From Clostridiales bacterium (GTDB lineage: Bacteria; Bacillota; Clostridia; Saccharofermentanales; Saccharofermentanaceae), in NCBI GenBank assembly GCA_017451265.1, contig JAFSPU010000003.1, positions 186,001 to 250,000 of the forward strand: 64,000 bases of DNA, given 5' to 3'. Position numbers and translations under genes: made by a program. The notes under the pieces are model-generated. The model had not been told where the DNA came from and ran no database searches. It saw only the letters and a program-made list of their open reading frames with translations. How positions within the stretch are numbered: position 1 is the stretch's first letter; every line of letters starts with the position of its first letter. This document shows, one piece after another, positions 1-64,000 of the stretch.

Positions 1-208
1 GCAACTTGGCATCTTCGATATTAAGCTCCACGTGCTCTACCTGCGCGGGAAGTCCGATAACTGCATTAGTGTTCTTAAGGATGTCGATGTCTGCCTGATC
101 ATGGTCTGCATCGAGCTTAACGTCCGCAGGGAAAACGATGGTGTTGTCCTTTGTGCCGTATACTCTGATGTTGCTGTTATTTCTGATCTTGATATCGTAG
201 TCTTTCAT
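1..208 (-). CDS. partial hypothetical protein, beta-repeat (DUF4097-like)
   Basis: The first 69 codons of a minus-strand gene that runs off the left edge of the window. The start at 208 is set by a GGAGG motif eight bases upstream of the ATG. The visible residues alternate polar and hydrophobic, for example NSNIRVYGTKDNTIVF followed by ADVKLDADH and VEHVELNIED. This suggests a beta-strand repeat protein of the DUF4097 or head-GIN type, which are commonly envelope-associated and of unknown function. The N-terminus has no signal peptide. The family is an inference from a short fragment; that it is a gene is well supported by the ribosome binding site. Confidence 0.55.
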   Translation of the reverse strand, partial: MKDYDIKIRNNSNIRVYGTKDNTIVFPADVKLDADHDQADIDILKNTNAVIGLPAQVEHVELNIEDAKL

Positions 209-308
209 TTCCGTGTCCTCCGTTTCGCTTTTGTTGTACTCATCTTAACGCGGCGTAAGGAAGAATACTTGAAATGTACTTTAATTAATCCTTAATTCTT
301 TCTTAAAT

Positions 309-334
309 CAAAAAGGCTCCATCAGGAGCCGTTT
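309..334 (-). terminator. intrinsic terminator of the 43-residue ORF
   Basis: A six-base stem GGCTCC/GGAGCC with a four-base loop (315-330), followed on the minus strand by a T-rich run. It lies 28 bases past the stop of the short ORF at 362-493, so that ORF has its own terminator. Confidence 0.8.
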
Positions 335-361
335 GATCTTTTTACGAATCGATTTTGTTAA

Positions 362-493
362 TTAGCCGAAGCTTGCGTAGCTCTTGCCGCCGTACAGAAC
401 TCGGATGAGCTGCATTCTCTGCTGGAACAGGATGCTTCTTACGTGTCTGTTGTGGCTGTAGATTCTTTCCTTTACGTCTGTGTGCTTTTTCAT
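362..493 (-). CDS. 43-residue basic small protein, unknown function
   Basis: A short ORF of 43 residues starting MKKHTDVKERIYSHNRHVRS and ending GGKSYASFG. It is preceded by a strong TAAGGAGG ribosome binding site seven bases from the ATG and followed by its own terminator, so it is very likely translated. It is rich in Arg, His and Lys, has no membrane segment and no cysteine, and could bind nucleic acid or ribosomes; that is only a guess. Its upstream region shares a 33-bp element with the other short ORF at 4060-4236, and both contain a short V-R-S motif in the middle. It matches no family I recognise. Confidence 0.7.
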   Translation of the reverse strand: MKKHTDVKERIYSHNRHVRSILFQQRMQLIRVLYGGKSYASFG

Positions 494-521
494 TTTAGTT
501 AGCCTCCTTAACTGGTATGGC

Positions 522-554
522 TAGATTTAACCATCCCTGATAAGGCAAACCAAT
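522..554 (-). promoter_or_regulatory. promoter-like element shared by two short ORFs, copy 1
   Basis: A 33-bp block 28 bases upstream of the 43-residue ORF. It matches the block at 4271-4303 in 25 of 33 positions, with a perfect 12-bp core TAGATTTAACCA at the gene-proximal end and AAGG..AACCAAT at the distal end, with no gap between the two copies. Read on the minus strand it gives ATTGGTT, a spacer, then TGGTTAAATCTA, which resembles a -35/-10 pair for an alternative sigma factor (GTTT, 14 bases, GGTTAA). A 7-bp inverted repeat CCTGATA/TATCAGG (536-567) overlaps the distal box. Confidence 0.55.
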
Positions 555-609
555 GAGTAATATCAGGCGTTTATGTCGCTTAATCAACACTTATGCACTC
601 AAGTGTCTG

Positions 610-1371
610 TTAGTCCGTGAACAGATCATTAATATTCACTTCGATTGCTGTTCTAATGAGTGTTTTATATGCCTCAGGATCAAAGACTTGGGAATCAGTC
701 ATTCGCAAAAACACGATATCCTTAAACTCACAGAATCCGTCATCGAAATACTCATACTGTCTCTCTATCGACTTGAGTTTATAGTTGCTGCGCTCCATCG
801 CACCGTCGATTTCTGACATCAGCATAAGATCAAGCTCAGGGATATTCACCGATACATCCGGATAGTGATCATAATGGTCTCCTGCTATATGTATTTCGGA
901 TTTATACTCATAACCCAATGACTCAACCACCTGCGCCGCTGACAATTCATTCTTGGTACGGAACTTCTGACCTTTATAAATTATCTTCAATGCCTCGGGC
1001 TTGTAAGTATTGGAGTTTATCTTCGCATTCTTAAAGAATTCCGAATTATATGGCGGCTGCCGCAGTCGTTTAAGCGGATACTTGATTATCCTAGGTTCTC
1101 CATTATATTCAATACGCCATTTCGATTCCAAGTATTCCAGTTCACTTTGAAGACGCATAGACTCTTCGATAATCGGCCTTATCAACTGACCCTGCTTGGA
1201 ATCAAGCTTAATTATGCGCTTGTGTTGATTATTGATTTCATTATCAGTTGGATCATGAGTAATATAAATCGCTCTATAACCCCGATGATTACCATAGTAA
1301 CCCTGAAGAATCTGCGAGAGTCGATACTTCAGATACGAAATCTTCAATTCATGGTGTCTTCTGCTTAACAT
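610..1371 (-). CDS. hypothetical protein with PD-(D/E)XK nuclease-like C-terminus
   Basis: A 253-residue protein in two parts. Residues 1-120 are helical and charged. Residues 130-250 carry the pattern of a small nuclease-fold family often seen in Clostridia genomes: RTKNELSAAQVVESLGYEYKSE, then a P-D in HYPDVSV, then SEIDGAM, where related proteins read as E-H-x-G. The P-D and E-x-D residues would be the metal-binding site of a PD-(D/E)XK fold. The canonical lysine is not obvious, so the active site is either variant or lost. No neighbour explains its job. The 230 bases in front of it are packed with direct and inverted repeats, which suggests tight regulation or an accessory origin. Confidence 0.6.
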   Translation of the reverse strand: MLSRRHHELKISYLKYRLSQILQGYYGNHRGYRAIYITHDPTDNEINNQHKRIIKLDSKQGQLIRPIIEESMRLQSELEYLESKWRIEYNGEPRIIKYPLKRLRQPPYNSEFFKNAKINSNTYKPEALKIIYKGQKFRTKNELSAAQVVESLGYEYKSEIHIAGDHYDHYPDVSVNIPELDLMLMSEIDGAMERSNYKLKSIERQYEYFDDGFCEFKDIVFLRMTDSQVFDPEAYKTLIRTAIEVNINDLFTD

Positions 1372-1417
1372 AGATTAAGCATATACTGGGCTTAGGTGGG
1401 AATCACCTACAAAAAGT

Positions 1418-1447
1418 CGACAAAAAACGACAAAATCCGACAAAGCC
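1418..1447. repeat. three tandem 10-bp iterons (CGACAAA)
   Basis: Three copies of CGACAAA begin at 1418, 1428 and 1438, exactly 10 bp apart, so all face the same side of the helix. A 6-bp hairpin TAGGTG/CACCTA (1393-1408) lies just before them. The repeats sit in the upstream region of the nuclease-like gene. Phased short repeats like these usually bind a protein array, but no regulator gene lies beside them. Confidence 0.6.
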
Positions 1448-1453
1448 CTTCAA

Positions 1454-1570
1454 ATGTATCTTATCGTTGACATAAAAACACCTAAAACCAGATAAAAATA
1501 AGATACATTCATCGGATGTATCTTATTCTCAACATTAATATGGTAAATTCATGCATCAATTAAGATACAT
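1454..1570. promoter_or_regulatory. four AAGATACAT operator-like sites
   Basis: The motif ATAAGATACAT occurs four times: inverted at 1454-1464, forward at 1497-1508, inverted at 1516-1527 and forward at 1561-1570. The middle two form a perfect 12-bp inverted repeat with a 7-base loop. There is no T-run after it on the minus strand that would make it a clear terminator. The sites lie between the stop of the flavin reductase gene and the start of the nuclease-like gene, so they most likely control the latter. Confidence 0.6.
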
Positions 1571-1602
1571 TTGCACGCCCGAACGGCCAATCAAAGCCCA
1601 AC

Positions 1603-2226
1603 TCACTTCACGACCTTAACGAAGTCCTCCTTCGGGTGGTGGCAAAGCGGACATTCGAAGTCATCGGGAAGTTCCTCGCCGACATATTCATAACCGCAGA
1701 CTGTGCAGCGCCAGATTGTCTGACCTGTCGTAGCATCAGTGCCCACCGCTTTAGGCTTAGGCTTGATATTTGCCTGATAATAAGCATATGTAACGCTCGG
1801 AACGTCATTAAAGACCTCAGACTCTTCTACATCGAAGATGAACATGGTATGTGTGCCGAGGTCGATGGTCTGACAGACTTTACCGGAGATATAAGCATTC
1901 GTTCCACGGGTGATATATAAAGTCCCGTTAGCGGTGCGCCTGCTAGCCGTGAATCCGTCAAACTTATCGACATCGCGGCCGGACTTTAAGCCGAATCGCT
2001 CGAACAATCCGAAAGTTGCTCTCTCGTTTAAGATGGATATCGTAAGCACACCGGACTCCAGGATCATGTCATGAGTAAGATTAGCCTTATTGAGCGTTAC
2101 CGACACGCGGTTCGGTGAGCTTGTTACCTGCACCGCGGTGTTAGAGATGCAGCCGTTATCCTTGAAAGTCTTGCTTGTAACGATATACAGGCCGTAGCTG
2201 ATGTTATACATTGCATTCTTACCCAT
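1603..2226 (-). CDS. flavin reductase-rubredoxin fusion (high-molecular-weight rubredoxin)
   Basis: A 207-residue cytoplasmic electron carrier. Residues 1-150 form a flavin reductase-like FMN-binding domain (SYGLYIVTS, NGCISNTAVQVTS, LTISILNE). Residues 172-203 are a complete rubredoxin iron site with two CxxC pairs, CTVCGY and CPLCHH. The same arrangement is known as high-molecular-weight rubredoxin in acetogens and clostridia, where it passes electrons from NADH or NADPH to flavodiiron proteins that reduce oxygen or nitric oxide. No flavodiiron gene is in this window, so the partner must lie elsewhere. The ATG is set by GGAGG six bases upstream. The domain calls are firm; the partner is inferred from the family. 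Confidence 0.9.
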   Translation of the reverse strand: MGKNAMYNISYGLYIVTSKTFKDNGCISNTAVQVTSSPNRVSVTLNKANLTHDMILESGVLTISILNERATFGLFERFGLKSGRDVDKFDGFTASRRTANGTLYITRGTNAYISGKVCQTIDLGTHTMFIFDVEESEVFNDVPSVTYAYYQANIKPKPKAVGTDATTGQTIWRCTVCGYEYVGEELPDDFECPLCHHPKEDFVKVVK

Positions 2227-2322
2227 GGGACACCTCCGAAGATTAATAAACTTATAGATTCATTTTACACCAACCGGCACGCACCAAATGAAAAGAAACT
2301 GTATATTCCTGCGGCCCGCCGA

Positions 2323-3396
2323 TTACCTTCTGAACGATCTGTAAGCACATCCGGACTGAGCACCGCCGCGGTACTCTGCGAGTTCCGATACAGTTACGAG
2401 CTGATACCCTCGGTTCTGAAGTTCCGGAATCAGATAAAGAGCGGCATCGACAGTCGGTGAATAGATATCATGCATCAGTATGATGTCACCGTCCCTAACC
2501 GAACCGAGAACTGAATTGATCGTAGCCTGAGTGCTTCGCGTTGCCCAGTCACGGGTATCGATAGACCACATGATCAAAGGCATTCCGGCTACAGCATCAA
2601 CGGTCTCATTATGATTGCCTCCCGGCGGACGCAGTACCGTCGTTCCCATACCAGTTGCCGCGCGAACTATATCATTAACTGTACTTATCTCACCCTGAAT
2701 ATCGGCAGCAGAAAGTCTCGTCAGATTCGTGTGATCGTAAGTGTGATTACCGATCTCGCAGCCTGCTCGGCGAATCCTTGCAAGCGTGTCTGTATAACGC
2801 TCGGCATTCATACCCACTACGAAGAAAGTAGCTGCTGCCCCGTGAGATTGCAGGCAAGATACGATCTCTGCCGTCCTGGGGCCCGGGCCGTCATCAAAAG
2901 TCAGTGCGACCATCGGCCGGTTCGGATCGACATATCTTCTGTTGCCGCGCGTGATACCGTATTCGGCACAGATTCCCGTGAACTCGGGAGAATTAACAAA
3001 TCCAGCAAAAACATTGCTCCTCGGATGTCCAGCATTAAGAAACGAGGTCCAGGAATTAAGTCCCGCCTCGTCAGCTTCACGTCCGAGCATTGCGCGGTAA
3101 AGAACCTGAACGAAAGCCGAATTATCAGCAGTCTGCGCGCGGCACTCGTCACTGAATATAAAACCGAATGCGACATCCGCACCTGTGCTTCCGCCGCTTA
3201 CCAGACGCGAAGTCCAGTCAGCTGCACCTTCTTCATCGGCTTCACGCCCGAGAGTCTCACGGTAAAGCCTTTCCACGAACTGTCTTACATTGTATGAATT
3301 ATCGTCAGCTATAACATCGACGCCGGATGCAAAAACTACCGGAAAAGCAATTGACGCTGCCATTACCGCCGCTAACGCTTTAATGAATCTTCTCAT
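2323..3396 (-). CDS. secreted polysaccharide deacetylase with two DUF4214 domains
   Basis: A 357-residue exported enzyme. Residues 1-25 are a signal peptide (basic start, long hydrophobic core). Two DUF4214 repeats follow at about 38-85 and 91-140, both with the L-Y-R-x-x-L-G-R-E-A-D-E signature. A NodB deacetylase domain fills about 160-345, with the metal-binding Asp in ALTFDDGPGPRT, the two His in GNHTYDH, LRPPGGN, and ILMHD near the end. NodB enzymes remove N- or O-acetyl groups from peptidoglycan or other surface glycans. DUF4214 is common in bacterial surface proteins and may bind glycan here. The start has a GGGAGG motif. It stands alone between unrelated genes. Confidence 0.9.
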   Translation of the reverse strand: MRRFIKALAAVMAASIAFPVVFASGVDVIADDNSYNVRQFVERLYRETLGREADEEGAADWTSRLVSGGSTGADVAFGFIFSDECRAQTADNSAFVQVLYRAMLGREADEAGLNSWTSFLNAGHPRSNVFAGFVNSPEFTGICAEYGITRGNRRYVDPNRPMVALTFDDGPGPRTAEIVSCLQSHGAAATFFVVGMNAERYTDTLARIRRAGCEIGNHTYDHTNLTRLSAADIQGEISTVNDIVRAATGMGTTVLRPPGGNHNETVDAVAGMPLIMWSIDTRDWATRSTQATINSVLGSVRDGDIILMHDIYSPTVDAALYLIPELQNRGYQLVTVSELAEYRGGAQSGCAYRSFRR

Positions 3397-3498
3397 GCAG
3401 GCCTCCCTATTCCATCTGTTATCAGTTTATCACTAAGTGCGTCAGCTAATCGACTGATGTTTAATATACATTTGCGTCCCCAGCCATACTTCGATAAT

Positions 3499-4056
3499 AT
3501 GAAAACTATGAGCAAGAATCTGACACGCAAACAACGCGATCTTATCGCCATCATCCTCCTCACCATACTCGGTGCTTTTATAGGCTGGGTATATGAGATG
3601 CTGTTCTACAGGATCGACCAGGGCCATTTCATCAGGCGCGGTCAGGGCGGCCCGTGGCTTCCTATCTACGGCTTCGGCGGCCTCTTCCTCACACTTGCTG
3701 TGTATAAGAGAAAGGTTAAGCCCATCATCGTTTTCATCATCACGATGATCGGATCATTCATAATCGAATTCACTACAGGCTATGTCCTCTACCACTTCTT
3801 CGACGGTATGCGCCTGTGGGACTACAACGTGGAGATCTGGAACTGGGGCAACATCGGCGGCTATGTCTGCATAAGGTCAGTCCTCATCTTCGGCGTCATG
3901 GGCGTCCTTTACGCCAAGTGGGCTATCCCGGGAGTATTAAACGCCGCAAGAAAAACAGACCGGAAGAAACTTCTCGGCCTGTTTATCCCCCTGTCGGTTA
4001 TCTTTTTCGGAGATATACTTTTCAGTTATATTCTCCGCCCCCTGTTGTTTAAATAA
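3499..4056 (+). CDS. CmpB-type putative ABC transporter membrane protein (PF06541)
   Basis: The only plus-strand protein gene. It encodes a polytopic membrane protein of about 185 residues with four to five hydrophobic segments. The family signature is GWVYEMLFYRIDQGHF followed by GPWLPIYGFGG, and the same signature recurs in the C-terminal half of the gene at 53131-54981, so the window holds a free-standing and a fused copy. The family is named for ABC transporters, but its function is not established. No clear ribosome binding site was found. Starts at 3457, 3499 or 3508 are possible. I chose 3499 because the hydrophobic family domain follows it directly; the sequence GATAAT just upstream could be a -10 box, which would favour a leaderless start at 3508. 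It converges on the short ORF ending at 4060 with no terminator between. Confidence 0.75.
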   Translation: MKTMSKNLTRKQRDLIAIILLTILGAFIGWVYEMLFYRIDQGHFIRRGQGGPWLPIYGFGGLFLTLAVYKRKVKPIIVFIITMIGSFIIEFTTGYVLYHFFDGMRLWDYNVEIWNWGNIGGYVCIRSVLIFGVMGVLYAKWAIPGVLNAARKTDRKKLLGLFIPLSVIFFGDILFSYILRPLLFK

Positions 4057-4059
4057 GGA

Positions 4060-4236
4060 TCAGAATACAGTCGCTTCGATTCTTCCGTATTCACTGTACT
4101 TTCCTACTGCGGAAGCGAGGCTTTTTCTTGCGCCGTTGTTTCCGATGCAGCCGTTAAGTCTTCTTAACTCATTGAACTTGCTGCGTACACGTACTGCGGA
4201 TGCGTTCTGATTCATTCCCATTACTGCATTGATCAT
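4060..4236 (-). CDS. 58-residue basic small protein, unknown function
   Basis: A 58-residue ORF beginning MINAVMGMNQNASAVRVRSK. The ATG at 4236 is chosen because GGAGG lies eight bases upstream; a longer reading from further upstream would place that motif inside the coding region. It is rich in Asn, Gly, Ser and Arg, with two cysteine-free basic patches and no membrane segment. Its upstream region shares the 33-bp element found ahead of the 43-residue ORF, so the two are probably controlled together. Its stop is three bases from the stop of the convergent plus-strand gene. No family is recognised. Confidence 0.65.
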   Translation of the reverse strand: MINAVMGMNQNASAVRVRSKFNELRRLNGCIGNNGARKSLASAVGKYSEYGRIEATVF

Positions 4237-4270
4237 TGTCCCGTCCTCCGTTTGAGTTTGATTCACTGAT

Positions 4271-4303
4271 TAGATTTAACCAAAACAAAAAAGGTGAACC
4301 AAT
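4271..4303 (-). promoter_or_regulatory. promoter-like element shared by two short ORFs, copy 2
   Basis: The second copy of the element described at 522-554. Its TAGATTTAACCA core lies 34 bases from the ATG of the 58-residue ORF. The distal AACCAAT box overlaps the hairpin that terminates the lipoprotein gene upstream, so a terminator and a promoter share bases here. The spacing of the two boxes is identical in both copies. Confidence 0.55.
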
Positions 4304-4340
4304 AATCAATGTTCACCTTAAATGTTGTTTAAACAACATT
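4291..4340 (-). terminator. lipoprotein gene terminator plus 20-bp perfect palindrome
   Basis: A 9-bp stem AAGGTGAAC/GTTCACCTT with an 11-base loop (4291-4319) is followed on the minus strand by TTTTTTGTTTT, a good intrinsic terminator for the gene ending at 4362. Between it and that stop lies a perfect 20-bp palindrome (4321-4340, half-site AATGTTGTTT), which may be a protein binding site or a second hairpin. Confidence 0.8.
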
Positions 4341-4361
4341 AATTTCTGAATTCGTCGCTTA

Positions 4362-4955
4362 TCAGGAATCCATGGAAACGAACAGCTCGTAAGCGTTCTC
4401 GATCTCCTCACACGCGAAAGGCGCTGTGCTGTTGTAGCCGCCTCCCCTAGGTGTCTCCCAGGCAGAGAAAACGTAGTCTCCATTAACAGCGGTAACCACC
4501 TGATCTCCTACGATCACTTCCTCATCAAATCCGTATGTAATCGCGAAGGAATCTCCTACCTGAAGATTCTGGAAGGTCTCGCTGTTAGGATCGAAAAGGT
4601 AGATACTGAAGCCGCCGAATACATCCGGATTCTCATCCATGATGTGATATGAATACGTTCTGCCGTCAAGAAGCCCGATGGCGTGGTTCTCTTCAAAGTC
4701 ATAAGAATATTCGATGATCGGCTCGCCGGAACCTGCAGCCTCAAGAAGCGCATTCTCAACTTCCTCGATATACATGTCGTTGATGTTGTAGTATGGGAAA
4801 GTCTGCTCAGGCACGGAAGTCTCAGTAACCATCGTCGTTGTTCCGGTAATCCTGGGAAGAGTCTCACCGGAAGTCTCCTCAGGTTCTCTCCAGCACGAAG
4901 TGACGCTCACGAGAAGCGCTGCCGACAACATAATGACGATTACAGATTTCTTCAT
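4362..4955 (-). CDS. hypothetical lipoprotein
   Basis: A 197-residue lipoprotein. The N-terminus MKKSVIVIMLSAALLVSVTSC is a lipoprotein signal peptide with the lipobox ending at Cys21. A Thr/Pro/Glu-rich linker follows to about residue 55. The remaining 140 residues form a globular acidic domain with many aromatic residues (YSYDFEENHAIG, DSFAITYGFDEEVIVGDQ) that I cannot place in a family. It should be anchored to the outer face of the cytoplasmic membrane. The start has AGGAGGT seven bases upstream, and the gene has its own terminator, so it is likely expressed alone. Confidence 0.8.
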   Translation of the reverse strand: MKKSVIVIMLSAALLVSVTSCWREPEETSGETLPRITGTTTMVTETSVPEQTFPYYNINDMYIEEVENALLEAAGSGEPIIEYSYDFEENHAIGLLDGRTYSYHIMDENPDVFGGFSIYLFDPNSETFQNLQVGDSFAITYGFDEEVIVGDQVVTAVNGDYVFSAWETPRGGGYNSTAPFACEEIENAYELFVSMDS

Positions 4956-5133
4956 CCGTCGACCTCCTATAACACCAGTTTCAGTTTAACAGCACAGGAC
5001 CGCTTTCTTTATTACAGCTTCCTTGCAATTTGCGCCATCACACACCGAGTGCCGCGAGGCTTGAAAGAAGCACCACTATACTTATATCATTGGTTTATTC
5101 TGTGCTATTTTTCGTTTTTCCCCTAAATTACCG

Positions 5134-5160
5134 CTCAATGAAACCCCTGAATTCATTGAG
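5134..5160 (-). other. hairpin downstream of the SDR gene
   Basis: An 8-bp stem CTCAATGA/TCATTGAG with an 11-base loop, 20 bases past the stop of the oxidoreductase at 5180. It lacks a T-run directly after it on the minus strand, so it may be a weak terminator or an RNA-stabilising hairpin. Nothing else is visible in the 224-base gap 4956-5179. Confidence 0.4.
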
Positions 5161-5179
5161 GTTGTAACATTGTTATGAT

Positions 5180-5893
5180 TCAGAACGGGTAATCCTCGTT
5201 CTCATTGGTAATAAACCTGTGACCCTCGAAATCTTCCCTTCTCTTCTCGAACAATTCCTGCAAGATCCCCGCGGCCTCGTAAGAAGAAAGCGGCGCCGGA
5301 TTATCCTCGCGCCCATCAGTGCGGATCCATCCCGGATGCACGCAGAAGATGTTTACCTTGCGCTCATCCTTAAGCGTGTTGTAGATGTTCATAGTCGCCA
5401 TGTTGAGGGCAGCCTTCGCCATACCGTAATCGATCTGAGCCGTGCGGTAGCAGCGCGTGATACTGCCCGCCTCCGACGAGATATTGATCACGAGAGCCGT
5501 TATGGGGCTCTTCTTAAGCATGGGGTAGAATGCCTTCACGACACGCATGGCGCCGACGGAGGTGATGTTGACGGTATTGGGGATATAGTCAAGGTTAGCC
5601 TCGAAGAAACCCTTGTCGCAGTCGGGCGACACCTGCACCGCATTGTTGATGATGAGGTCGAGGTGCGGAAGCTTCATCGCCAGAGCTTTGGCAGCGCCCT
5701 CAACGGATTCCGTGATGCCGATGTCCATCGTCAGCGTAATAAGCTTATCGCCGTATTTCTTCTTAAGCTCGAACAATTCGTGGCACTCCTTGCGGATTGT
5801 AGCCACCACTGTGTCTCCCGCCTCAAGGTATCTGACGACAAGATTGAAACCTAAGCCCACAGCCTTGCCTGCACCGGTAACCATCACATTCAT
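5180..5893 (-). CDS. short-chain dehydrogenase/reductase
   Basis: A 237-residue soluble oxidoreductase of the classical SDR family. The nucleotide-binding motif TGAGKAVGLG is at residues 6-15, the structural N-N-A at about 86, the catalytic Ser in NISSEAGS and the YxxxK pair in DYGMAKAAL, with HPGWIRTD after it. These give a complete Ser-Tyr-Lys catalytic site. The substrate cannot be read from the sequence, and the neighbours give no pathway. A GAGGT motif nine bases before the ATG supports the start. It appears to be a single-gene unit. Confidence 0.88.
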   Translation of the reverse strand: MNVMVTGAGKAVGLGFNLVVRYLEAGDTVVATIRKECHELFELKKKYGDKLITLTMDIGITESVEGAAKALAMKLPHLDLIINNAVQVSPDCDKGFFEANLDYIPNTVNITSVGAMRVVKAFYPMLKKSPITALVINISSEAGSITRCYRTAQIDYGMAKAALNMATMNIYNTLKDERKVNIFCVHPGWIRTDGREDNPAPLSSYEAAGILQELFEKRREDFEGHRFITNENEDYPF

Positions 5894-5950
5894 ACAGCAT
5901 TACCTCGCTTTTCACAGATAATTAATTCTAACATACAGGGTAATCGCAAC

Positions 5951-5978
5951 AAAAAAACGGACACCCGTAAGTGTCCGT
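5951..5978 (-). terminator. terminator after the tRNA-Gly 3'-end copy
   Basis: An 8-bp stem ACGGACAC/GTGTCCGT with a six-base loop, followed on the minus strand by seven T. It lies directly behind the truncated tRNA-Gly copy, which suggests it was the original terminator of a tRNA gene at this place. Confidence 0.8.
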
Positions 5979-5983
5979 CATTC

Positions 5984-6009
5984 TTTGGAGCGGGTGATGG
6001 GAATCGAAC
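5984..6009 (-). repeat. 26-bp duplicate of the tRNA-Gly 3' end (att-site-like)
   Basis: These 26 bases are identical to 6238-6263, which comprise the T-arm, acceptor strand and CCA end of the intact tRNA-Gly gene plus two flanking bases. The identity ends inside the T-arm, and the rest of the tRNA is missing. A copied tRNA 3' end close to an intact tRNA is the usual footprint of site-specific integration, but here the two copies are only 254 bp apart and no integrase is present. Confidence 0.7.
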
Positions 6010-6202
6010 GGCAGCGATAAATGACTACCCAATATAACTACCTTAGGTAGTCACTTCAGGTAGTTATTTTTCGCTTCTCGCTGCCTGTGACCTTGCTCGC
6101 TTTTGCTCGCTGCGGTCGCCCGGGCGCCGGACCTTCCACCGGAAGCTCCTCTCCTCGCCCGGTCCCCTCACGGGTCCGATTCCCTTATCACAGCAAACAA
6201 AA
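6010..6202. other. gene-free segment between the tRNA-Gly repeats
   Basis: No gene is supported here. The left part holds interleaved AACTACC/GGTAGT(T) inverted repeats (6028-6066). The middle is unusually G+C-rich with a short direct repeat of TGCTCGC. At 6172-6194 is a degenerate inverted copy of the tRNA 3' end (CCGATTCCC, two extra bases, then ATCAC). An apparent minus-strand reading frame across the segment is just translated tRNA sequence. With the flanking features this is the only stretch over 300 bases without a protein gene (5894-6431). Confidence 0.6.
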
Positions 6203-6238
6203 ACAGAAGAGGTACCACTCATGTGATACCTCTTCTGT
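6203..6238 (-). terminator. terminator of tRNA-Gly
   Basis: A perfect 12-bp stem ACAGAAGAGGTA/TACCTCTTCTGT with a 12-base loop, followed on the minus strand by a T-rich run. It begins two bases after the CCA end of the intact tRNA. Confidence 0.85.
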
Positions 6239-6239
6239 T

Positions 6240-6313
6240 TGGAGCGGGTGATGGGAATCGAACCCACGTGGTCAGCTTGGAAGGCTGAAGTTCTACCATT
6301 GAACTACACCCGC
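6240..6313 (-). tRNA. tRNA-Gly (TCC)
   Basis: A complete 74-base tRNA with the CCA end encoded. The acceptor stem GCGGGTG/CACCCGC is perfect, the T-loop reads GTTCGATTCC, and the anticodon loop CTTCCAA gives anticodon TCC for glycine. It has its own promoter and terminator. Its 3' 24 bases are duplicated at 5986-6009. Confidence 0.96.
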
Positions 6314-6331
6314 ATTTTCAAGCGCTTAGAT

Positions 6332-6360
6332 ATAATACAACACTAACCCTGAATTGACAA
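6332..6360 (-). promoter_or_regulatory. promoter of tRNA-Gly
   Basis: TTGTCA (6355-6360), a 17-bp spacer and TATTAT (6332-6337) on the minus strand, 18 bases before the mature tRNA: a near-consensus housekeeping sigma promoter. Confidence 0.8.
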
Positions 6361-6381
6361 TACTAATTATCAGAAAGAAAA

Positions 6382-6402
6382 AGGCTGTTCATCGAACAGC
6401 CT
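6382..6402 (-). terminator. terminator of the SH3-domain lipoprotein gene
   Basis: A 9-bp stem AGGCTGTTC/GAACAGCCT with a three-base loop and TTTTTCTTTC after it on the minus strand, 30 bases past the stop at 6432. Confidence 0.88.
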
Positions 6403-6431
6403 GTAATTCCTTAATCAACCTCACTCAGTCC

Positions 6432-6866
6432 TTATGAAGGCTGCTGTGTGAGATATGTAGATGAGATATAGAATCCGTCAGATGTCTTATACCAGGAAGA
6501 ATCCGTAACAGCTACGATCTGAACCTGCTGATTACGTGTAAGTGTTCCTACGATATCGTAATCAGTGGAAGGGCCCTTTCTTACTCTCAGGAACTCGCCC
6601 TCAGATACAGCTGCATACATGATTACGGGTGTATCAAGAGTAGTCTCTGCCCATGTAACCGCGATGTCGCTGGAAGGCAGCGGACCCGAATATACGGGGA
6701 TCGTGGTTGTAGGAGTTGTGGTGGTCTCCACGGGAATCGGTGTAGGTGTTAATTCTGCGAATGATGTCTCAGTTGTCTTATCATCTTTTCCGCATGCTGT
6801 GAAGCCTGCGAGAACAGCCGTTACGCACAATACAGAAACAATCTTCTTAATTTCGCTATTCTTCAC
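6432..6866 (-). CDS. SH3-domain lipoprotein
   Basis: A 144-residue lipoprotein starting at a GTG codon, with GGAGG eight bases upstream. The signal peptide ends in the lipobox LAGFTAC at Cys25. A low-complexity linker rich in Thr and Pro follows (residues 30-60). The C-terminal half is a bacterial SH3 domain: FLRVRKGPSTDYDIVGTL, QVQIVAV, SWYKTSDGFYISSTYL. SH3b domains bind cell wall peptides or surface glycans, so this is probably an envelope-tethered wall-binding protein. It has no enzymatic domain. Its own terminator follows, and no operon partner is evident. Confidence 0.88.
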   Translation of the reverse strand: MKNSEIKKIVSVLCVTAVLAGFTACGKDDKTTETSFAELTPTPIPVETTTTPTTTIPVYSGPLPSSDIAVTWAETTLDTPVIMYAAVSEGEFLRVRKGPSTDYDIVGTLTRNQQVQIVAVTDSSWYKTSDGFYISSTYLTQQPS

Positions 6867-6943
6867 GGTTGTCGCCTCCGATAAAAATCTACTCTAATTA
6901 TATACTATTTTTCGTTTATACAAATATTTTTATAATTTTTCTT

Positions 6944-7522
6944 TTAATCCGCCAGAAGATAGAAAGCCTCGTGGTCTTCCCACCTTCCGTTGATGTGCAT
7001 GTAGGACACGCGGTGCCCCTCATGAGTGAAGCCGCAGCGCCTGATAAGCGCGAGTGACCGCTCATTGTGAGGCAGTATGAAGGCCTCTATCCTGTGTATG
7101 TGCATGATATCCATGATCATGCTGCACGCCTCGGTAACTGCCTCCGTCATGTAGCCCTGCCCTGTGGCGTTCTCGTCAAGGTGGTAGCCCACGGAGCAAC
7201 TCATCATGCCGCCGAAAGCGAAGTTAAAGAAAGTCACCTTGCCTATTATCCTGCCGGGGTCATCCTTAAGCGAGACGTAAAGAGGCACCAGCCTGCCGTG
7301 AAGGTATTCTCCCGCGTCATAGCGCAGGTAGTTCTTCTGCACGCGCTCGGTGAAGTAGATGTCATCGTGCGTCTGTGCCCACTGCTTGTGGAAAAGTCTG
7401 TTGCGTACCAGGTAATCCGTCACGGGCTTGTACGCAGACCTTTTCAGCACCGACAGCCTAAGCCTGTCCGTCTCCATGGCGAAAAGCTCGCTTCCTCTTA
7501 ACCTGTCCGCGATCACATACAT
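6944..7522 (-). CDS. GNAT N-acetyltransferase (RimJ/RimL type)
   Basis: A 192-residue acetyltransferase of the RimJ/RimL-like GNAT group. Signs are METDRLRLS near the start, GKVTFFNF and SVGYHLDE in the middle beta strands, the acetyl-CoA loop NATGQGYMTEAV, then NERSLALIRRCGFTHEG near the end. The acceptor may be a protein N-terminus or a small molecule; the sequence does not say. Its ATG is one base away from the stop of the upstream hydrolase, and it has only a weak ribosome binding site, so it is probably translated by coupling as the second gene of a two-gene operon. Confidence 0.88.
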   Translation of the reverse strand: MYVIADRLRGSELFAMETDRLRLSVLKRSAYKPVTDYLVRNRLFHKQWAQTHDDIYFTERVQKNYLRYDAGEYLHGRLVPLYVSLKDDPGRIIGKVTFFNFAFGGMMSCSVGYHLDENATGQGYMTEAVTEACSMIMDIMHIHRIEAFILPHNERSLALIRRCGFTHEGHRVSYMHINGRWEDHEAFYLLAD

Positions 7523-7523
7523 A

Positions 7524-8255
7524 TCACTGCTGCCCTGCCTGCACGAAAGAAATGATCACGCTCACTGTGATCTCGATCTGTTCCTGCCCTGTTATAGAAG
7601 CTTCACCGTCACCCTTCTGTGCCCCGTAAGAGCCAAACTGTGCATGGTTTCCGCCCTCTATCACGAACTCCACCGCATCTTCCCTCACATTCGTGCGGCT
7701 TTCTGCGTACTTCTCCCGATCCATAACCTGATCCTCAGACCCGTAGATAAGCAGGGCGCGCATGTCGCCAAGGGGCTCTGATGCGTAAGCACCGAGCAAA
7801 ATGATGCCGTCGAACTTTTCCGTATTTTCGGAAGCATATATAGACGCGCAGGCACCTCCCAGGGAGTGTCCGCTGATATACCAGTGATCGTAATCGTACT
7901 GCGTGAGGACCTCATCAGCCGCGTCCACGTCAAGGATTGCGAGCCTTGCGGGCATGCTAACAAGAATTACGTCCACACCCTGCGAAGCCAAAGCATGAAG
8001 CATGGGCGCATACGCCACCTCTTCCACCTTGCCGCCGGGATAGAATATGATCGCATTCTCCTCTGATGGGCCATCGAAGAACCAGCCGTAGTCCGTTTGG
8101 CTGATGTTTACGAGCTCATCGGAAGAAAGTGCATCAATGGCCGTCTGGTCCGCACGGTAAAAGACCTGCGTATAAAACGAAGTTACCAAAAGCAGCAAAG
8201 CTGAGAGAATACATACAGCTATTAGGACTTTCTTTCTGTTAGCCATGTTGTACAT
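7524..8255 (-). CDS. membrane-anchored alpha/beta hydrolase
   Basis: A 243-residue protein with one N-terminal membrane segment (residues 9-28) and an outward-facing alpha/beta hydrolase domain. The nucleophile elbow GHSLGGA carries the catalytic Ser at about residue 128, the acid is probably Asp in IYGSEDQV, and the His lies in EGGNHAQFG. The triad is complete. Related dienelactone-hydrolase-like proteins act on esters or lipids, but the substrate is unknown. The ATG at 8255 has no strong ribosome binding site; an ATG three codons in is an alternative. The gene is followed after one base by the GNAT gene. Confidence 0.82.
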   Translation of the reverse strand: MYNMANRKKVLIAVCILSALLLLVTSFYTQVFYRADQTAIDALSSDELVNISQTDYGWFFDGPSEENAIIFYPGGKVEEVAYAPMLHALASQGVDVILVSMPARLAILDVDAADEVLTQYDYDHWYISGHSLGGACASIYASENTEKFDGIILLGAYASEPLGDMRALLIYGSEDQVMDREKYAESRTNVREDAVEFVIEGGNHAQFGSYGAQKGDGEASITGQEQIEITVSVIISFVQAGQQ

Positions 8256-8289
8256 TTTACAACTTTAGAGGCTCTTGTGTAACAGGAAC

Positions 8290-8318
8290 TTGACTTTATT
8301 AGGCCTTCCCCATATAAT
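8290..8318 (+). promoter_or_regulatory. promoter of tRNA-His/tRNA-Gln
   Basis: TTGACT (8290-8295), a 17-bp spacer and TATAAT (8313-8318), 24 bases before tRNA-His: a strong housekeeping promoter. Confidence 0.88.
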
Positions 8319-8342
8319 TCATAGGCTGACAGAACAGCAATA

Positions 8343-8421
8343 TGGTGAGATTAGTTCAGCTGGTTAGAGCGCCAGTTTGTGGCACTGGAAGTCATGGGTT
8401 CGAATCCCATATCTCACCCCA
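8343..8421 (+). tRNA. tRNA-His (GTG)
   Basis: A tRNA with the histidine hallmark: an extra G at -1 (8343) paired with C73. The acceptor stem is GTGAGAT/ATCTCAC, the T-loop is GTTCGAATCC, and the anticodon loop TTTGTGGC contains GTG. CCA is encoded. It is the first gene of a two-tRNA transcript. Confidence 0.95.
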
Positions 8422-8442
8422 CTTCTTACAAAGCCCTGTCAC

Positions 8443-8517
8443 TGGGGTGTCGCCAAGGGGTAAGGCACGGGTCTTTGACTCCCGCACTCGTAGGTTCAAA
8501 TCCTGCCACCCCAGCCA
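8443..8517 (+). tRNA. tRNA-Gln (TTG)
   Basis: A 75-base tRNA with acceptor stem TGGGGTG/CACCCCA, T-loop GTTCAAATCC and anticodon loop CTTTGAC containing TTG. CCA is encoded. It lies 21 bases behind tRNA-His and ahead of a terminator. Confidence 0.95.
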
Positions 8518-8530
8518 ATACGACATAAAA

Positions 8531-8556
8531 ACTCTCGGATTCCCCGAGAGTTTTTT
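8531..8556 (+). terminator. terminator of the tRNA-His/tRNA-Gln unit
   Basis: An 8-bp stem ACTCTCGG/CCGAGAGT with a five-base loop followed by six T. Confidence 0.92.
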
Positions 8557-8585
8557 CTTGCTTCTACTCTTCCGAGTGCTGTGAA

Positions 8586-9569
8586 TTACGGCAGATCTAT
8601 GTGCTCGCCGTTAAGCTGCGTATGCACCTGATAATCCGAGCTCGTATAAATTGAAACGTAAGCGATTCGAGGCTCGGGACTGACTACTATACTGAACGCG
8701 AACTCCCCGTTCTCCTTTATGAACAGCATATAGTGATCAGTCGTCATGACATCCTGAAACTTCGGGTACTGCTCCTCCCACACTGCATTGATGATGTCAA
8801 CAACCTCGTCATCCGTGAGGTCGCCTTCCTCCACATACACAGCGTAAATGGTGTAATCCACGCTCTCGAACAGTTCACTGTGATCATCACCGTAAATGAA
8901 GTCACCGAAATACACAGAGTCCGGCACGCACTCCAGACTCATGTTCTCCGGCATATCGTACTGTTCATCAATATAAGCATCAAAGTCTTCCTCAAAGGTC
9001 TCATCCCAACGCATATAGGTCTCAACCAGATCATCATAGAAACCGTCGGCTGTAGACGTATAAACTGAGAAATTACCATTATCGGGAAGCACGGGAGAAG
9101 TAACACGATACTGTCTGTCATCGAAATTCACCAGGCTGACTGAAATATCCCTGGTGACGCCTTCACCGTATTTGTCGGAAAGGTACTCTATTATAAGCTC
9201 TCTATCCGCTTCGTACAGGTCCTTCTTCTTCACCTCATAGTAGATGCCGGCAGCAAGTATAGCCGTGATCAAGCAAGTGACAACAGCGATCGTGACTATC
9301 TTAAGGACCTTACGCTTCCTGATATAAACAATCCCGAATATCAACTGGTAGATAATACAGATCGGATAGATTGGAACTATACAGAGCCACAGAAAATAAT
9401 GCGCGATAGCATCGAATCCGTAAATGTACGGACCTCCGAACAAGCCGGACATAGTACCGTGGACGCCGACCTCTATAAGCAGGATAAACGGAAGATAACT
9501 TAAGAAGAATAAGACAGCGCCTATTATTCCGAATACCTTTTTTACCTTACCTTTATTCTGAGATGCCAT
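8586..9569 (-). CDS. hypothetical membrane protein
   Basis: A 327-residue protein starting at the ATG at 9569, which lies eight bases after GGGAGG; longer readings begin inside that motif. Three hydrophobic segments fall at about 14-36, 58-80 and 88-110. An acidic, mainly extracytoplasmic domain of about 210 residues follows, rich in Asp, Glu and Tyr (SDKYGEGV, YIDEQYDMPEN, YVEEGDLTDDEVVD). No catalytic motif or known family is evident. It lies alone between convergent plus-strand tRNA units. Confidence 0.72.
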   Translation of the reverse strand: MASQNKGKVKKVFGIIGAVLFFLSYLPFILLIEVGVHGTMSGLFGGPYIYGFDAIAHYFLWLCIVPIYPICIIYQLIFGIVYIRKRKVLKIVTIAVVTCLITAILAAGIYYEVKKKDLYEADRELIIEYLSDKYGEGVTRDISVSLVNFDDRQYRVTSPVLPDNGNFSVYTSTADGFYDDLVETYMRWDETFEEDFDAYIDEQYDMPENMSLECVPDSVYFGDFIYGDDHSELFESVDYTIYAVYVEEGDLTDDEVVDIINAVWEEQYPKFQDVMTTDHYMLFIKENGEFAFSIVVSPEPRIAYVSIYTSSDYQVHTQLNGEHIDLP

Positions 9570-9659
9570 ATCCATCACCTCCCTGTTAAGGTGATAGTAC
9601 AATATTTATTTTGATTATCAAACTATTTTGAAGTAATTCCCACAATTTGCCACAGTTTC

Positions 9660-9688
9660 TTGATTTATCAAGGGCATTAACATATAAT
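9660..9688 (+). promoter_or_regulatory. promoter of tRNA-Lys
   Basis: TTGATT (9660-9665), a 17-bp spacer and a perfect TATAAT (9683-9688), 14 bases before tRNA-Lys. Confidence 0.88.
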
Positions 9689-9702
9689 TCAATAGCTCTG
9701 AT

Positions 9703-9778
9703 GATCCATTAGCTCAGTTGGTAGAGCACTTGACTTTTAATCAAGGGGCCTCGGGTTCAAGCCCCGAATGGGTCACCA
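9703..9778 (+). tRNA. tRNA-Lys (TTT)
   Basis: A 76-base tRNA with acceptor stem GATCCAT/ATGGGTC (one T-G pair), D-arm AGCTCAGTTGGTAGAGCA, anticodon loop ACTTTTAAT containing TTT, and T-loop GTTCAAGCC. CCA is encoded. Confidence 0.95.
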
Positions 9779-9786
9779 ATCACTAC

Positions 9787-9821
9787 GAACCCCCGCTCCG
9801 CAACTTGCAGAGCGGGGGTTC
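9787..9821 (+). terminator. terminator of tRNA-Lys
   Basis: A 12-bp stem GAACCCCCGCTC/GAGCGGGGGTTC with an 11-base loop and a modest T-rich tail. Confidence 0.85.
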
Positions 9822-9845
9822 TTCGTTCAAAAAAAGCTGATTAGG

Positions 9846-11465
9846 TTATCCCTCTTCATTTACTACCAGTGTCGCGGAGCCGTAAGCCTTAAGCGGTCTG
9901 CCGTTCTCGTCGAACTCCGTTGTATACATAACCCGGAACGGGATCCGCTCGGCTGTCAGAGGTATTACACACTCAAGGTGCTCGACACCCTGAGCGAGCT
10001 GGCGATGCCAGTCCATATACATATCGTAGTAATCCATCGGGAACAGTCCGCTGTCGAATACGGGCTGAGGATAGTTCTCAACCACTGCAGGAACGCCCAG
10101 GTCTCTCATGCATCTTAAGCACGGTCTCATCTTCTTTGTGGAAATCTCATATTCCCATGCATAAGTATTGTTGTTCTCGCTTGCCATGCGGAACTTCTTC
10201 TCGCTGTCTGCAAGAGCCTCGAACCTTCTTCTCTCTGCCGTAATGTTTCTTACCATGGCATAGAAAAGATACTGGTCACCCGCGCGGCCGATCATCCTAA
10301 TCTCACTTCTGATAAGGACCTTCTCTTCCCCGCAGATCTTCGAGCACACCGTGCGCCAGACCTCACAAGTGACCTCTTCCTCGGTTATGATGGCCTTATT
10401 CAGCGCATCGATAAGCTTCTTGCCGTTAAACTCATCAAGTGAATCAAGAAGGTCAAGCCCAAGCATCTCCTTGGCCGTGAGGTTCATTCCTATCTCACGT
10501 ATGTACTTCTCATTAACTCTGACAAACTCGATCTTCTTATCCTTGAAAGTAAAGATCACCGCAGGTCCCGCCATGTGATTAAAAAGAAGTGTCTCAATAG
10601 ACTGAGGATCCCATAGTCTTCCTGACTTGATCGAATGCATAAGCTCATTTGATGTCACTACGGGTTCATGGTCAAGCTGCTTGAGCTTCTCCATAAAAGT
10701 ATCTTCATCAACAGGCTTGGAATACAGATAACCCTGAATATAATTACATCCGATACTTTTCATATAATCGGCCTGCTCATTCGTCTCCACGCCCTCTGCA
10801 ACAACGGGTGTATTAAGCCATTTGGTCATCTGAATAACGGAACTTATGATCGCACCGCCGCGGCCGCCGATGTCTCCTGACAGGAAGTTCATGTCAAGCT
10901 TAATAACATCCACATCAAGATCCTTAAGAACATTAAGTGAAGAATAGCCGCTTCCGAAGTCATCCATCTCCACTTTGTATCCCAATTCATGGAACTTATC
11001 GATAACATCAGTCATGAGTTCCATTCCGCCTATCGCGGACGTCTCCGTAATCTCGATGTGGATATACTGAACCGGGATATCGTATTCCTTACGGATACAC
11101 TCCACCTGCTCAACATAATCGTGATTATAGACATCATAACGAGACATGTTTACCGAGATCGGTACAACGGGAATCCCCTGATCAATACACTTTCTTAAGA
11201 ACTTGCAGACATTCTCGCATACGACCAGGTCCGCGCTGAACACCATGTCATTCTTCTCGAATATCGGAATGAAATCTGAAGGCATCTGCAGACCGTACAG
11301 AGGATGTTTCATACGCATCAAAGCCTCTGCTCCGATCATTCTGCCTGTCGCATGATTTATCTTAGGCTGGTAAACATTGTATATGTGACCGTAGTTGATC
11401 GCATCGAAGAAATAGGATACCAACTCCTGCTCGGTCATCTTACGATTGGAATTAGAGTCTGACAT
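9846..11465 (-). CDS. EAL-domain cyclic-di-GMP phosphodiesterase with PAS-like C-terminus
   Basis: A 539-residue soluble signalling protein. The EAL domain (about 10-265) has the full set of catalytic residues: the E of GAEALMR, the N of SVNMSR, the E of EITETS, the D-D of MDDFGSGYSSL, the K of IKLD, the E of AEGVET, and QGYLYSKP. It should therefore hydrolyse c-di-GMP. Residues 280-539 look like PAS or PAC sensing modules (IFTFKDKKIEFVRVNEKYIREIG, LFYAMVRNITAERR). The order is unusual, since sensing domains more often precede EAL. There is no GGDEF domain and no membrane segment. The ligand of the C-terminal domain is unknown. Confidence 0.92.
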   Translation of the reverse strand: MSDSNSNRKMTEQELVSYFFDAINYGHIYNVYQPKINHATGRMIGAEALMRMKHPLYGLQMPSDFIPIFEKNDMVFSADLVVCENVCKFLRKCIDQGIPVVPISVNMSRYDVYNHDYVEQVECIRKEYDIPVQYIHIEITETSAIGGMELMTDVIDKFHELGYKVEMDDFGSGYSSLNVLKDLDVDVIKLDMNFLSGDIGGRGGAIISSVIQMTKWLNTPVVAEGVETNEQADYMKSIGCNYIQGYLYSKPVDEDTFMEKLKQLDHEPVVTSNELMHSIKSGRLWDPQSIETLLFNHMAGPAVIFTFKDKKIEFVRVNEKYIREIGMNLTAKEMLGLDLLDSLDEFNGKKLIDALNKAIITEEEVTCEVWRTVCSKICGEEKVLIRSEIRMIGRAGDQYLFYAMVRNITAERRRFEALADSEKKFRMASENNNTYAWEYEISTKKMRPCLRCMRDLGVPAVVENYPQPVFDSGLFPMDYYDMYMDWHRQLAQGVEHLECVIPLTAERIPFRVMYTTEFDENGRPLKAYGSATLVVNEEG

Positions 11466-11500
11466 AAGCCGCCCCCACTTTCAGACTTTTTCTTATTATA

Positions 11501-12796
11501 TCAGAATTCGTCTACCTCGAGGGTGTCGTAATGCACATACTGAGCCACGGGTTCCTGCGCAATGTTGATCTCCGGGCCGTATAAAGACTCATCATAAAGA
11601 TGGTCAAAAGGATTAAGATCCTCTACCGCGCACATAAAGTAGTAGCCGCGCGGTGACGAGAATGCGAGCGAGTCACAGTGATACCACGCGCCGTCAAGAT
11701 ACACGAGATTCCAGTAATGAGGAGACCACGTTACCGGGTAGCGCTCCACAAGCATATTCGGTATCCCTTCCATGTCCAGGAAGGCACGATTGACCGCGTA
11801 GTATGTGTAGCAGTCGCCTCGCAAAGTGGTAAGTCCGTCGTAAGCCGCGCACGTCCAGTCGGTCTTGTCGGCTGCACCCGCGTACATAACATGTGACGTG
11901 CTCCAGGCAAAGATGCGGAACGCCTTCTCGACATCCGTCATGTCCTCGGTATAAATGCCGTACTGCTCATTAAGCTCGCGGCACAGCTCGTAAAGCACCT
12001 CGGGCTCATAATAGCGCGCAGGCCTCTCCCTCAGCGTGAGTTCCACCGTGACCGACGAAACATTTCCGACCTCATCCTGCGCAATGTAAGTCACAGGGTA
12101 AGTTCCGGGCACCGCTGGATCCACGTAAGAATTATCCACAGTAAGCTGCGGGTCAGCAGCATAGTTATCGGTAACAGTGATACCGTCAAGGTAGCTTATG
12201 TTGTCGCCGATGAAAGCCTCGATGTCATGGGCTCCGTAAATAAGCGGCGCAAGGTGGTCGTCTATGATTGTAAAAGGCACATCAACAGTACCGGTGTTGC
12301 CGGAAGCATCCGTAAGGAGCACGCGGAAAGTGAACTCGCCCGGCGCAGAGGTATCGGGAGCAGTCTCGTAACTGACCGTTACAGGCGCGAGGTCATAGAT
12401 ACCGTTCACAACCTGTGACGCCTCCGGCAGCTCGCCGCGGTAGATGACCTGCGGAACAGACTGGGCCGTGGGCGCGGTAGTGTCCAAAACATTAAGAACC
12501 GCGTCCTGATGAAACTCCCTGCCAAAGTCAGTGAAGCTTATGATGATACCGTATGAGCCAGGCACGGAAGTATCTATTTCGGTTATGTCGGTATAAAAGC
12601 GAGCGCCGTCTACAGGAGCCTTAAGAAAGTCCTCGAGCACCACAGGCGAACCTGTCTCCAAAGTGATTTCCTTAAGAATGTTACCGCGCTGCTTCTGGAT
12701 ATCATGCATCACATAGACACCACCGCACGCGAGTACGGCGGCGAGGCTTACTAACCCTATCCTTATGACACCTTTTTTCTTACCGGGTTTACTCAC
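11501..12796 (-). CDS. Ig-like repeat and transglutaminase-like surface protein
   Basis: A 431-residue protein starting at GTG, with GGAAGA ten bases upstream inside the end of the preceding gene. One membrane segment (residues 11-27) anchors it. Two or three Ig-like DUF5011 units follow to about residue 260, each with the D-x-x-A-P and D-x-x-G-N signatures (DTTAPTAQ, DASGNTGTV, DEVGNVSSV). The C-terminal 160 residues are a transglutaminase-like cysteine peptidase fold: Cys in TTLRGDCYTYYAV, His in SPHYWNLVYLDGAWYHCDS, Asp in the same stretch. It probably acts on proteins or peptides outside the cell. It is coupled to the GNAT-nitroreductase gene. Confidence 0.88.
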   Translation of the reverse strand: MSKPGKKKGVIRIGLVSLAAVLACGGVYVMHDIQKQRGNILKEITLETGSPVVLEDFLKAPVDGARFYTDITEIDTSVPGSYGIIISFTDFGREFHQDAVLNVLDTTAPTAQSVPQVIYRGELPEASQVVNGIYDLAPVTVSYETAPDTSAPGEFTFRVLLTDASGNTGTVDVPFTIIDDHLAPLIYGAHDIEAFIGDNISYLDGITVTDNYAADPQLTVDNSYVDPAVPGTYPVTYIAQDEVGNVSSVTVELTLRERPARYYEPEVLYELCRELNEQYGIYTEDMTDVEKAFRIFAWSTSHVMYAGAADKTDWTCAAYDGLTTLRGDCYTYYAVNRAFLDMEGIPNMLVERYPVTWSPHYWNLVYLDGAWYHCDSLAFSSPRGYYFMCAVEDLNPFDHLYDESLYGPEINIAQEPVAQYVHYDTLEVDEF

Positions 12797-12802
12797 GTGT
12801 GA

Positions 12803-13783
12803 TTAGTCTTCCCAGCCGTTAAACTTAACGCGCTCGCCGAAAGACTTCTTCTTTGGCGCATGAACTTCATCCTCAGCCTTTCCTACCGGCAGGATGCAGA
12901 CAACCTCGCAATCTTCGGGCACCTTAAGTATATCTGCGATCTTGTCGCAGATGCGGTCATCGTCAGTGATGTGGCCCTCATACCAGCAGCTTTGGTAACC
13001 GAGTTCCACCGCCGCGAGCAGCATGTTCTCTATGGCAGCAGAATAGTCCTGCACCGCAAAGCAGCGGTCACGGTAAGCGTTTATCCTACGTGAGAGCACC
13101 ACGATCATGGCAGGTGCAGTCTGCGCCACAGGCGGGTCAATGACAGCCTTAATCCTTGCAAGCACCTGGGCATCGTCAACCACGATCAGGTCAGTGGTCT
13201 GCTTATTGCAGCCTGAAGGCGCGTCGACACCTGCAGAAGCGATGGTGATAAGGTCTTCCCTCGGCACCTTCTCGTCCTTAAAGGCACCCCTGTAACTGCG
13301 GCGCGCACTGATAGTACCAAGTGCCGACTTAAGTCCCATGATGTAGATCTGGCAAGGGTTGGCCTCGTCCCAGTAAGTCTCGAGCACTTCGAGCTCACGG
13401 AAGCCAAGGCTTCTGTAAAAAGCATTGGTTATGTCGTAGTCCTCGTACACTCCGCTCTTAACGGTCTTCACCTGAATGTAAGAGAAACCGTGGGAAACGG
13501 CATACGCCTTCGCCTCAGTGAAAAGCTTTCTTCCCACACCGTGTCTGTGGTATTCCTTAAGCACGCCCATGACCGCGAGCTCGCAAGTGGCATCACCGGT
13601 CTTCTTAAGGCACAGGAAACCCACAGGTTTCTCACCGTCAAAATACGCGAAGAAAGGCCAGTTCTTGGAACTTTCGATGTAGTCCTCGCGGCTCTCCTCC
13701 ACCTCAAACCATTCGGTAAGAGCCTCAAGGATACTGCGGGCTACTGCCCTTTTAGTATCTTTATCTTCAATAAATCTGATCAA
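12803..13783 (-). CDS. GNAT acetyltransferase-nitroreductase fusion
   Basis: A 326-residue two-domain protein starting at TTG, with AAGGAGA seven bases upstream. Residues 1-155 are a GNAT domain with the acetyl-CoA loop VLKEYHRHGVGRKLF and AFYRSLGFRE. Residues 160-326 are a nitroreductase-like flavin domain: SARRSYRGAF at the FMN-binding start, DAPSGCNKQ, and AAIENMLLAAVELGYQSCWY near the end. The linker is short, so the two activities are physically joined. Nitroreductase-like domains use FMN to reduce or oxidise diverse substrates; the joint substrate is not known. It is followed by the surface protein gene after six bases. Confidence 0.88.
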   Translation of the reverse strand: MIRFIEDKDTKRAVARSILEALTEWFEVEESREDYIESSKNWPFFAYFDGEKPVGFLCLKKTGDATCELAVMGVLKEYHRHGVGRKLFTEAKAYAVSHGFSYIQVKTVKSGVYEDYDITNAFYRSLGFRELEVLETYWDEANPCQIYIMGLKSALGTISARRSYRGAFKDEKVPREDLITIASAGVDAPSGCNKQTTDLIVVDDAQVLARIKAVIDPPVAQTAPAMIVVLSRRINAYRDRCFAVQDYSAAIENMLLAAVELGYQSCWYEGHITDDDRICDKIADILKVPEDCEVVCILPVGKAEDEVHAPKKKSFGERVKFNGWED

Positions 13784-13810
13784 TGCAATTTCTCCTTAAA
13801 GAGAGTCTAG

Positions 13811-14890
13811 TTATCTTAAATAGAAATGCTCAAAATCTTCTCTGGTATTAATGCCGTAGTCAGAATAAGAAAAGTCTCCGCGCTCGATCCTCAAGCTTTC
13901 ATACCACGCGAGAACATCATCTATATTAGGTGTCTTTACTCCGGCAAAAACAGCTATCTGCTTGATGATCGCTAACCCATAAGAAAAGTCAGCTGTAAAG
14001 TATCTTGAATGAAGGTCAGGAATCAGACCTCCATCCACCTTAACAGAAGGAGTAGTGAGTCCCTTGAAAGCATTTATACTTGAGATCTTCGCCGTCATCG
14101 CTTCGACTGTCGGGCTTTCATAATGAACGCGGAGTGATATGGTGAACTCCATATGAAACATCGGCAATGCGCGGCAGATCTCCTGCACCTCATCGTCACA
14201 CTTCAAAAGCAGTTCGGAAGACTCATCGGACCACTCTTCATAGAAAAGAGGAAGGCTTTCATAAGTTACTCCGGGCTTATAATCCTTGAACAGCGTGCGA
14301 AGGCGCGTGGTGTGAAGGATAGGGTTAGACGGAGTCATCGTAAGATTCAGATAATTCGGAATAACCACACAGGGCTTATCATAGATCCCAGAGATAAGAT
14401 CACAGCATTCCTGAGCACGTGCCGCAGGTATGGATGCAACATGAAGTTCTCCCCTGTAACCGGTGGACCTTACGGTCTTACCTTTCTGAACCAGACGGGC
14501 TATGGCAGGCACACGCTCTATCGCGAAGAAAGTATTGCCTCTTTCTATGCAGCGCGCAAAAGCACACTCACTGCCTCCGTTACCCGGAACCACTCCTATT
14601 ACCGCGGAAGAAGATGCATATTCATAGATCTTATCAGCTATGCCCTTCATCATCATGGAAGGCAAAGTGATCATTATGAATTCCGCATCTGAAAAAGCTT
14701 TGTCGGGATCATTCGTCGCAAGTGCAATGTCACCCTCGAGAACGGTGTTGTCATTCTCGTCTAAGATATTAAGATGCGAAGCAAATACGGAAGGGTCAGA
14801 GGTATATGCGGTAACCTCATGTCCTTTAGATGCTGCATGCACCATGAACTGAGTACCGATATTACCCCCGCCGACTACCGTTATCTTCAT
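13811..14890 (-). CDS. opine (octopine/nopaline) dehydrogenase family protein
   Basis: A 359-residue NAD(P)-dependent dehydrogenase. The Rossmann motif VVGGGNIGTQ is at residues 5-14, and VVPGNGGSE follows at about 102. The C-terminal half matches the octopine/nopaline dehydrogenase domain: NPILHTTRLRTLF, with the family His, and DLHSRYFTADFSYGLA. Members join an amino acid to a 2-oxo acid by reductive condensation, or make related metallophore precursors. The substrate here is unknown and no partner gene is present. Its ATG overlaps the stop of the upstream Clp gene by one base (TAATG), so the two are translationally coupled. Confidence 0.85.
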   Translation of the reverse strand: MKITVVGGGNIGTQFMVHAASKGHEVTAYTSDPSVFASHLNILDENDNTVLEGDIALATNDPDKAFSDAEFIMITLPSMMMKGIADKIYEYASSSAVIGVVPGNGGSECAFARCIERGNTFFAIERVPAIARLVQKGKTVRSTGYRGELHVASIPAARAQECCDLISGIYDKPCVVIPNYLNLTMTPSNPILHTTRLRTLFKDYKPGVTYESLPLFYEEWSDESSELLLKCDDEVQEICRALPMFHMEFTISLRVHYESPTVEAMTAKISSINAFKGLTTPSVKVDGGLIPDLHSRYFTADFSYGLAIIKQIAVFAGVKTPNIDDVLAWYESLRIERGDFSYSDYGINTREDFEHFYLR

Positions 14891-17436
14891 TATTCTTCTG
14901 ATCCCTTCGAGACTGTCTTTCTCTTCCTGGGCTTCTTCTTGGTCGTGATGAAAGTCATCTCCTCATCGCCGTCGTTGTAATCGATAACGATGTCTGTAAC
15001 TTCCTTGAGTGAACCGTCAAGCGTCATATCGGAGAGCTTATCCTCGATCTGCTTTCTGATGACCTTACGCAGCGGTCTTGCACCGTACTTGGGATCGTAG
15101 CCCTGCTCTGCCAGTCTGTTGGCAGCACGGTCAGTGATGCTTCCTGCAATTCCCTTATCGGAAAGAACAGAGAATACTTCCTTCATCATGATATCTACGA
15201 TGCTTCTGATCTGCTCAGGTGTGAGTGAGCTGAAGATGATAGTATCGTCGACACGGTTCAGGAACTCAGGTCTGAATGTCTCCTTAAGAGCGGAACCGAC
15301 CTTGGACTCAAGAGCCTCCTCTGTACCGGAGAAGAATCCGATAGTAGGTGCCTTCGCAGTATTACCTGCGTTACTCGTCATGATGATGATCGCGTTCTCG
15401 AAGTTAACATGGACGCCGTGGCTGTCCGTAAGTCTTCCTTCATCGAGCATCTGAAGCAGGAGATTAAATACATCAGCATGAGCCTTCTCTATCTCGTCGA
15501 AAAGGATAACGCAGTAAGGCTTATGTCTTACCTGCTCCGTAAGCTGGCCGGAATCCTCATGGCCTACATATCCCGGAGGAGAACCGATGAGCTTACTTAC
15601 TGAGTGCGGCTCCATGTACTCTGACATGTCGATCCTGATGAGCGCCTCCTCGGTACCGAACATAACCTCTGTCAGCGCCTTAACGAGCTCCGTCTTACCT
15701 ACACCTGTAGGTCCAACGAAAATGAACGATGCAGGCTTATGCTTCTTGGTGAAGCCGGAACGGTTACGTCTTACAGCCTGGGCAACGGCGCTTACAGCCT
15801 TATCCTGGCCAACGACTCTCTCATGGAGTCTCTCCTCAAGGTGAATGAGCTTCTCTGACTCACTCTCGGAGATGGACTTGCAAGGAATGCCCGTCCACAT
15901 CTCGACTACCTTGGCGATATCCTCGATGGTGATCGGGTCAGGCTTAACGTCATCCTTTAAAGAATCGAACTCCTGCTGAGCCTTCTCTGCTGCCGCGCGA
16001 AGCTCTGCCACCTTGGCATAGAACTGCTCGCGCTCGGCCAGCGTAAGGCTCTCCATCTTCTCCACCATGGAAGAATACTCACGGTTGGCGGCATTAAGTG
16101 CCTCCTCAGCCTTCTTAAGCTTGATGAGCTTAACGTTATCGAGGTTGGCTCTGGATCCTGCCTCATCGATAAGGTCGATAGCCTTATCGGGAAGATATCT
16201 GTCAGTGATATATCTCTTGGAAGACTGAACCGCGAACCTGATTACCTCAGGAGAATAAGTTACGTAATGATGCTCCTCGTAGTAGTCCTTGATACCCATG
16301 AGGATGCCGTAAGCAACTTCCTCTGAAGGCTCATCTACAACTACTCTCTGGAAACGTCTCTCCAGTGCGGAATCCTTCTCGATCTTCTTGTACTCGGCTG
16401 TAGTAGTAGAACCGATGATGCGCAGCTCGCCTCTAGCCAGAGCAGGCTTAAGGATATTGGCCGCATTCGTGGATCCCTCGGAATCACCTGCGCCCATGAT
16501 CGTATGAAGCTCATCGATAACGAGGATTACATTCTCTTCTCTTATAGCCTCATTGATAACGCCCTTGATACGGTTCTCGAACATACCTCTGAACTGAGTA
16601 CCGGCGACCATCGCAGGAAGGTCAAGCTGCCAGATCTGCATATTCTGAAGCTTCTCGGGAACGGAACCCTCGATTATCTTGTTCGCAAGGCCCTGCGCAA
16701 TAGCAGTCTTACCAACACCGGGCTCACCGATGAGTACGGGATTATTCTTAGTTCTTCTGTTAAGGATCTGAACGACGCGGTCGATCTCTGTCTCTCTTCC
16801 GAGGATACGGTCGATCTTTCCTTCCTTGGCGCGCTCGGTAAGATTGGTTCCGAACTCATTCAGGAACTTAAGTCTTCTCTTGGATCTCTTATCCTTACCT
16901 CTGCCCTTACCGCCTTCAGCACCGTCAGCGGAATCCTTGGGCTTATTGCCTCCGAACAGAGAATCCATAAAGCTGCTTATCGGGTTGCCGTTACCCTTAT
17001 CGGCAGAGTTGCCGGGACGGGTTCCGTAAGAATCCTCGGAAGGAATATCAGAGCCGCTTCCGAAGTCTGCGACGCCGACATTATTCTGATCGTCATCGAT
17101 GTAGTCGAAGTCCTCTTCCATGGGAGGCTCGTCGAAGTCCATTCCCTCGGAATCAAGATCGTTGAATCCTTCGAAGTCCTCGCCGGTGATAGCCTTGAGG
17201 AAATCTGTAGGGTTAGTGGCATTACCGGTCTTACCGATAATGTTCTCCACTCTGTCGCTCATCTCATCGATGTTGTCCGCATTGATGCCGGCTGCCTGGA
17301 ACATATCGCTTATGCCGGCAAATCCGGACTCATAAGCGCACTTCATACAGAAGCCGTCATCTATTCTTCTTCCGTTCTCGTAGCGGCTGGTGAATACGAT
17401 CGCCTGTCGCTGCTTACATACTGAACATAATGGCAT
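14890..17436 (-). CDS. clpE: Clp ATPase with N-terminal zinc finger (ClpE-like)
   Basis: An 848-residue HSP100 unfoldase. The N-terminus holds two CxxC pairs (CSVCK at 4-8 and CMKC near 31), as in ClpE, and an acidic, Gly-rich linker to about 175. The first AAA+ domain has GEPGVGKTA and [19 protein letters not shown]; a coiled-coil middle segment lies at about 445-500; the second AAA+ domain has GPTGVGKTE and [12 protein letters not shown]. ClpE and ClpC feed proteins to ClpP. It does not have the usual ClpC N-domain. It lies 24 bases behind uvrA, so it may respond to DNA damage. The tail is Lys/Arg-rich. No CtsR, McsA or McsB gene is nearby. Confidence 0.87.
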
Positions 17437-17460
17437 AGTCTTATCCTCTTTCCTTATCCC

Positions 17461-20400
17461 TTATTCCTTTATCTTTCTTCTTACCCGCGGTCCCGTCGAT
17501 ATCTCAAGCGACTCAAGCTCAAGCTTGCCTGAGTCGATAAATGCCGACAGATCCGCATATTGTCCGTCTTTCTTCGCCTTGTCGAGCAAAGGTTTCACGA
17601 ACTGTCCCGTGTATGAACCCTTTACCTTGGCCACCTGCTCAGGTGTACCCTTGGCGATCACTTCACCGCCCTTGTCACCGCTCTCGGGACCTAAGTCGAT
17701 GAGGTAGTCTGCGGTCTTGATGACATCGAGGTTATGCTCGATGACGAGGACCGTATTGTTGTTCTCTGTAAGGCGCTCCAGGATGTCAACAAGTTTGTGT
17801 ACATCCGCCACATGAAGGCCCGTGGTGGGCTCATCAAGAACATAAAGCGTCTTGCCTGTGGACCTCTTGGACAGCTCAGCCGAGAGCTTAACGCGCTGTG
17901 CCTCACCGCCGGACAGTTCCGTCGAAGGCTGACCGAGCTTAATATAACCCAGACCCACCTCTTTAAGAGTCCTTACTTTGCGGTAAATGTTAGGCACGGA
18001 AGCGAAGAACTCACACGCCTCATCTACGGTCATATCAAGCACATCAGCTATGTTCTTACCCTTATATTTTACCTCAAGGGTCTCCCTATTATACCTTCTG
18101 CCTTTGCAAACATCACATTTTACATACACATCAGCTAGGAAATGCATCTCAATCTTGTTAACGCCGTCTCCGTTACAGGCCTCGCAGCGGCCTCCCTTGA
18201 CGTTAAAACTGAACCTGCCGTTCTTATAGCCGCGCATCTTGGCATCAGGCGTGTTGGCATACAGGCTTCTTATCAGGTCGAAAACTCCGATGTAGGTCGC
18301 AGGGTTACTTCTGGGAGTCCTTCCGATAGGCGACTGGTCGATTACTATCAGCTTATCAAGATTGGAATAGCCCTTGATGCCGTCACACTTTACCTTCTGC
18401 TTGCGCGCGCCGTTAAGCTCGTGCTGCAGCACGGGAACCAGAGTCGAGTTTATAAGCGAAGACTTACCTGAACCGGAAACTCCGGTAACGCAGGTAAACA
18501 GGCCGAGCGGGATATCTACATCGATCTTCTTAAGGTTGTTCACGCAAGCACCCTTGATGCTCAGGACCTTATCCGGATCTATCTTCCTTCTGTTCTTCGG
18601 CACGGGAATAAATTTCTTGCCGCTCAAGTACTGACCTGTTATGGACTCAGGCACCTTGCAGATCTCTTCAGCCGTTCCCTGCGCGACAACCTGGCCTCCG
18701 AGAACGCCTGCACGTGGTCCGATGTCCACGATATGGTCCGCAGCGCGCATCGTCTCTTCATCATGCTCTACGACGATTACGGAGTTACCGAGGTCACGCA
18801 GCTTCATGAGCGTGTTCAGAAGCTTCTCATTATCTCTCTGGTGAAGGCCTATGGAAGGCTCATCAAGGATATAGAGCACGCCCTGCAGGCCGGAACCGAT
18901 CTGTGTCGCAAGCCTTATTCTCTGCGCCTCACCGCCGGAAAGCGTCATGGCGGGACGGCTTAAGGTCATGTACTCAAGTCCTACGTCAGACAGGAACTGC
19001 AGACGCGCCTTGATTTCACGCAGGATGGGGGCCGCGATGGTCTCGTTGCGCTTAGAAAACTTAAGGCCCTCAAAGAACTTCAGCTCGTCCCTTACGGAGC
19101 GCGAGGTAAGCTCGCTTATGTTGGTCTTGTTAATGTAGATGGACAGGCTCTCCTTGCGAAGTCTCGCGCCATGACACTGAGGACACTCGTCGACGCTCAT
19201 GTACTGCTCGTAATGCGCCTTGGCATCCTCGCCGTAAGCCTCGCGGTAACGTCTCATGATACTCGGTACAAGGCCTTCCCACGCGGCATAGTAATCGTCA
19301 TCGCGCCTGTAAACGCTGTTCGTGGTATCGATCTTCATCTTCACGCCGTCATTGCCGTACAGAATGATGTCCTGGATCTTCTTAGGCAGCTTGCAGTAAG
19401 GCGTATCAAGCGAGAACTTATACTTCTCGGACAAAGCCACCGCAAAGCCTCTGCCCCAGCTTTTAGTGTCACCGAAATTCCAGCCGCCGGCAGTGACGGC
19501 ACCCTCATTGATAGACAGCTTGGGGTCCGCGATGCAAAGATCGGGATCAACATGGATGAGCGAGCCGATACCGGAGCACTCGGGGCACGCACCGTAAGCG
19601 TTGTTAAAGGAGAAGCTTCTGGGCGTCACCTCGCCGTAGGAGATACCGCAGTCGGGGCAGGACAGATTCTGCGAGAAGAGCTCCTCGCTGATCTCGTAGG
19701 TCTTCTCCCCGTCCTCACTCTCACTTGTCAGCACCTGGGCTTCTACCGTGAGAAGTCCCTCGGCAAGCTTAAGCGCAGTCTCACATGAATCGTAAAGCCT
19801 GGTGGTATTCGTCTCTCTTACCACAAGTCTGTCGATAACGACCTCGATCTTATGCTTCTGGTTCTTATCAAGCTTGATAAGGTCAGCCTCTTCACCGAGG
19901 TCATACATGGAACCGTCTATCCTTGCACGGACATAACCGGACTTCCTGTAATCCTCGATAAGCTTAGTAAACTCACCCTTCTTTCCCCTTACAGTCGGGG
20001 CCATGATGATAAGTCTGGTACCTTCAGGATAGAGCTTGAGCTTATCGACGATCTGGTCGATGCTCTGGGAAGTAATGGGCTTGCCGCACTTCCAGCACAC
20101 AGGTTGTCCTACGCGCGCGTACAAAAGTCTTAAATAGTCATAGATCTCAGTAACTGTACCGACAGTGGATCTCGGGTTATGGCTCGTAGTCTTCTGATCT
20201 ATGGAGATGGCCGGAGAAAGACCCTCGATGCTGTCTACATCAGGCTTCTCCATCTGACCTAAGAACATACGGGCATAGGAAGACAAAGACTCCACATAAC
20301 GTCTCTGACCCTCTGCATATATCGTATCGAAGGCGATGGAGCTCTTGCCCGAGCCTGAAAGACCCGTCAGAACGACGAGTTCGTCTCTGGGGATATCAAG

Positions 20401-20463
20401 ATCTATATTCTTGAGGTTGTTCTCCCTCGCCCCGTGAATCCTTATATATCTGTATTCTTTCAT
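17461..20463 (-). CDS. uvrA: excinuclease ABC subunit A
   Basis: A full-length 1000-residue UvrA, the damage-sensing ATPase of nucleotide excision repair. It has two ABC-type ATP sites: Walker [10 protein letters not shown] at about 34 and GVSGSGKSS at about 655, with [12 protein letters not shown] and [12 protein letters not shown] signatures. Three zinc modules show as CWKCGKP, CPDCG with CPECSG, and CEACNG with CDVCKG. The last of these, with [11 protein letters not shown], is the DNA-contact finger. It is the first gene of a run with the Clp ATPase and the opine dehydrogenase. A LexA-like box lies 14 bases upstream. The ribosome binding site is weak. uvrB is at the other end of the window, not adjacent. 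Confidence 0.98.
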
Positions 20464-20476
20464 TAATTACACCAAT

Positions 20477-20490
20477 AGAATATTTGTTCG
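20477..20490 (-). promoter_or_regulatory. LexA (SOS) box-like site upstream of uvrA
   Basis: On the minus strand the sequence CGAACAAATATTCT matches the Bacillota SOS consensus CGAACATATGTTCG in 11 of 14 positions, including both conserved half-site cores GAAC and TTC. It lies 14 bases before the uvrA start, where LexA would block transcription. uvrA is a classical SOS gene. Confidence 0.55.
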
Positions 20491-20558
20491 TTTTTCTCGA
20501 ATAAGCATAGTTTACCACAGAAAAACGGCTTTGTCTTTCTTATTATTATTAAGAAATA

Positions 20559-20717
20559 TCAAATTTTAGACTTGAAGACCGCCTTACCCGTCATCTTCCT
20601 GTAGCGTTCACGCTGCATCCTCCTGAAAGAGGCTTTCTTCACTGAAGATGCGATGATAAAGATAAGCAGTAAACCGAAGCATAAAACCACAACACCCGTC
20701 CACATCAAACTGTTCAT
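20559..20717 (-). CDS. 52-residue single-pass membrane peptide
   Basis: A short ORF preceded by TTGGAGGG six bases from its ATG. Residues 6-24 form one hydrophobic helix (WTGVVVLCFGLLLIFIIASS), and residues 27-50 are strongly basic (FRRMQRERYRKMTGKAVFK), predicting an inside-facing basic tail. It is shorter than usual gene-calling limits. TATAAT at 20742-20747 is a possible -10. It could be a regulator of a membrane enzyme, but no family is recognised, and tRNA-Glu on the other strand and uvrA give no clue. Confidence 0.7.
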   Translation of the reverse strand: MNSLMWTGVVVLCFGLLLIFIIASSVKKASFRRMQRERYRKMTGKAVFKSKI

Positions 20718-20823
20718 AATCTATCCCTCCAAATTAAATCTATTATACTCCTTGCCTTTTCGAATATGCTGTGATAATATACTCGAGCGTTTCGTCTTGC
20801 GCATTTATAATTCGCTTATAGAT

Positions 20824-20898
20824 GGCCCCATGGTCAAGCGGTTAAGACGGCGCCCTCTCAAGGCGCAATCACGAGTTCGATTCTCGTTGGGGTCACCA
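20824..20898 (+). tRNA. tRNA-Glu (CTC)
   Basis: A 75-base tRNA with acceptor stem GGCCCCA/TGGGGTC (one G-T pair), D-arm with GGTTAAGACGG, anticodon loop CCTCTCAAG containing CTC, and T-loop GTTCGATTCT. CCA is encoded. TATAAT at 20806-20811 is the likely -10 box; the -35 is poor. Confidence 0.93.
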
Positions 20899-20903
20899 CT
20901 TAT

Positions 20904-20930
20904 AAACCCGGTTCACTTGAACCGGGTTTT
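20904..20930 (+). terminator. terminator of tRNA-Glu
   Basis: A 10-bp stem AAACCCGGTT/AACCGGGTTT with a six-base loop followed by TCTTTT. Confidence 0.9.
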
Positions 20931-20963
20931 CTTTTGCATTTTTATCAGAACTTACGAATCCCG

Positions 20964-21407
20964 TCAGGTCCCCTTGTCAGCGGATCTGTTCTGAAACCTG
21001 ACAAGATCTTCCGTCATCATATCTGCCGTCTTCTTATCCAAAAACCAGCTTATTGCAATGACACCCGCATAGATCAGGACCACACTGACGGCAACGAAAA
21101 CGGCTGTCATGATAAGATTACGGTCGACCGGATGTCCTCCGAATATAAAGGCCAGTATCAGGGCAACCGTCATCAACATCTGCACGGCATTCTTAACCAG
21201 AGTCTGCTTTACGCTAAGCTCCTTCCCATCCCGTGTTATAAGCGCGGGAATGATACCTATAACACCATAGATAATAGGATAGATAAACACTTCATAACCA
21301 AACCGCTGTTCCGGCATCAGAAGACTTCCTAACACCAGCATTGCGATATTGATGAGTGTTACACTGATAAAGAAACTGCCAAGTATATTTCTGAGTTTAT
21401 CTTTCAT
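20964..21407 (-). CDS. DUF3021 membrane protein
   Basis: A 147-residue integral membrane protein with four hydrophobic helices (about 10-30, 40-57, 72-90 and 100-122) and a charged tail. The layout, and the gene order after a LytTR regulator, match the DUF3021 family, whose members are encoded beside LytTR-type regulators in Bacillota and are thought to modulate them at the membrane. Its ATG overlaps the LytTR stop by four bases (ATGA) and has a GAGGAG ribosome binding site. It is the last gene of a three-gene operon headed by a membrane hydrolase. Confidence 0.8.
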   Translation of the reverse strand: MKDKLRNILGSFFISVTLINIAMLVLGSLLMPEQRFGYEVFIYPIIYGVIGIIPALITRDGKELSVKQTLVKNAVQMLMTVALILAFIFGGHPVDRNLIMTAVFVAVSVVLIYAGVIAISWFLDKKTADMMTEDLVRFQNRSADKGT

Positions 21408-21850
21408 GACCGGTCTCCTCTTATCCTCGCCTTAAGATCAGGCACATATTTTCTCGAGACGATCACATCCTCGCCGTTTACCAGATGACAGAGAAATCTT
21501 CCGTTCAACGCAGGTCTTATCTGCACTATCTTCATCAGGTTTACCACCACCGATTTTGATATCCGGATGTAATTATCGGAGGGGAGCAATGACTCGAATT
21601 CATAAAGCCTCCTGCGTGACTCATAGCAGTCCTTATCAAGATAGATAAAACACCTGTCATCCACGGCTTCAACATAGAGTATGTCGGACAAAGCGATACG
21701 GTACTGTTTCTCGTCCTTGTACGCCTCCACATGTCCGTCCCTAAGCTTTATGAAACGCACGATCTCATTCACGCGCTCATTTACACGCCAGCATCCGATC
21801 TCAATGTATTCCTTCTGCGAAGGATCTATGTTCTTAATATTGATTTCCAT
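21404..21850 (-). CDS. LytTR-domain transcription regulator
   Basis: A 148-residue DNA-binding protein. The C-terminal 100 residues are a LytTR domain: YRIALSDILYVEAVDDRCFIYL, RRLYEFESLLPSDNYIRISKSVVVNL and GEDVIVSRKYVPDLK. The first 45 residues are not a receiver domain, so it is not a classical phosphorelay regulator. Control probably comes through the DUF3021 protein next to it. The ATG at 21850 overlaps the stop of the hydrolase gene (TGATG); a TTG one codon earlier is possible. The operon promoter carries two 12-bp direct repeats just upstream of the -35, which this protein probably binds. Confidence 0.9.
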   Translation of the reverse strand: MEINIKNIDPSQKEYIEIGCWRVNERVNEIVRFIKLRDGHVEAYKDEKQYRIALSDILYVEAVDDRCFIYLDKDCYESRRRLYEFESLLPSDNYIRISKSVVVNLMKIVQIRPALNGRFLCHLVNGEDVIVSRKYVPDLKARIRGDRS

Positions 21851-23175
21851 CAAAGATAGCTCTCGTTTACGGCAAACTGCCCTTCCCCCATAAGATAGCA
21901 GTCGAAGAAATCAAGTATGATACGATTCAGAGTATCCGTGCACTCCTCGTGATTCACCGTGCTTTCTGAAGTATTGAGCATTCCGGCCAGGAAGGGCGAG
22001 AACAGCGGCAGGTCCGTAAGATCCATATGTGCCGCGCCCCTGAAGTAAGTGCTGAAGCCTTCGTCTGCGTTATCAAGTATAACATTATTCGAGTAGGGAT
22101 ATCCCAACTCACATGCCTCTATGCGGCTTTGATGGTGCTCATCGTTATCGATTGCAAGGATCGGAGTGGTGTATCTTTCCTCGTTGACCTCCGGCATTCC
22201 GTTGCTGACTCCTGTCTGCTCTCCGAGCATGCTTCCATCTATATCGATCACAGCCGAGATGTCAGCGCGTCTTCCTACTGTCACTGCCGTAGCACCTCCG
22301 AGAGAGTGTCCCATAAGGCCGATGCGGGATGTGTCCATGAGTCTTCCCCATTCCTGCTCGAAATGCTCATTCTCCAGTTCATCAATCACGAAGTTCATAT
22401 CAGCTTCACGTATCTCCATCCACTCCGATGTGATCTCATAGACTTCTTCCTCACTCATGTCATTATCATTTCCTCCTACATATAAAGCAGTTTGGAGAAA
22501 CTCCGGATCAACGGTGATAAGCTTACCTTCAGAATCGTGAGTAAAGAATGAATGATAAGGATGGTCCAGACTTGCCACTACATATCCGTGACTTGCAAGT
22601 TCCATAAATGTCGATGCATTACTCTGATAATAACCGAATGCACCGTGTGAGAATATGACAAGAGGAAGAGAGTGACTTGCTATATCCGCATCATCGGGAT
22701 AGTAGAAATGAACCGGTACTTCTCTATATGAACCGTCGTTCTCAAACTCCTCAACGCGGGATTCGTCAATGAGAATTATGCTGTCTTCCTTAACCGCATA
22801 TCCGCCGGTCAGGGGTCTGCCGTGATAATCGGCAAACATGAACGCCGGCATCATATTCACAGTAATAAGAACTACACTGATCACTGCACTCATCACAATG
22901 GCAGATTTCTTTTTTGTCTTATCATTCTTCCTATATATGGCCGCGAACAGACCTGCAACAGCGAGTCTGATAACTAGTATCGTAAATAAAGCCTTAAACC
23001 TGAATCCGAGATCGATACCCGGAAGAAAGACCATAAGAAGGAAAAGAACGAATTCCGCCGAATCCGCCAGAAACCTTCTCGGGGTCCATTTTCTTTTCGA
23101 TGTGAGGCGGGTAAGTTCAAATGCTGTAAACCCGAGTTCCAATATCAATAATGCTGCAAGTAAAATGTAAGCCAT
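21850..23175 (-). CDS. membrane alpha/beta hydrolase, PAF-acetylhydrolase-like
   Basis: A 441-residue protein with three to four membrane helices in its first 120 residues and a large outward hydrolase domain. The nucleophile elbow GLMGHSLGGATAV is near residue 290, with LVIFSHGAFGYYQSN and VASLDHPYHSFF before it and a late His in FRGAAHMDL. This pattern resembles platelet-activating-factor acetylhydrolase II and related lipases. It probably cleaves acyl esters of lipids. The start at the ATG at 23175 is eight bases after AAAGGCGG; an upstream GTG is possible. It is the first gene of the LytTR-DUF3021 operon, so its product may be the target or the sensor of that pair. Confidence 0.85.
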   Translation of the reverse strand: MAYILLAALLILELGFTAFELTRLTSKRKWTPRRFLADSAEFVLFLLMVFLPGIDLGFRFKALFTILVIRLAVAGLFAAIYRKNDKTKKKSAIVMSAVISVVLITVNMMPAFMFADYHGRPLTGGYAVKEDSIILIDESRVEEFENDGSYREVPVHFYYPDDADIASHSLPLVIFSHGAFGYYQSNASTFMELASHGYVVASLDHPYHSFFTHDSEGKLITVDPEFLQTALYVGGNDNDMSEEEVYEITSEWMEIREADMNFVIDELENEHFEQEWGRLMDTSRIGLMGHSLGGATAVTVGRRADISAVIDIDGSMLGEQTGVSNGMPEVNEERYTTPILAIDNDEHHQSRIEACELGYPYSNNVILDNADEGFSTYFRGAAHMDLTDLPLFSPFLAGMLNTSESTVNHEECTDTLNRIILDFFDCYLMGEGQFAVNESYL

Positions 23176-23200
23176 ATAGTACACCGCCTTTCTTACGGCA

Positions 23201-23229
23201 ACTATATGGCTTTACATGACAGGTCTCAA
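23201..23229 (-). promoter_or_regulatory. promoter of the hydrolase-LytTR-DUF3021 operon
   Basis: TTGAGA (23224-23229), a 17-bp spacer and TATAGT (23201-23206) on the minus strand, 25 bases before the hydrolase ATG. A near-consensus housekeeping promoter. Confidence 0.8.
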
Positions 23230-23238
23230 CATCTTACA

Positions 23239-23270
23239 CGGCAAGATGCATTTTGCCGCGGTAAGATGCA
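23239..23270 (-). promoter_or_regulatory. two 12-bp direct repeats, probable LytTR binding sites
   Basis: On the minus strand, TGCATCTTRCCG occurs at 23259-23270 and 23239-23250, exactly 20 bp apart, ending nine bases before the -35 box. Paired direct repeats about two helical turns apart just upstream of -35 are the normal arrangement for LytTR activators. The segment also contains inverted repeats (CATCTT/AAGATG), so it might additionally end the paaK-side transcript. Confidence 0.65.
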
Positions 23271-23274
23271 ATTA

Positions 23275-24510
23275 TCAGTCGAATCTCTCGTCTATAACTC
23301 TCTTGGACTTTTTCTCGGATCTCGGTAGCAGACCGATCTCGACCACCTTAACGATAGGCGTAAATCCGATCTTAGACTTAACGGCAGCGGCTATCCTCTC
23401 GCCGAGTTCATTAAAGTCATACTCGCCCGATGTCTCGACATAGATTCTCATCGTATCACGACCGTCGAGGTGTGATATGCGGATCTGATACTCGGAAGAA
23501 CACTCGGGGAATGTCTTCAGTACTTCCTCGATCTGAGCCGGGAATACATTAACACCCTTGATCTTCATCATGTCGTCCGTTCTTCCCTTGATAACATCGA
23601 TGCGGGGGAACTTGGAACCGCACTTGCAAGGCTCAGGAATGATACGTGAAAGGTCATGAGTTCTGTAACGGATAAGAGGTGCACCCTCCTTAACCAGTGT
23701 CGTGATAACGATCTCACCCCACTCGCCGTCCGGCAGAGGCTTCAGCGTTACAGGGTCAATGATCTCGAGATAGATATAATCATCCCAGTAATGCATATAT
23801 TTCTCACCCGGACAGTTGATTCCGATACCGGGACCGTAGATCTCTGTAAGACCATAGATATCAAACAGCTCGATGCCGAGTTCATTGTGAATTCTCTCAC
23901 GCATCTTGTCGCCCCATCTTTCGGAGCCGATAACGCCCTTCTTAAGGCAGATCTTATCCTTGATGCCTCTCTTCTCGATCTCTTCAGCAAGAAGCAGTGC
24001 ATAAGAAGATGTGGCGCACAGAACAGTGGACTTCATGTCCATCATGAACTGGAGCTGCTTATCCGTGTTACCGGGGCCCATAGGGATACACATGGCACCG
24101 AGCTTCTCTGCGCCGAGCTGGAAACCGATACCTGCAGTCCACAGGCCGTATCCGGGAGTAATATGAATGCGATCCATATTCGTGATGCCTGCCATCTCAT
24201 AGCAGCGCTTAAACTGGATGGCCCAGTCGTCTACATCCTTTGCTGTATAAGGAATGATAACCGGAAGACCAGTCGTACCTGAAGAAGAATGGATACGAAC
24301 GATCTCCTCCTCGGGTGCCGTCATAAGGCCGAGAGGATATGCCTCACGCAGGTCATTCTTCTCCGAGAACGGAAGCTTCTCGAAGTCCTCTGCCGAATTT
24401 ACGCCCGTGATACCGGCCTCCTTGAGCTTCTTACCATAGAAGCTTCCGGCCTTTACCAGGGTCTGAATCCTGCTGTTTACCTGTTCCAACTGAACGTCAT
24501 TGATCTTCAT
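23275..24510 (-). CDS. paaK: phenylacetate-CoA ligase family protein
   Basis: A 411-residue AMP-forming acyl-CoA ligase of the PaaK type. The ATP-binding loop is RIHSSSGTTGLPVIIPY (about 94-110), the adenylate motif is DIYGLTEIYGPG, and LIRYRTHDLSRI and KGRTDDMMKIKGVNVFP follow; the C-terminal domain ends at about 411, so it is complete. In the indolepyruvate oxidoreductase context it is expected to handle arylacetyl-CoA formed from Phe, Tyr or Trp, either activating the acid or, running backwards, saving energy as ATP. It is the third gene of the iorA-iorB-paaK operon, 11 bases behind iorB, with GGAGGA before its ATG. Confidence 0.92.
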   Translation of the reverse strand: MKINDVQLEQVNSRIQTLVKAGSFYGKKLKEAGITGVNSAEDFEKLPFSEKNDLREAYPLGLMTAPEEEIVRIHSSSGTTGLPVIIPYTAKDVDDWAIQFKRCYEMAGITNMDRIHITPGYGLWTAGIGFQLGAEKLGAMCIPMGPGNTDKQLQFMMDMKSTVLCATSSYALLLAEEIEKRGIKDKICLKKGVIGSERWGDKMRERIHNELGIELFDIYGLTEIYGPGIGINCPGEKYMHYWDDYIYLEIIDPVTLKPLPDGEWGEIVITTLVKEGAPLIRYRTHDLSRIIPEPCKCGSKFPRIDVIKGRTDDMMKIKGVNVFPAQIEEVLKTFPECSSEYQIRISHLDGRDTMRIYVETSGEYDFNELGERIAAAVKSKIGFTPIVKVVEIGLLPRSEKKSKRVIDERFD

Positions 24511-24521
24511 ACAGATCCTCC

Positions 24522-25112
24522 TTATACACTCGCATATTCCAAAGCTTTGAAGTTAAGCTCATGGAACTGCGGTTTAACCTTTTTTACAAGCGCTTCCTTA
24601 ATGTCTTCGATACCTACCTGACCGAGATACCCTCCGCGGGCAGCAGCACCTAAAAGCACCATATTCATTACCTTTGCCGAGTCTAAGTCGGCAAGAGCCT
24701 GATCCGTGTTTACGATAACGAGCTTGCCAATAAGGCCGCCCTCAAGAGACTTAAGAAAATCCGTCATCTTGGAGCCCTCATAGTCGGAGCCCTGCAGTGC
24801 AGCAGTAACAGGCATCATAGCGCGGTCAGATGTGATCACGGTGCCTCCCTGCTTAAGATACGACAAAGCGCGCACAGTCTCAGCAGGCTCGAAGCCTATA
24901 ACAAGATCAGCACATCCGCTCTTAATCAGAGGGGACGAGCACGAACCTATACGCAGGTAGCTAAGAACACTTCCTCCGCGCTGTGCCATGCCGATAGTCT
25001 CAGCAGATCTTACCTCGAGGCCCTTCGCCATAGAAGCTGCTGCCGTAAGTTTACTCGCGAGGACCGTTCCCTGGCCTCCTACGCCGCACAGAATGATATT
25101 AGTGGTACTCAT
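24522..25112 (-). CDS. iorB: indolepyruvate:ferredoxin oxidoreductase beta subunit
   Basis: A 196-residue subunit with the gamma/beta-type fold of 2-oxoacid oxidoreductases: ILCGVGGQGTVLASKL at the start, ETIGMAQRGGSVLSYLR, and VMNMVLLGAAARGGYLG near the end. It partners with IorA to oxidise aryl 2-oxo acids, made from aromatic amino acids, to aryl-acetyl-CoA with ferredoxin reduction. Its ATG overlaps the iorA stop by four bases, giving tight stoichiometric coupling. Confidence 0.95.
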   Translation of the reverse strand: MSTTNIILCGVGGQGTVLASKLTAAASMAKGLEVRSAETIGMAQRGGSVLSYLRIGSCSSPLIKSGCADLVIGFEPAETVRALSYLKQGGTVITSDRAMMPVTAALQGSDYEGSKMTDFLKSLEGGLIGKLVIVNTDQALADLDSAKVMNMVLLGAAARGGYLGQVGIEDIKEALVKKVKPQFHELNFKALEYASV

Positions 25113-26926
25113 TCCTTCACCGCCTTTCCGATGGCTTCACAGGGGCATATCTGCGAGCACAGGCCGCATCCGTTACACAGAGCCGGATCCACTGCCACGT
25201 GTCCGTCCTTCAGGACCACGCCAGGGCAACCGATCTCGCGGATACACATCTTGCAGTCAACGCACCTGTTAAGGTCAACCTCATACGGTGTCTCAGGCTT
25301 AAACAGAACTGCACACGGCGCCTCGAAGATGATAGCCTTCACGCCGGGCTCGTCCGCCACCTTTTTAACAGTCTCCACGGCCTCATCGAGCTTAAACGGA
25401 TCCTGCCTTACCACAGTCTCCACGCCGATGCCGCGCAGTATCTTTTCGATGTCGATCTTATCAGTGAACTCGCCCATCATGGTGTGGCCTGTGCCGGGGT
25501 GTGGCTGGTGGCCCGTCATGGCGGTGGTGGAGTTATCAAGCACAATAAGTGTCATGTCAGCCTGATTGTAAACGGCATTGACGACACCAGTTATAGCCGA
25601 GGCAAAGAAAGTGGAGTCGCCCACAAAAGCGAAGCACTTCGTATCAGGCTTCACTCTGCCTACTCCCTGCGCAATACCGAGGCCCGCACCCATGCAAAGG
25701 CAGGTGTCTACCATGTCGAGCGGCATTGCGTTGCCTAAGGTGTAGCAGCCGATATCGCCCGCAAAGATCGTCTCCTTACCCTTCATCGCCTTCTTAACAG
25801 CGTAAAAGGAAGCTCTGTGGGGGCAGCCCGCGCACAGAACAGGCGGACGCACGGGAAGCTCGGGAGTCTGCGGTAGCGCACAGGAAGAGCTCTCCCAGCC
25901 CATAAAGTCACTTATATATTTCGCAATAAGGTCAGGCATGTTCTCGCCGGAGCGCGCCACAGTGCCTGTAAGCTTGCCCGTGATCTTCACGCTGACGCCG
26001 AACTTACCGCAAACCTGCAGCAGGTGCCTTTCGATAAACGGGTCGAGCTCCTCTATTACGAGCACTTCGTCAACACTCTTCATGAACTCACATGCGAGTT
26101 TCTCAGGGAACGGGAACGGCGTGCTTATCTTAAGAAGCGCGGGCACTTTCTTTCCCTGCTCACGCGCGTCATCAAGGATGTCCTTCACATTCGCAAAAGA
26201 AATGCCCTGCGCGGCGATGCCTTTGCGCACGGTACCGGCAGTAACCGAGTTACGCTCATTGGAAGAGAACTCGTCAGAAAGGGCCCCGTTACGCTCCTCG
26301 ATCTTGGCGTGGTTGGCGTAGGAAAGCTTGGGGAAGATAACCCAGCGCTTGGAGTCCTTCACAAAACCTTCCGGCCTGTGGTCCTCGTACTCGGCGTAAT
26401 CGCGCACGTCAATGCTCTGATATGAGTGGCACACGCGGGTAGTCGGGCGCATGAACACGGGTGTATTGTACTTCTCCGAAAGCGCGAAGGCTTCGAATAT
26501 CATCTCATATGCTTCCTTCGCGTCAGAAGGATCAAAACAAGGAACCTTGGAATACTCGGCAAAAGTTCTCGTGTCCTGCTCAGTCTGCGAAGAGATCGGG
26601 CCGGGGTCATCTGCAACGAGGACCACCATTCCGCCCTTCACGCCTACATACTCAAGGCTCATGAGGGGGTCTGATGCGACATTAAGTCCCACCTGCTTCA
26701 TCGTTACGAGAGTTCTGGCACCGGAATAAGCTGCACCTGCGGCAACCTCCAGCGCGGCCTTCTCATTGACGGACCACTCGACATAAACGCTGCCGTCATT
26801 CTCTTTTGCAATAGTCTCGAGGACTTCCGTAGAAGGAGTTCCCGGGTAACCTGCGACGACATTAACACCTGCAGCTATGCAGGCCATACCTATCGCCTCA
26901 TTTCCCATTAGAAATTCTTTATGCAT
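25109..26926 (-). CDS. iorA: indolepyruvate:ferredoxin oxidoreductase alpha subunit
   Basis: A 605-residue thiamine-diphosphate enzyme subunit. It begins with MGNEAIGMACIAAGVNVVAGYPGTPSTE, has the CoA/TPP region CAGCPHRASFYAVKK and FAGDIGCYTLGNAMPLDM, and the TPP motif GDSTFFASAITGVVNAVYN. Two [4Fe-4S] motifs end the protein: CVDCKMCIREIGCPG and CNGCGLCSQICPCEAIG. This is the full IorA layout. It acts in the cytoplasm in anaerobic aromatic amino acid degradation. A GAGGTAAAC site precedes the ATG, and TATAAT at 26963-26968 may serve as the -10 of the operon. Confidence 0.96.
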   Translation of the reverse strand: MHKEFLMGNEAIGMACIAAGVNVVAGYPGTPSTEVLETIAKENDGSVYVEWSVNEKAALEVAAGAAYSGARTLVTMKQVGLNVASDPLMSLEYVGVKGGMVVLVADDPGPISSQTEQDTRTFAEYSKVPCFDPSDAKEAYEMIFEAFALSEKYNTPVFMRPTTRVCHSYQSIDVRDYAEYEDHRPEGFVKDSKRWVIFPKLSYANHAKIEERNGALSDEFSSNERNSVTAGTVRKGIAAQGISFANVKDILDDAREQGKKVPALLKISTPFPFPEKLACEFMKSVDEVLVIEELDPFIERHLLQVCGKFGVSVKITGKLTGTVARSGENMPDLIAKYISDFMGWESSSCALPQTPELPVRPPVLCAGCPHRASFYAVKKAMKGKETIFAGDIGCYTLGNAMPLDMVDTCLCMGAGLGIAQGVGRVKPDTKCFAFVGDSTFFASAITGVVNAVYNQADMTLIVLDNSTTAMTGHQPHPGTGHTMMGEFTDKIDIEKILRGIGVETVVRQDPFKLDEAVETVKKVADEPGVKAIIFEAPCAVLFKPETPYEVDLNRCVDCKMCIREIGCPGVVLKDGHVAVDPALCNGCGLCSQICPCEAIGKAVKE

Positions 26927-26976
26927 GTTTACCTCTTAAGGCGCCAACGCGCACCAATAGGAATTATACAATAAAA

Positions 26977-27012
26977 AGACCGCTAGCGTCTTGCGACGAA
27001 GCGGCCTTCATA
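26977..27012 (-). terminator. terminator of the aldolase gene
   Basis: An interrupted stem GACCGCTagCGTC/GACGaAGCGGcC with a four-base loop, followed on the minus strand by TTTTTATTG, 20 bases past the aldolase stop. Confidence 0.8.
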
Positions 27013-27031
27013 AACTTGATTGAACTTAAGA

Positions 27032-28000
27032 TCAGATCTTGCCGTCGGAACCGAGAACGTACTTGATCTTGTGAGCAACCATTTCCTTAACAGCCTGACG
27101 AGCGGGCTTGAGGTACTGGCGAGGATCGAAGTGATCGGGATGCTCAGCGAAGTACTTTCTGATGTTACCTGTCATAGCGAGACGGATATCAGAGTCGATG
27201 TTGATCTTACATACTGCGAGCTTAGCTGCCTCACGGAGCTGCTCCTCAGGGATACCAACAGCATCAGGCATGTTTCCGCCGTACTCGTTAACCATCTTAA
27301 CGAACTCCTGAGGTACGGAAGAAGAACCGTGCAGAACGATAGGGAATCCGGGAAGTCTCTTGATGCACTCTTCGAGAACGTCGAAGCGAAGCGGAGGAGG
27401 TACGAGGATACCGTCAGCGTTTCTTGTGCACTGTGCAGCTGTGAACTTATATGCACCGTGGGATGTACCGATAGCGATAGCGAGGGAATCGCAGCCTGTT
27501 CTGGAAACGAACTCCTCAACTTCTTCAGGTCTTGTGTAAGCTTCCTTACCGGACTCAACAACAACCTCGTCCTCGATGCCTGCGAGAGTACCGAGCTCAG
27601 CCTCTACAACTACGCCGTGAGCATGAGCATACTCAACAACCTGCTTAGTAAGAGCGATGTTCTCTTCGAAAGACTTGGAAGAAGCATCGATCATGACAGA
27701 TGTGAAACCGCCGTCGATACAGTTCTTACAAAGCTCGAATGAATCACCATGGTCAAGGTGCAAAGCGATCGGGATCTGAGGATTCTCGATAACTGCAGCC
27801 TCAACAAGCTTTACGAGATATGTGTGGTTAGCGTAAGCTCTTGCGCCCTTGGAAACCTGAAGGATAACAGGGCTGTTAAGCTCGCCTGCTGCCTCTGTGA
27901 TTCCCTGAACGATCTCCATGTTGTTAACGTTGAAAGCACCGATAGCGTAACCGCCGTCATAAGCCTTCTTGAACATTTCAGTAGTTGTTACCAATGGCAT
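27032..28000 (-). CDS. fba: class II fructose-bisphosphate aldolase
   Basis: A 322-residue zinc-dependent aldolase that splits fructose 1,6-bisphosphate into dihydroxyacetone phosphate and glyceraldehyde 3-phosphate. Key signs are GAFNVNNMEIVQ, the zinc and catalytic region IPIALHLDHGDSFE, VVVEAELGTLAGIED, AIAIGTSHGAYKF, FPIVLHGSSSVP and CKINIDSDIRLA. Length and motifs are normal for the family. Strong AAGGAGA site, own terminator. It is a separate unit between the glycosyltransferase pair and the ior operon; a short hairpin (GTTTGC/GCAAAC, 28041-28063) lies in its leader. Confidence 0.97.
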   Translation of the reverse strand: MPLVTTTEMFKKAYDGGYAIGAFNVNNMEIVQGITEAAGELNSPVILQVSKGARAYANHTYLVKLVEAAVIENPQIPIALHLDHGDSFELCKNCIDGGFTSVMIDASSKSFEENIALTKQVVEYAHAHGVVVEAELGTLAGIEDEVVVESGKEAYTRPEEVEEFVSRTGCDSLAIAIGTSHGAYKFTAAQCTRNADGILVPPPLRFDVLEECIKRLPGFPIVLHGSSSVPQEFVKMVNEYGGNMPDAVGIPEEQLREAAKLAVCKINIDSDIRLAMTGNIRKYFAEHPDHFDPRQYLKPARQAVKEMVAHKIKYVLGSDGKI

Positions 28001-28085
28001 AAGCTACAATCTCCTTTGAATAGAATTGTTTGGAATACGGTTTGCCGAAAGCATCAGCAAACTCCTTATATTATATCATTCATGA

Positions 28086-29675
28086 TCAGGAATTAGTATA
28101 AGAAACTCTGTACAGCGTAATATTATATGTACCGTACCCGATCTCATTGGTATAAGGCAGCATATAGGTGCCCACCTCCTCGATCAGAGTGTCTTCCGGA
28201 GTGGCGAAATACCAGTAATAGTAGTCGTAAGGATCAAGCCCGTACAGCTCGAAGTCAAAGGAACTGAAGATATAGACTTCATCCGTGTACTCCCACACGT
28301 CGTCCCCGTTATGAAGGTAAACGGTATCCGTGGAGAACACGTCGAAATTCGGCAATACCGAGAAGGTATCGTCCGTAACATAATGCGTCGCGTCCGGGAA
28401 ATAGAAAGTGGTAACGCCTAAAGTCTCCTCATAAAGGTCAAGGAAACGGGGCTTCCCTTCCGTCATGGAATTGATCTCTTCTATCATGCGCTCACGGTCA
28501 CTTCTGTTGATGATGTTTCTCTCGGCAATGGTATTAAACACCAGTGTGAACGCCATCATTGCGGCAAGGATCACCGCGGGTGCCTTCTTATTCCTGCACA
28601 TAGTCGCAAGGCCCGAGACGAAGATGATGCCTCCGCCCGAGTAGATGAAGAAGTACCTCCTCGCAAAGATCGGGGCCACGAACTCCGTCACAAGGTAAAA
28701 CGCAGTTACCGCCAGCACCATGACAAGCATGAGATACAGAAGCTTGCGCACATTTCGTAGTCCCGCCTTAAGCTCAGCGGGTGTAACGAGGTCCTTTATG
28801 CTGCCCGAAGTCTTGAAGCGCTCCTTCTTCACCAGAAGCAGGTAGTTTATAAGCGGCAGGAAAAGCACAAAGGCAGCCGCCGGCAAAGCGAGCCACGTAT
28901 ACTCCAGGTTGCCGACAAAAGCCGCAAACGCGAGGTAAAGGCCGTAAGGCAGAGTGTCGTTGCTTACCCAAAAGTGATCCGAGACATTGCCCGTCTGCGT
29001 GATGAGCACGTAAAGCCAAGGCGTGTAAAGCACGGCCACGATGATGCCGCTTATGAGGAACTTTTTGAAAACGACCCAGTTCTTCTTTATGAGCGCGATG
29101 ATTATTGTCGCAGCATAGATGCAGAACGCAGTGATAAGCGACACATTATGCGTGTACATGCTTAAGACGGCGAAGACACTGAAGGCTACAAGGTCAGACT
29201 TCTTATCTCCGAAGTAAGTGAGCATGGCGTAGATGAACATGCCCGTGGTAAGCGCGTACGCAAGTATCGTAGGTCTTAAAGAGACACCGAAATAGAAGTT
29301 ATAGGACGATGCCAGGAACAGCACGCAGGCAAGCAGCGCGCACTCTTTGCCCATGAGTCTTCGAAGCGGAAACAGAGCCAGGAAGAACGGGATGCAAAGT
29401 ATAAGCAGGCTTAACACACGCACTGCCATGAGGCCCGTGCCGAACACAAGCGAGTACAGCTTCATCACAATGGAGTAAAGCGGCGGGCTGTAGTCCACCA
29501 GGATCAGACTGAACATATCACCCCAGGAGTGCTGATTCAGGAAATACTGATACGCGTTGTCGTACGATATGCACTGCTGCGTGCAGATGATCAGGAACCA
29601 CACCGTAAGAAGTGCAGAGAATCCTACTCCTATACCGAGATATTTCAGCTCATCTTTACGCACTGATTCTCCCAT
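28086..29675 (-). CDS. GT-C family glycosyltransferase (GT39-like), paralogue 2
   Basis: A 529-residue polytopic membrane protein with about ten helices in the first 390 residues and an extracytoplasmic C-terminal domain of about 140 residues. The motif ILVDYSPPLYSIVMK after the first helix corresponds to the catalytic Asp loop of GT-C glycosyltransferases. Such enzymes take sugars from polyprenyl-phosphate carriers. It is a paralogue of the gene before it (29675-31294): they share FALFPLRRLMG, RPTILAY and V-Y-FSS/FCE-type residues near the end. The pair overlap by one base (TGATG). Confidence 0.82.
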   Translation of the reverse strand: MGESVRKDELKYLGIGVGFSALLTVWFLIICTQQCISYDNAYQYFLNQHSWGDMFSLILVDYSPPLYSIVMKLYSLVFGTGLMAVRVLSLLILCIPFFLALFPLRRLMGKECALLACVLFLASSYNFYFGVSLRPTILAYALTTGMFIYAMLTYFGDKKSDLVAFSVFAVLSMYTHNVSLITAFCIYAATIIIALIKKNWVVFKKFLISGIIVAVLYTPWLYVLITQTGNVSDHFWVSNDTLPYGLYLAFAAFVGNLEYTWLALPAAAFVLFLPLINYLLLVKKERFKTSGSIKDLVTPAELKAGLRNVRKLLYLMLVMVLAVTAFYLVTEFVAPIFARRYFFIYSGGGIIFVSGLATMCRNKKAPAVILAAMMAFTLVFNTIAERNIINRSDRERMIEEINSMTEGKPRFLDLYEETLGVTTFYFPDATHYVTDDTFSVLPNFDVFSTDTVYLHNGDDVWEYTDEVYIFSSFDFELYGLDPYDYYYWYFATPEDTLIEEVGTYMLPYTNEIGYGTYNITLYRVSYTNS

Positions 29676-31294
29676 CAGTTCTTTGTTATCCTTAATACAT
29701 AGTTATAGTCCGTCATGTATGCTATGCAGTAAGACGGAACATAGTAATCCACGATTTCAACAGTTAGGCCTTCCCTGTCTTCGAAGAAACTCTCGTAATA
29801 AGTTATGGGATTAGGATCTTTCTGGAACATCAGGTTATACTCGCAGAATACATATACCTCATCAGTATAATCCCAAATATCGTCGTTGCTATCAAGATAT
29901 TCTGTATCCACGCCGAACACATCAAGAGTATTCATGACTGTGTACATATCACAAGAGATAAAATGTTTGGAATCCGGAAAGTTATAACCCATAAGTTCGA
30001 GTCCGTGCTCATGAAAATGAATGAATACGGGATCTCCGCCTGATAGTTCCATAATCTTCTGATTCACTATGTCCTCGTTGCCCGCAGAAATAACTCTCTT
30101 AAGAGCAGCCGTATTGCATATGCACGTAAATATCATTACAGCTGACATCATGACCGCCGGTGCTTTCTTATCCTTAACAAATGTGCAAAGGCCTGCGAGC
30201 ACAATGATCGCACCTCCCGAGAAAATATAGAAATACCGCTCCGTAAATATAGGCAGAACGAACTGCGTGATAAGCCAAAAGAATGTAATCGAAATAACAA
30301 GAGTTAGAGCCATATATAGAAGTTTACCCAGATCAGGGCACTTACGCCTTATCTCGTCCCTTGTGATCAGTTCATTGATATGTCTTGCCTTATTGAATCG
30401 ATCCCTATCTATGATAAGAACGAGGCTTATAAGAGGCAGGAAGAATATCAACATAAGAACAATATAATCTGCTACGATAAACCAGTTATTACTGACCGCG
30501 CCAAAAAGTGCGATGCTCGCACCATAAAACAATGATCTCTTCAGAGTCCAGTAACTATCGGCTGCACTTCCGAACTGGCTTATAAATACGATAAGCCACG
30601 GGATATAAAGCACGGTTACGGTCACACCACTGATCAGGTAGTTCTTAAGCACGTCTTTTTTCTTCATGATAATCGCCGCCATGACGCCCGTGCCGTAAAC
30701 ACAGAACGCAGTTACAAGCGACACATAGTGTGAATACATGCATAGCGACGCAAGCACCGTAAATGCAATCAGATCACGTTTCTCTTTCCCAAAGAACACG
30801 AGCAACGCATAGATCATCATACCTGTCGTAACTACATATGCAAGAATCGTAGGGCGGATCTCAAGTCCGAAATAAGTATTGTAATTTGTAGTAAGAAAAA
30901 ACACTGCAGCTACCACTGCACACTTCGCCCCCATGAGTCTTCTCAGAGGAAACAAAGCAAAGAAAAACAGCAGTGACAGCAGCACCGTAGAGAACACACG
31001 TAATGTTACAAGGCCATCTCCGAAGATACACGAGAAAATCTTGAGCAAAACAGCATACAGCGGTGGGCTGTAATCGATAAGAACCAGATCCATCATCTCC
31101 TTCCAAGGATGGAGATTCAGGAAGTACTCGTACGAACTGTCGAATGTTATGGAATTGATGCGCAGATAAAGGTGCGACCACAGTATAAGTGTCGTCGTGA
31201 ACAGCACCCATAAAGCGACAAATACACGCCGGGTGTTAAACCCGGCGTGCTTTGAAGTTGTATTATTAATGTCTCTCTTACTGTCCGAATACAT
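29675..31294 (-). CDS. GT-C family glycosyltransferase (GT39-like), paralogue 1
   Basis: A polytopic membrane protein of about 540 residues with the same plan as its neighbour: first helix, LVLIDYSPPLYAVLLK loop, FALFPLRRLMGAKCA, about ten helices and an outward C-terminal domain. The start is uncertain. The ATG at 31294 aligns with the start of the paralogue but lies inside the end of the upstream gene and has no ribosome binding site. A strong hairpin (31225-31249) sits within the first 25 codons from that start, so either translation is coupled and the hairpin attenuates it, or translation begins further in. The substrate is unknown, perhaps a surface polysaccharide or protein. Confidence 0.78.
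   Translation of the reverse strand: MYSDSKRDINNTTSKHAGFNTRRVFVALWVLFTTTLILWSHLYLRINSITFDSSYEYFLNLHPWKEMMDLVLIDYSPPLYAVLLKIFSCIFGDGLVTLRVFSTVLLSLLFFFALFPLRRLMGAKCAVVAAVFFLTTNYNTYFGLEIRPTILAYVVTTGMMIYALLVFFGKEKRDLIAFTVLASLCMYSHYVSLVTAFCVYGTGVMAAIIMKKKDVLKNYLISGVTVTVLYIPWLIVFISQFGSAADSYWTLKRSLFYGASIALFGAVSNNWFIVADYIVLMLIFFLPLISLVLIIDRDRFNKARHINELITRDEIRRKCPDLGKLLYMALTLVISITFFWLITQFVLPIFTERYFYIFSGGAIIVLAGLCTFVKDKKAPAVMMSAVMIFTCICNTAALKRVISAGNEDIVNQKIMELSGGDPVFIHFHEHGLELMGYNFPDSKHFISCDMYTVMNTLDVFGVDTEYLDSNDDIWDYTDEVYVFCEYNLMFQKDPNPITYYESFFEDREGLTVEIVDYYVPSYCIAYMTDYNYVLRITKN
31225..31249 (-). terminator. strong hairpin at the start of the GT-C gene pair
   Basis: A perfect 10-bp stem CACGCCGGGT/ACCCGGCGTG with a five-base loop, 29 bases past the stop of the zinc-ribbon gene. 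The following minus-strand sequence is only moderately T-rich (TATTTGTC). It may terminate the zinc-ribbon transcript or attenuate the glycosyltransferase genes. Confidence 0.6.
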
Positions 31295-32375
31295 ATGCTG
31301 CAATAGCGAGGACGATGATCGCGATGATGATCGCAACAGCGACTCTGAGAGCAGATACAGGAGACTTACCTGCGATTCTTCCTGTCTGGCCGTTAACGAC
31401 GAAGTTATAAAGCTTGCCGTTAAATGAGAAGTTGGAGATCCAGATAGGAGCGAGCAGATACTTGAATGTGATCTTGTCGTAAGAAGTGGAAACCCTAACG
31501 TTTCTTACGCGGTCTGCACTGTTATGCTTCTTGACTCTCTCGCTGATGTGGCTCTCGAGAACCTTCTTGATCTTGGCCTGAGCCTGAACCCATCCGTCAT
31601 CGAGTCCGAGTGAATATCTCTCTGCTGCAAATCCTGCGATGAACTGAGGATCGTAATCACGAAGCTTCTTGAAGTCGAAGCTGGAGACAGCCTTGATGTT
31701 GTCATCCTTCGTCTTGGTGCTCGCATAAACTACCATGTCATCGATGAACTCATCGTAGACGCCTCTGGTGTTATACCAACGAGTCTTGGTGTTACCTTCC
31801 TTATCCTTGTAATCCTTACCGTACTCAGCAGTATAGGAAGATGTTGTCTCTGAATCGAATGTCCAGTAAGGAAGATAGATTCCGTTGAATTCCTTTGCCT
31901 CACAGCTCTTCTTAGCTGCAGAAGGAGCAAAGAGCTTACCTTTGAGCCAGGACTTAAACAGGTCTGCTGCCTTCTCACGGGAGATCTCGAAAGGAACAAC
32001 TCCGCCCGGAGCCATTACATCCTCATCGTCATCAACAGGCATAACGGATGTGGAGCCGCAGAACGGACATGTACCGGCAGTCTCTGTCATGTCATAAACA
32101 GCAGTACCGCCGCAGTTCTTACAGATAATGGATTTTGTCTGTGCGCCCCAGTCCTTACTTGAACGAAGCTTAGCGGAATTGAAATCCATCTCTTCCCCCG
32201 CCTTGCTTGCCTCTCCGGGCTTGGGAAGCTCTTTATGATAACCGCAGAAATCGCAGGTCATCGATAATGATGCAGGATCGTAAGTAACAGTAGCACCGCA
32301 GTTGGGACACTTCTTGTCAGTCACGTCCATTGTAGAGCCGATAACTTCGTTGTTGATATTCTCGTTCTCAGACAT
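31278..32375 (-). CDS. double zinc-ribbon membrane protein (YdjG-like)
   Basis: A 365-residue protein with two N-terminal zinc ribbons, CPNCGATVTYDPASLSMTCDFCG and CKNCGGTAVYDMTETAGTCPFCG, a soluble middle region (FNGIYLPYWTFDSETTSSY), and a C-terminal membrane helix (about 342-362) ending in AAYVFGQ. It is a tail-anchored protein facing the cytoplasm. It resembles YdjG of Bacillus subtilis, which works with the SPFH protein YdjI in the PspA envelope-stress group. A YdjI-like SPFH gene lies at 51684-53009 in this window, though not adjacent. The start has AAGGAGATGG. Confidence 0.78.
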   Translation of the reverse strand: MSENENINNEVIGSTMDVTDKKCPNCGATVTYDPASLSMTCDFCGYHKELPKPGEASKAGEEMDFNSAKLRSSKDWGAQTKSIICKNCGGTAVYDMTETAGTCPFCGSTSVMPVDDDEDVMAPGGVVPFEISREKAADLFKSWLKGKLFAPSAAKKSCEAKEFNGIYLPYWTFDSETTSSYTAEYGKDYKDKEGNTKTRWYNTRGVYDEFIDDMVVYASTKTKDDNIKAVSSFDFKKLRDYDPQFIAGFAAERYSLGLDDGWVQAQAKIKKVLESHISERVKKHNSADRVRNVRVSTSYDKITFKYLLAPIWISNFSFNGKLYNFVVNGQTGRIAGKSPVSALRVAVAIIIAIIVLAIAAYVFGQ

Positions 32376-32427
32376 AGTCCATCTCCTTATAATTTCATTA
32401 CCGAAATTATAACATATTCAAAGATTT

Positions 32428-34029
32428 TTATGTTCTTAAAACCTTACGCATTACAAATAAAGTCATAAGCATGAGAACGACAGCAACGGGAAGCGCGATT
32501 ACGGCATTGGGAATGAAACCCGCGATCACATAAGCAACGGCGCTTACGCCTGCTGCAGTGAGCGCATAAGGAAGCTGTGTGGAAACATGGGTAACATGGT
32601 CGCACTGCGCACCCGCACTCGCCATGATAGTCGTATCAGATATAGGAGAACAGTGGTCGCCGCACACTGCACCTGCCATGCATGCAGAAACGCATACGAC
32701 ACCGAGCGGATCATCCAGCGGGAATACTCCGAGCGTGATCGGGATAAGGATACCGAATGTACCCCAGCTTGTTCCCGTGGAGAAAGACAGGAAACATGCG
32801 ATCACGAAAACTATCGCAGGAAGGAAAGACTGGAATCCGACAGCAGAACTGCTTACGAGAGCCTCAACATATTCCTTGGCACCGAGGCTGTCAGTTGTAG
32901 CCTTAAGCGACCATGCGAGCACAAGGATAAGGATGGCGGGAACCATCGACTTGAAGCCTTCGGGAAGACAGTCCGTCATATCCTTGAAGGACATCACGCG
33001 GCGGATAAGATAGTAGAACATCGTAATAACGAGTGTTACCGCAGAGCCCAGCATCAGGCCTACGGAAGCGTCGGAATTGGAGAACGCATTGATGAAGCTT
33101 TCGCCGTCGAAGAATCCGCCGGAGTAGATCATTCCGATGATGCAGCTGGTGATAAGAACTATGATCGGCAGGAGAAGATCCATGACCGTACCCTTGGGGT
33201 TCGTCTTCTCTTCTGCCGCCTCCGCAAGTCTCTTCATATCAGAGAAGATATCGCCCTTCTCCTTGGCATTTCTTTCATGCTTCAACATAGGACCGTAATC
33301 AAGTCCTGTCAATGCCAGGAAGATCATCATTACGATCGTTAAGAGAGCGTAGAAATTAAAAGGTATAGCTCTAATGAAGAGGTACAGGCCATTGCCGTCT
33401 TCGACATAGGAAGATACTGCTGCAGCCCATGAAGATACAGGAGCGATGATGCATACCGGAGCCGCTGTGGCATCGATCAGATATGCGAGCTTAGCTCTGG
33501 AGATCTTGCTCTTATCGGATACAGGTCTCATTACCGATCCGACGGTAAGACAGTTAAAGTAGTCATCGATGAAGATCAGCACGCCAAGCGCGATGGTCGC
33601 GATCTGTGCCCCTGCCCTGGACTTGATATGAGAAGAAGCCCAGCGGCCAAACGCAGCAGATCCTCCCGCCTTGTTCATGAGGTTTACGAGCACGCCGAGT
33701 ATTACCAGGAAGACCAGGATACCGACGTTATAAGGATCAGCTACAGATGCGACGATACCGTCATTAAAAGCATGCGTTATGGTGCCTTCGAAACTGAAGT
33801 TGGAATACAGCGCGCTGCCCACGATTATACCGAGGAACAAAGACGTATAAACTTCCTTGGTGATAAGCGCAAGGCCGATGGCGATGACAGCCGGCACCAG
33901 TGACCAGAAAGTGCAGTAAAACATCGAAGGCTCAGATACACCGTCATTGTTAATGAACGATAAAACGAACACCAAAAACATCAATACTGCTACCGCAATA
34001 TTGGCCAGAATCATCTTACTATTCTTCAT
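32428..34029 (-). CDS. nhaC: Na+/H+ antiporter NhaC family
   Basis: A 533-residue transporter with about 11-12 membrane helices. Family signs include SLFLGIIVGSAL, VLIFIDDYFNCLTVGSVMRPV, the conserved ISRAKLAYLIDATAAPVCIIAPVSSW, SFSTGTSWGTFGILIPI and CGDHCSPISDTTIMASAGA. NhaC-family proteins exchange Na+ for H+ or for organic acids such as malate and lactate. As the last gene behind aconitase and citrate synthase (23-base gap), it may export or import a carboxylate rather than just protons; that is an inference. AAAGGAG precedes the ATG. Confidence 0.9.
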   Translation of the reverse strand: MKNSKMILANIAVAVLMFLVFVLSFINNDGVSEPSMFYCTFWSLVPAVIAIGLALITKEVYTSLFLGIIVGSALYSNFSFEGTITHAFNDGIVASVADPYNVGILVFLVILGVLVNLMNKAGGSAAFGRWASSHIKSRAGAQIATIALGVLIFIDDYFNCLTVGSVMRPVSDKSKISRAKLAYLIDATAAPVCIIAPVSSWAAAVSSYVEDGNGLYLFIRAIPFNFYALLTIVMMIFLALTGLDYGPMLKHERNAKEKGDIFSDMKRLAEAAEEKTNPKGTVMDLLLPIIVLITSCIIGMIYSGGFFDGESFINAFSNSDASVGLMLGSAVTLVITMFYYLIRRVMSFKDMTDCLPEGFKSMVPAILILVLAWSLKATTDSLGAKEYVEALVSSSAVGFQSFLPAIVFVIACFLSFSTGTSWGTFGILIPITLGVFPLDDPLGVVCVSACMAGAVCGDHCSPISDTTIMASAGAQCDHVTHVSTQLPYALTAAGVSAVAYVIAGFIPNAVIALPVAVVLMLMTLFVMRKVLRT

Positions 34030-34052
34030 CGAAGATCTCCTTTAGGAAGATA

Positions 34053-35420
34053 TCAGACTATACCCTTACGCTCATCGAATGGAATGTACTCGCGGCGCTT
34101 GCTTACGCACTTGTAAGCAGGACGCATGATACGGCCGCCTGTAACGACTTCCTCGATGCGGTGTGCACTCCAGCCTGCAATTCTCGCAGAAGCGAAGATA
34201 GGTGTGAACAGTTCCGGAGGTATGCCGAGCATGGAGTATACGAAGCCTGCATAGTAGTCAACGTTGGCACACATGATCTTGTCTGACTTCTTGACCTCGT
34301 GGAAGACCTCGGGTGCGACTCTCTCCACCATTGTGTAGAGGTTGAAGATGTCGTCCTTGCCTGTCTCCTTGGCGAGCTCCTCAGCATACATCTTAAGAAG
34401 TCTCGTTCTGGGGTCAGAAAGAGTATAGACAGCGTGGCCGATACCGTAGATAAGTCCGGATTTGTCGAAAGCTTCCTTCCTGATGATCTTGGCAAGGTAG
34501 TCCCTTACCTGAGCCTCGTCCGTAATGTCGCTTACGTTCTTGCGCAGGTCGCTCATCATTGCGAAGGCCTTATTGGAAGCGCCGCCGTGCTGAGGGCCCT
34601 TGAGAGAGCCTACTGCAGCTGCAATTGCGGAGTATGTATCAGTTCCTGTGGAAGATACCGCGTGAGTTACGAAGGATGAGTTGTTACCGCCGCCGTGCTC
34701 TGCATGCAGAACAAGTGCGAGGTCAAGAACGCGTGCCTCAAGCTCAGTGAACTTTCCGTCAGGACGGATAAGGTGCAGGATGTTCTCTGCTGTGCTGTAC
34801 TCAGGTACAGGCGCATGCAAGAACAAGCTCTTGTGCTCAACGTAGTGCAGTCGTGCCATGTAGCCGTAAGCGATCATTACGGGGAACCTCGCAATGAGCT
34901 CGATGCACTGGCGCATTACGTTGCTTACCTCGAGTGAATCGGGGTTGGAGTCGTAAGAGTAGGATGCGAGAACAGATCTTGCGAGCTTGTTCATGACATC
35001 CGGGCTCGGAGCCTTGAGGATCATGTCCTCGGTAAAGCCGTCAGGAAGAGGTCTCTTGGAAGCGAGAAGCGCTCTGAAGTCAGCGAGCTCCTGCTCAGTA
35101 GGAAGATCTCCTGTGATGAGAAGGAAAGCGATCTCCTCATAACCGAATCTCTTCTTGTAGAAACCGTTTACAAGGTCAGTAACCTCATAACCCTGGTAGT
35201 AGAGTCTTCCGTCGACGGGCATTCTGTCGCCGTCGTCCATGAGGTAACTCATTACCTCACCAACCTCGGTAAGACCTACAAGAACACCCGTGCCGTCGTT
35301 GTTACGCAGGCCGCGCTTTACGTTATATCTGCCGTAAAGCTCAGGGTCGATCTTGGCCTTCTTGCCCGCCACCTTGGCGAGCTGATTTATCAATTCGTCG
35401 TTTGTTTTAATGTCAGCCAT
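34053..35420 (-). CDS. gltA: citrate synthase
   Basis: A 455-residue citrate synthase, condensing acetyl-CoA with oxaloacetate. It has the catalytic residues in ALVLHAEHGGGNNSSF (His), GSLKGPQHGGASNKAF (His) and CANVDYYAGFVYS (Asp), and IAGWSAHRIEEV. It is of the long, N-terminally extended type found in Clostridia. Its ATG overlaps the aconitase stop by one base, with an AAGGAG inside the aconitase end. The product feeds aconitase, giving the oxidative branch to 2-oxoglutarate for glutamate synthesis; no isocitrate dehydrogenase is in the window. Confidence 0.95.
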   Translation of the reverse strand: MADIKTNDELINQLAKVAGKKAKIDPELYGRYNVKRGLRNNDGTGVLVGLTEVGEVMSYLMDDGDRMPVDGRLYYQGYEVTDLVNGFYKKRFGYEEIAFLLITGDLPTEQELADFRALLASKRPLPDGFTEDMILKAPSPDVMNKLARSVLASYSYDSNPDSLEVSNVMRQCIELIARFPVMIAYGYMARLHYVEHKSLFLHAPVPEYSTAENILHLIRPDGKFTELEARVLDLALVLHAEHGGGNNSSFVTHAVSSTGTDTYSAIAAAVGSLKGPQHGGASNKAFAMMSDLRKNVSDITDEAQVRDYLAKIIRKEAFDKSGLIYGIGHAVYTLSDPRTRLLKMYAEELAKETGKDDIFNLYTMVERVAPEVFHEVKKSDKIMCANVDYYAGFVYSMLGIPPELFTPIFASARIAGWSAHRIEEVVTGGRIMRPAYKCVSKRREYIPFDERKGIV

Positions 35421-37354
35421 CAGGCATTCTCCTTGGTGTAGTTAAGAAGGCCTCCTGCGAGGAGCATATCCTTCTGTCTGTCGGAGATCACAAGCTCAGT
35501 CTCGAAGGAATAACCCTGAGTCTTGTTTGTGATAACAACAGTCTTGCCGGAAGCGGCAGCCTCAACCTGCTCTCTTGCATTCTCGATAACGAGCTCGTCG
35601 AGCATGTTGATCTTATCGTAGTCAGCAGCATCCTTGAATGTGAGAGGAAGGATACCGTTGTTGATGAGGTTAGCCATGTGGATTCTTGCGAACGAGAGTG
35701 CGATCACGCCCTTAACGCCGAGCTGCAAAGGTGCGAGTGCTGCGTGCTCTCTGGAAGAACCCTGACCATAGTTCTGGCCGCCGATGATGAAGCCGCCGTT
35801 GTTCTCCTTTGCTCTTGCGGGGAACTGCTCGTCACAAGGTGTGAGGCAGTAGTCTGCAAGGTAAGGGATGTTGGATCTGAACGGCAGAAGCTTAGCGTTG
35901 GAAGGCATGATGTGGTCTGTGGTGATGTTGTCCTCAACCTTGATCAGTGTCTTGCCCTCAACTGTGTCAGCAAGCTTGTGGTGTGCCGGGAAAGGCTTGA
36001 TGTTAGGTCCTCTTACTACTTCAACTTCATCAGGTGTTGCAGAAGGAAGGATTACCATGTTGTCGTTAACCTTGAAAGCGTCAGGCATTGTTACTACCGG
36101 CGGCTCACCGAAATCAGCAGGGTTTGTTACTACACCTGTGATGGCAGCTACAGCAGCAACCTCAGGGCTTACGAGGTAGATGGAAGCGGACTTGGTTCCG
36201 GATCTTCCATAGAAGTTTCTGTTGTTTGTTCTCAAGGATACAGCGTCTGTCTTAGGAGACTGACCCATACCGATACAAGGACCGCATCCGCACTCAATGA
36301 TACGTGCGCCTGCCTCGATCATGTCAGCGAGGGCGCCTGTCTCAGCGAGCATATTGAATACCTGCTTGGATCCGGGAGCGATAACGAGTGATACATCAGG
36401 GTTTACTGTGTGACCCTTGAGGATAGCAGCAACCTTGAGCATGTCATAAAGTGAAGAGTTTGTGCAGGAACCGATGCAGCACTGGTCTACCTTAAGTCCC
36501 TCGATTTCCTTTACTGTTACAACCTGGTCAGGCATGTGCGGCTTAGCAACGAGAGGTACGAGTGTGGAAAGATCGATCTCGATCTCCTCATCGTAAACTG
36601 CATCCTCGTCAGCCTTGAGCTCTGTCCATACCTCTTCTCTTCCCTGTGCCTTGAGGAAAGCCTTCGTAACCTCATCGGAAGGGAAAACGGAAGTTGTGGC
36701 ACCGAGCTCGGCACCCATGTTAGTGATAGTAGCTCTCTCAGGAACTGTGAGATACTGGAGGCCGTCACCTGCATATTCAACGATCTTGCCTACGCCGCCC
36801 TTAACGGACATGATGCGCAAAACCTCGAGGATGATGTCCTTGGCTGTTGTCCAGGGAGCGAGCTTGTTCTTGAGTGTTACTCTTACCATCTTAGGCATTG
36901 TGATGTAGTAAGGACCGCCGCCCATTGCTACTGCTACGTCAAGTCCGCCTGCACCGATGGCAAGCATTCCGATACCGCCGCATGTAGGTGTGTGGGAGTC
37001 AGAACCGAGCAACGTCTGGCCCGGTACACCGAATCTTTCGATGTGTACCTGGTGGCAAACACCGTTACCGGGACGGCTGAATCTGATGCCGTGCTTGTTT
37101 GTTACTGTCTGAATGTACTTGTGGTCATCGGCATTCTCGAAGCCGGACTGAAGCATATTGTGGTCGATGTAAGCTACAGAGAGCTTTGTCTTAACCTGAT
37201 CGATACCGAGCGCCTCAAACTGGAGATACGCCATTGTTCCCGTTGAATCCTGTGTAAGTGTCTGATCGATCCTTAAAGAAATCTCCTCTCCTACTTTCAT
37301 CTCACCTGAAAGAAGGTGATCCTTAATGATCTTCTGTGAAATAGTGTATCCCAT
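35420..37354 (-). CDS. acn: aconitate hydratase
   Basis: A 644-residue [4Fe-4S] aconitase of the compact single-chain type. The iron-sulfur cysteines are in CCIGSCTNSSLYDM and ECGCGPCIGMGQSP. Substrate loops include LLGSDSHTPTCGGIGMLAIG and NFYGRSGTKSASIYLVSP. The swivel domain at about 490-600 has NYGQGSSREHAALAP. It interconverts citrate and isocitrate. It is the first gene of a three-gene operon with citrate synthase and NhaC, behind a TTGACA/TATAAT promoter and with an ATGGAGGG ribosome binding site. Confidence 0.95.
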   Translation of the reverse strand: MGYTISQKIIKDHLLSGEMKVGEEISLRIDQTLTQDSTGTMAYLQFEALGIDQVKTKLSVAYIDHNMLQSGFENADDHKYIQTVTNKHGIRFSRPGNGVCHQVHIERFGVPGQTLLGSDSHTPTCGGIGMLAIGAGGLDVAVAMGGGPYYITMPKMVRVTLKNKLAPWTTAKDIILEVLRIMSVKGGVGKIVEYAGDGLQYLTVPERATITNMGAELGATTSVFPSDEVTKAFLKAQGREEVWTELKADEDAVYDEEIEIDLSTLVPLVAKPHMPDQVVTVKEIEGLKVDQCCIGSCTNSSLYDMLKVAAILKGHTVNPDVSLVIAPGSKQVFNMLAETGALADMIEAGARIIECGCGPCIGMGQSPKTDAVSLRTNNRNFYGRSGTKSASIYLVSPEVAAVAAITGVVTNPADFGEPPVVTMPDAFKVNDNMVILPSATPDEVEVVRGPNIKPFPAHHKLADTVEGKTLIKVEDNITTDHIMPSNAKLLPFRSNIPYLADYCLTPCDEQFPARAKENNGGFIIGGQNYGQGSSREHAALAPLQLGVKGVIALSFARIHMANLINNGILPLTFKDAADYDKINMLDELVIENAREQVEAAASGKTVVITNKTQGYSFETELVISDRQKDMLLAGGLLNYTKENA

Positions 37355-37410
37355 GAAAGGCCCTCCATATATTTATATAAACGTACGCAATAAATTATGC
37401 CACGGAAACG

Positions 37411-37440
37411 ATTATATTGTCCGCAGCTTTGAGTTGTCAA
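37411..37440 (-). promoter_or_regulatory. promoter of the acn-gltA-nhaC operon
   Basis: A perfect TTGACA (37435-37440), an 18-bp spacer and a perfect TATAAT (37411-37416) on the minus strand, 57 bases before the aconitase ATG. Confidence 0.88.
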
Positions 37441-37454
37441 TTTTAATAAGGATT

Positions 37455-37484
37455 TTTGCAAGATTTAATCTTATTTCTTGCAAA
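37455..37484 (-). promoter_or_regulatory. inverted repeat upstream of the acn promoter
   Basis: A 9-bp inverted repeat TTTGCAAGA/TCTTGCAAA with a 12-base centre, 15 bases upstream of the -35 box. It also lies 18 bases past the stop of the glg operon. It has no T-run on the minus strand, so an operator for the citrate-cycle operon is the better guess; the ATAA-N7-TCTT in it is close to the CcpC dyad ATAA-N7-TTAT. Confidence 0.45.
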
Positions 37485-37501
37485 TTTAATCAAGCCTGGG
37501 A

Positions 37502-38542
37502 TTATCCTTCCGGCTTGCCGAAGATCTTATCTATCGCATTAAACAGCTTTCTTCGGGGTTCCAGGCATTTTCCGTTCTTAGCCTGACCGAGATAAAAGCG
37601 GTGCATCAGCCCGTTATAGTTAATGAATATCCAAGACTCTGCCTCGCCGTCATATCCCGGAGTTACCGTGGAATTAAGCGTTGAGATGCGTTTGATACCG
37701 GGCTTTTCGAATACTGTGTCATTGATCTTGATCAGCCCGTCGCGGATCTCTATCTTCTTTGCAAGCTTTCTGTAGGTCAGGTAAAAGGAGCCGACATACA
37801 GAAGTCCGAGGATCGTGACTGGATAAGTCAGAAATCTTAAGAATCCGACCATCTGCAGCAAAAATTCATCGTCATAAAATGAATCAGGAAGTGATGACAT
37901 TATGCATGCAACGAGCGTTATGCCCAAAATAAGCGTACCGGTCTTATAGAACTCGTTGCGGATGCTGTCAGCCGGAAATTCTATCCTCACCACGCCGAAG
38001 CTGTCCTCATACTCCTCCTGCACCCTGTTCACGGAATCATACTGCTTTAAAGCTTCCAGGAACACCAGAACGGAAAGCTCGATGGCTTTTCTTATTTCAG
38101 AACCGTACTTGCTCAGGACGGGACCGGCATAATAGGCCCTGACGACCTTTTTATCATCGTTTATCACATTCAGGTTAATGCCTCCGAACGGAGTGAACTT
38201 CTGAATGCCGTCATCGAACTTCAGATACAGATTATCCGCCACCACTTTATAGGTCTCACCGTTAAGCTTAATGATGCCTTCCTCGGGATTAAACTCCACG
38301 CTCTTAAGCATGTTTTTCATGGACAGCAAAGACCACGGGAACACAACTATCCAGAAAGTGAACAGGATAAGACCGGGACTCAAGAGCACAAGGAACAGCA
38401 TATCGATCCTGCCTAAAATGATACCGGCGCCCACTAAAGCTGCCGCAATAACAAACGCAGCCGCCAGATGATACATCTGCTGCTTTCTAAGTGTCTTATA
38501 ATCCACCTGAATCTGCTTGGAAAAAGGCTTGTCTTCTTCCAC
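37502..38542 (-). CDS. hypothetical four-helix membrane protein
   Basis: A 346-residue protein starting at GTG, with AGGAG eight bases upstream; the GTG shares one base with the trmH stop (TAGTG). Two helix pairs lie at about 25-72 and 203-262. After each pair comes a soluble, PH-like strand region, and the two resemble each other: FNPEEGIIKLNGETYKV and IEIRDGLIKINDTVFEK. This suggests an internal duplication. No catalytic motif or known family is seen. It is the last gene of the glycogen operon, but nothing in it links it to glycogen. Confidence 0.75.
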   Translation of the reverse strand: MEEDKPFSKQIQVDYKTLRKQQMYHLAAAFVIAAALVGAGIILGRIDMLFLVLLSPGLILFTFWIVVFPWSLLSMKNMLKSVEFNPEEGIIKLNGETYKVVADNLYLKFDDGIQKFTPFGGINLNVINDDKKVVRAYYAGPVLSKYGSEIRKAIELSVLVFLEALKQYDSVNRVQEEYEDSFGVVRIEFPADSIRNEFYKTGTLILGITLVACIMSSLPDSFYDDEFLLQMVGFLRFLTYPVTILGLLYVGSFYLTYRKLAKKIEIRDGLIKINDTVFEKPGIKRISTLNSTVTPGYDGEAESWIFINYNGLMHRFYLGQAKNGKCLEPRRKLFNAIDKIFGKPEG

Positions 38543-39321
38543 TACCTTAACTCCTGAAGAACATAGCCGATGATCGATGCAGCGGAAGCCGCGTTAAGAG
38601 ACTCCGCCTTACCCTGCATCCTGATCTTGACTTTGGTATCACATTTACTGATCGTGGAAGCCTTAAGGCCCGCACCCTCATTGCCGATGAAATACGCTGC
38701 CGGCAGATCTATCTTCGCTTTACTTAAGTCGTCCCCGTGAAGTTCCGCAGCGATGATATTAACAGCCTTGCCATGAAGAGCATCTATCATCTGATCTGCA
38801 TCTTCGTATTCCAGAATATTCACGCGCCAGATGGAACCCATAGAAGACCTTATGACCTTGTCGTTAAACGGATCTGCTGTATTCTTCGTGATCAGTACTG
38901 CACCAAAATCGAAGGCATCGGCTATTCTTATCATGGTGCCGAGATTACCCGGGTCCTGAATATCCTCAAGGCACATGAAGATGTCCTTGCCGTCTCCCCT
39001 TAAAGTAATCTCCCCTGCCTTAGCGGGTCTGCGTGCCACCAGCGCCACACCCTGAGGGTGTACCGTCTGCGATATCTTCTTAAAACATGCCTCACTTAAG
39101 ACAAGGCCGTCACAGCCGAATCTTCCGGCATTTTCCTCAGCCCAGGCGGCATGAGCTTCGTCAGCAACTACGACAGTCGGCGTTACACCGCAGCCGAGAG
39201 CATCCTCACAGCCCCTCACGCCCTCAATGAAAACGACACCCTCACGGCGCGCAGTCTTACTGTCGTGAAGTGACGCCAGATACTTTACCTTGGAATTTTC
39301 CTTGCTGGTGATAACGTCCAT
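38542..39321 (-). CDS. SpoU/TrmH-family RNA methyltransferase
   Basis: A 259-residue knotted (SPOUT) methyltransferase that 2'-O-methylates rRNA or tRNA. The N-terminal substrate-binding part has RREGVVFIEGVRGCEDAL. The catalytic region shows the three family motifs: LEDIQDPGNLGTMIRIADA, AAYFIGNEGAGLK and ESLNAASAASIIGY. The start is the ATG at 39321, which overlaps the stop of the GH13 gene (TGATG); a GTG three codons earlier is possible. The target nucleotide cannot be read from sequence. It is carried as a passenger in the glycogen operon. Confidence 0.93.
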   Translation of the reverse strand: MDVITSKENSKVKYLASLHDSKTARREGVVFIEGVRGCEDALGCGVTPTVVVADEAHAAWAEENAGRFGCDGLVLSEACFKKISQTVHPQGVALVARRPAKAGEITLRGDGKDIFMCLEDIQDPGNLGTMIRIADAFDFGAVLITKNTADPFNDKVIRSSMGSIWRVNILEYEDADQMIDALHGKAVNIIAAELHGDDLSKAKIDLPAAYFIGNEGAGLKASTISKCDTKVKIRMQGKAESLNAASAASIIGYVLQELR

Positions 39322-41426
39322 CAGTTCCACCCGTACACGATGAAAAGCGCACTTACGGGAGCGACTCCGACCTGCATGGGGCCGAAGCTTACGCCGTTAA
39401 CTATCACATCGGAAGCAAGATCCACTGACGTTTTCTGCACTTCTTCCGCCTTAACTTCAGCACCCGAATCATCGAGACTTAAGTACACGCCGGAAGCGCC
39501 GCGGTTAAGTATTACTACCACCTTGCGGGCGCCCTGTGAAGGAAGCACGGTATTGCCGAAAGCATCGCGCCCCTCAGCGTCAAGGTAACGCTCAAAGGCA
39601 ATTACATCCTCGTTAGTAAACAGCGTGCGGTAAAGGCCGGTACGCAGGACCTGATTCTTCACGCGCAGGTCTGTAAGCTTGCGCACGTACTCGAGGTGCT
39701 CGTTACCCTCGCGGGAAACCTTACCCCAAGGATAAGTACGCCTGTTGAAAGGATCTTTGTAGCCGTTCATCAGTATCTCATCACCGTAGTAAATGCAGGG
39801 CGCACCGATATAACCCATCTGCAAAGCCACGCCGAGCTTACAAAGGTCAGCGCACTTCGTCTCCTCTTCAGGGGGCACGCATATCTTCTGCTGATCTTCC
39901 TTATTATCAGTATCACATGGCTTGCTCATCATGGTGTAGACGCGCGGCACGTCATGTGACGACAGCAAGTTCATAATGCAGTAGTAGCTCTCCATCGGGT
40001 AACGCTCACGGAAACCCTCTAGTCTGGAATTAAATACCTTTGCCGAGACATATCCCTGAAGGAACTCGAGCGCTGTCGTTCTGAATGTGTAACCCATAAC
40101 AGAGTCGTGAGTATTGCCGAGCATGAAATCGCGGTAGGAGCCGTAAGAGCACTTGTTACTCGCGTCCTCCCAGACCTCTCCGACGAGCATTCCCTCGCCG
40201 TTAGTCTTTTCCTTGATGGTCTCGCGCATCTGTCTGATGAAAGAGTCAGGCAGCTCGTCCGATACATCAAGACGAAGTCCTGAAGCACCTCTTCTCATCC
40301 ATGTATCAACTACGCCATCCTTACCGAAGATGAACCTTCTGTAAGACAGGTCATTCTCATCGACGTTCGGCAGATCCGGAAATCCCCACCAGGAATCGTA
40401 GACCGTGTAGCCGTCCTCGTTCTTGTAGAAGTTATACCAGGAACGGTAAGGACTCTCCTTGCCCTTCTCGTAAGCCTCGAAAGCGCCAGTGCCCTTATAG
40501 CGACCGAACTTGTTAAAGTACCTCGAGTCAGCTCCCGTGTGCGAGAAAACGCCGTCCAGGATGATGCGTATGCCGCGTGTCTCACATGCGCTCTTAAAGC
40601 TTGCAAAGGCTTCATTGCCGCCGAGCATCGGATCTACATTAAGATAATCCGCTGTATCGTAACGGTGCGAGGATCTTGCCTCGAAGATAGGGTTTAAGTA
40701 AATGATGTCGATGCCTAAGGACTTGATGTAATCCAGGTGCTCCTCGATACCCTTTAGCGAACCACCGAAGAAGTCACATGCAAGGTAGCCTGTAGAAGGC
40801 TTACCCTTGATATCTACATCCTCATACCAGTCCTCGTGATATACCCGCTCTTCTCTCGGAGAAGCATTCATCATGCGTTCCGCAGTAAACGCGGAATCAC
40901 GCGCGAATCTGTCGGGGAATATCTGATATATTACAGCTCCCTTCATTGCATCGGGAGTCTTGAAGTCTTTCTTATAAACAGTTATCTGCCATGCATAAGG
41001 ATACTTATCCTCATCAGGGCCGATACGCGGAGGCTCATGGTAAAGCTTGCCCGAGCCGTCCTCCACGTCACCTTCCATGACATAGTAATAGGTTCTGATA
41101 ACAGTCTCGGAAGATACATTACCTTCGTCATCCGTTACCTCGATCACCTCGGGCTGCCTGAACCTGAACCAATAAAAAACAAGGCCGGGCTCATGCGGGA
41201 GCATGAGCCTGGTCTCGTATCTTACTTTGGTCTTATCTGCGCCTTCAGACTTCATCTTATGCATCGGTTCCTCGTGATATGAGAAACCATAAAGTCCGTA
41301 GGTATAGCAGAAAGTTACTTCCTTGGCATCCTTGGAGGCATCAGTTCTGATAGTTACTTCCGTACCTGCAGGGCGCGCGCCGTACGGAGTTCTGTACTGA
41401 ATATTCCTTGATGCGTGAAAGAACAT
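39321..41426 (-). CDS. GH13 family alpha-glucan hydrolase (cyclomaltodextrinase/neopullulanase-like)
   Basis: A 701-residue cytoplasmic glycoside hydrolase. An N-terminal beta domain to about residue 150 resembles CBM34. The catalytic barrel has VIYQIFPDRFARD, IILDGVFSHTG, the nucleophile Asp in GLRLDVSDELPD, the acid Glu in MLVGEVWEDA and Asp in LLSSHDVPRV. No signal peptide is seen, so it acts on internal glucans or imported maltodextrins. Its ATG follows the glgA stop by three bases, so it is probably the degradative arm of the glycogen operon. The exact specificity is not certain. Confidence 0.92.
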   Translation of the reverse strand: MFFHASRNIQYRTPYGARPAGTEVTIRTDASKDAKEVTFCYTYGLYGFSYHEEPMHKMKSEGADKTKVRYETRLMLPHEPGLVFYWFRFRQPEVIEVTDDEGNVSSETVIRTYYYVMEGDVEDGSGKLYHEPPRIGPDEDKYPYAWQITVYKKDFKTPDAMKGAVIYQIFPDRFARDSAFTAERMMNASPREERVYHEDWYEDVDIKGKPSTGYLACDFFGGSLKGIEEHLDYIKSLGIDIIYLNPIFEARSSHRYDTADYLNVDPMLGGNEAFASFKSACETRGIRIILDGVFSHTGADSRYFNKFGRYKGTGAFEAYEKGKESPYRSWYNFYKNEDGYTVYDSWWGFPDLPNVDENDLSYRRFIFGKDGVVDTWMRRGASGLRLDVSDELPDSFIRQMRETIKEKTNGEGMLVGEVWEDASNKCSYGSYRDFMLGNTHDSVMGYTFRTTALEFLQGYVSAKVFNSRLEGFRERYPMESYYCIMNLLSSHDVPRVYTMMSKPCDTDNKEDQQKICVPPEEETKCADLCKLGVALQMGYIGAPCIYYGDEILMNGYKDPFNRRTYPWGKVSREGNEHLEYVRKLTDLRVKNQVLRTGLYRTLFTNEDVIAFERYLDAEGRDAFGNTVLPSQGARKVVVILNRGASGVYLSLDDSGAEVKAEEVQKTSVDLASDVIVNGVSFGPMQVGVAPVSALFIVYGWN

Positions 41427-41429
41427 GAC

Positions 41430-43073
41430 TTACTTAGTCTCTTCTTTCTTCCCGTTCTTGGGAGCATCTGCCTTCTTAGCAGCAGGCTTCTTAGCGGAAG
41501 GCTTCTTGGCTGCGCTCTTTGCCGCGGGCTTCTTGGCCTCAGGCTTCTTCTCAGCTGCCTTCTTAGGCTCAGCCTTCTTTTCTTCCTTCTTCTCTTCCTT
41601 TACAGGCTCTTCCTCAAGAGGCATGCCTGTGATAAGAGAATACAGTCCCGCATACTCCTTGGCACTCTTCTTCCAGGAATAGTCACCGCTCATGCCTGCC
41701 TTGACGATCTTGTCCCAGACATCCTTGTGGTTCCTGTAAAGGTCACAAGCGTACTTAGTTACGAAAAGGAACTCGTGTGCATTGATGTTAGCAAACGAGA
41801 AGCCGTTACCCTCACCTGTGAACTCGTTGTAAGGAGTAACTGTATCCTTAAGGCCGCCGGTCTCACGTACTACAGGTACTGTACCGTATGCCATGGAAAC
41901 GAGCTGGGAAAGTCCGCAGGGCTCAAAGAGCGAAGGCATCAGGAAGATATCTGCAGCAGCATAGATCGTATGTGCGAGGCCCGCATCGAAATCGATGCAT
42001 GCGCACATCTTTCCGGGATTGCGGCTTGCTGTATCGACAAGAGCTCTCTCGTAGTAGTTGTCACCTGTTCCGAGGATAACGATCTGCATGCCGTCATAGA
42101 GCATCTCATCAAGAACATAGAGAAGAAGATCCAAGCCCTTCTGATCTACGAGTCTGGAGATCATAGCGCACAGAGGTGCACCGGGGTTGACCTCGAGGCC
42201 GAGCTGCTTCTGGAGAGACTCCTTACATGCTGCCTTACCCTTCTGATATGTCTTGATATCGTACTTAACAGGAATCAGTGTATCCTTCTTGGGATTGAAC
42301 TCCATGTCATTAATTCCGTTCAGGATACCGGATACCTTGTATGCATACTTCTGGAGAGTATAGTTCAGACCTTCACCATAGTAGTCTGTCATGATCTCAT
42401 AAGCATATGTAGGAGATACTGTAGTAACGGAATTCGAGAATACAATACCTGCCTTCATGAAGTTGATGGCACGGTCCTTGATACAGAATTCGTCTCTTAA
42501 ATACTCATCAGGAAGATCGAGCATCTCTCTTACGACATCTGTGGAATGAACACCCTGATACTTCAGGTTGTGGATCGTGAATACAGTCTGTACGTTGGTG
42601 TGATAACCATGCTTCTTGAAGTGAGCATCAAGCAACAGAGGCATCATACCTGTCTGCCAGTCGTTGCAGTGCAGAACATTAGGCTCGAAGTTCATGAAGT
42701 CACCCATGAAGTCGAGGACTGCTCTCTGATAGAAGCAGTAACGCTCAATATCGAATACATACTCAACATAGATCTGATCAAAGTTAAAGTAGTACTCATT
42801 ATCGACGAAGTAGAAGATCGTTCCGTTCTTCTCGAGCTGGAACAGACCTGCATACAGAGATCTCCAACCCATTCTTACAAGCTTCCAGCCCAGGAACTGC
42901 ATCTCGTCCTGATACTTGATCTTGATCTTCTTATACAGAGGAAGAATTACTCTGGCGTCGATGTTGTCCTTGTTAAGCTCGACAGGAAGTGCGCCGACTA
43001 CGTCAGCAAGACCTCCGACCTTAACGAAGGGACTAACCTCCGATGATGCAAACAATACTTTAATCTTATCCAT
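41430..43073 (-). CDS. glgA: glycogen synthase with Lys/Ala/Pro-rich C-terminal tail
   Basis: A 547-residue GT5 enzyme that adds glucose from ADP-glucose to glycogen. The N-terminal KVGGLADVVGALP binds the sugar nucleotide; the C-terminal half has GINDMEFNPKKD, SRLVDQKGLDLL and MPSLFEPCGLSQLV. The core ends at about residue 487. It is followed by some 60 residues made almost only of Lys, Ala, Pro and Glu with repeated KKPAAKK-type units, a disordered histone-H1-like tail not normally found on GlgA. GlgB in the same operon has a similar tail. The start at 43073 is one base past the glgD stop; longer readings overlap glgD. Confidence 0.95.
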   Translation of the reverse strand: MDKIKVLFASSEVSPFVKVGGLADVVGALPVELNKDNIDARVILPLYKKIKIKYQDEMQFLGWKLVRMGWRSLYAGLFQLEKNGTIFYFVDNEYYFNFDQIYVEYVFDIERYCFYQRAVLDFMGDFMNFEPNVLHCNDWQTGMMPLLLDAHFKKHGYHTNVQTVFTIHNLKYQGVHSTDVVREMLDLPDEYLRDEFCIKDRAINFMKAGIVFSNSVTTVSPTYAYEIMTDYYGEGLNYTLQKYAYKVSGILNGINDMEFNPKKDTLIPVKYDIKTYQKGKAACKESLQKQLGLEVNPGAPLCAMISRLVDQKGLDLLLYVLDEMLYDGMQIVILGTGDNYYERALVDTASRNPGKMCACIDFDAGLAHTIYAAADIFLMPSLFEPCGLSQLVSMAYGTVPVVRETGGLKDTVTPYNEFTGEGNGFSFANINAHEFLFVTKYACDLYRNHKDVWDKIVKAGMSGDYSWKKSAKEYAGLYSLITGMPLEEEPVKEEKKEEKKAEPKKAAEKKPEAKKPAAKSAAKKPSAKKPAAKKADAPKNGKKEETK

Positions 43074-43074
43074 G

Positions 43075-44184
43075 TCAGATACCTGCGCCCTTTCCAATAA
43101 CTACGGGATAATCCGGATGTCCGATGAGTCTTACGCCCGGTCTTACGAATGAATTCTTATCAAGGATTACATTCTCAAGGTGGCAGTTCTCAGAGATGTG
43201 AACATCCTGCATTACTACGCAGTTCTTAACCGTTGTGTTCTTTGAGATCGTTGCACTTCTGAAGATAACCGAATGATCGATATCACCGTAGATACGGCAA
43301 CCGTCGGAGATGATAGAAGTCTTGACCTCGGCATTGTCAAAATAAAGTGTAGGTGCTTCGTCCTTAACCTTTGTGTAGATAGGCTTGCCGCTCCAGAACA
43401 GAGAGTTTCTAGTCTCGTCCTTAAGAAGTGACATTGAAGCATTGAAGTATGTCTGTACGTTGTTGATACGCAGAGCCGTTCCGGAATACTCGTAAGCATA
43501 GACCTTGATCTCGTCGAACATCTTAACCATGGAGTGCAGACCGAAGTGTGTCTGTCCGTGGCTCATCTGACGGGAGATGATGTCGATAAGCATATCTCTT
43601 CTCAGGCAGATGATACCGAGTGAGGTCTTGTTAGAAGTAGCCTTCTGAGGATTGTAAAGCATATCCTTTACGAAGCCGTTCTCGTCTGTATCCAGAATGT
43701 AGCAGGGATGTCCGTACTTAAGAGCATCTCTGTTGTACATAACTGTAAGATCAGCGCCGCTTGACTCATGAGCCTTGATCATGTCATCGAATGTGCAGTT
43801 AAGGATGATGTTGGAATTAGCAACAACTGCGTATGTGGATCTTGAGTGTCTCAAGAAGTCGAGTACGCCTGCGAGCTCCTCATCACCTGTGATATTCGAT
43901 GCCTCAGAGTTTACATAAGGCGGCAGAATGTGAAGTCCGTCATTCTTTCTGTCGAGGGACCAAGGTGAACCTGTACCTAAGTGGTCCATCAATGACTTGT
44001 ACTTATTATAAGTAAGAATACCTACATTCTTAATACCGGAGTTGACCATGTCAGAGAGCATGAAGTCGATGATTCTGTATCTTCCTCCGAAAGGAACGGC
44101 TGACAGAGCTCTCGGCTCGGAAAGCTCACCCAATCCGATCTTCTTATTGTCGGCCAGTATGAGGCCCATAACATCATTAAACAT
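43075..44184 (-). CDS. glgD: ADP-glucose pyrophosphorylase regulatory subunit
   Basis: A 369-residue GlgD. It has the pyrophosphorylase fold (PFGGRYRIIDFMLSDMVNSG, SPWSLDRKNDGLHILPPY) and a C-terminal left-handed beta-helix (GDIDHSVIFRSATISKNTTV). The catalytic ATP loop of GlgC ([11 protein letters not shown]) is replaced here by LADNKKIGLGELSEP, so this subunit is likely non-catalytic and modulates GlgC, as known in Bacillota. It follows glgC by 24 bases with GGAGGATATA before its ATG. Confidence 0.95.
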   Translation of the reverse strand: MFNDVMGLILADNKKIGLGELSEPRALSAVPFGGRYRIIDFMLSDMVNSGIKNVGILTYNKYKSLMDHLGTGSPWSLDRKNDGLHILPPYVNSEASNITGDEELAGVLDFLRHSRSTYAVVANSNIILNCTFDDMIKAHESSGADLTVMYNRDALKYGHPCYILDTDENGFVKDMLYNPQKATSNKTSLGIICLRRDMLIDIISRQMSHGQTHFGLHSMVKMFDEIKVYAYEYSGTALRINNVQTYFNASMSLLKDETRNSLFWSGKPIYTKVKDEAPTLYFDNAEVKTSIISDGCRIYGDIDHSVIFRSATISKNTTVKNCVVMQDVHISENCHLENVILDKNSFVRPGVRLIGHPDYPVVIGKGAGI

Positions 44185-44208
44185 TTATATATCCTCCTTC
44201 TGACCTTC

Positions 44209-45465
44209 TTATACTCTGAACTTCTCTTCGATTACGGAATCTTCTCCCGCATCGATATCCGAATCGATCATGGAATTGCCGGGGATCTTGGCACCGTCCT
44301 TGATCTTCAATCCGCGCTCGAATACGCAGATGCCTTCAGAGCACAGCTTGTGGTTCGTATAAGGTCCTTCTCCGTCGACCTTCGGTCCGGCCTGAACGTC
44401 CTTACCGATAATCGTACCGAAGTCTACGATACATCTCTCGAGTCTCGCACCTTCCTTAACTACCACACCGGGAAGGAGAACACAGTCCTTAACAACTGCA
44501 CCCTTCTCTACTATTACTGATTCCGAAAGTACTGAATGGTTAACTTCACCGAAGATTCTGCATCCGTCCGTAAGAGCGGAATTCGTAACCTTACCTGTCT
44601 CGCCGATGAACTGTGAAGGCTTAACAGGGTTTCTGGAATAGATTCTCCAGGAGCGGTCAACGAGGTTGATGTCCTCAGGCTTGTCGAGGATATCCATGTT
44701 CGTCTCCCAAAGCGAGGAGATAGTTCCTACATCCTTCCAGTAACCTGCGAATCTGTATGCGAACAGCTTCTTGCCGCCGTTCAAAAGCATCGGGATGATG
44801 TTCTTACCGAAGTCGTTGTTGGAATCCGGATCAGCCTCATCTCTTACGAGAGCCTCACGCAGCACCTTCCATGTGAAGCAGTAAACACCCATGGATGCGA
44901 GGTTACTCTTCGGCTTTGCAGGCTTCTCCTCGAACTCTACGATCTGGTCCTCTCCCTCAGTATTCAGGATACCGAATCTGGGAGCCTCCTCCCACGGTAC
45001 TTCATATACTGCAACAGTAGCATCAGCCTCTCTCTCGATATGGCTTCTGAGCATTGCTGCGTAATCCATCTTATAGATGTGGTCACCTGAAAGGATAACT
45101 ACATACTCAGGATCAAAGTCATCAAGGAAGTCCTTGTTCTGATAGATAGCATTCGCTGTACCCTTATACCAGTCGGACTTACCGGATCTCTGGTAAGGAG
45201 GAAGGATATAAGCACCTGCATTGTTACGGTCGAGATCCCAAGGGTGACCGTTACCTACGTATGTATTAAGTGCAAGCGGCTGATACTGTGACAGAACTCC
45301 AACTCGTTCAATACCCGAGTTAACACAGTTAGACAACGGGAAATCGATGATTCTGTAACGGCTTCCGAACGGAACCGCAGGCTTGGCTACAGTCTTCGTA
45401 AGAACACCGAGTCTTGCTCCCTGGCCTCCTGCAAGTATCATTGCAACTACATCAGTCTTAGCCAT
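44209..45465 (-). CDS. glgC: glucose-1-phosphate adenylyltransferase
   Basis: A 418-residue catalytic subunit that makes ADP-glucose from ATP and glucose 1-phosphate, the committed step of glycogen synthesis. It has the full nucleotidyltransferase loop [60 protein letters not shown], the metal-binding GDHIYKMDY and a C-terminal beta-helix. Its ATG overlaps the end of glgB by eight bases and has GGAGGTAGG five bases upstream. It normally works with GlgD, encoded next. Confidence 0.97.
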
Positions 45466-47479
45466 TTTTTCCTACCTCCGAATTACTTATGTTCTTCTTT
45501 TTATTTGCTGTTGTTTTCTTGGCCGGAGCCTTCTTTGCCGCGGGCTTCCTGGAGGGAGCCTTTTTGGCTGCGGGCTTCTTATCTTCCTTCTTAGGCTCAG
45601 GATCCTTTACCTTCATGAAGTAGACACCTGCGAGAGGCGGCAGATTAAACTTAACGTGATAAGGCTTGCCCTGGAACTCTTCGTCTATTGCCTCGAAGGT
45701 GCCGTCAAGCGATACACCTGTGGGATAGCCGCTTCCGCCGAAAGCCATGTCGTCCGTGTTGAGCACGATCTTGTAAGTGCCGAGCTCATATACAGGGATC
45801 TTGTACTCTTCGAGAGGCTGGGGAACCATATTAAGAGCTACATAGATGTCGTTCTCTTCCCTCTTTGGGCTCTTTCTTGCATATACGAAAACGTTGTTGA
45901 CTGTATCGTCTGCTGCGATCCACTCAAAGCCGGACCATGTGTGGTCGTCTCTCCAAAGCTGACCGTGATCGATATAGAAACGGTTGAGCTTGGAGCAGTA
46001 ATCCTGAAGCAGACGGTGTGACTCGTAATCAAGCATGAACCACTCGAGCTGCTCATAGAATCTCCACTCGATGAACTGACCGAACTCAGCGCCCATGAAG
46101 TTTAACTTCGCACCCGGATGGCTCATCTGATACATGAACAATGTACGAAGTGAAGCGAACTTTCTCCATACATCACCCGGCATCTTGTTGATGAGTGAAT
46201 ACTTACCGTGAACTACCTCATCATGTGAAAGGCTCAATACATAATTCTCTGCGAAAGCGTACATCATGGAGAAGCAGAACTCATCGTGATGCCAGCCTCT
46301 TGCGTAGGAGTCTGTGGAGAAGTAATCGAGTGTGTCATGCATCCAGCCCATGTTCCACTTATGTGTGAAGCCAAGTCCGCCGTCCTCAACGGGATGGGAA
46401 ACCTTAGGCCATGCAGTTGACTCCTCGGCGATCATCATTACGCCGGGATAGTTCTTTCTAATCGTGGTATTAAGCTTCTTGAAGAACTCGACTGCCTCGA
46501 GATTCTCATTACCGCCGTACTTGTTCGGGATGTAATTCTGACGGCCGTAGTCTCTGTAAAGCATGGAACTTACGGCATCAACACGAAGTCCGTCAATGTG
46601 GAACTCGTTGATCCAGAATACTGCGTTGGAGATGAGGAATGAGAGAACCTCATTCTTGGAATAATCGAATACGTATGTACCCCACTCCCTGTGCTCACCG
46701 ATTCTCGGATCTGCATATTCATAACAGGGGGTTCCGTCAAATCTTACGAGACCTTCGAGGTTCTTCGGGAAGTGTGCGGGTACCCAGTCAAGGAGTACTG
46801 CGATACCGTTCTGGTGAAGGATATCGACCATGTACTTGAAGTCAGAAGGAATACCGAATCTTGATGTGGCCGCATAGTAACCTGTGATCTGATAACCCCA
46901 AGAAGCATCGAGAGGATGCTCAAGTACAGGCATCAATTCGATATGTGTGTAATTCATCTTCTTGCAGTAATCCACGAGGTCGAGTGCGATCTCACGGTAT
47001 GTGAAGAAGTTTCCGTCCGGATGCTGTCTCCAGGAACCTAAGTGCATCTCGTAGATGTTGATAGGCCTTGCTGCGAGAGCATCAGGTCTGTTCTTCATGT
47101 ATTCCTTATCACCCCATGTATAGTCATCGGGGTTGTATACGATGGAAGCATTGTTAGGTCTTGTCTCGAAATGTCTGGCGTACGGATCACCCTTGTCGTA
47201 GATTCTTGAATCTGCGCCGACAACTCTGTACTTATATCTTGCCCACTGATGAACACCGGGAATCTTGGCTTCCCAAATGCCGGTGCCGCCGAGCTTAAAC
47301 ATCTGATTAGCAAGTGCATCCCACTCGTTAAAATCACCGATAACACTTACTGAAAGTGCATTAGGTGCCCAAACTCTGAAAATGAAACCTTCTTCCTTCT
47401 TGTCTTTATAAGGATGAGCTCCAAGGAAATTGTAGCTCATGAAATTTTCTCCGCGATTAAACAGATAAGCTTCGTCCAT
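45458..47479 (-). CDS. glgB: 1,4-alpha-glucan branching enzyme with basic C-terminal tail
   Basis: A 673-residue GH13 branching enzyme, creating alpha-1,6 branches in glycogen. A CBM48 domain comes first ([21 protein letters not shown]). The barrel has [18 protein letters not shown], nucleophile Asp in [16 protein letters not shown], acid Glu in [11 protein letters not shown], and [11 protein letters not shown]. The last 45 residues are Lys/Ala/Pro-rich with [17 protein letters not shown]-type units, matching the tail on GlgA. I chose the ATG at 47479, seven bases after GGGGG; one two codons earlier is an alternative. It is the first gene of the operon and has its own promoter. Confidence 0.96.
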
Positions 47480-47508
47480 ACGCATGCCCCCAGTTATTAT
47501 TCTCAAAT

Positions 47509-47537
47509 ATTATATATTATTTTAAACGAATTACCAA
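47509..47537 (-). promoter_or_regulatory. promoter of the glg operon
   Basis: TTGGTA (47532-47537), a 17-bp A/T-rich spacer and TATAAT (47509-47514) on the minus strand, 29 bases before the glgB ATG and just behind the terminator of the epimerase gene. Confidence 0.82.
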
Positions 47538-47553
47538 CCGAAAACACAAAAAA

Positions 47554-47576
47554 AACGAGGGCTGTCAGCCCTCGTT
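47554..47576 (-). terminator. terminator of the cellobiose 2-epimerase gene
   Basis: A perfect 10-bp stem AACGAGGGCT/AGCCCTCGTT with a three-base loop; on the minus strand it runs into eight T. It isolates the glg operon from the genes upstream. Confidence 0.92.
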
Positions 47577-47622
47577 TGTGCAATTTTACAAAAGTTTAAT
47601 ATTTGCCGTAAACCTGTCGGAA

Positions 47623-48861
47623 TTATAGCTCTTCACTGGCCCTTTCATTACGTCTTAAGATCTCACAGCACATACGTACATTGTGATAAGGACACTTCCA
47701 TTCATCGACGATCGGCTTATCAAGATCAGGGACTCCGTCCTTCGAAACCTCCTGATACCATTCAGCAGGTCGGGTCTGCATGATCATGTGCTTTCTTATG
47801 AATTCCCAGTTCTTTCGTTCGGCATTCTTGAATTCCTTATTTCCGGTCTTCATGAATGCATTAACGAATCCGACTACCGATTCTGCTTGTATCCACCAGG
47901 CTCTAGTCTCTTTGGTCACGCCGTTCTCGATCTCATATGCAAGCGAGTCACCGTCGAATCCGTACTCCAAAGTCTTTTCCGCCAGCGTCTGCGAGATGGG
48001 AGCCAGCCTTGCCGTCAGATTATCATCATCCATGATCTGGCACAGTCTGTCCAGGAACCAGCTCATCTCGATATCATGGCCCATCGATCTTAAGTCGATC
48101 AGACTGTTGAAGTTCTCGTCAAAGAATACTTCCAGTCTTCCCTTCTCAGGGTTATAGACCTTGTTCTCTATCATGTCGACGATCTTATAGATCTTACGCT
48201 TAACGAACTGGTCGTTAGTCTCCTTATTGATCCTGTAAAGTTCTGTATATGCCTCAAGGATATGGATCAGAGTATTCATCGTCCTGAATGCATGTACACC
48301 GTTCTCGGAAAGATGAGGATTATCATCAGGAATAAAATCCCTTCCGAATGACTCGAGATAACCCTTGTCATCAGTGAACATATTCTCTACGCAGTTCTTC
48401 AGATAATATGCGAGCTTGAAGGCGTGAATATCATTCGTTATCTCATAATACTCACACAGAGCGTAGATTGCGAACGCATGATTATATGCATGCTTCGTGG
48501 TATCAGCGGGCTGACCGTCATAAGTAACTGACCAGTAGATTCCGCCGTATTCAGGATCGAAGAAATTATCCTTGAAGAAGTTATAAGCGTGACGTGCCGC
48601 CTCGAGGATATCAACCGATGAATAACCGGCATCCTGAAGCTTAACTTCGCTTAATGCTCCGTCCATGCAAAGCTTATAGCAGGTACTGAACACCCAAAGG
48701 ATACGGCTGTTAAGAACACAACCCTTGTCTGCCTGCGGAAGCACTGTTCCGTCAGATTTGACATAGCCATAGAAACCGCCGTTCTCCTTATCCATCATAT
48801 TAAGCCAGAACGGTAACAGGTCGTGAACCAGATGTATCTTTATTTCAGGTGATATAGCCAT
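47623..48861 (-). CDS. cellobiose 2-epimerase (AGE family)
   Basis: A 412-residue (alpha/alpha)6-barrel epimerase of the N-acylglucosamine 2-epimerase family. The pattern is that of cellobiose 2-epimerase: LNSRILWVFSTCY, KHAYNHAFAIYAL, NTLIHILEAYTELYR, MGHDIEMSWFLD, AWWIQAESVVGF and KCPYHNVRMCCEI, with the two catalytic His in the NHAFAIYAL and CPYHNVRMC stretches. These enzymes turn cellobiose into glucosyl-mannose for phosphorolysis in cellulose- or mannan-using anaerobes. It follows the kor genes by 22 bases and ends at a strong terminator, so it may be on the same transcript. The ribosome binding site is weak. Confidence 0.88.
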   Translation of the reverse strand: MAISPEIKIHLVHDLLPFWLNMMDKENGGFYGYVKSDGTVLPQADKGCVLNSRILWVFSTCYKLCMDGALSEVKLQDAGYSSVDILEAARHAYNFFKDNFFDPEYGGIYWSVTYDGQPADTTKHAYNHAFAIYALCEYYEITNDIHAFKLAYYLKNCVENMFTDDKGYLESFGRDFIPDDNPHLSENGVHAFRTMNTLIHILEAYTELYRINKETNDQFVKRKIYKIVDMIENKVYNPEKGRLEVFFDENFNSLIDLRSMGHDIEMSWFLDRLCQIMDDDNLTARLAPISQTLAEKTLEYGFDGDSLAYEIENGVTKETRAWWIQAESVVGFVNAFMKTGNKEFKNAERKNWEFIRKHMIMQTRPAEWYQEVSKDGVPDLDKPIVDEWKCPYHNVRMCCEILRRNERASEEL

Positions 48862-48883
48862 AAAATAATTCTATCACCCGCTA

Positions 48884-49426
48884 TTATGACTTGGCAAACT
48901 CAGCGCCCTTAGCGAAAGCCTCCATATTACCCGGAATAAACTTGTGACGTCTCTCGGGAAGGATCTCATACAGAGCGGACTCGAATGACTCCTTCGTAAA
49001 GCAACCCGTTGCCTCTGACATGCAGCCAAGCATGGAGATGGTAGCGAATGCCATGTTGCCGAGTTCACTTGCGATCTTACTTGCTTCCATGGGGATGAAA
49101 CGAATGTCCTTACGTGTAGGCTCCACATAGAAAAGTGAAGAATCGATGATAAGGATTCCGCCCGGATTAAGGTAAGACTCGAACTTCTCAACAGAAGGCT
49201 GGTTAAGGCAGATAAGTACGTCTGCATTGTTAACTACAGGAGAACCGATGGGCTCATCTGATATAACAACTGAACAGTTAGCAGTACCGCCTCTCATCTC
49301 AGGTCCGTATGACGGGAACCAAGAAACTTCCTTGCCTTCATACAGAGCAGCCTCAGCCGCCATCTTACCTGCTGACAGGATACCCTGTCCTCCGAAGCCT
49401 GCGAGGATTATGGAAAAATCAATCAT
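48884..49426 (-). CDS. korC: 2-oxoacid:ferredoxin oxidoreductase gamma subunit
   Basis: A 180-residue gamma subunit with the family start [20 protein letters not shown], then [20 protein letters not shown] and [13 protein letters not shown]. It completes the delta-alpha-beta-gamma enzyme encoded upstream. Gene order and subunit sizes fit 2-oxoglutarate- or 2-oxoisovalerate:ferredoxin oxidoreductases (Kor or Vor). I favour 2-oxoglutarate because citrate synthase and aconitase are nearby, but branched-chain oxo acids are equally possible. It overlaps korB by four bases. Confidence 0.93.
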
Positions 49427-50217
49427 GCTGAAGCTCCTTCCTTCGCGGCCTTAACGTCGGCCTCGACCTTCTTGAAATCGATGTCCTCTCCCTTGTAAAT
49501 ACCGAGAGGATACTGAGGGATCATCTTCTCCTTGAGCCAGTCCATGGCCTCGAGAGGTTCCTTACCCCAGTTGGTAGGACATGTGGACAGGAACTCAACC
49601 ATGGTGAAACCGAGGTTAGCCTGCTGTGCAAGGAAAGCCTGCTTGATGGCCTTCTTGGCAGCCATGATGTTCTTGTAATCTGTGAGGCAGACACGCTCTA
49701 CATAAGCAGCGCCTGTCAAAGGTGCGATCATCTCACTTACGTTGATCGGATAACCCTGGTATGAAGCATCTCTTCCGAAAGGAGATGTCGTTGTTACCTG
49801 GCCGAGCAAAGTAGTAGGAGCCATCTGACCTGAAGTCATTCCGTAAACTGCGTTGTTTACGAAGAATGCTGTGATCTTCTCACCTCTTGCTGCTGCGTGG
49901 ATGATCTCGGCAGCACCGATAGAAGCAAGGTCACCGTCTCCCTGATATGTGAAGACTACCTTGTCCTTGAGGTTTCTCTTAATACCTGTAGCAACAGCGG
50001 GAGCTCTTCCGTGTGCAGCCTGAACTGCATCGCAGGCGAAATACTCGTAACTGTTATAGGAACATCCTACGGAAGCAACGGAAACCGTGTCTTCGAGGAT
50101 ACCCATCTCGCACATTACTTCTGCGATAAGTCTGTGGATGATGCCGTGTGTGCATCCCGGGCAGTAATGAAAAGGCTTGCCCGTTAAGCCCTTTGTAGCT
50201 TCAAATACAACAGCCAT
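49423..50217 (-). CDS. korB: 2-oxoacid:ferredoxin oxidoreductase beta subunit
   Basis: A 264-residue thiamine-diphosphate-binding subunit. It begins [17 protein letters not shown], with a conserved Cys of the iron-sulfur site, has [12 protein letters not shown], and the TPP motif [20 protein letters not shown] with [14 protein letters not shown] after it. It carries the active-site cofactor of the complex. Its ATG overlaps the alpha stop by one base (TGATG). Confidence 0.95.
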
Positions 50218-51305
50218 CAGTCAAGTGCCTCCTTCTCGGGGTTCTCGTGGATCGCGATGATCTTATCAAGGATCTCCTTCTGCATAGGAAGGTTACCGCC
50301 CATTCTTCCGAAGAAGTGTACGGGCTTCTGACCCTTAACAGCGATCTGTACATCCTCAACCATCTGACCTGCGGACAACTCGATGTCAAGGAAAGCCTTA
50401 ACATTAGGGAGTGCTGCAGTCTCACGGATGACCTGCTTCGGGAACGGCCAGAGAGTGATAGGACGGATCATGCCGACCTTGATACCCTTCTCTGCAGCCT
50501 GTCTGATTACGTTACGGCAGATTCTTGAACATGTGGAAAAAGCTACGATAACGATCTCAGCATCCTCGATTCCGATAGCTTCGTATCTGACTTCATCTCT
50601 TTCGATGATCTTGTACTTCTCGACAAGCTCGAGGTTCTTTCTCTCGAGGTCATCAGGCTGGATATAGATGGAAGTAACCGTATTGTGCTCGGCTCTTCCG
50701 CCTCTTCCGCAGGCAGCCCAAGGCTTCTCAGGCTCTACGATAGGCTCCTCGTCTCTGAAAGCAACAGGCTCCATCATCTGGCCGAGTGTACCGTCACCTA
50801 AGATCATGCACATCATTCTGTACTTATCTGCAAGGTTGAAAGCTTCTACTGTGAGCTCATAAAGCTCCTGTACGGAAGCAGGTGCGATAACGAGATTTCT
50901 GTAATCACCGTGTCCGCCGCCCTTACAAGCCTGGAAATAGTCACCCTGTGAAGGCTGGATACCGCCAAGTCCCGGGCCTGCTCTTACGATGTTTACAACA
51001 ACTGCAGGAAGCTCAGCACCTGCAATATAGGAGATACCCTCCTGCTTCAGGGAGATTCCCGGAGATGACGAAGATGTCATTACTCTGAAGCCGGCAGCAG
51101 CTGCGCCGTAAACCATGTTGATAGCAGCGACCTCACTCTCGGCCTGAACGAAGTTTCCTCCGATCTGGACCATCTTCTTTGCCATATAGTGCATAACCTC
51201 TGTCTGAGGTGTAATGGGATAACCGAAATAGTTTCTGCAGCCTGCTCTGATAGCAGCTTCAGCAATGACTTCGTTTCCCTTCATAAGTACTTTCTTCTGT
51301 GCCAT
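50217..51305 (-). CDS. korA: 2-oxoacid:ferredoxin oxidoreductase alpha subunit
   Basis: A 362-residue subunit with the substrate/CoA-side fold: KGNEVIAEAAIRAGCRNYFGYPITPQTE, SSSSPGISLKQEGISYIAGAELP and GDYFQACKGGGHGDYRNLV. The start is the ATG at 51305, with GAGGATCTG upstream; a TTG seven codons earlier overlaps the ferredoxin gene. It forms the catalytic heterodimer with KorB. Confidence 0.95.
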   Translation of the reverse strand: MAQKKVLMKGNEVIAEAAIRAGCRNYFGYPITPQTEVMHYMAKKMVQIGGNFVQAESEVAAINMVYGAAAAGFRVMTSSSSPGISLKQEGISYIAGAELPAVVVNIVRAGPGLGGIQPSQGDYFQACKGGGHGDYRNLVIAPASVQELYELTVEAFNLADKYRMMCMILGDGTLGQMMEPVAFRDEEPIVEPEKPWAACGRGGRAEHNTVTSIYIQPDDLERKNLELVEKYKIIERDEVRYEAIGIEDAEIVIVAFSTCSRICRNVIRQAAEKGIKVGMIRPITLWPFPKQVIRETAALPNVKAFLDIELSAGQMVEDVQIAVKGQKPVHFFGRMGGNLPMQKEILDKIIAIHENPEKEALD

Positions 51306-51315
51306 AGTCAGATCC

Positions 51316-51528
51316 TCATCTTTCAACAGTAATGACTAAGTCAGGGCATGTCGTTGCGCAGAAAGCGCAGCCGATGCACTGATCAAGATCGATACAGGCT
51401 GCAGGATGATAACCCTTGTTGTTCAGCCTTTCCTTGTCGAGTTCGAGAATCTTCTTGGGACACGCATTGACGCAAAGACCGCAGCCCTTGCACAAATCAT
51501 CATTAAATGTGACCTTTGCCATTGCCAT
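51316..51528 (-). CDS. korD: 4Fe-4S ferredoxin (delta) subunit
   Basis: A 70-residue two-cluster ferredoxin with CKGCGLCVNACP and CIGCAFCATTCP. It accepts electrons from the alpha-beta subunits and passes them to free ferredoxin. It is the first gene of the four-subunit operon, behind a consensus promoter. Two ATG codons are possible (51528 and 51522); the spacing from GGGAG favours the second. Confidence 0.95.
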   Translation of the reverse strand: MAMAKVTFNDDLCKGCGLCVNACPKKILELDKERLNNKGYHPAACIDLDQCIGCAFCATTCPDLVITVER

Positions 51529-51560
51529 ACACTCCCTCTTTTAAACTCATTAGGATAGCT

Positions 51561-51589
51561 ATTATAAAAGATGCTCAAATGATTTTCAA
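51561..51589 (-). promoter_or_regulatory. promoter of the korDABC operon
   Basis: TTGAAA (51584-51589), a 17-bp spacer and TATAAT (51561-51566) on the minus strand, 32 bases before the ferredoxin start. Confidence 0.85.
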
Positions 51590-51631
51590 TTAATATGCGT
51601 TTATATAATTTATCGGTTTTTTACCATGATA

Positions 51632-51657
51632 AAGCCCCGGCTTTTACACCGGGGCTT
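51632..51657 (-). terminator. terminator of the SPFH gene
   Basis: A 9-bp stem AAGCCCCGG/CCGGGGCTT with an eight-base loop, 26 bases past the SPFH stop, with a T-containing tail on the minus strand. Confidence 0.8.
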
Positions 51658-51683
51658 CGTTTAATCAATTATCAATGCCTTGA

Positions 51684-53009
51684 TCAGGGCTGGGGCTTAC
51701 CGCAGTTGGAGCAGAACTTACCTGTGTTCTGTGTTCCGCACTCGCATGTCCAAGGACCTGCAGGAGCGGGCTTACCGCAGTTGGAGCAGAACTTACCTGT
51801 ATTCTGTGTTCCGCACTCACATGTCCATGCTGCTGCAGGAGCCGGCTGAGGCTGTCCGCAGTTAGAGCAGAACTTACCTGTGTTTGTAGTACCGCAAGCG
51901 CATGTCCAACCTGCTGCTGCGGGAGCGGGTGCTGCCGCAGGTGCGGGTGCAACTGCCTGCTGAGCCTGCTGCTGCTGACCGAGGAACTGGAATGCAGCGT
52001 TTGCGCCGCCTCCCATCTGGCCCATGCCGCCTACCATACCCATGCCCATGAGGCCGTTTACTGCACCATTTGCGTTTGCTGCTGCAGTATTCATAGCCTG
52101 TGTCTGGCCGAGTACAGCCTGAGCTGCGAGAGCGTTAGGATCAGCACCGAACATCTTGGACTGGTCAACCTGCTCGATTCTCTCTCTGGACTTATCGTCA
52201 GGTGTGATACCGCCGATAGCAACGGAGGATACAACAACACCTCTGTTCTTGAGCCACTCTTCATCCAAAGCGTCCTGCATGTATGTACGCAGCTTGCCCT
52301 GGTTGGAAGGCAGATCAGCGAACATGATCTTATCAACTGTTCCGCACTTATTAAGAACCTCAGAGAAGTTATCCATGAACTCGATTCTGGGCTGCTTAGG
52401 ATCAGCAGGTGAACCCATGAACTGAGCATTTGTATACTGGCCCTTGATGTTTCCTACCTGAGATGTGAAGAACTTTACAGGGTCCTTAATCTGGTAAGAG
52501 AATACACCGTTAAGTCTGATGTAGATATTTCTGTACTCAGGATCGTGATAAGGAAGAGCGGAAGGTGTACCGTACTTCTGGTCACGGATCTCAAGCATGT
52601 TAACGAAGTAGATTCTCTGCTGAGTTGTAATCTCACCGCCGGCCTTCATACGGTTCCAGGTCTCGCCTACAAGCTTCTTAGCTGCATCGAGGAAACCGTC
52701 ATTTCCAGCAAATACTGAAGGAGCAGAAGAAGAGTCCCAAGTGTACATACCGGCCTGGATAGTAAAGTCAACGACCTTACCGTTATCTACCATAAGGCAA
52801 GCTGTGTTCTCAGGAACAGCGATCATGGCACCGTTAGTGATAACTTCAACGTCACCCTTATTGTGTCCCTTCTGCATCTTTCTTGCACCCTGACGTACAA
52901 GAACATCCTGTCCGAGCGAGTCACATGTAAAGAACTCAACGTACTGATCAGAGATTACTGATGAAGCAGAATCGCCGATAGCGCCCATGACATTAGAAAT
53001 CAATCCCAT
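51684..53009 (-). CDS. SPFH protein with three C-terminal zinc ribbons (YdjI-like)
   Basis: A 441-residue soluble SPFH/band-7 protein, the 'virion core protein' type. Residues 1-290 hold the SPFH fold (DQYVEFFTCDSLGQDVLVRQGARK, ACLMVDNGKVVDFTIQAGMYTW). A Gly/Met/Gln/Ala-Pro linker follows. The last 80 residues are three zinc ribbons, each W-T-C-x-C-G-T-x-N-T-G-K-F-C-S-N-C-G; most relatives have one. In Bacillus subtilis YdjI is recruited with PspA to the membrane after envelope stress, with the help of YdjG; a YdjG-like gene is at 31278-32375. The ATG at 53009 lies eight bases after GGAGG; one two codons earlier is too close. Confidence 0.87.
   Translation of the reverse strand: MGLISNVMGAIGDSASSVISDQYVEFFTCDSLGQDVLVRQGARKMQKGHNKGDVEVITNGAMIAVPENTACLMVDNGKVVDFTIQAGMYTWDSSSAPSVFAGNDGFLDAAKKLVGETWNRMKAGGEITTQQRIYFVNMLEIRDQKYGTPSALPYHDPEYRNIYIRLNGVFSYQIKDPVKFFTSQVGNIKGQYTNAQFMGSPADPKQPRIEFMDNFSEVLNKCGTVDKIMFADLPSNQGKLRTYMQDALDEEWLKNRGVVVSSVAIGGITPDDKSRERIEQVDQSKMFGADPNALAAQAVLGQTQAMNTAAANANGAVNGLMGMGMVGGMGQMGGGANAAFQFLGQQQQAQQAVAPAPAAAPAPAAAGWTCACGTTNTGKFCSNCGQPQPAPAAAWTCECGTQNTGKFCSNCGKPAPAGPWTCECGTQNTGKFCSNCGKPQP
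51690..51915. repeat. three tandem zinc-ribbon coding repeats (75-81 bp)
   Basis: The DNA encoding the three zinc ribbons is itself repeated. The two copies nearest the stop are 75 bp apart and nearly identical; the third is 81 bp away and more diverged. Near-identity at synonymous sites suggests recent tandem duplication, so copy number may vary between strains. Confidence 0.8.
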
Positions 53010-53035
53010 ATTCATTTCCTCCGAATAAAAGTTAT

Positions 53036-53068
53036 GCGGTGTTTAGAACATATGCTCTAAGACACCGC
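53036..53068 (-). promoter_or_regulatory. 33-base near-perfect palindrome in the SPFH leader
   Basis: The two halves, GCGGTGTTTAGAACAT and its near-complement, differ by one mismatch and one bulge around a central CATATG. It begins 27 bases before the start and lies between a possible -10 (TATGAT) and the ribosome binding site, so it is either an operator or a stable 5' RNA hairpin. Confidence 0.6.
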
Positions 53069-53130
53069 AACTATTTTATCATATTTAGGTTAACTTGAAC
53101 AAATATAATTTAGGAAATTTTCCGCGTCTT

Positions 53131-54981
53131 TCAGACTGAACCTGTCGGTGTTTCCTCCGTCTGAACAGTCTCCACTGCTGCGTGGTTCTCGCCTGCGAAA
53201 CCGTCCGTGATACCGTCACCCTTATTCGGATTGATCTTGGAGTAAACAAGATCTACCGAGAAAGCGGCCACCAGAACAACTGCCACTGGAAGAAGCTTCA
53301 TCGGTTTGATCTTACGTACAGCATCATCGATCAAAGGTGATAGCAAATAGATAAATGCGAGACCGGCAACGCCGAAGATAAGCAGTCCTTCAGCACAGAT
53401 CCTGCCGTTAAGATTAAGGAAGAATCCGTCATAGTTCCACCACTGCGCGCCGAAAGCATACTCAAGGTACACGCTCGTGCCGTACTCTAAAGCTCCACAC
53501 AGACCCATCGTAGCAAAGAAATGCTTCGAAGGTGATTTACGCAGAGGGAAAAGGAAGATAAGAATCGCGAGTCCGCCTGCGCCGTAGATAGGAAGCCAGG
53601 GACCGTGCAGTACACCTCTGTTGATGTAGTGGCCCTGAAGCATGTAGTAGTAGAACACTTCCCATACCCAGCCGAAGCCGGAATAGATGAAGAACATCAT
53701 TACGAGTGAAAGAACTGAATAATGACGCATGTAGTGAAGTGATGCAAACCTGCCGCTCTTGCCGGAAATACCGTACCAGGGTGAGAGCTTGGTAGGATAG
53801 CTTATTCCGTCAAGCTCATCCTTAATTGTGATATAACGCTGGCGGCTTGCCTGGTTCTCTTCATACTTCATCTCGTCCTCTGTATTCCAAAGAACGACAC
53901 CTAGATGCTCCGCGAAGAACTTCTTGGCGCCCGTCAGGCCCTGCAGTTCATACTCGGGTGTGGCAAGCACGTTCACTGCCTCTGAATACGCACCCTTAAG
54001 GCGTGCAAAATCAGCCCTTTCGAAAAGATAACGGTCATTAAGCAGTTCGCTTCCGGAAACATTATTGTCGATGGCATGCTTACGCATTGAAGCGTAGAAC
54101 TCGGAGTACACACAAAGCTTGTAAGGGTTGCAGAAGAATATATCTGTAAGGCCGACAGTGATTACTGAAAGAATCCTCCATCCAAACATCGTGAGGTCGT
54201 TAATAAACAGATCCATCTTGTAACCCTTCGACATATTCCAGGAAAGCTTGATGGCCTGCCACGGCTTGATCTTAGGATTCTCAGCAATGACGAAAGGAAC
54301 CATGAACAATCCGTAATATACGATCGGGAAACCGATGATGGTAGCAAGTGCGATCACTTCGAATACCGTCTGAAGCGCCATTGCGAGAGCAACACGCAGC
54401 CATGACTTAGAACGCGATACGAAGATAAATCTGCTGATAGGCACTGTCTTGTAGAGCCTTCCCTCCAGCGTCATTCTTCGCATGACAACCATAAAGACGA
54501 GCTGGACAAACATCCAGAAAGCAATGGCTACTGCTGATGCAAGTATGATCATGATCCTGTCAGCCACGCTCTCAGAGCCGACAATATTAAGAACAGCCGA
54601 TGATATTGTGGAAGCTGCAGTACCGGATGCAAAAATATCGAGAATCTGATTGATGGTACCTGCGGACCTTGCAAATATCTCACTCTTCTTCTCATCCTCG
54701 AGCTGAATGGTCTGCGTTAAATCTTGAAGAACCTCAGTAACAGTAGAACTTCCGGTCAGAGTTGCAGCCTGCTCCTCCTGCTCGATTACAGCTTCTTCAT
54801 AACCGTTGAAGATAGCACTTACCGGATCAGTTCTTACACCGAAAAGGTTATCTGAAGTAGAGAATTCAGCACCTATCAACGCCGCGAAAAGACACATCAA
54901 AATAAATATAAAATAGTGCCTGCCTACATTAACCTTGGCAGTCTTCTTGAAGCCTCTTCTGGTCTTAGCGTCAATAAGCAT
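53131..54981 (-). CDS. DUF975-CmpB (PF06541) fusion membrane protein
   Basis: A 616-residue polytopic membrane protein in two halves. Residues 1-340 resemble DUF975 proteins (RMTLEGRLYKTVPISRFIF, IKPWQAIKLSWNMSKGYK), with five to six helices. Residues 415-580 are a PF06541 domain with GFGWVWEVFYYYMLQGHY and GPWLPIYGAGG, the same family as the plus-strand gene at 3499-4056. The last 35 residues are acidic. No function is established for either part. Its start overlaps the P-loop ATPase gene by 11 bases, and GAAGGAAT precedes the ATG. Confidence 0.8.
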   Translation of the reverse strand: MLIDAKTRRGFKKTAKVNVGRHYFIFILMCLFAALIGAEFSTSDNLFGVRTDPVSAIFNGYEEAVIEQEEQAATLTGSSTVTEVLQDLTQTIQLEDEKKSEIFARSAGTINQILDIFASGTAASTISSAVLNIVGSESVADRIMIILASAVAIAFWMFVQLVFMVVMRRMTLEGRLYKTVPISRFIFVSRSKSWLRVALAMALQTVFEVIALATIIGFPIVYYGLFMVPFVIAENPKIKPWQAIKLSWNMSKGYKMDLFINDLTMFGWRILSVITVGLTDIFFCNPYKLCVYSEFYASMRKHAIDNNVSGSELLNDRYLFERADFARLKGAYSEAVNVLATPEYELQGLTGAKKFFAEHLGVVLWNTEDEMKYEENQASRQRYITIKDELDGISYPTKLSPWYGISGKSGRFASLHYMRHYSVLSLVMMFFIYSGFGWVWEVFYYYMLQGHYINRGVLHGPWLPIYGAGGLAILIFLFPLRKSPSKHFFATMGLCGALEYGTSVYLEYAFGAQWWNYDGFFLNLNGRICAEGLLIFGVAGLAFIYLLSPLIDDAVRKIKPMKLLPVAVVLVAAFSVDLVYSKINPNKGDGITDGFAGENHAAVETVQTEETPTGSV

Positions 54982-55648
54982 AGTTAATATTCCTTCTCAT
55001 CTTCATAACAGCAGGCGTACCCAGATTACTTATCTGATCATCCTGAACAACACCCTCCATAAAAGTGGTCAGAACTACGGGTATTCCTGTTCTTTCAGAT
55101 ACTTCCTTAAGGATCTTCTCCCCTTCAAGTATATCTTCATATGTCGTTTGTTCAAGAATATTTGTGTTATTTATAAATCCTTTGATTTTTAATTTGGACG
55201 CTTCCTGAAGTTCAGAAGCCATTACGATAATCTCGTCGGCTGTCGAAGTGAAAGGTCTTCTGGTGTTAACAGCCATGAGAAGCTCCGCATCAGTCTGATC
55301 AAGCCTGGACTTCATGGAACCTAAGATCGTGGCGCCCATGTCCTCGCCTCCGATGTCGAACACACCCATATAGCTGTCGTCATCGAAGATTACATAGACC
55401 TCACCGCTTAGTACCGGAGCATCTACATTAGAGTTAGCATACATCGGGCTTATGAGCCTGATATCGTTCTTCTCGAGCTCCTTAGCAGCATCGGAAGATC
55501 TGTAGAACGGGTTTACTATATCAAGATCCGCGAGCAGAACTTTCTGATCCGGGTTTTCCCTGCGCATGTTAAGAGCGAGGTTTACCGATACTTCGCTCTT
55601 ACCGCTTCCGTATGCACCGATGATTATCTTAAGTCTGCTGTCTTTCAT
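54971..55648 (-). CDS. P-loop ATPase of the MinD/ParA superfamily
   Basis: A 225-residue SIMIBI-class nucleotide-binding protein. The P-loop IIGAYGSGKSEVSVNLAL is at residues 6-23, LLADLDIVNPFYRSSDA is the switch region and MGVFDIGGEDMGATILGS is the Walker B region. It lacks the deviant first lysine of true MinD. The start is the ATG at 55648; a TTG six codons earlier is possible. It overlaps the downstream DUF975-fusion membrane protein by 11 bases, so the pair may be an ATPase with its membrane partner. No known pathway. Confidence 0.85.
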   Translation of the reverse strand: MKDSRLKIIIGAYGSGKSEVSVNLALNMRRENPDQKVLLADLDIVNPFYRSSDAAKELEKNDIRLISPMYANSNVDAPVLSGEVYVIFDDDSYMGVFDIGGEDMGATILGSMKSRLDQTDAELLMAVNTRRPFTSTADEIIVMASELQEASKLKIKGFINNTNILEQTTYEDILEGEKILKEVSERTGIPVVLTTFMEGVVQDDQISNLGTPAVMKMRRNINYAY

Positions 55649-55662
55649 ACTTACCCTGCCTT

Positions 55663-58137
55663 TCAAACGAGCTTGGCGATGGTCACGCCGTCTCCGCCTT
55701 CAGCAGGATCACCCTGCCTGAATTCCTTTACTCTGGGATCGACACTAAGCTTGCCCGTAACCGCAGATCTAAGCGCACCCGTTCCCTTGCCGTGAACGAT
55801 CCTGACTGTCTTAAGGCCGGCAAGCGAGCAGTCGTCGATGTACTTGTCGAGCGCTGCTTCCGCCTCGTTCACCTTCATGCCGATAAGCATAAGCTCGGAG
55901 ACGACAGTCTGCGCCTTGGCTACCTTAAGCGACGAAGTGCTTCCGGCCTTACCTGCACCCTTATACTTCGCAAAGAGTGTGTCCTCTGGCTCCGCAGGCT
56001 TCTGCAGCTGCTCGGCAGTCGGGGTCCGAAGCTCACTTAAAAGCACGTTATACGTCATGATGCCGCTCTGGATCCTGATCTTCGCATTTGGCTTATCAGA
56101 GGAATCAAGAGCCGTACCCACCACGCCCAGGTTCGGCGCGTAGTACTTCTGACCCTTCTCTATTTTCTTCGGCGGTTCACCGGGAAGGCTCGTCTTCAGC
56201 GAGACATCATCATCGTCATCTGAAGCCAAATCCTTAACACCGGCGCGCAGCCTTCTTCTGATCTTGTCGAGTTCTGCCTTAGCATCCTCATCGTAGTTCT
56301 TCTTTGCCTTCTTCTTTACCTGGCGTATGAGCTCATCGAGCTCTTCCTGCTTGTTCTCAAGAAGCTCCTTCTGCTTTGCACGGGTATCGTTAAGGATCTT
56401 AGTCTTGGAAGCCTTCAGGGCTTTACGCTCCTCCTCAAGCTCCGCAATCTTGTCCTTAAGCTCTTTATTAAGCTTCTCGTTCTCCTTCTCAAGTGCACCT
56501 GCCTTGCGGCGGTCTGCTTCGGCCTCTGACAGGAGCTTCTCAAGCTTAAGATCCTCATCTGTCATGCGAGCCTTGGCGTCATCAATGATGTGCGCGGGCA
56601 TGCCGAGTTTCTTGGAGATAATGAAAGCATTACTCGTGCCGGAAGTTCCGATTATCAGGCGGTAAGTGGGGCTTAGGGTGTCCGTGTCGAACTCACAGGA
56701 CGCGTTCATAACCCCCTCTGTAGTAACGGCATACTCCTTAAGTTCACGGTAATGCGTGGTAGCCATCACGATGCAGCCCTTTTCGCGCAGGGCCTCGAGT
56801 ACGGCAACAGCAAGCGCGGCGCCCTCAGCGGGATCCGTACCGGAACCGAGCTCATCAAGGAGTACCAGGGACCTTCCCCTTATGTTCTTCAGAATGAAAA
56901 CGATATTCGAGATATGTGCCGAGAACGTGGACAGGCTCTGCTCAATGCTCTGCTCGTCGCCGATGTCCGCGAGCACTCTGTCGAAAACGGATACTTCCGT
57001 TCCCGCGGCACACGGTATCATGAGGCCCGTCATAGTCATGAGCGTCATGAGACCGCACGTCTTAAGGCAGACAGTCTTACCGCCGGTGTTAGGTCCCGTG
57101 ATGACGAGCGTGCCGTACTTGTCTCCGTTCTCAATGTCTACGGGCACGACCTCATCCTTACCGATGAGAGGGTGGCGTGCCTTACACAGCTTGATGTGAC
57201 CGCTGGTGTTCAGTATCGGCTTCACAGCATTCATGCTAACAGCGAGTTCAGCCTTGGCCGCATTGAAGTCAATCTGGGCGATCAGCTCCATGTCACTTCT
57301 TAAAACGGTATCGGACCTGCCGACCATTGAAGTCAGATTCTCAAGTATCCTCTCTATTTCTGCTTCTTCCAGTGAAGCGAGCTCGCGGATCCTGTTATTG
57401 GCTTCGACGACACCCATAGGCTCGATGAATACAGTCTGACCCGTGGATGAAGTGTCATGTATGATTCCAGGTATCTTGGAGCGGTACTCGGACTTAACAG
57501 GAACGCAGTATCTTCCGTCCCTGATCGTGATGATCTGCTCCTGGAGAGCATCAGCGCTGTTTCTTATGATCCTGTCGAGTATTACTCTTATCGATCTTAC
57601 GACATCCTTCGTCTCTCTTCTGATCGAATAAAGTTCATTGCTCGCGCGGTCATTCATCTCCGTGTCGTTTACGATACACGTGAAGATCTCATCCTGAAGT
57701 CTCTGCTCGGGCTCCAGTGCTGCGATCGACATGAATAGATTCGTATCAGCGAGGTCCTGCCTTTTGTCATCGGAGACCACCTTTTTAAGATCGACGATGC
57801 TTCTTAAGAAGATGCCGATATCAAGGAGCTGACGCATATCGAGCGTGCCGCCTGCCTTGATATAGCGAAGGCTCTCGTCGACGGGCGGAAATGAGCCTAT
57901 CGGCAGACTTCCGAACTTGCTTATGTATGTATATGCTTCGTATGTATCCTCCAGGCTTTCCTTGACCACTTCAGGGTCTGTCGTAGGGAATGCAGACGAA
58001 GCAAGAGAACGCCCGTAGGACGTTCTCGTGGATTCAATGAGCTTCTCTTTGATTTTGTCGAATTCGAGTACGCTTAATACACGTCCTCTAATCTTCTTTC
58101 GCTCTGCTTCTTCTTCAAATGTTGTGTACTTGTACAT
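55663..58137 (-). CDS. mutS2: endonuclease MutS2
   Basis: An 824-residue MutS2. The MutS-like ATPase core has LVITGPNTGGKTVCLKTCGLM, VLLDELGSGTDPAEGAALAVA and MATTHYRELKEYA. A long Lys/Glu coiled coil follows (about 520-640), and an Smr nuclease domain ends the protein with VRIVHGKGTGALRSAV. MutS2 in Bacillota resolves collided ribosomes and suppresses recombination. It lies 11 bases behind pfkA and 14 bases before the ATPase gene. Confidence 0.96.
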   Translation of the reverse strand: MYKYTTFEEEAERKKIRGRVLSVLEFDKIKEKLIESTRTSYGRSLASSAFPTTDPEVVKESLEDTYEAYTYISKFGSLPIGSFPPVDESLRYIKAGGTLDMRQLLDIGIFLRSIVDLKKVVSDDKRQDLADTNLFMSIAALEPEQRLQDEIFTCIVNDTEMNDRASNELYSIRRETKDVVRSIRVILDRIIRNSADALQEQIITIRDGRYCVPVKSEYRSKIPGIIHDTSSTGQTVFIEPMGVVEANNRIRELASLEEAEIERILENLTSMVGRSDTVLRSDMELIAQIDFNAAKAELAVSMNAVKPILNTSGHIKLCKARHPLIGKDEVVPVDIENGDKYGTLVITGPNTGGKTVCLKTCGLMTLMTMTGLMIPCAAGTEVSVFDRVLADIGDEQSIEQSLSTFSAHISNIVFILKNIRGRSLVLLDELGSGTDPAEGAALAVAVLEALREKGCIVMATTHYRELKEYAVTTEGVMNASCEFDTDTLSPTYRLIIGTSGTSNAFIISKKLGMPAHIIDDAKARMTDEDLKLEKLLSEAEADRRKAGALEKENEKLNKELKDKIAELEEERKALKASKTKILNDTRAKQKELLENKQEELDELIRQVKKKAKKNYDEDAKAELDKIRRRLRAGVKDLASDDDDDVSLKTSLPGEPPKKIEKGQKYYAPNLGVVGTALDSSDKPNAKIRIQSGIMTYNVLLSELRTPTAEQLQKPAEPEDTLFAKYKGAGKAGSTSSLKVAKAQTVVSELMLIGMKVNEAEAALDKYIDDCSLAGLKTVRIVHGKGTGALRSAVTGKLSVDPRVKEFRQGDPAEGGDGVTIAKLV

Positions 58138-58148
58138 TGACCTTTCTC

Positions 58149-59204
58149 TTATGAAAGTCTCATCGCATTCTCGATCTCTATCTCAGGGATCGTCTTCTTC
58201 ATGGCAAGTCCCTCCTCGAGATCGATGTCGGTGATCTTACCGTTCTTCTCTACGATGATCCTGTTATATCTCTTCTGCAGCAGGCAGTCGATGGCGCGTA
58301 CACCCATGAGGCTTGCTGTAGTTCTGTCGCGAAGCGTAGGTGAACCGCCTCTCTGGAGGTGTCCGAGGATAGTAGGTCTGGACTCGATACCTGTCTGCTT
58401 CTCTATTCTCTGTGCTATGTCAGTGGCATTGCCTGCGCCCTCGGCAACGATAACGATGTAATGTCTCTTACCCTTGTTTCTGCCGTCGAGGATTACTCTT
58501 AATACATCCTTGTCGAAGTCGAAAGGTACTTCAGGAATGAGGATAACCTCTGCACCTGTGGCGATACCTACGTTAAGTGCGATGTAACCTGCGCTTCTTC
58601 CCATTACCTCGATAACTGAGCAGCGCTCGTGTGAGGAAGCTGTATCACGGAGCTTATCGATGGCTTCCATAGCTGTATTCATTGATGTGTCGTAACCGAT
58701 GGTGTAGTCAGTACATCCGATGTCGTTGTCGATCGTACCGGGAATACCGATAACCGGAACTCCGAGTCTGGCAAGAGCTCTAGCTCCCTTGAAGGAACCG
58801 TCACCGCCTGATACTACGAGAGCATCGAGGTCATAGACTTCCATCATCTTGGCGCCTCTTAAGACACCTACGTCAGTCTGGAATGTCTTGGATCTTGCTG
58901 TCATGAGGAATGTTCCGCCTCTCTGGAGAGTCTCGGAAACGTCTCTCATACCGATCTGGGAGATCTCACCCTTCCAAAGACCGTGGTAACCTCTTGTTAC
59001 GCCGTATACTTCCATGCCGGAATTGATTCCCGCGCGGACAACAGCTCTGATAGTAGCATTCATTCCAGGAGCATCACCGCCGCTGGTGAGGACGCCGATT
59101 CGCTTTACGGGAGCAACCTCGTCAGGATTAACGTTGTCGTAATTCTTGGCTGTAAGAGTGCTGATATCGGGAATATTAGTCTCGTCATAAGGAATATTAA
59201 ACAT
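58149..59204 (-). CDS. pfkA: ATP-dependent 6-phosphofructokinase with N-terminal extension
   Basis: A 351-residue phosphofructokinase, adding phosphate to fructose 6-phosphate. The core begins KRIGVLTSGGDAPGMNATIR at residue 34; LVVSGGDGSFKGA has the Gly typical of the ATP form, and IPGTIDNDIGCTDYTIGYDT holds the catalytic Asp. Typical bacterial PfkA has about 320 residues and begins at that point, so this one carries some 33 extra residues (MFNIPYDETNIPDISTLT onward). GTGGAGGTG precedes the ATG. TATAAT just after the prepilin gene may be a promoter. It is followed by mutS2. Confidence 0.95.
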   Translation of the reverse strand: MFNIPYDETNIPDISTLTAKNYDNVNPDEVAPVKRIGVLTSGGDAPGMNATIRAVVRAGINSGMEVYGVTRGYHGLWKGEISQIGMRDVSETLQRGGTFLMTARSKTFQTDVGVLRGAKMMEVYDLDALVVSGGDGSFKGARALARLGVPVIGIPGTIDNDIGCTDYTIGYDTSMNTAMEAIDKLRDTASSHERCSVIEVMGRSAGYIALNVGIATGAEVILIPEVPFDFDKDVLRVILDGRNKGKRHYIVIVAEGAGNATDIAQRIEKQTGIESRPTILGHLQRGGSPTLRDRTTASLMGVRAIDCLLQKRYNRIIVEKNGKITDIDLEEGLAMKKTIPEIEIENAMRLS

Positions 59205-59262
59205 GTTAAAAACACCTCCACAGGAGTTATTAGAATCGATATATTATACACTATTCTGGAAA

Positions 59263-59466
59263 TCAGCCTATATCAGCATCGATAGCCGCATTGATTTCAG
59301 CTACAGACGCATTATGTACGGACATGGAAGCGGCGGCATTACGGGCTTTACTGAGATAACCGCCTATGCCGAAGACGAGGACTGCAGCAAGAATGACTAT
59401 GATGGCAATAACAAGAACCATCTCGATGAGCGTAAAGCCTTTACGCGACTTGACAATCTTCTTCAT
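59263..59466 (-). CDS. orphan prepilin-like protein
   Basis: A 67-residue protein with a type IV prepilin N-terminus: basic leader MKKIVKSRKG, then FTLIEMVLVIAIIVILAAVL, in which the first F after G would be methylated after prepilin peptidase cleavage. The pilin part after the helix is only about 35 residues, too short for a normal pilin globular domain. It may be a minor pseudopilin or a membrane peptide. No prepilin peptidase or assembly ATPase is in the window. GGAGGAGG precedes the start. Confidence 0.8.
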   Translation of the reverse strand: MKKIVKSRKGFTLIEMVLVIAIIVILAAVLVFGIGGYLSKARNAAASMSVHNASVAEINAAIDADIG

Positions 59467-59506
59467 GGAGCCTCCTCCTTCACATAATCCTTATTAGTTA
59501 ATTATA

Positions 59507-62500
59507 TCATTCCGAATCGCTTACATTGCCCTTTCCGCAAAGTTCACAAAGCTTTAACAAAACATCCGGCGAGGCATCGATGGAGCATACAGAGTCAAGT
59601 TCAGCGACACTTCCGTCACTGAATCTGACCTTCACTCTCGTATTGCCGTGGAAATATACAAGGAAATTCAGAAGGCGCTGATAACCGGCTCCGTTCGGAT
59701 CTCCGTTAAAACTAATGAGGATCGACCTGTCACCTGCAGGTTTCTCCGGAGCCGAGACAGCCTTCGGGGCGGGAGCCTGCTGTCTGGGCGCTGGGTTAAA
59801 ACCATTATGCGCGGCGTCATAAGTCTTCCTGAAAAGCCAGTTGGAGGTTACCTCCTGCACGGCAGAAGGGGTCTCGGGCATCGGGAAGATCGCATCAACA
59901 GAAAGTGAGAACGTATCCTCGCCCTGTATCCTCCTTCTGCCTATGAAAACATACGGCTTATCTGTCTCGATCATGCCCGCATACTTATCGAACACCTTGC
60001 CGAAAAGAGCAGCCTCGAACTGACCGTACATATCCTCGGCAACGAGCACAGCCATAGCGGTCTTGGACTTCGTGGTCCTAACCTTCTTCGAAAGAAGCAT
60101 TCCGCACATGATAACCTGCACATCATCATTTACGGATTCCTGCCTGCCCTCACTTACGGCTTCCCTGAAGGCACGCATGTCATAAGTGCAATATCTGTCG
60201 ATGAACGGGGTGTACTCTGCCATGGGGTGTCCGGACAGATATAGACCGACGACATCTTTCTCATAGGCAAGCTTCTGAACTTCTGGATACTCATTAACAT
60301 GATTTATCCTGATGGAGTTGTCAGTGGGGGCGGCCTCAGGAGAAACTATATCGAACAGGCTTAACTGTCCTTCTATATTCCTCGAATTCTCGACGGATAT
60401 CTTATCCATCTCTGTTCTTACTGTGGCGATCATGGTCGCTCTGTTAAGGCCTGTAAAGTCAAGAGCAGAAGAGAGCACCAGCGACTCCACCATATTCTTC
60501 TTAAGTCCGATCTTCGATGCTCTTCTTAAGAAATTCTCGAAGGATGTATAAGGTCCGTTCTCATCTCTGTCATCAGTAAGCTGATTAACAGCCGCTTCAC
60601 CTACATTCTTCAGAACAGACAGTCCGATCCTTATGGCCATCTTACCGTCTGGCAGTCTCTCCGTGGAGAACTTGGCACGGCTCTTGTTGACATCAGGCGG
60701 CAGTACCTCGATGCCCATCGGACCGCAGCAGTTAATGTAATATGCTGCAGCAGCTATGTTGAATCTGAAGGAGTTCATCATAGCAGCCATAAACTCAGCT
60801 GGATAATAGTATTTAAGATATGCCGTATAGTAACCGACAATTGCATAACATGCGGCGTGTGACTTGTTAAAAGCATAACCTGCGAATACTACGACCTCAT
60901 TATAGATCTTATCTGCGATCTGCTCGGGAACTCCGCGGTTAAGCGCGCCCTCGATCTGGCGTCCCGAATCATCTACGCCGCCGAAGATAAATAACTTTCG
61001 GTATTCCTCCATGAGCGATTTTTTCTTCTTACTCATCGCTCGTCTGATATTATCGGACTGACCCATCGAGAATCCGGCAAGGTCACGCACGATCTGCATT
61101 ACCTGTTCCTGATAGACCATACATCCGTAAGTAACATTAAGGATAGGCTCCAGAAGCGGATGGTCATAGGTTATCGACGCAGCATCATGCTTGGCTTTGA
61201 TGTACTTGGGGATCTGATCCATAGGTCCCGGTCTGTAAAGTGAGATACCGGCCGTAACATCTTCTATTGAAGAAGGCTTCAGGTCTTTCATGAATGAAGT
61301 CATTCCCGCACTTTCAAGCTGAAATATACCGACTGTATCTCCTCTACCGATCATGTCATATACATTCTGATCATCGAACGGGATCTTATCGAAATTAATA
61401 TCCACTCCGTAATTCTCTTTTACCATATCGGCAGCATCACGAAGCACAGTCAAAGTACGAAGACCTAAGAAGTCGAATTTTAGAAGGCCTACACTCTCTA
61501 TGTCAGCCTTGGCAAACTGAACGACAACGTTACCGTCATTAACTGACAGCGGCGCAATATCCGTTATCGGAACACCTGATATGATGACACCGGCGGCATG
61601 AGTCGAAGCGTGTCTCGGCATGCCCTCGAGCTTCATGGCGATGTCTATGACTTTCTTAACGTCAGGATCAGCCTCATACTCCTCGCGCATATCCTTGCGA
61701 AGTTCCATGGCAGCCTTTATCGTCATGCCCATGGCTTCAGGTATCATCTTGGCGATCTTATCTGTGCGGCTGTAAGGAAGATCCAGCACACGGCTGACAT
61801 CCCTAATGCAGCTTCTGGCTGCAAGAGTACCGAATGTGATTACCTGCGCCACTCTGTCCTGACCATATTTACGGGTAACATAATCAATAACTTCCTGGCG
61901 TCTTTCATAACAGAAATCGACGTCGAAATCAGGCATAGACACACGCTCGCTGTTCAGGAATCTTTCGAACACGAGAGTGTACTGAATGGGATCAACATCA
62001 GTAATACCGATCGCATATGCTGCGAGCGAACCCGCACCCGAACCTCTTCCGGGACCGACCATAATGCCGTTGGTCTTCGCAAAGTTAATAAAGTCCCATA
62101 CGATCAGATAGTAATCCGTATATCCCATGGAATTGATGACATTAAGCTCGTAGTCCGCCCTCTTCAGATACACTTCATGATCTGCGGCGGCGCCTCTTAT
62201 CTTAAACCTGTTCTCAAGTCCCGAAGTAACGAGATACTTAAGATACGCCTTGTTATCTGCGAAGCCTGAAGGTACATCATACTTAGGAAGATGAATTGTA
62301 TTAAAGTCATATTCCGCATTGCACATCTGTGCGATCCTGACAGTATTATCAACAGCCTCAGGGATCTCGGAGAAGAATCTTCTCATCTGAGTCTCGGACT
62401 TCACATAAAAATCATCGGTCTCGAACTTCATCCTGTCCGGGTCGCTTAATTTCGATCCCGTCTGCATGCACATCAGAACTTCCTGAACCTCATGGTCCTC

Positions 62501-63142
62501 CTGCTTCAGATAATGGCAGTCGTTAGTCGCAACAAGCGGTATACCTGTATTCCTGGAAATCTTAACCAGAGCCGCATTAACCGGGCCCTGTTCCTTCAGG
62601 AAATTGCTCTGAATCTCAAGGTAGTAATTACCTCTGCCGAACAGGCTGTCATACCAGCATGCAGCAGACTCGGCCTCATCGATCCTTCCCTCTTTAATCA
62701 GGCAAGCAACTTCTCCCGCGAGACAACCCGAAAGACACACAAGTCCTTCATGCCACTTTTCAAGCAGTTCCTTATCTATCCTGGGCTTCCTGTAGAAGCC
62801 CTCAGTCCAGCCTGCGGTGACGAGTCTGTTCAGATTGGTAAGTCCTTCATTATCCTTGGCAAGTAAGATCAGATGATGATAAGCCTTCTGACTGTTACCT
62901 GCCGGATTCTCGAATCTGGATCCGGGAGCCACATAGACTTCACAGCCAATGATCGGCTTAATCCCTGCAGCCTTCATGGCCTTAAAGAATTCGACGCATC
63001 CGAACATCGAACCGTGATCGGTGATCGCACACGCGTCCATACCCATCTCCTTTAGACGCGCAGGAAGTTCCGAAATCCTGATTGCTCCGTCAAGAAGACT
63101 GTATTCAGTATGAAGATGAAGATGTACGAATCCTTCAGACAT
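59507..63142 (-). CDS. dnaE: DNA polymerase III alpha subunit
   Basis: A 1211-residue DnaE. The PHP domain begins FVHLHLHTEYSLLDGAI, the polymerase active site has SMPDFDVDFCYERR and GPGRGSGAGSLAAYAIGITD, and helix-hairpin-helix and OB-fold segments follow. The last 120 residues extend past the OB fold. Clostridia use PolC with DnaE, so this is probably the second, lagging-strand replicase. Its ATG is two bases past the uvrB stop. Confidence 0.97.
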   Translation of the reverse strand: MSEGFVHLHLHTEYSLLDGAIRISELPARLKEMGMDACAITDHGSMFGCVEFFKAMKAAGIKPIIGCEVYVAPGSRFENPAGNSQKAYHHLILLAKDNEGLTNLNRLVTAGWTEGFYRKPRIDKELLEKWHEGLVCLSGCLAGEVACLIKEGRIDEAESAACWYDSLFGRGNYYLEIQSNFLKEQGPVNAALVKISRNTGIPLVATNDCHYLKQEDHEVQEVLMCMQTGSKLSDPDRMKFETDDFYVKSETQMRRFFSEIPEAVDNTVRIAQMCNAEYDFNTIHLPKYDVPSGFADNKAYLKYLVTSGLENRFKIRGAAADHEVYLKRADYELNVINSMGYTDYYLIVWDFINFAKTNGIMVGPGRGSGAGSLAAYAIGITDVDPIQYTLVFERFLNSERVSMPDFDVDFCYERRQEVIDYVTRKYGQDRVAQVITFGTLAARSCIRDVSRVLDLPYSRTDKIAKMIPEAMGMTIKAAMELRKDMREEYEADPDVKKVIDIAMKLEGMPRHASTHAAGVIISGVPITDIAPLSVNDGNVVVQFAKADIESVGLLKFDFLGLRTLTVLRDAADMVKENYGVDINFDKIPFDDQNVYDMIGRGDTVGIFQLESAGMTSFMKDLKPSSIEDVTAGISLYRPGPMDQIPKYIKAKHDAASITYDHPLLEPILNVTYGCMVYQEQVMQIVRDLAGFSMGQSDNIRRAMSKKKKSLMEEYRKLFIFGGVDDSGRQIEGALNRGVPEQIADKIYNEVVVFAGYAFNKSHAACYAIVGYYTAYLKYYYPAEFMAAMMNSFRFNIAAAAYYINCCGPMGIEVLPPDVNKSRAKFSTERLPDGKMAIRIGLSVLKNVGEAAVNQLTDDRDENGPYTSFENFLRRASKIGLKKNMVESLVLSSALDFTGLNRATMIATVRTEMDKISVENSRNIEGQLSLFDIVSPEAAPTDNSIRINHVNEYPEVQKLAYEKDVVGLYLSGHPMAEYTPFIDRYCTYDMRAFREAVSEGRQESVNDDVQVIMCGMLLSKKVRTTKSKTAMAVLVAEDMYGQFEAALFGKVFDKYAGMIETDKPYVFIGRRRIQGEDTFSLSVDAIFPMPETPSAVQEVTSNWLFRKTYDAAHNGFNPAPRQQAPAPKAVSAPEKPAGDRSILISFNGDPNGAGYQRLLNFLVYFHGNTRVKVRFSDGSVAELDSVCSIDASPDVLLKLCELCGKGNVSDSE

Positions 63143-63144
63143 AC

Positions 63145-64000
63145 TTACTTGCTTTCCCCGTTCTTCAATGCGATGATCGCATCTCTTATGCTCGCAGCCT
63201 TCTCGAAGTCGAGATCCTTGGCCGCTGCTTTCATATCCTTGGTAAGAGTAGCTATTAGCTTCTCCCTCTCCTCGCCGGTGAGCTTACCCGGATCATTATT
63301 CTCGATGAGCTTCTTTATATCAATCTTCTTGACCTTATCTTTCTTCGCAGCATCATCGATAGTATCGAAGACATTCTTAACATGCTTTATTACAGTCTTC
63401 GGAACAATGCCGTGATCTTCATTATACTTCTGCTGAATATCACGTCTTCTGTTAGTCTCGGAGACTGCACCCATCATGGAATCCGTAATCTCATCAGCAT
63501 AGAGGATAACGCGCCCGTTACTGTTACGCGCACAGCGTCCGATGATCTGGATCAGTGACCTCTCGGATCTTAAGAAACCTTCCTTATCAGCATCGAGGAT
63601 CATGAGCAGTGAAACCTCAGGAAGATCGATACCTTCACGCAGAAGATTAATACCGACGATTACATCCGTCTCATCATTACGAAGTTTATTCAGGATCTGC
63701 ATTCTCTCCACAGTCTCGATGTCGGAATGAAGATATGTGACTCTGATGTCTTCCTTCTCAAGGAACTCAGTCAGATCCTCAGCCATCTTCTTCGTCAGCG
63801 TCATAATAAGAGACTTCTCGCCGTTCTTATTATTCTCACGGATCTCATGAATAATGTCCTCGATCTGCCCGTCAACAGGCCTGATAAAGATCTGGGGCTC
63901 GAGAAGTCCGGTCGGTCTGATCACCTGCTCCACAGTCTGCTCGGAGTGCTCCTTCTCATAATCCGCGGGAGTCGCAGATACGAATACAGTCTGCCCCATC
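63145..64000 (-). CDS. uvrB: excinuclease ABC subunit B, C-terminal part
   Basis: The last 285 residues of UvrB; the 5' part lies beyond the right edge. It shows the helicase motifs TVFVSATPADYE, LIMTLTKKMAEDLTEFLE, VIVGINLLREGIDLPEVSLL, IQIIGRCARN, and the UVR domain KDLDFEKAASIRDAI that binds UvrC. It loads on UvrA-marked DNA in excision repair. It lies directly upstream of dnaE, and uvrA is 43 kb away. Confidence 0.97.
   Translation of the reverse strand, partial: MGQTVFVSATPADYEKEHSEQTVEQVIRPTGLLEPQIFIRPVDGQIEDIIHEIRENNKNGEKSLIMTLTKKMAEDLTEFLEKEDIRVTYLHSDIETVERMQILNKLRNDETDVIVGINLLREGIDLPEVSLLMILDADKEGFLRSERSLIQIIGRCARNSNGRVILYADEITDSMMGAVSETNRRRDIQQKYNEDHGIVPKTVIKHVKNVFDTIDDAAKKDKVKKIDIKKLIENNDPGKLTGEEREKLIATLTKDMKAAAKDLDFEKAASIRDAIIALKNGESK

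Follow-up and report, generated by a model that had tools for sequence, protein, structure and literature searches.

Double-glycine peptides are the substrates of the NHLM/NHLP export system (TIGR03794/03796/03797), as set out in the parts of Haft et al. (2010; PMC2887384) drawn on here. The exporter discussed below resembles that system in its first ABC protein (ABC1), which carries a C39 peptidase and matches its model, and likewise in its putative double-glycine substrates; its second ABC protein (ABC2) scores close to the cut-off of the corresponding model, above or below it depending on the genome. It differs in that the substrates are scattered, with none of eight scanned double-glycine target peptides matching the NHLP or Nif11 leader models (NCBIfam, E up to 1); in that the HlyD-like protein is short and far below its cut-off; and in the shared operator and TetR gene linked to the exporter. 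On control, a term search of the text of the 2010 paper returned neither "regulator" nor "promoter" (PMC2887384). DhaS is described, in the portion of the source used, as a protein of the TetR family that activates the dihydroxyacetone kinase operon in Lactococcus lactis (PMC12647141). The TetR protein considered here resembles DhaS in its best family match, its structural matches and its domains; it differs in scoring far below the DhaS cut-off and in its links with a peptide exporter and with many promoters. The best known control of peptide secretion is exerted by LytTR or RRNPPA regulators. The pneumococcal blp and Bacillus cereus PlcR regulons, which use LytTR or PlcR regulators, are similar, in the excerpts consulted, in that one operator is common to scattered genes for exported peptides or proteins, whereas the operator here is a palindrome with half-sites and the regulator is probably a TetR protein. 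Among the literature matches listed, no title or abstract opening described the regulon reported below.

We propose that, in the window (the whole 64,000-nucleotide stretch analysed), the promoters of two small ORFs, ORF1 and ORF2, are activator-dependent sigma-A promoters belonging to a regulon of exported peptides and proteins that occurs in part of one genus and is controlled by a DhaS-like TetR protein, a reading that we judge probable.

Two small ORFs and their shared promoter element

Both ORFs are present at the coordinates given in the preliminary description, on the minus strand (Table 1). ORF1 has orthologues in two of the 84 other genomes of the genus (88% and 59% identity), both preceded by the same element, and its dN/dS is well below 1 (0.098/0.918 between its own genome, G000, and G045; 0.301/1.910 between G000 and G030, a pair with dS near saturation). 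Its codon log-odds is 0.397, against -0.72 and -0.83 in the other two frames of that strand. The 58-residue form of ORF2 starts at an ATG (4234-4236) within a longer GTG-started frame (4060-4266). Its codon usage is gene-like: the log-odds of 0.435 compares with a median of 0.442 for real genes and a 95th percentile of -0.511 for wrong frames. No relative of ORF2 was detected at E up to 0.01 among the 84 other genomes; conservation, suggested earlier as a check on both proteins, was thus seen for ORF1 and not for ORF2. The earlier statement that neither ORF matches any known family is correct as far as Pfam and NCBIfam go: ORF1 had no match there, and ORF2 gave sub-threshold noise only. A canonical leader is absent from both, and neither matches the double-glycine leader model TIGR01847.

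The 33-bp blocks at 522-554 and 4271-4303 that had first linked the two ORFs are identical at 25 of 33 positions, TAGATTTAACCA among them, and end 28 (ORF1) and 34 (ORF2) bases upstream of the start codons. A pattern derived from the block hits these two sites only in their own genome when no mismatch is allowed, and five sites at up to three mismatches, compared with none for the reversed pattern. The block is real, but as a description of the element it covers only the downstream, promoter half: a palindrome begins 35 bp further upstream. The full order is an upstream half-site, a 16-bp palindrome (TGTYGNTTAANCRACA), 20 bp, TTGGTT as the -35, 17 bp and an extended -10, followed by the ribosome binding site and the start codon. 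The upstream half-site (consensus AANCRACAC) corresponds to a block that is conserved from element position -21 to -13.

Table 1. Positions of the two ORFs and of their promoter features in the window.
Feature	Position	Strand	Basis
ORF1, 43-aa small basic protein, putative regulon member	362..493	-	ORF list, codon usage, relatives
ORF1 ribosome binding site AAGGAGG	503..509	-	sequence
Predicted ORF1 transcription start (A after C, 7 nt past -10)	518	-	pyrimidine-purine step, element positions 71/72
ORF1 extended -10 TGGTTAAAT	525..533	-	aligned copies
ORF1 -35 TTGGTT	548..553	-	aligned copies
ORF1 16-bp palindromic operator TGTTGATTAAGCGACA	574..589	-	exactly 20 bp upstream of TTGGTT
ORF1 upstream half-site AACAGACAC	603..611	-	1 mismatch to AANCRACAC
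ORF2, 58-aa small protein, putative regulon member	4060..4236	-	ORF list, codon log-odds 0.435
ORF2 ribosome binding site GGAGG	4245..4249	-	sequence
Predicted ORF2 transcription start	4267	-	aligned copies
ORF2 extended -10 TGGTTAAAT	4274..4282	-	aligned copies
ORF2 -35 TTGGTT	4297..4302	-	aligned copies
ORF2 16-bp palindromic operator TGTTGTTTAAACAACA, perfect palindrome	4323..4338	-	exactly 20 bp upstream of TTGGTT
ORF2 upstream half-site AAGCGACGA	4352..4360	-	partial match to AANCRACAC

Throughout the own genome, TTGGTT-N14-TGGTTAAATC had 19 matches at up to three mismatches compared with four for controls, and the composite element, at the same tolerance, 19 compared with none when reversed. 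These search patterns had presupposed the spacing. A test run without that presupposition found 23 palindromes (control, 2). An exact TTGGTT stands 20 bp away from 16 of these, which leaves seven without one at that distance; at all other spacings from 0 to 60 on either side, an exact TTGGTT occurred only twice. Judged from these matches, an element of fixed geometry is present upstream of about 20 genes in this genome.

Distribution and targets of the element

At up to two mismatches, the element was found in 42 of 148 genomes, all of them among the 85 genomes of the same genus and none among the 63 outside it; the 249 forward matches across the 148 genomes include some in which the same palindrome is read off the other strand. 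Saccharofermentans is one named member of the element-bearing genus. An ORF with an ATG and a ribosome binding site begins 28 to 70 bp past the -10 at 77 of 93 distinct copies, compared with 4 of 93 in the opposite direction and 160 of 3720 random positions (4.3%). The motif search recommended in the preliminary description was thus positive, and its proposal of a shared regulatory element with a regulon that includes small proteins is borne out. Some of the 16 copies without a nearby ORF may be chance matches.

Double-glycine-like ORFs lie behind 30 of the 93 copies and behind 21 of the 3720 random positions. The targets comprise peptides with double-glycine leaders, Sec-secreted proteins, lipoproteins, prepilin-like peptides and small basic peptides that resemble ORF1 and ORF2, under class labels that are heuristic and sometimes wrong (two 124-aa membrane proteins were labelled as double-glycine) and class counts that represent a manual reading. 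Eleven of 49 stretches were set aside from this classification and from the promoter alignment described below, namely, ten from unrelated taxa and one (L118, titled uncultured Clostridium) with no ORF behind its match. When eight double-glycine target peptides were compared with TIGR01847 (cut-off, 15.7 bits), one scored 18.7 and two scored 14.1 each. On a manual reading of their sequences, many of the targets look exported, carrying double-glycine leaders or signals of the Sec type; those not obviously so include an NRPS-like protein, a 124-aa membrane protein and an 87-aa ORF.

A candidate TetR regulator and the linked exporter

The best candidate for the regulator is a TetR protein that resembles the activator DhaS and that would bind the palindrome and activate transcription. 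It belongs to the TetR family (PF00440, 30.6 bits, cut-off 24; PF14278, 50.3 bits, cut-off 26.1), with TetR_N and TetR_C_8 domains and a predicted all-helical fold that includes a helix-turn-helix (pLDDT 88). Its best NCBIfam match is DhaS (TIGR02366), at 51.2 and 57.4 bits, below the equivalog cut-off of 129; among solved structures, it matched 4mk6 and 2iu5, the latter being DhaS (E = 2.4e-6). Orthologues (at least 48% identity over about 180 aa or more) occur in 33 of the 85 genomes of the genus. At least two element matches were found in 25 of these 33 genomes, compared with 4 of the 52 without an orthologue (Fisher p = 8.6e-11, kinship ignored). The four are G004, G026, G070 (12 element matches) and G074 (99% complete); conversely, G049, G054 and G073 have the TetR gene and no element match. 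Around 30 TetR loci, 13 elements were found in 11 genomes, compared with none for the reversed element and about 0.3 expected, and 19 of the loci have no copy. Six placements beside TetR are independent, the arrangement in G040 being that of G043 and G029; the copy beside TetR in the own genome is degenerate (three mismatches). One alignment took in 24 of the 30 TetR loci; the six omitted include those with a match that crossed a stop.

The operator also varies with the protein. Of 56 copies from genomes with Gly at TetR residue 49, 48 have G at operator base 40; of 47 copies from genomes with Ala or Thr at that residue, 37 have T. This comparison ignores kinship and covers 103 of 119 sites; the others are 15 sites in genomes without an orthologue (G004, G005, G016, G021, G026, G041, G053, G059, G070 and G074) and one chance match in G000. 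G069 is an exception, with Gly in TetR and a half-site of the Ala/Thr class (4 of 4). By this comparison of sites and proteins, changes in operator bases go together with changes in the recognition helix of TetR.

Under the proposed mechanism, each small ORF would be transcribed from an activator-dependent sigma-A promoter. A dimer of the DhaS-related TetR protein would bind the palindrome, centred near -63.5, might also contact the extra half-sites, and would help RNA polymerase onto the off-consensus -35. ORF1 and ORF2 would be two small-peptide members of the regulon.

That another regulator (for example, a LytTR protein of an Agr-like system or another palindrome binder) binds the element, with TetR controlling the exporter operon only and the link reflecting hitchhiking in one subclade, is unlikely. 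Four genomes carry the element without a TetR orthologue, the co-occurrence statistic takes no account of kinship, and the families tested genus-wide beyond TetR were LytTR and Crp only. An Agr-like operon, identified by manual reading, lies on the contig that holds 8 of the 19 own-genome element matches. LytTR proteins are present in 83 of the 85 genomes and, because of that, do not discriminate between them, so that LytTR is kept as a rival; however, they also occur in genomes without the element, and LytTR sites are usually direct repeats. Against any such regulator, copies of the element cluster near TetR genes in a number of distinct layouts, and operator bases follow the TetR recognition helix.

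Most TetR-family proteins are repressors, and the TetR protein could bind the element as a ligand-released repressor rather than as an activator. This seems rather improbable given that the palindrome lies wholly upstream of the -35, that a distance of exactly 20 bp between the two is preferred, that the -35 is off consensus and that DhaS, the closest relative with a name, acts as an activator in the part of the source used (PMC12647141).

Under the same proposal, the regulon peptides would then be exported, and those with a double glycine would leave through an NHLM-type peptidase/ABC exporter encoded close to TetR in many relatives. Some 0.5 kb separates the TetR gene from the C39 exporter in eight genomes, and about 4 kb in four; in the own genome, the two are on different contigs. 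The own-genome ABC1 scores 903.6 bits with TIGR03796 (cut-off, 853.3). With TIGR03797 (cut-off, 709.4), ABC2 scores 706.4 in the own genome and 716.8 in G032, where the HlyD-like protein reaches 28.5 of the 156.2 bits set for TIGR03794.

A conserved candidate small RNA gene with the element in its promoter adjoins TetR and was recognised in 4 of the 30 TetR loci. There is no tRNA at that place, and the G000 copy matched no Rfam family at E up to 1. The arrangement recalls LuxR/HapR and Qrr of Vibrio, with a TetR-family regulator and an adjoining candidate small RNA gene that has the element in its promoter, a likeness by analogy of which sequence relation forms no part. An extended scheme would make the system a circuit for peptide broadcast or cell-to-cell signalling: the DhaS-like TetR protein would switch on dozens of exported peptides, ORF1 would be the precursor of a pheromone, with cleavage behind its GlyGly freeing the last seven residues (KSYASFG in two genomes, NNYAGIA in a third) by way of the NHLM exporter, and the element-driven small RNA would feed back on TetR as a Gram-positive counterpart of LuxR-Qrr. 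We regard this scheme as very unlikely.

Promoter class and implications

Across 72 aligned copies, the promoter consists of a TTGGTT -35, a 17-bp spacer and a -10 hexamer of the NATAAT type that ends in A (83%), A (90%) and T (97%). An extended TG (65% and 66%) accompanies it, and a pyrimidine-purine step lies 7 nt past the -10. The spacer, the -10 ending in AAT, the extended TG and the downstream step make this a sigma-A layout; together with the operator distance, they fit a sigma-A promoter served by an activator site at about -63 rather than an alternative sigma factor. The preliminary description had taken the boxes for an alternative-sigma -35/-10 pair, and such a factor (SigB-like, GTTT/GGTTAA) could be controlled by the STAS and SpoIIE/HATPase_c_2 partner-switch genes that adjoin the exporter and TetR operons; moreover, the -10 of both window copies reads GGTTAAAT. 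SigB-like promoters have conserved GTTT and GGGTA-type boxes, and the 72 copies do not have these in place of the sigma-A -10: the GG preceding the -10 is weak (66% and 34%) compared with the TG and NATAAT-type hexamer at 17 bp, and many copies have GATAAT or CATAAT. Furthermore, a large share of the conservation falls upstream of the -35, where sigma factors do not bind. An alternative sigma factor is accordingly rejected as highly improbable, and nothing was seen to favour the role in stress or sporulation suggested with it; many of the targets seem to be export products, and the machinery linked to them exports peptides. Our first reading of the palindrome, as the site of a CRP/FNR-family activator (TGTNN-N6-NNACA at a class I position), is largely refuted and retains next to no probability: half-site shape and promoter distance resemble CRP sites, and G012 (nine element matches) has a strong Crp-type helix-turn-helix over the cut-off (E = 4.0e-10), but the three genomes with the most elements, G000 (70% complete), G039 (69%) and G030 (99%), have only marginal PF13545 matches (best E, 8.7e-4, 2.6e-4 and 4.4e-4, respectively; listed matches of similar E fall under the family cut-off).

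For a whole class of secreted peptides in rumen bacteria that have been little studied, the DhaS-like TetR reading offers a hypothesis of regulator, operator and exporter that can be tested. As a signature, the element brings to light hidden genes for small proteins, among them genes without homologues, such as ORF2. If correct, the hypothesis would mean that peptide secretion can also be controlled by a TetR-family activator whose promoter spacing is strict and class-I-like. The shared switch, which relatives in the same genus also carry, points to a network of genes that sends peptides out of the cell.

Architecture of the shared promoter element

The two small genes of the window, ORF1 and ORF2, were confirmed on the minus strand, as was the common 33-bp block that the preliminary description had placed before them; 25 of the 33 bases are identical between the two copies. 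In the organism's own genome (G000; 15 contigs totaling 1.96 Mb, ∼70% complete), the only zero-mismatch matches to the block pattern are the two window sites; allowing ≤3 mismatches gives five places, versus none for the reversed pattern. A looser two-box pattern yields 19 matches versus 4 in controls. Alignment of the matches with their upstream DNA revealed that TTGGTT is preceded, 20 bp away, by a 16-bp palindrome, TGTYGNTTAANCRACA. The composite pattern (palindrome, 20 bp, TTGGTT, 17 bp, -10) gives 19 own-genome matches with ≤3 mismatches versus 0 for the reversed pattern, and the palindrome alone, with ≤1 mismatch, 23 places versus 2 for the control. Both flanks of these 23 palindromes were then scanned for exact TTGGTT over all distances of 0 to 60 bp, with none presupposed; it was found 16 times at 20 bp and once each at 39 and 50 bp.

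Judged from the aligned copies, the element is a promoter of the sigma-A layout, with an extended -10 (commonly GATAAT, CATAAT, or TTAAAT), a -35 that departs from the consensus, and an upstream dyad centered at approximately -63.5. This layout, found across 72 aligned copies, argues against the alternative sigma factor promoter that had been proposed for the two boxes. By visual inspection, a hairpin with a T run (AAGGTGAAC/GTTCACCTT), which resembles a terminator for the lipoprotein gene upstream, overlaps the -35 of ORF2, and this stretch may have a double role as terminator and promoter.

Features of the element, the window, and the compared loci (L numbers). Element position 1 is the palindrome's first T, and conservation is taken over 72 distinct copies.
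Feature	Location	Remark
Half-site AANCRACAC	element -21 to -13	conserved
Palindrome	element 1-16	conserved
Block ATTRMYCATTGGTTTG	element 29-44	conserved; includes -35
TG	element 57-58	conserved
-10	element 60-65	final bases A (83%), A (90%), T (97%)
Pyrimidine-purine step	element 71/72	then A-rich leader
ORF1; its block	window 362-493 (-); 522-554	43 aa
ORF2; its block	window 4060-4236 (-); 4271-4303	58 aa
Polysaccharide deacetylase	window 2323-3396 (-)	DUF4214 repeats
Terminator-like hairpin	window 4290-4325 (-)
TetR gene	L058:14502-15080
Candidate noncoding RNA	L058:14200-14330 (-), L144:3500-3630 (-), L111:870-1000 (-), L153
Double-glycine peptides, weaker copies	L060 3789-, L067 3395+
Prepilin-like peptide sites	L065 729-, L104 5743+, L115 589+, L129 1175+, L197 6267+, L203 7204+	44-58 aa
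NRPS-like genes	L059:856-3792 (-), L110:409-3432 (+), L124:1395-4427 (-)	979-998 aa
Agr-like operon	L057:120-2645 (-)

Targets and distribution of the element

ORF1 and ORF2 are probably translated, because ORF1 shows a conserved frame and a low dN/dS, and ORF2 has gene-like codon usage. The conservation considered for both proteins was found for ORF1, with orthologues in G045 (88%) and G030 (59%) and no others at E up to 0.01 among 85 genomes of the genus, but not for ORF2, which has no relative across the genus genomes. All three ORF1 proteins are 43 aa long, with no frame change and with the element upstream; for this short gene, dN/dS is 0.098/0.918 between G000 and G045 and 0.301/1.910 between G000 and G030, the latter dS being near saturation. 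The ORF1 C terminus is GlyGly followed by seven residues. The codon log-odds of ORF2 is 0.435, compared with a median of 0.442 for real genes and a wrong-frame 95th percentile of -0.511.

An extended pattern (≤2 mismatches) identified 93 distinct copies across the DNA examined. The expectation that the motif precedes further ORFs genome-wide was borne out: an ORF of ≥30 aa, with ATG and a ribosome binding site 28 to 70 bp past the -10, lies behind 77 of the 93 copies, compared with 4 of 93 in the opposite direction and 160 of 3,720 random positions. As read from sequence, the element copies define a regulon. Double-glycine-like ORFs follow 30 of the 93 copies versus 21 of 3,720 random positions. 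By manual reading of the heuristic target list, the 20 own-genome copies precede genes for double-glycine-leader peptides (five copies), Sec-type signal proteins (six, with DUF4214 in both of the two scanned), lipoproteins (two), and, with one copy each, a 48-aa prepilin-like peptide (N_methyl, 21.3 bits; cut-off, 21.2), an NRPS-like protein with AMP-binding and condensation domains, ORF1, ORF2, an 87-aa ORF, and a 124-aa membrane protein; one copy has no ORF in range, the nearby lipoprotein start being 171 bp off. Weaker copies precede two further double-glycine peptides and, in L070, a possible third, for which no start codon preceded by a ribosome binding site was identified.

Several genomes have prepilin-like peptides in the regulon, and three have the NRPS-like protein. 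DUF4214 recurs among the targets; the deacetylase gene between ORF1 and ORF2, which has DUF4214 repeats, carries no element.

With ≤2 mismatches allowed, 42 of the 148 genomes searched contain the short composite. Every one of them belongs to the 85-genome set of the genus (own genome included), and the 63 genomes from other parts of the family and order contain none. The total is 249 matches versus 14 for the reversed pattern, some of the 249 being one palindrome counted on each strand, and genomes with a single match may represent chance occurrences. With the right half free, the half-site pattern is found in 36 of the 85 genus genomes (119 matches versus 2 for the control). Scanning the genomes of named species for exact matches returned 49 stretches, 38 of them in Clostridiales, Clostridia, Ruminococcaceae, or Saccharofermentans records (two from Saccharofermentans sp. 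RUI285), mostly of ruminant origin, judging by record titles. No description of the regulon was found among the listed titles and abstract beginnings, a set with most subscription journals outside its scope; PMC13289728, on rumen bacteriocins, contains 0 occurrences of "Saccharofermentans."

A candidate TetR regulator

CRP/FNR was largely rejected as the regulator, with only marginal matches in the three element-richest genomes (G012 has a real one), and LytTR, being nearly universal in the genus, is uninformative as a discriminating regulator. Five lines favor a TetR protein as the candidate regulator, with binding predicted from sequence. Its orthologues (≥48% identity, at least about 180 aa) are present in 33 of 85 genomes, and ≥2 element matches occur in 25 of these 33 versus 4 of the 52 without TetR (Fisher p = 8.6e-11, kinship ignored). 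The TetR gene is divergent from an element copy in several genomes. Thirty TetR loci (102 kb) contain 13 copies in 11 genomes versus 0 for the reversed pattern, 11 of the 13 with ≤2 mismatches; 0.3 copies are expected at the genome-wide rate, which comes from a slightly different pattern. Merging shared arrangements leaves six placements beside TetR (G000/G045/G039/G030; G058; G069; G052; G008; G043/G029/G040), with a Poisson probability of 8.3e-7 that rises to 3.6e-4 if the rate is tripled, the patterns again differing slightly.

Residue 49 of TetR lies at the N-terminal end of the predicted recognition helix (48-54); across the 30 loci it is Gly 9 times, Ala or Thr 20 times, and Val once. 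Among the 26 of these genomes with half-site-pattern sites, and with kinship ignored, Gly-49 is accompanied by operator base 40 G in 48/56 sites, base 14 A in 50/56, and base 35 C in 38/56, compared with T in 37/47, T in 24/47, and G in 35/47, respectively, for Ala/Thr-49. The closest named relatives of TetR are the model for the activator DhaS (51 to 57 bits; cut-off, 129) and the DhaS-type structures 4mk6 and 2iu5; DhaS is listed as a dihydroxyacetone kinase activator (PMC12647141).

Conversely, ≥2 matches occur without an orthologue in G004, G026, G070 (12 matches), and G074 (99% complete), and an orthologue without element matches in G049, G054, and G073. Further evidence against TetR is that the copy adjoining the own genome's TetR gene is degenerate, that 19 of the 30 loci have no copy, and that G069 (Gly-49) carries the CATCA half-site, typical of the Ala/Thr class, in all four of its half-site-pattern sites.

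Candidate small RNA, exporter neighborhood, and proposed mechanism

In G000, G045, G039, and G030, the TetR-adjoining element is directed away from TetR into a ∼100-nt stretch in which 39 of 42 positions (24 to 65 of the first sequence) are identical among the four sequences. A terminator-like hairpin follows, with a sequence that differs between copies; five of its nine predicted pairs have both partners changed in one or more of the four sequences. This stretch behind the element promoter is a candidate small noncoding RNA, predicted from conservation and folding, and includes a hairpin with GCCTTCC in the loop; the G000 copy has no Rfam match. In G039, a lipoprotein gene lies downstream.

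The distance between the TetR gene and the C39-peptidase ABC exporter (NHLM type; NHLP families are treated in PMC2887384) is another of the five lines in favor of TetR: of the 25 genomes with both, the two are ∼0.5 kb apart in 8, ∼4 kb apart in 4, and 14 kb apart in 1, and lie on different contigs in the remaining 12, own genome included. The gene run is STAS, short HlyD-like, ABC1, ABC2, TetR in G032, G047, G057, and G040, the first three of which also have an adjoining gene for a double-glycine peptide, and TetR, HlyD-like, ABC1, ABC2 in G046, G015, and G008; family scans covered the genes of G032 and the own-genome exporter, the remaining labels being assigned by likeness. Exporter/TetR operons in L192, L193, L195, L197, L198, and L203 are flanked by genes for STAS proteins and, at some of these loci, for SpoIIE/HATPase_c_2 partner-switch proteins, and in G029 (L198) the element precedes a gene for a 623-aa STAS and acyl-CoA-ligase fusion. 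Elsewhere, an Agr-like operon (AgrB-like, GHKL kinase, and LytTR regulator, by our own reading) adjoins relaxase and serine recombinase genes in L057, a region that is probably a mobile element.

In the proposed mechanism, a regulator dimer would sit on the palindrome, perhaps helped by the extra half-sites, and would contact RNA polymerase over the fixed 20 bp, compensating for the weak -35. The active regulator would switch on a set of genes whose peptide and protein products are exported, and the double-glycine peptides among these would exit via the NHLM exporter. Possible inputs would be the STAS and SpoIIE/HATPase partner-switch genes in the neighborhood of the exporter.
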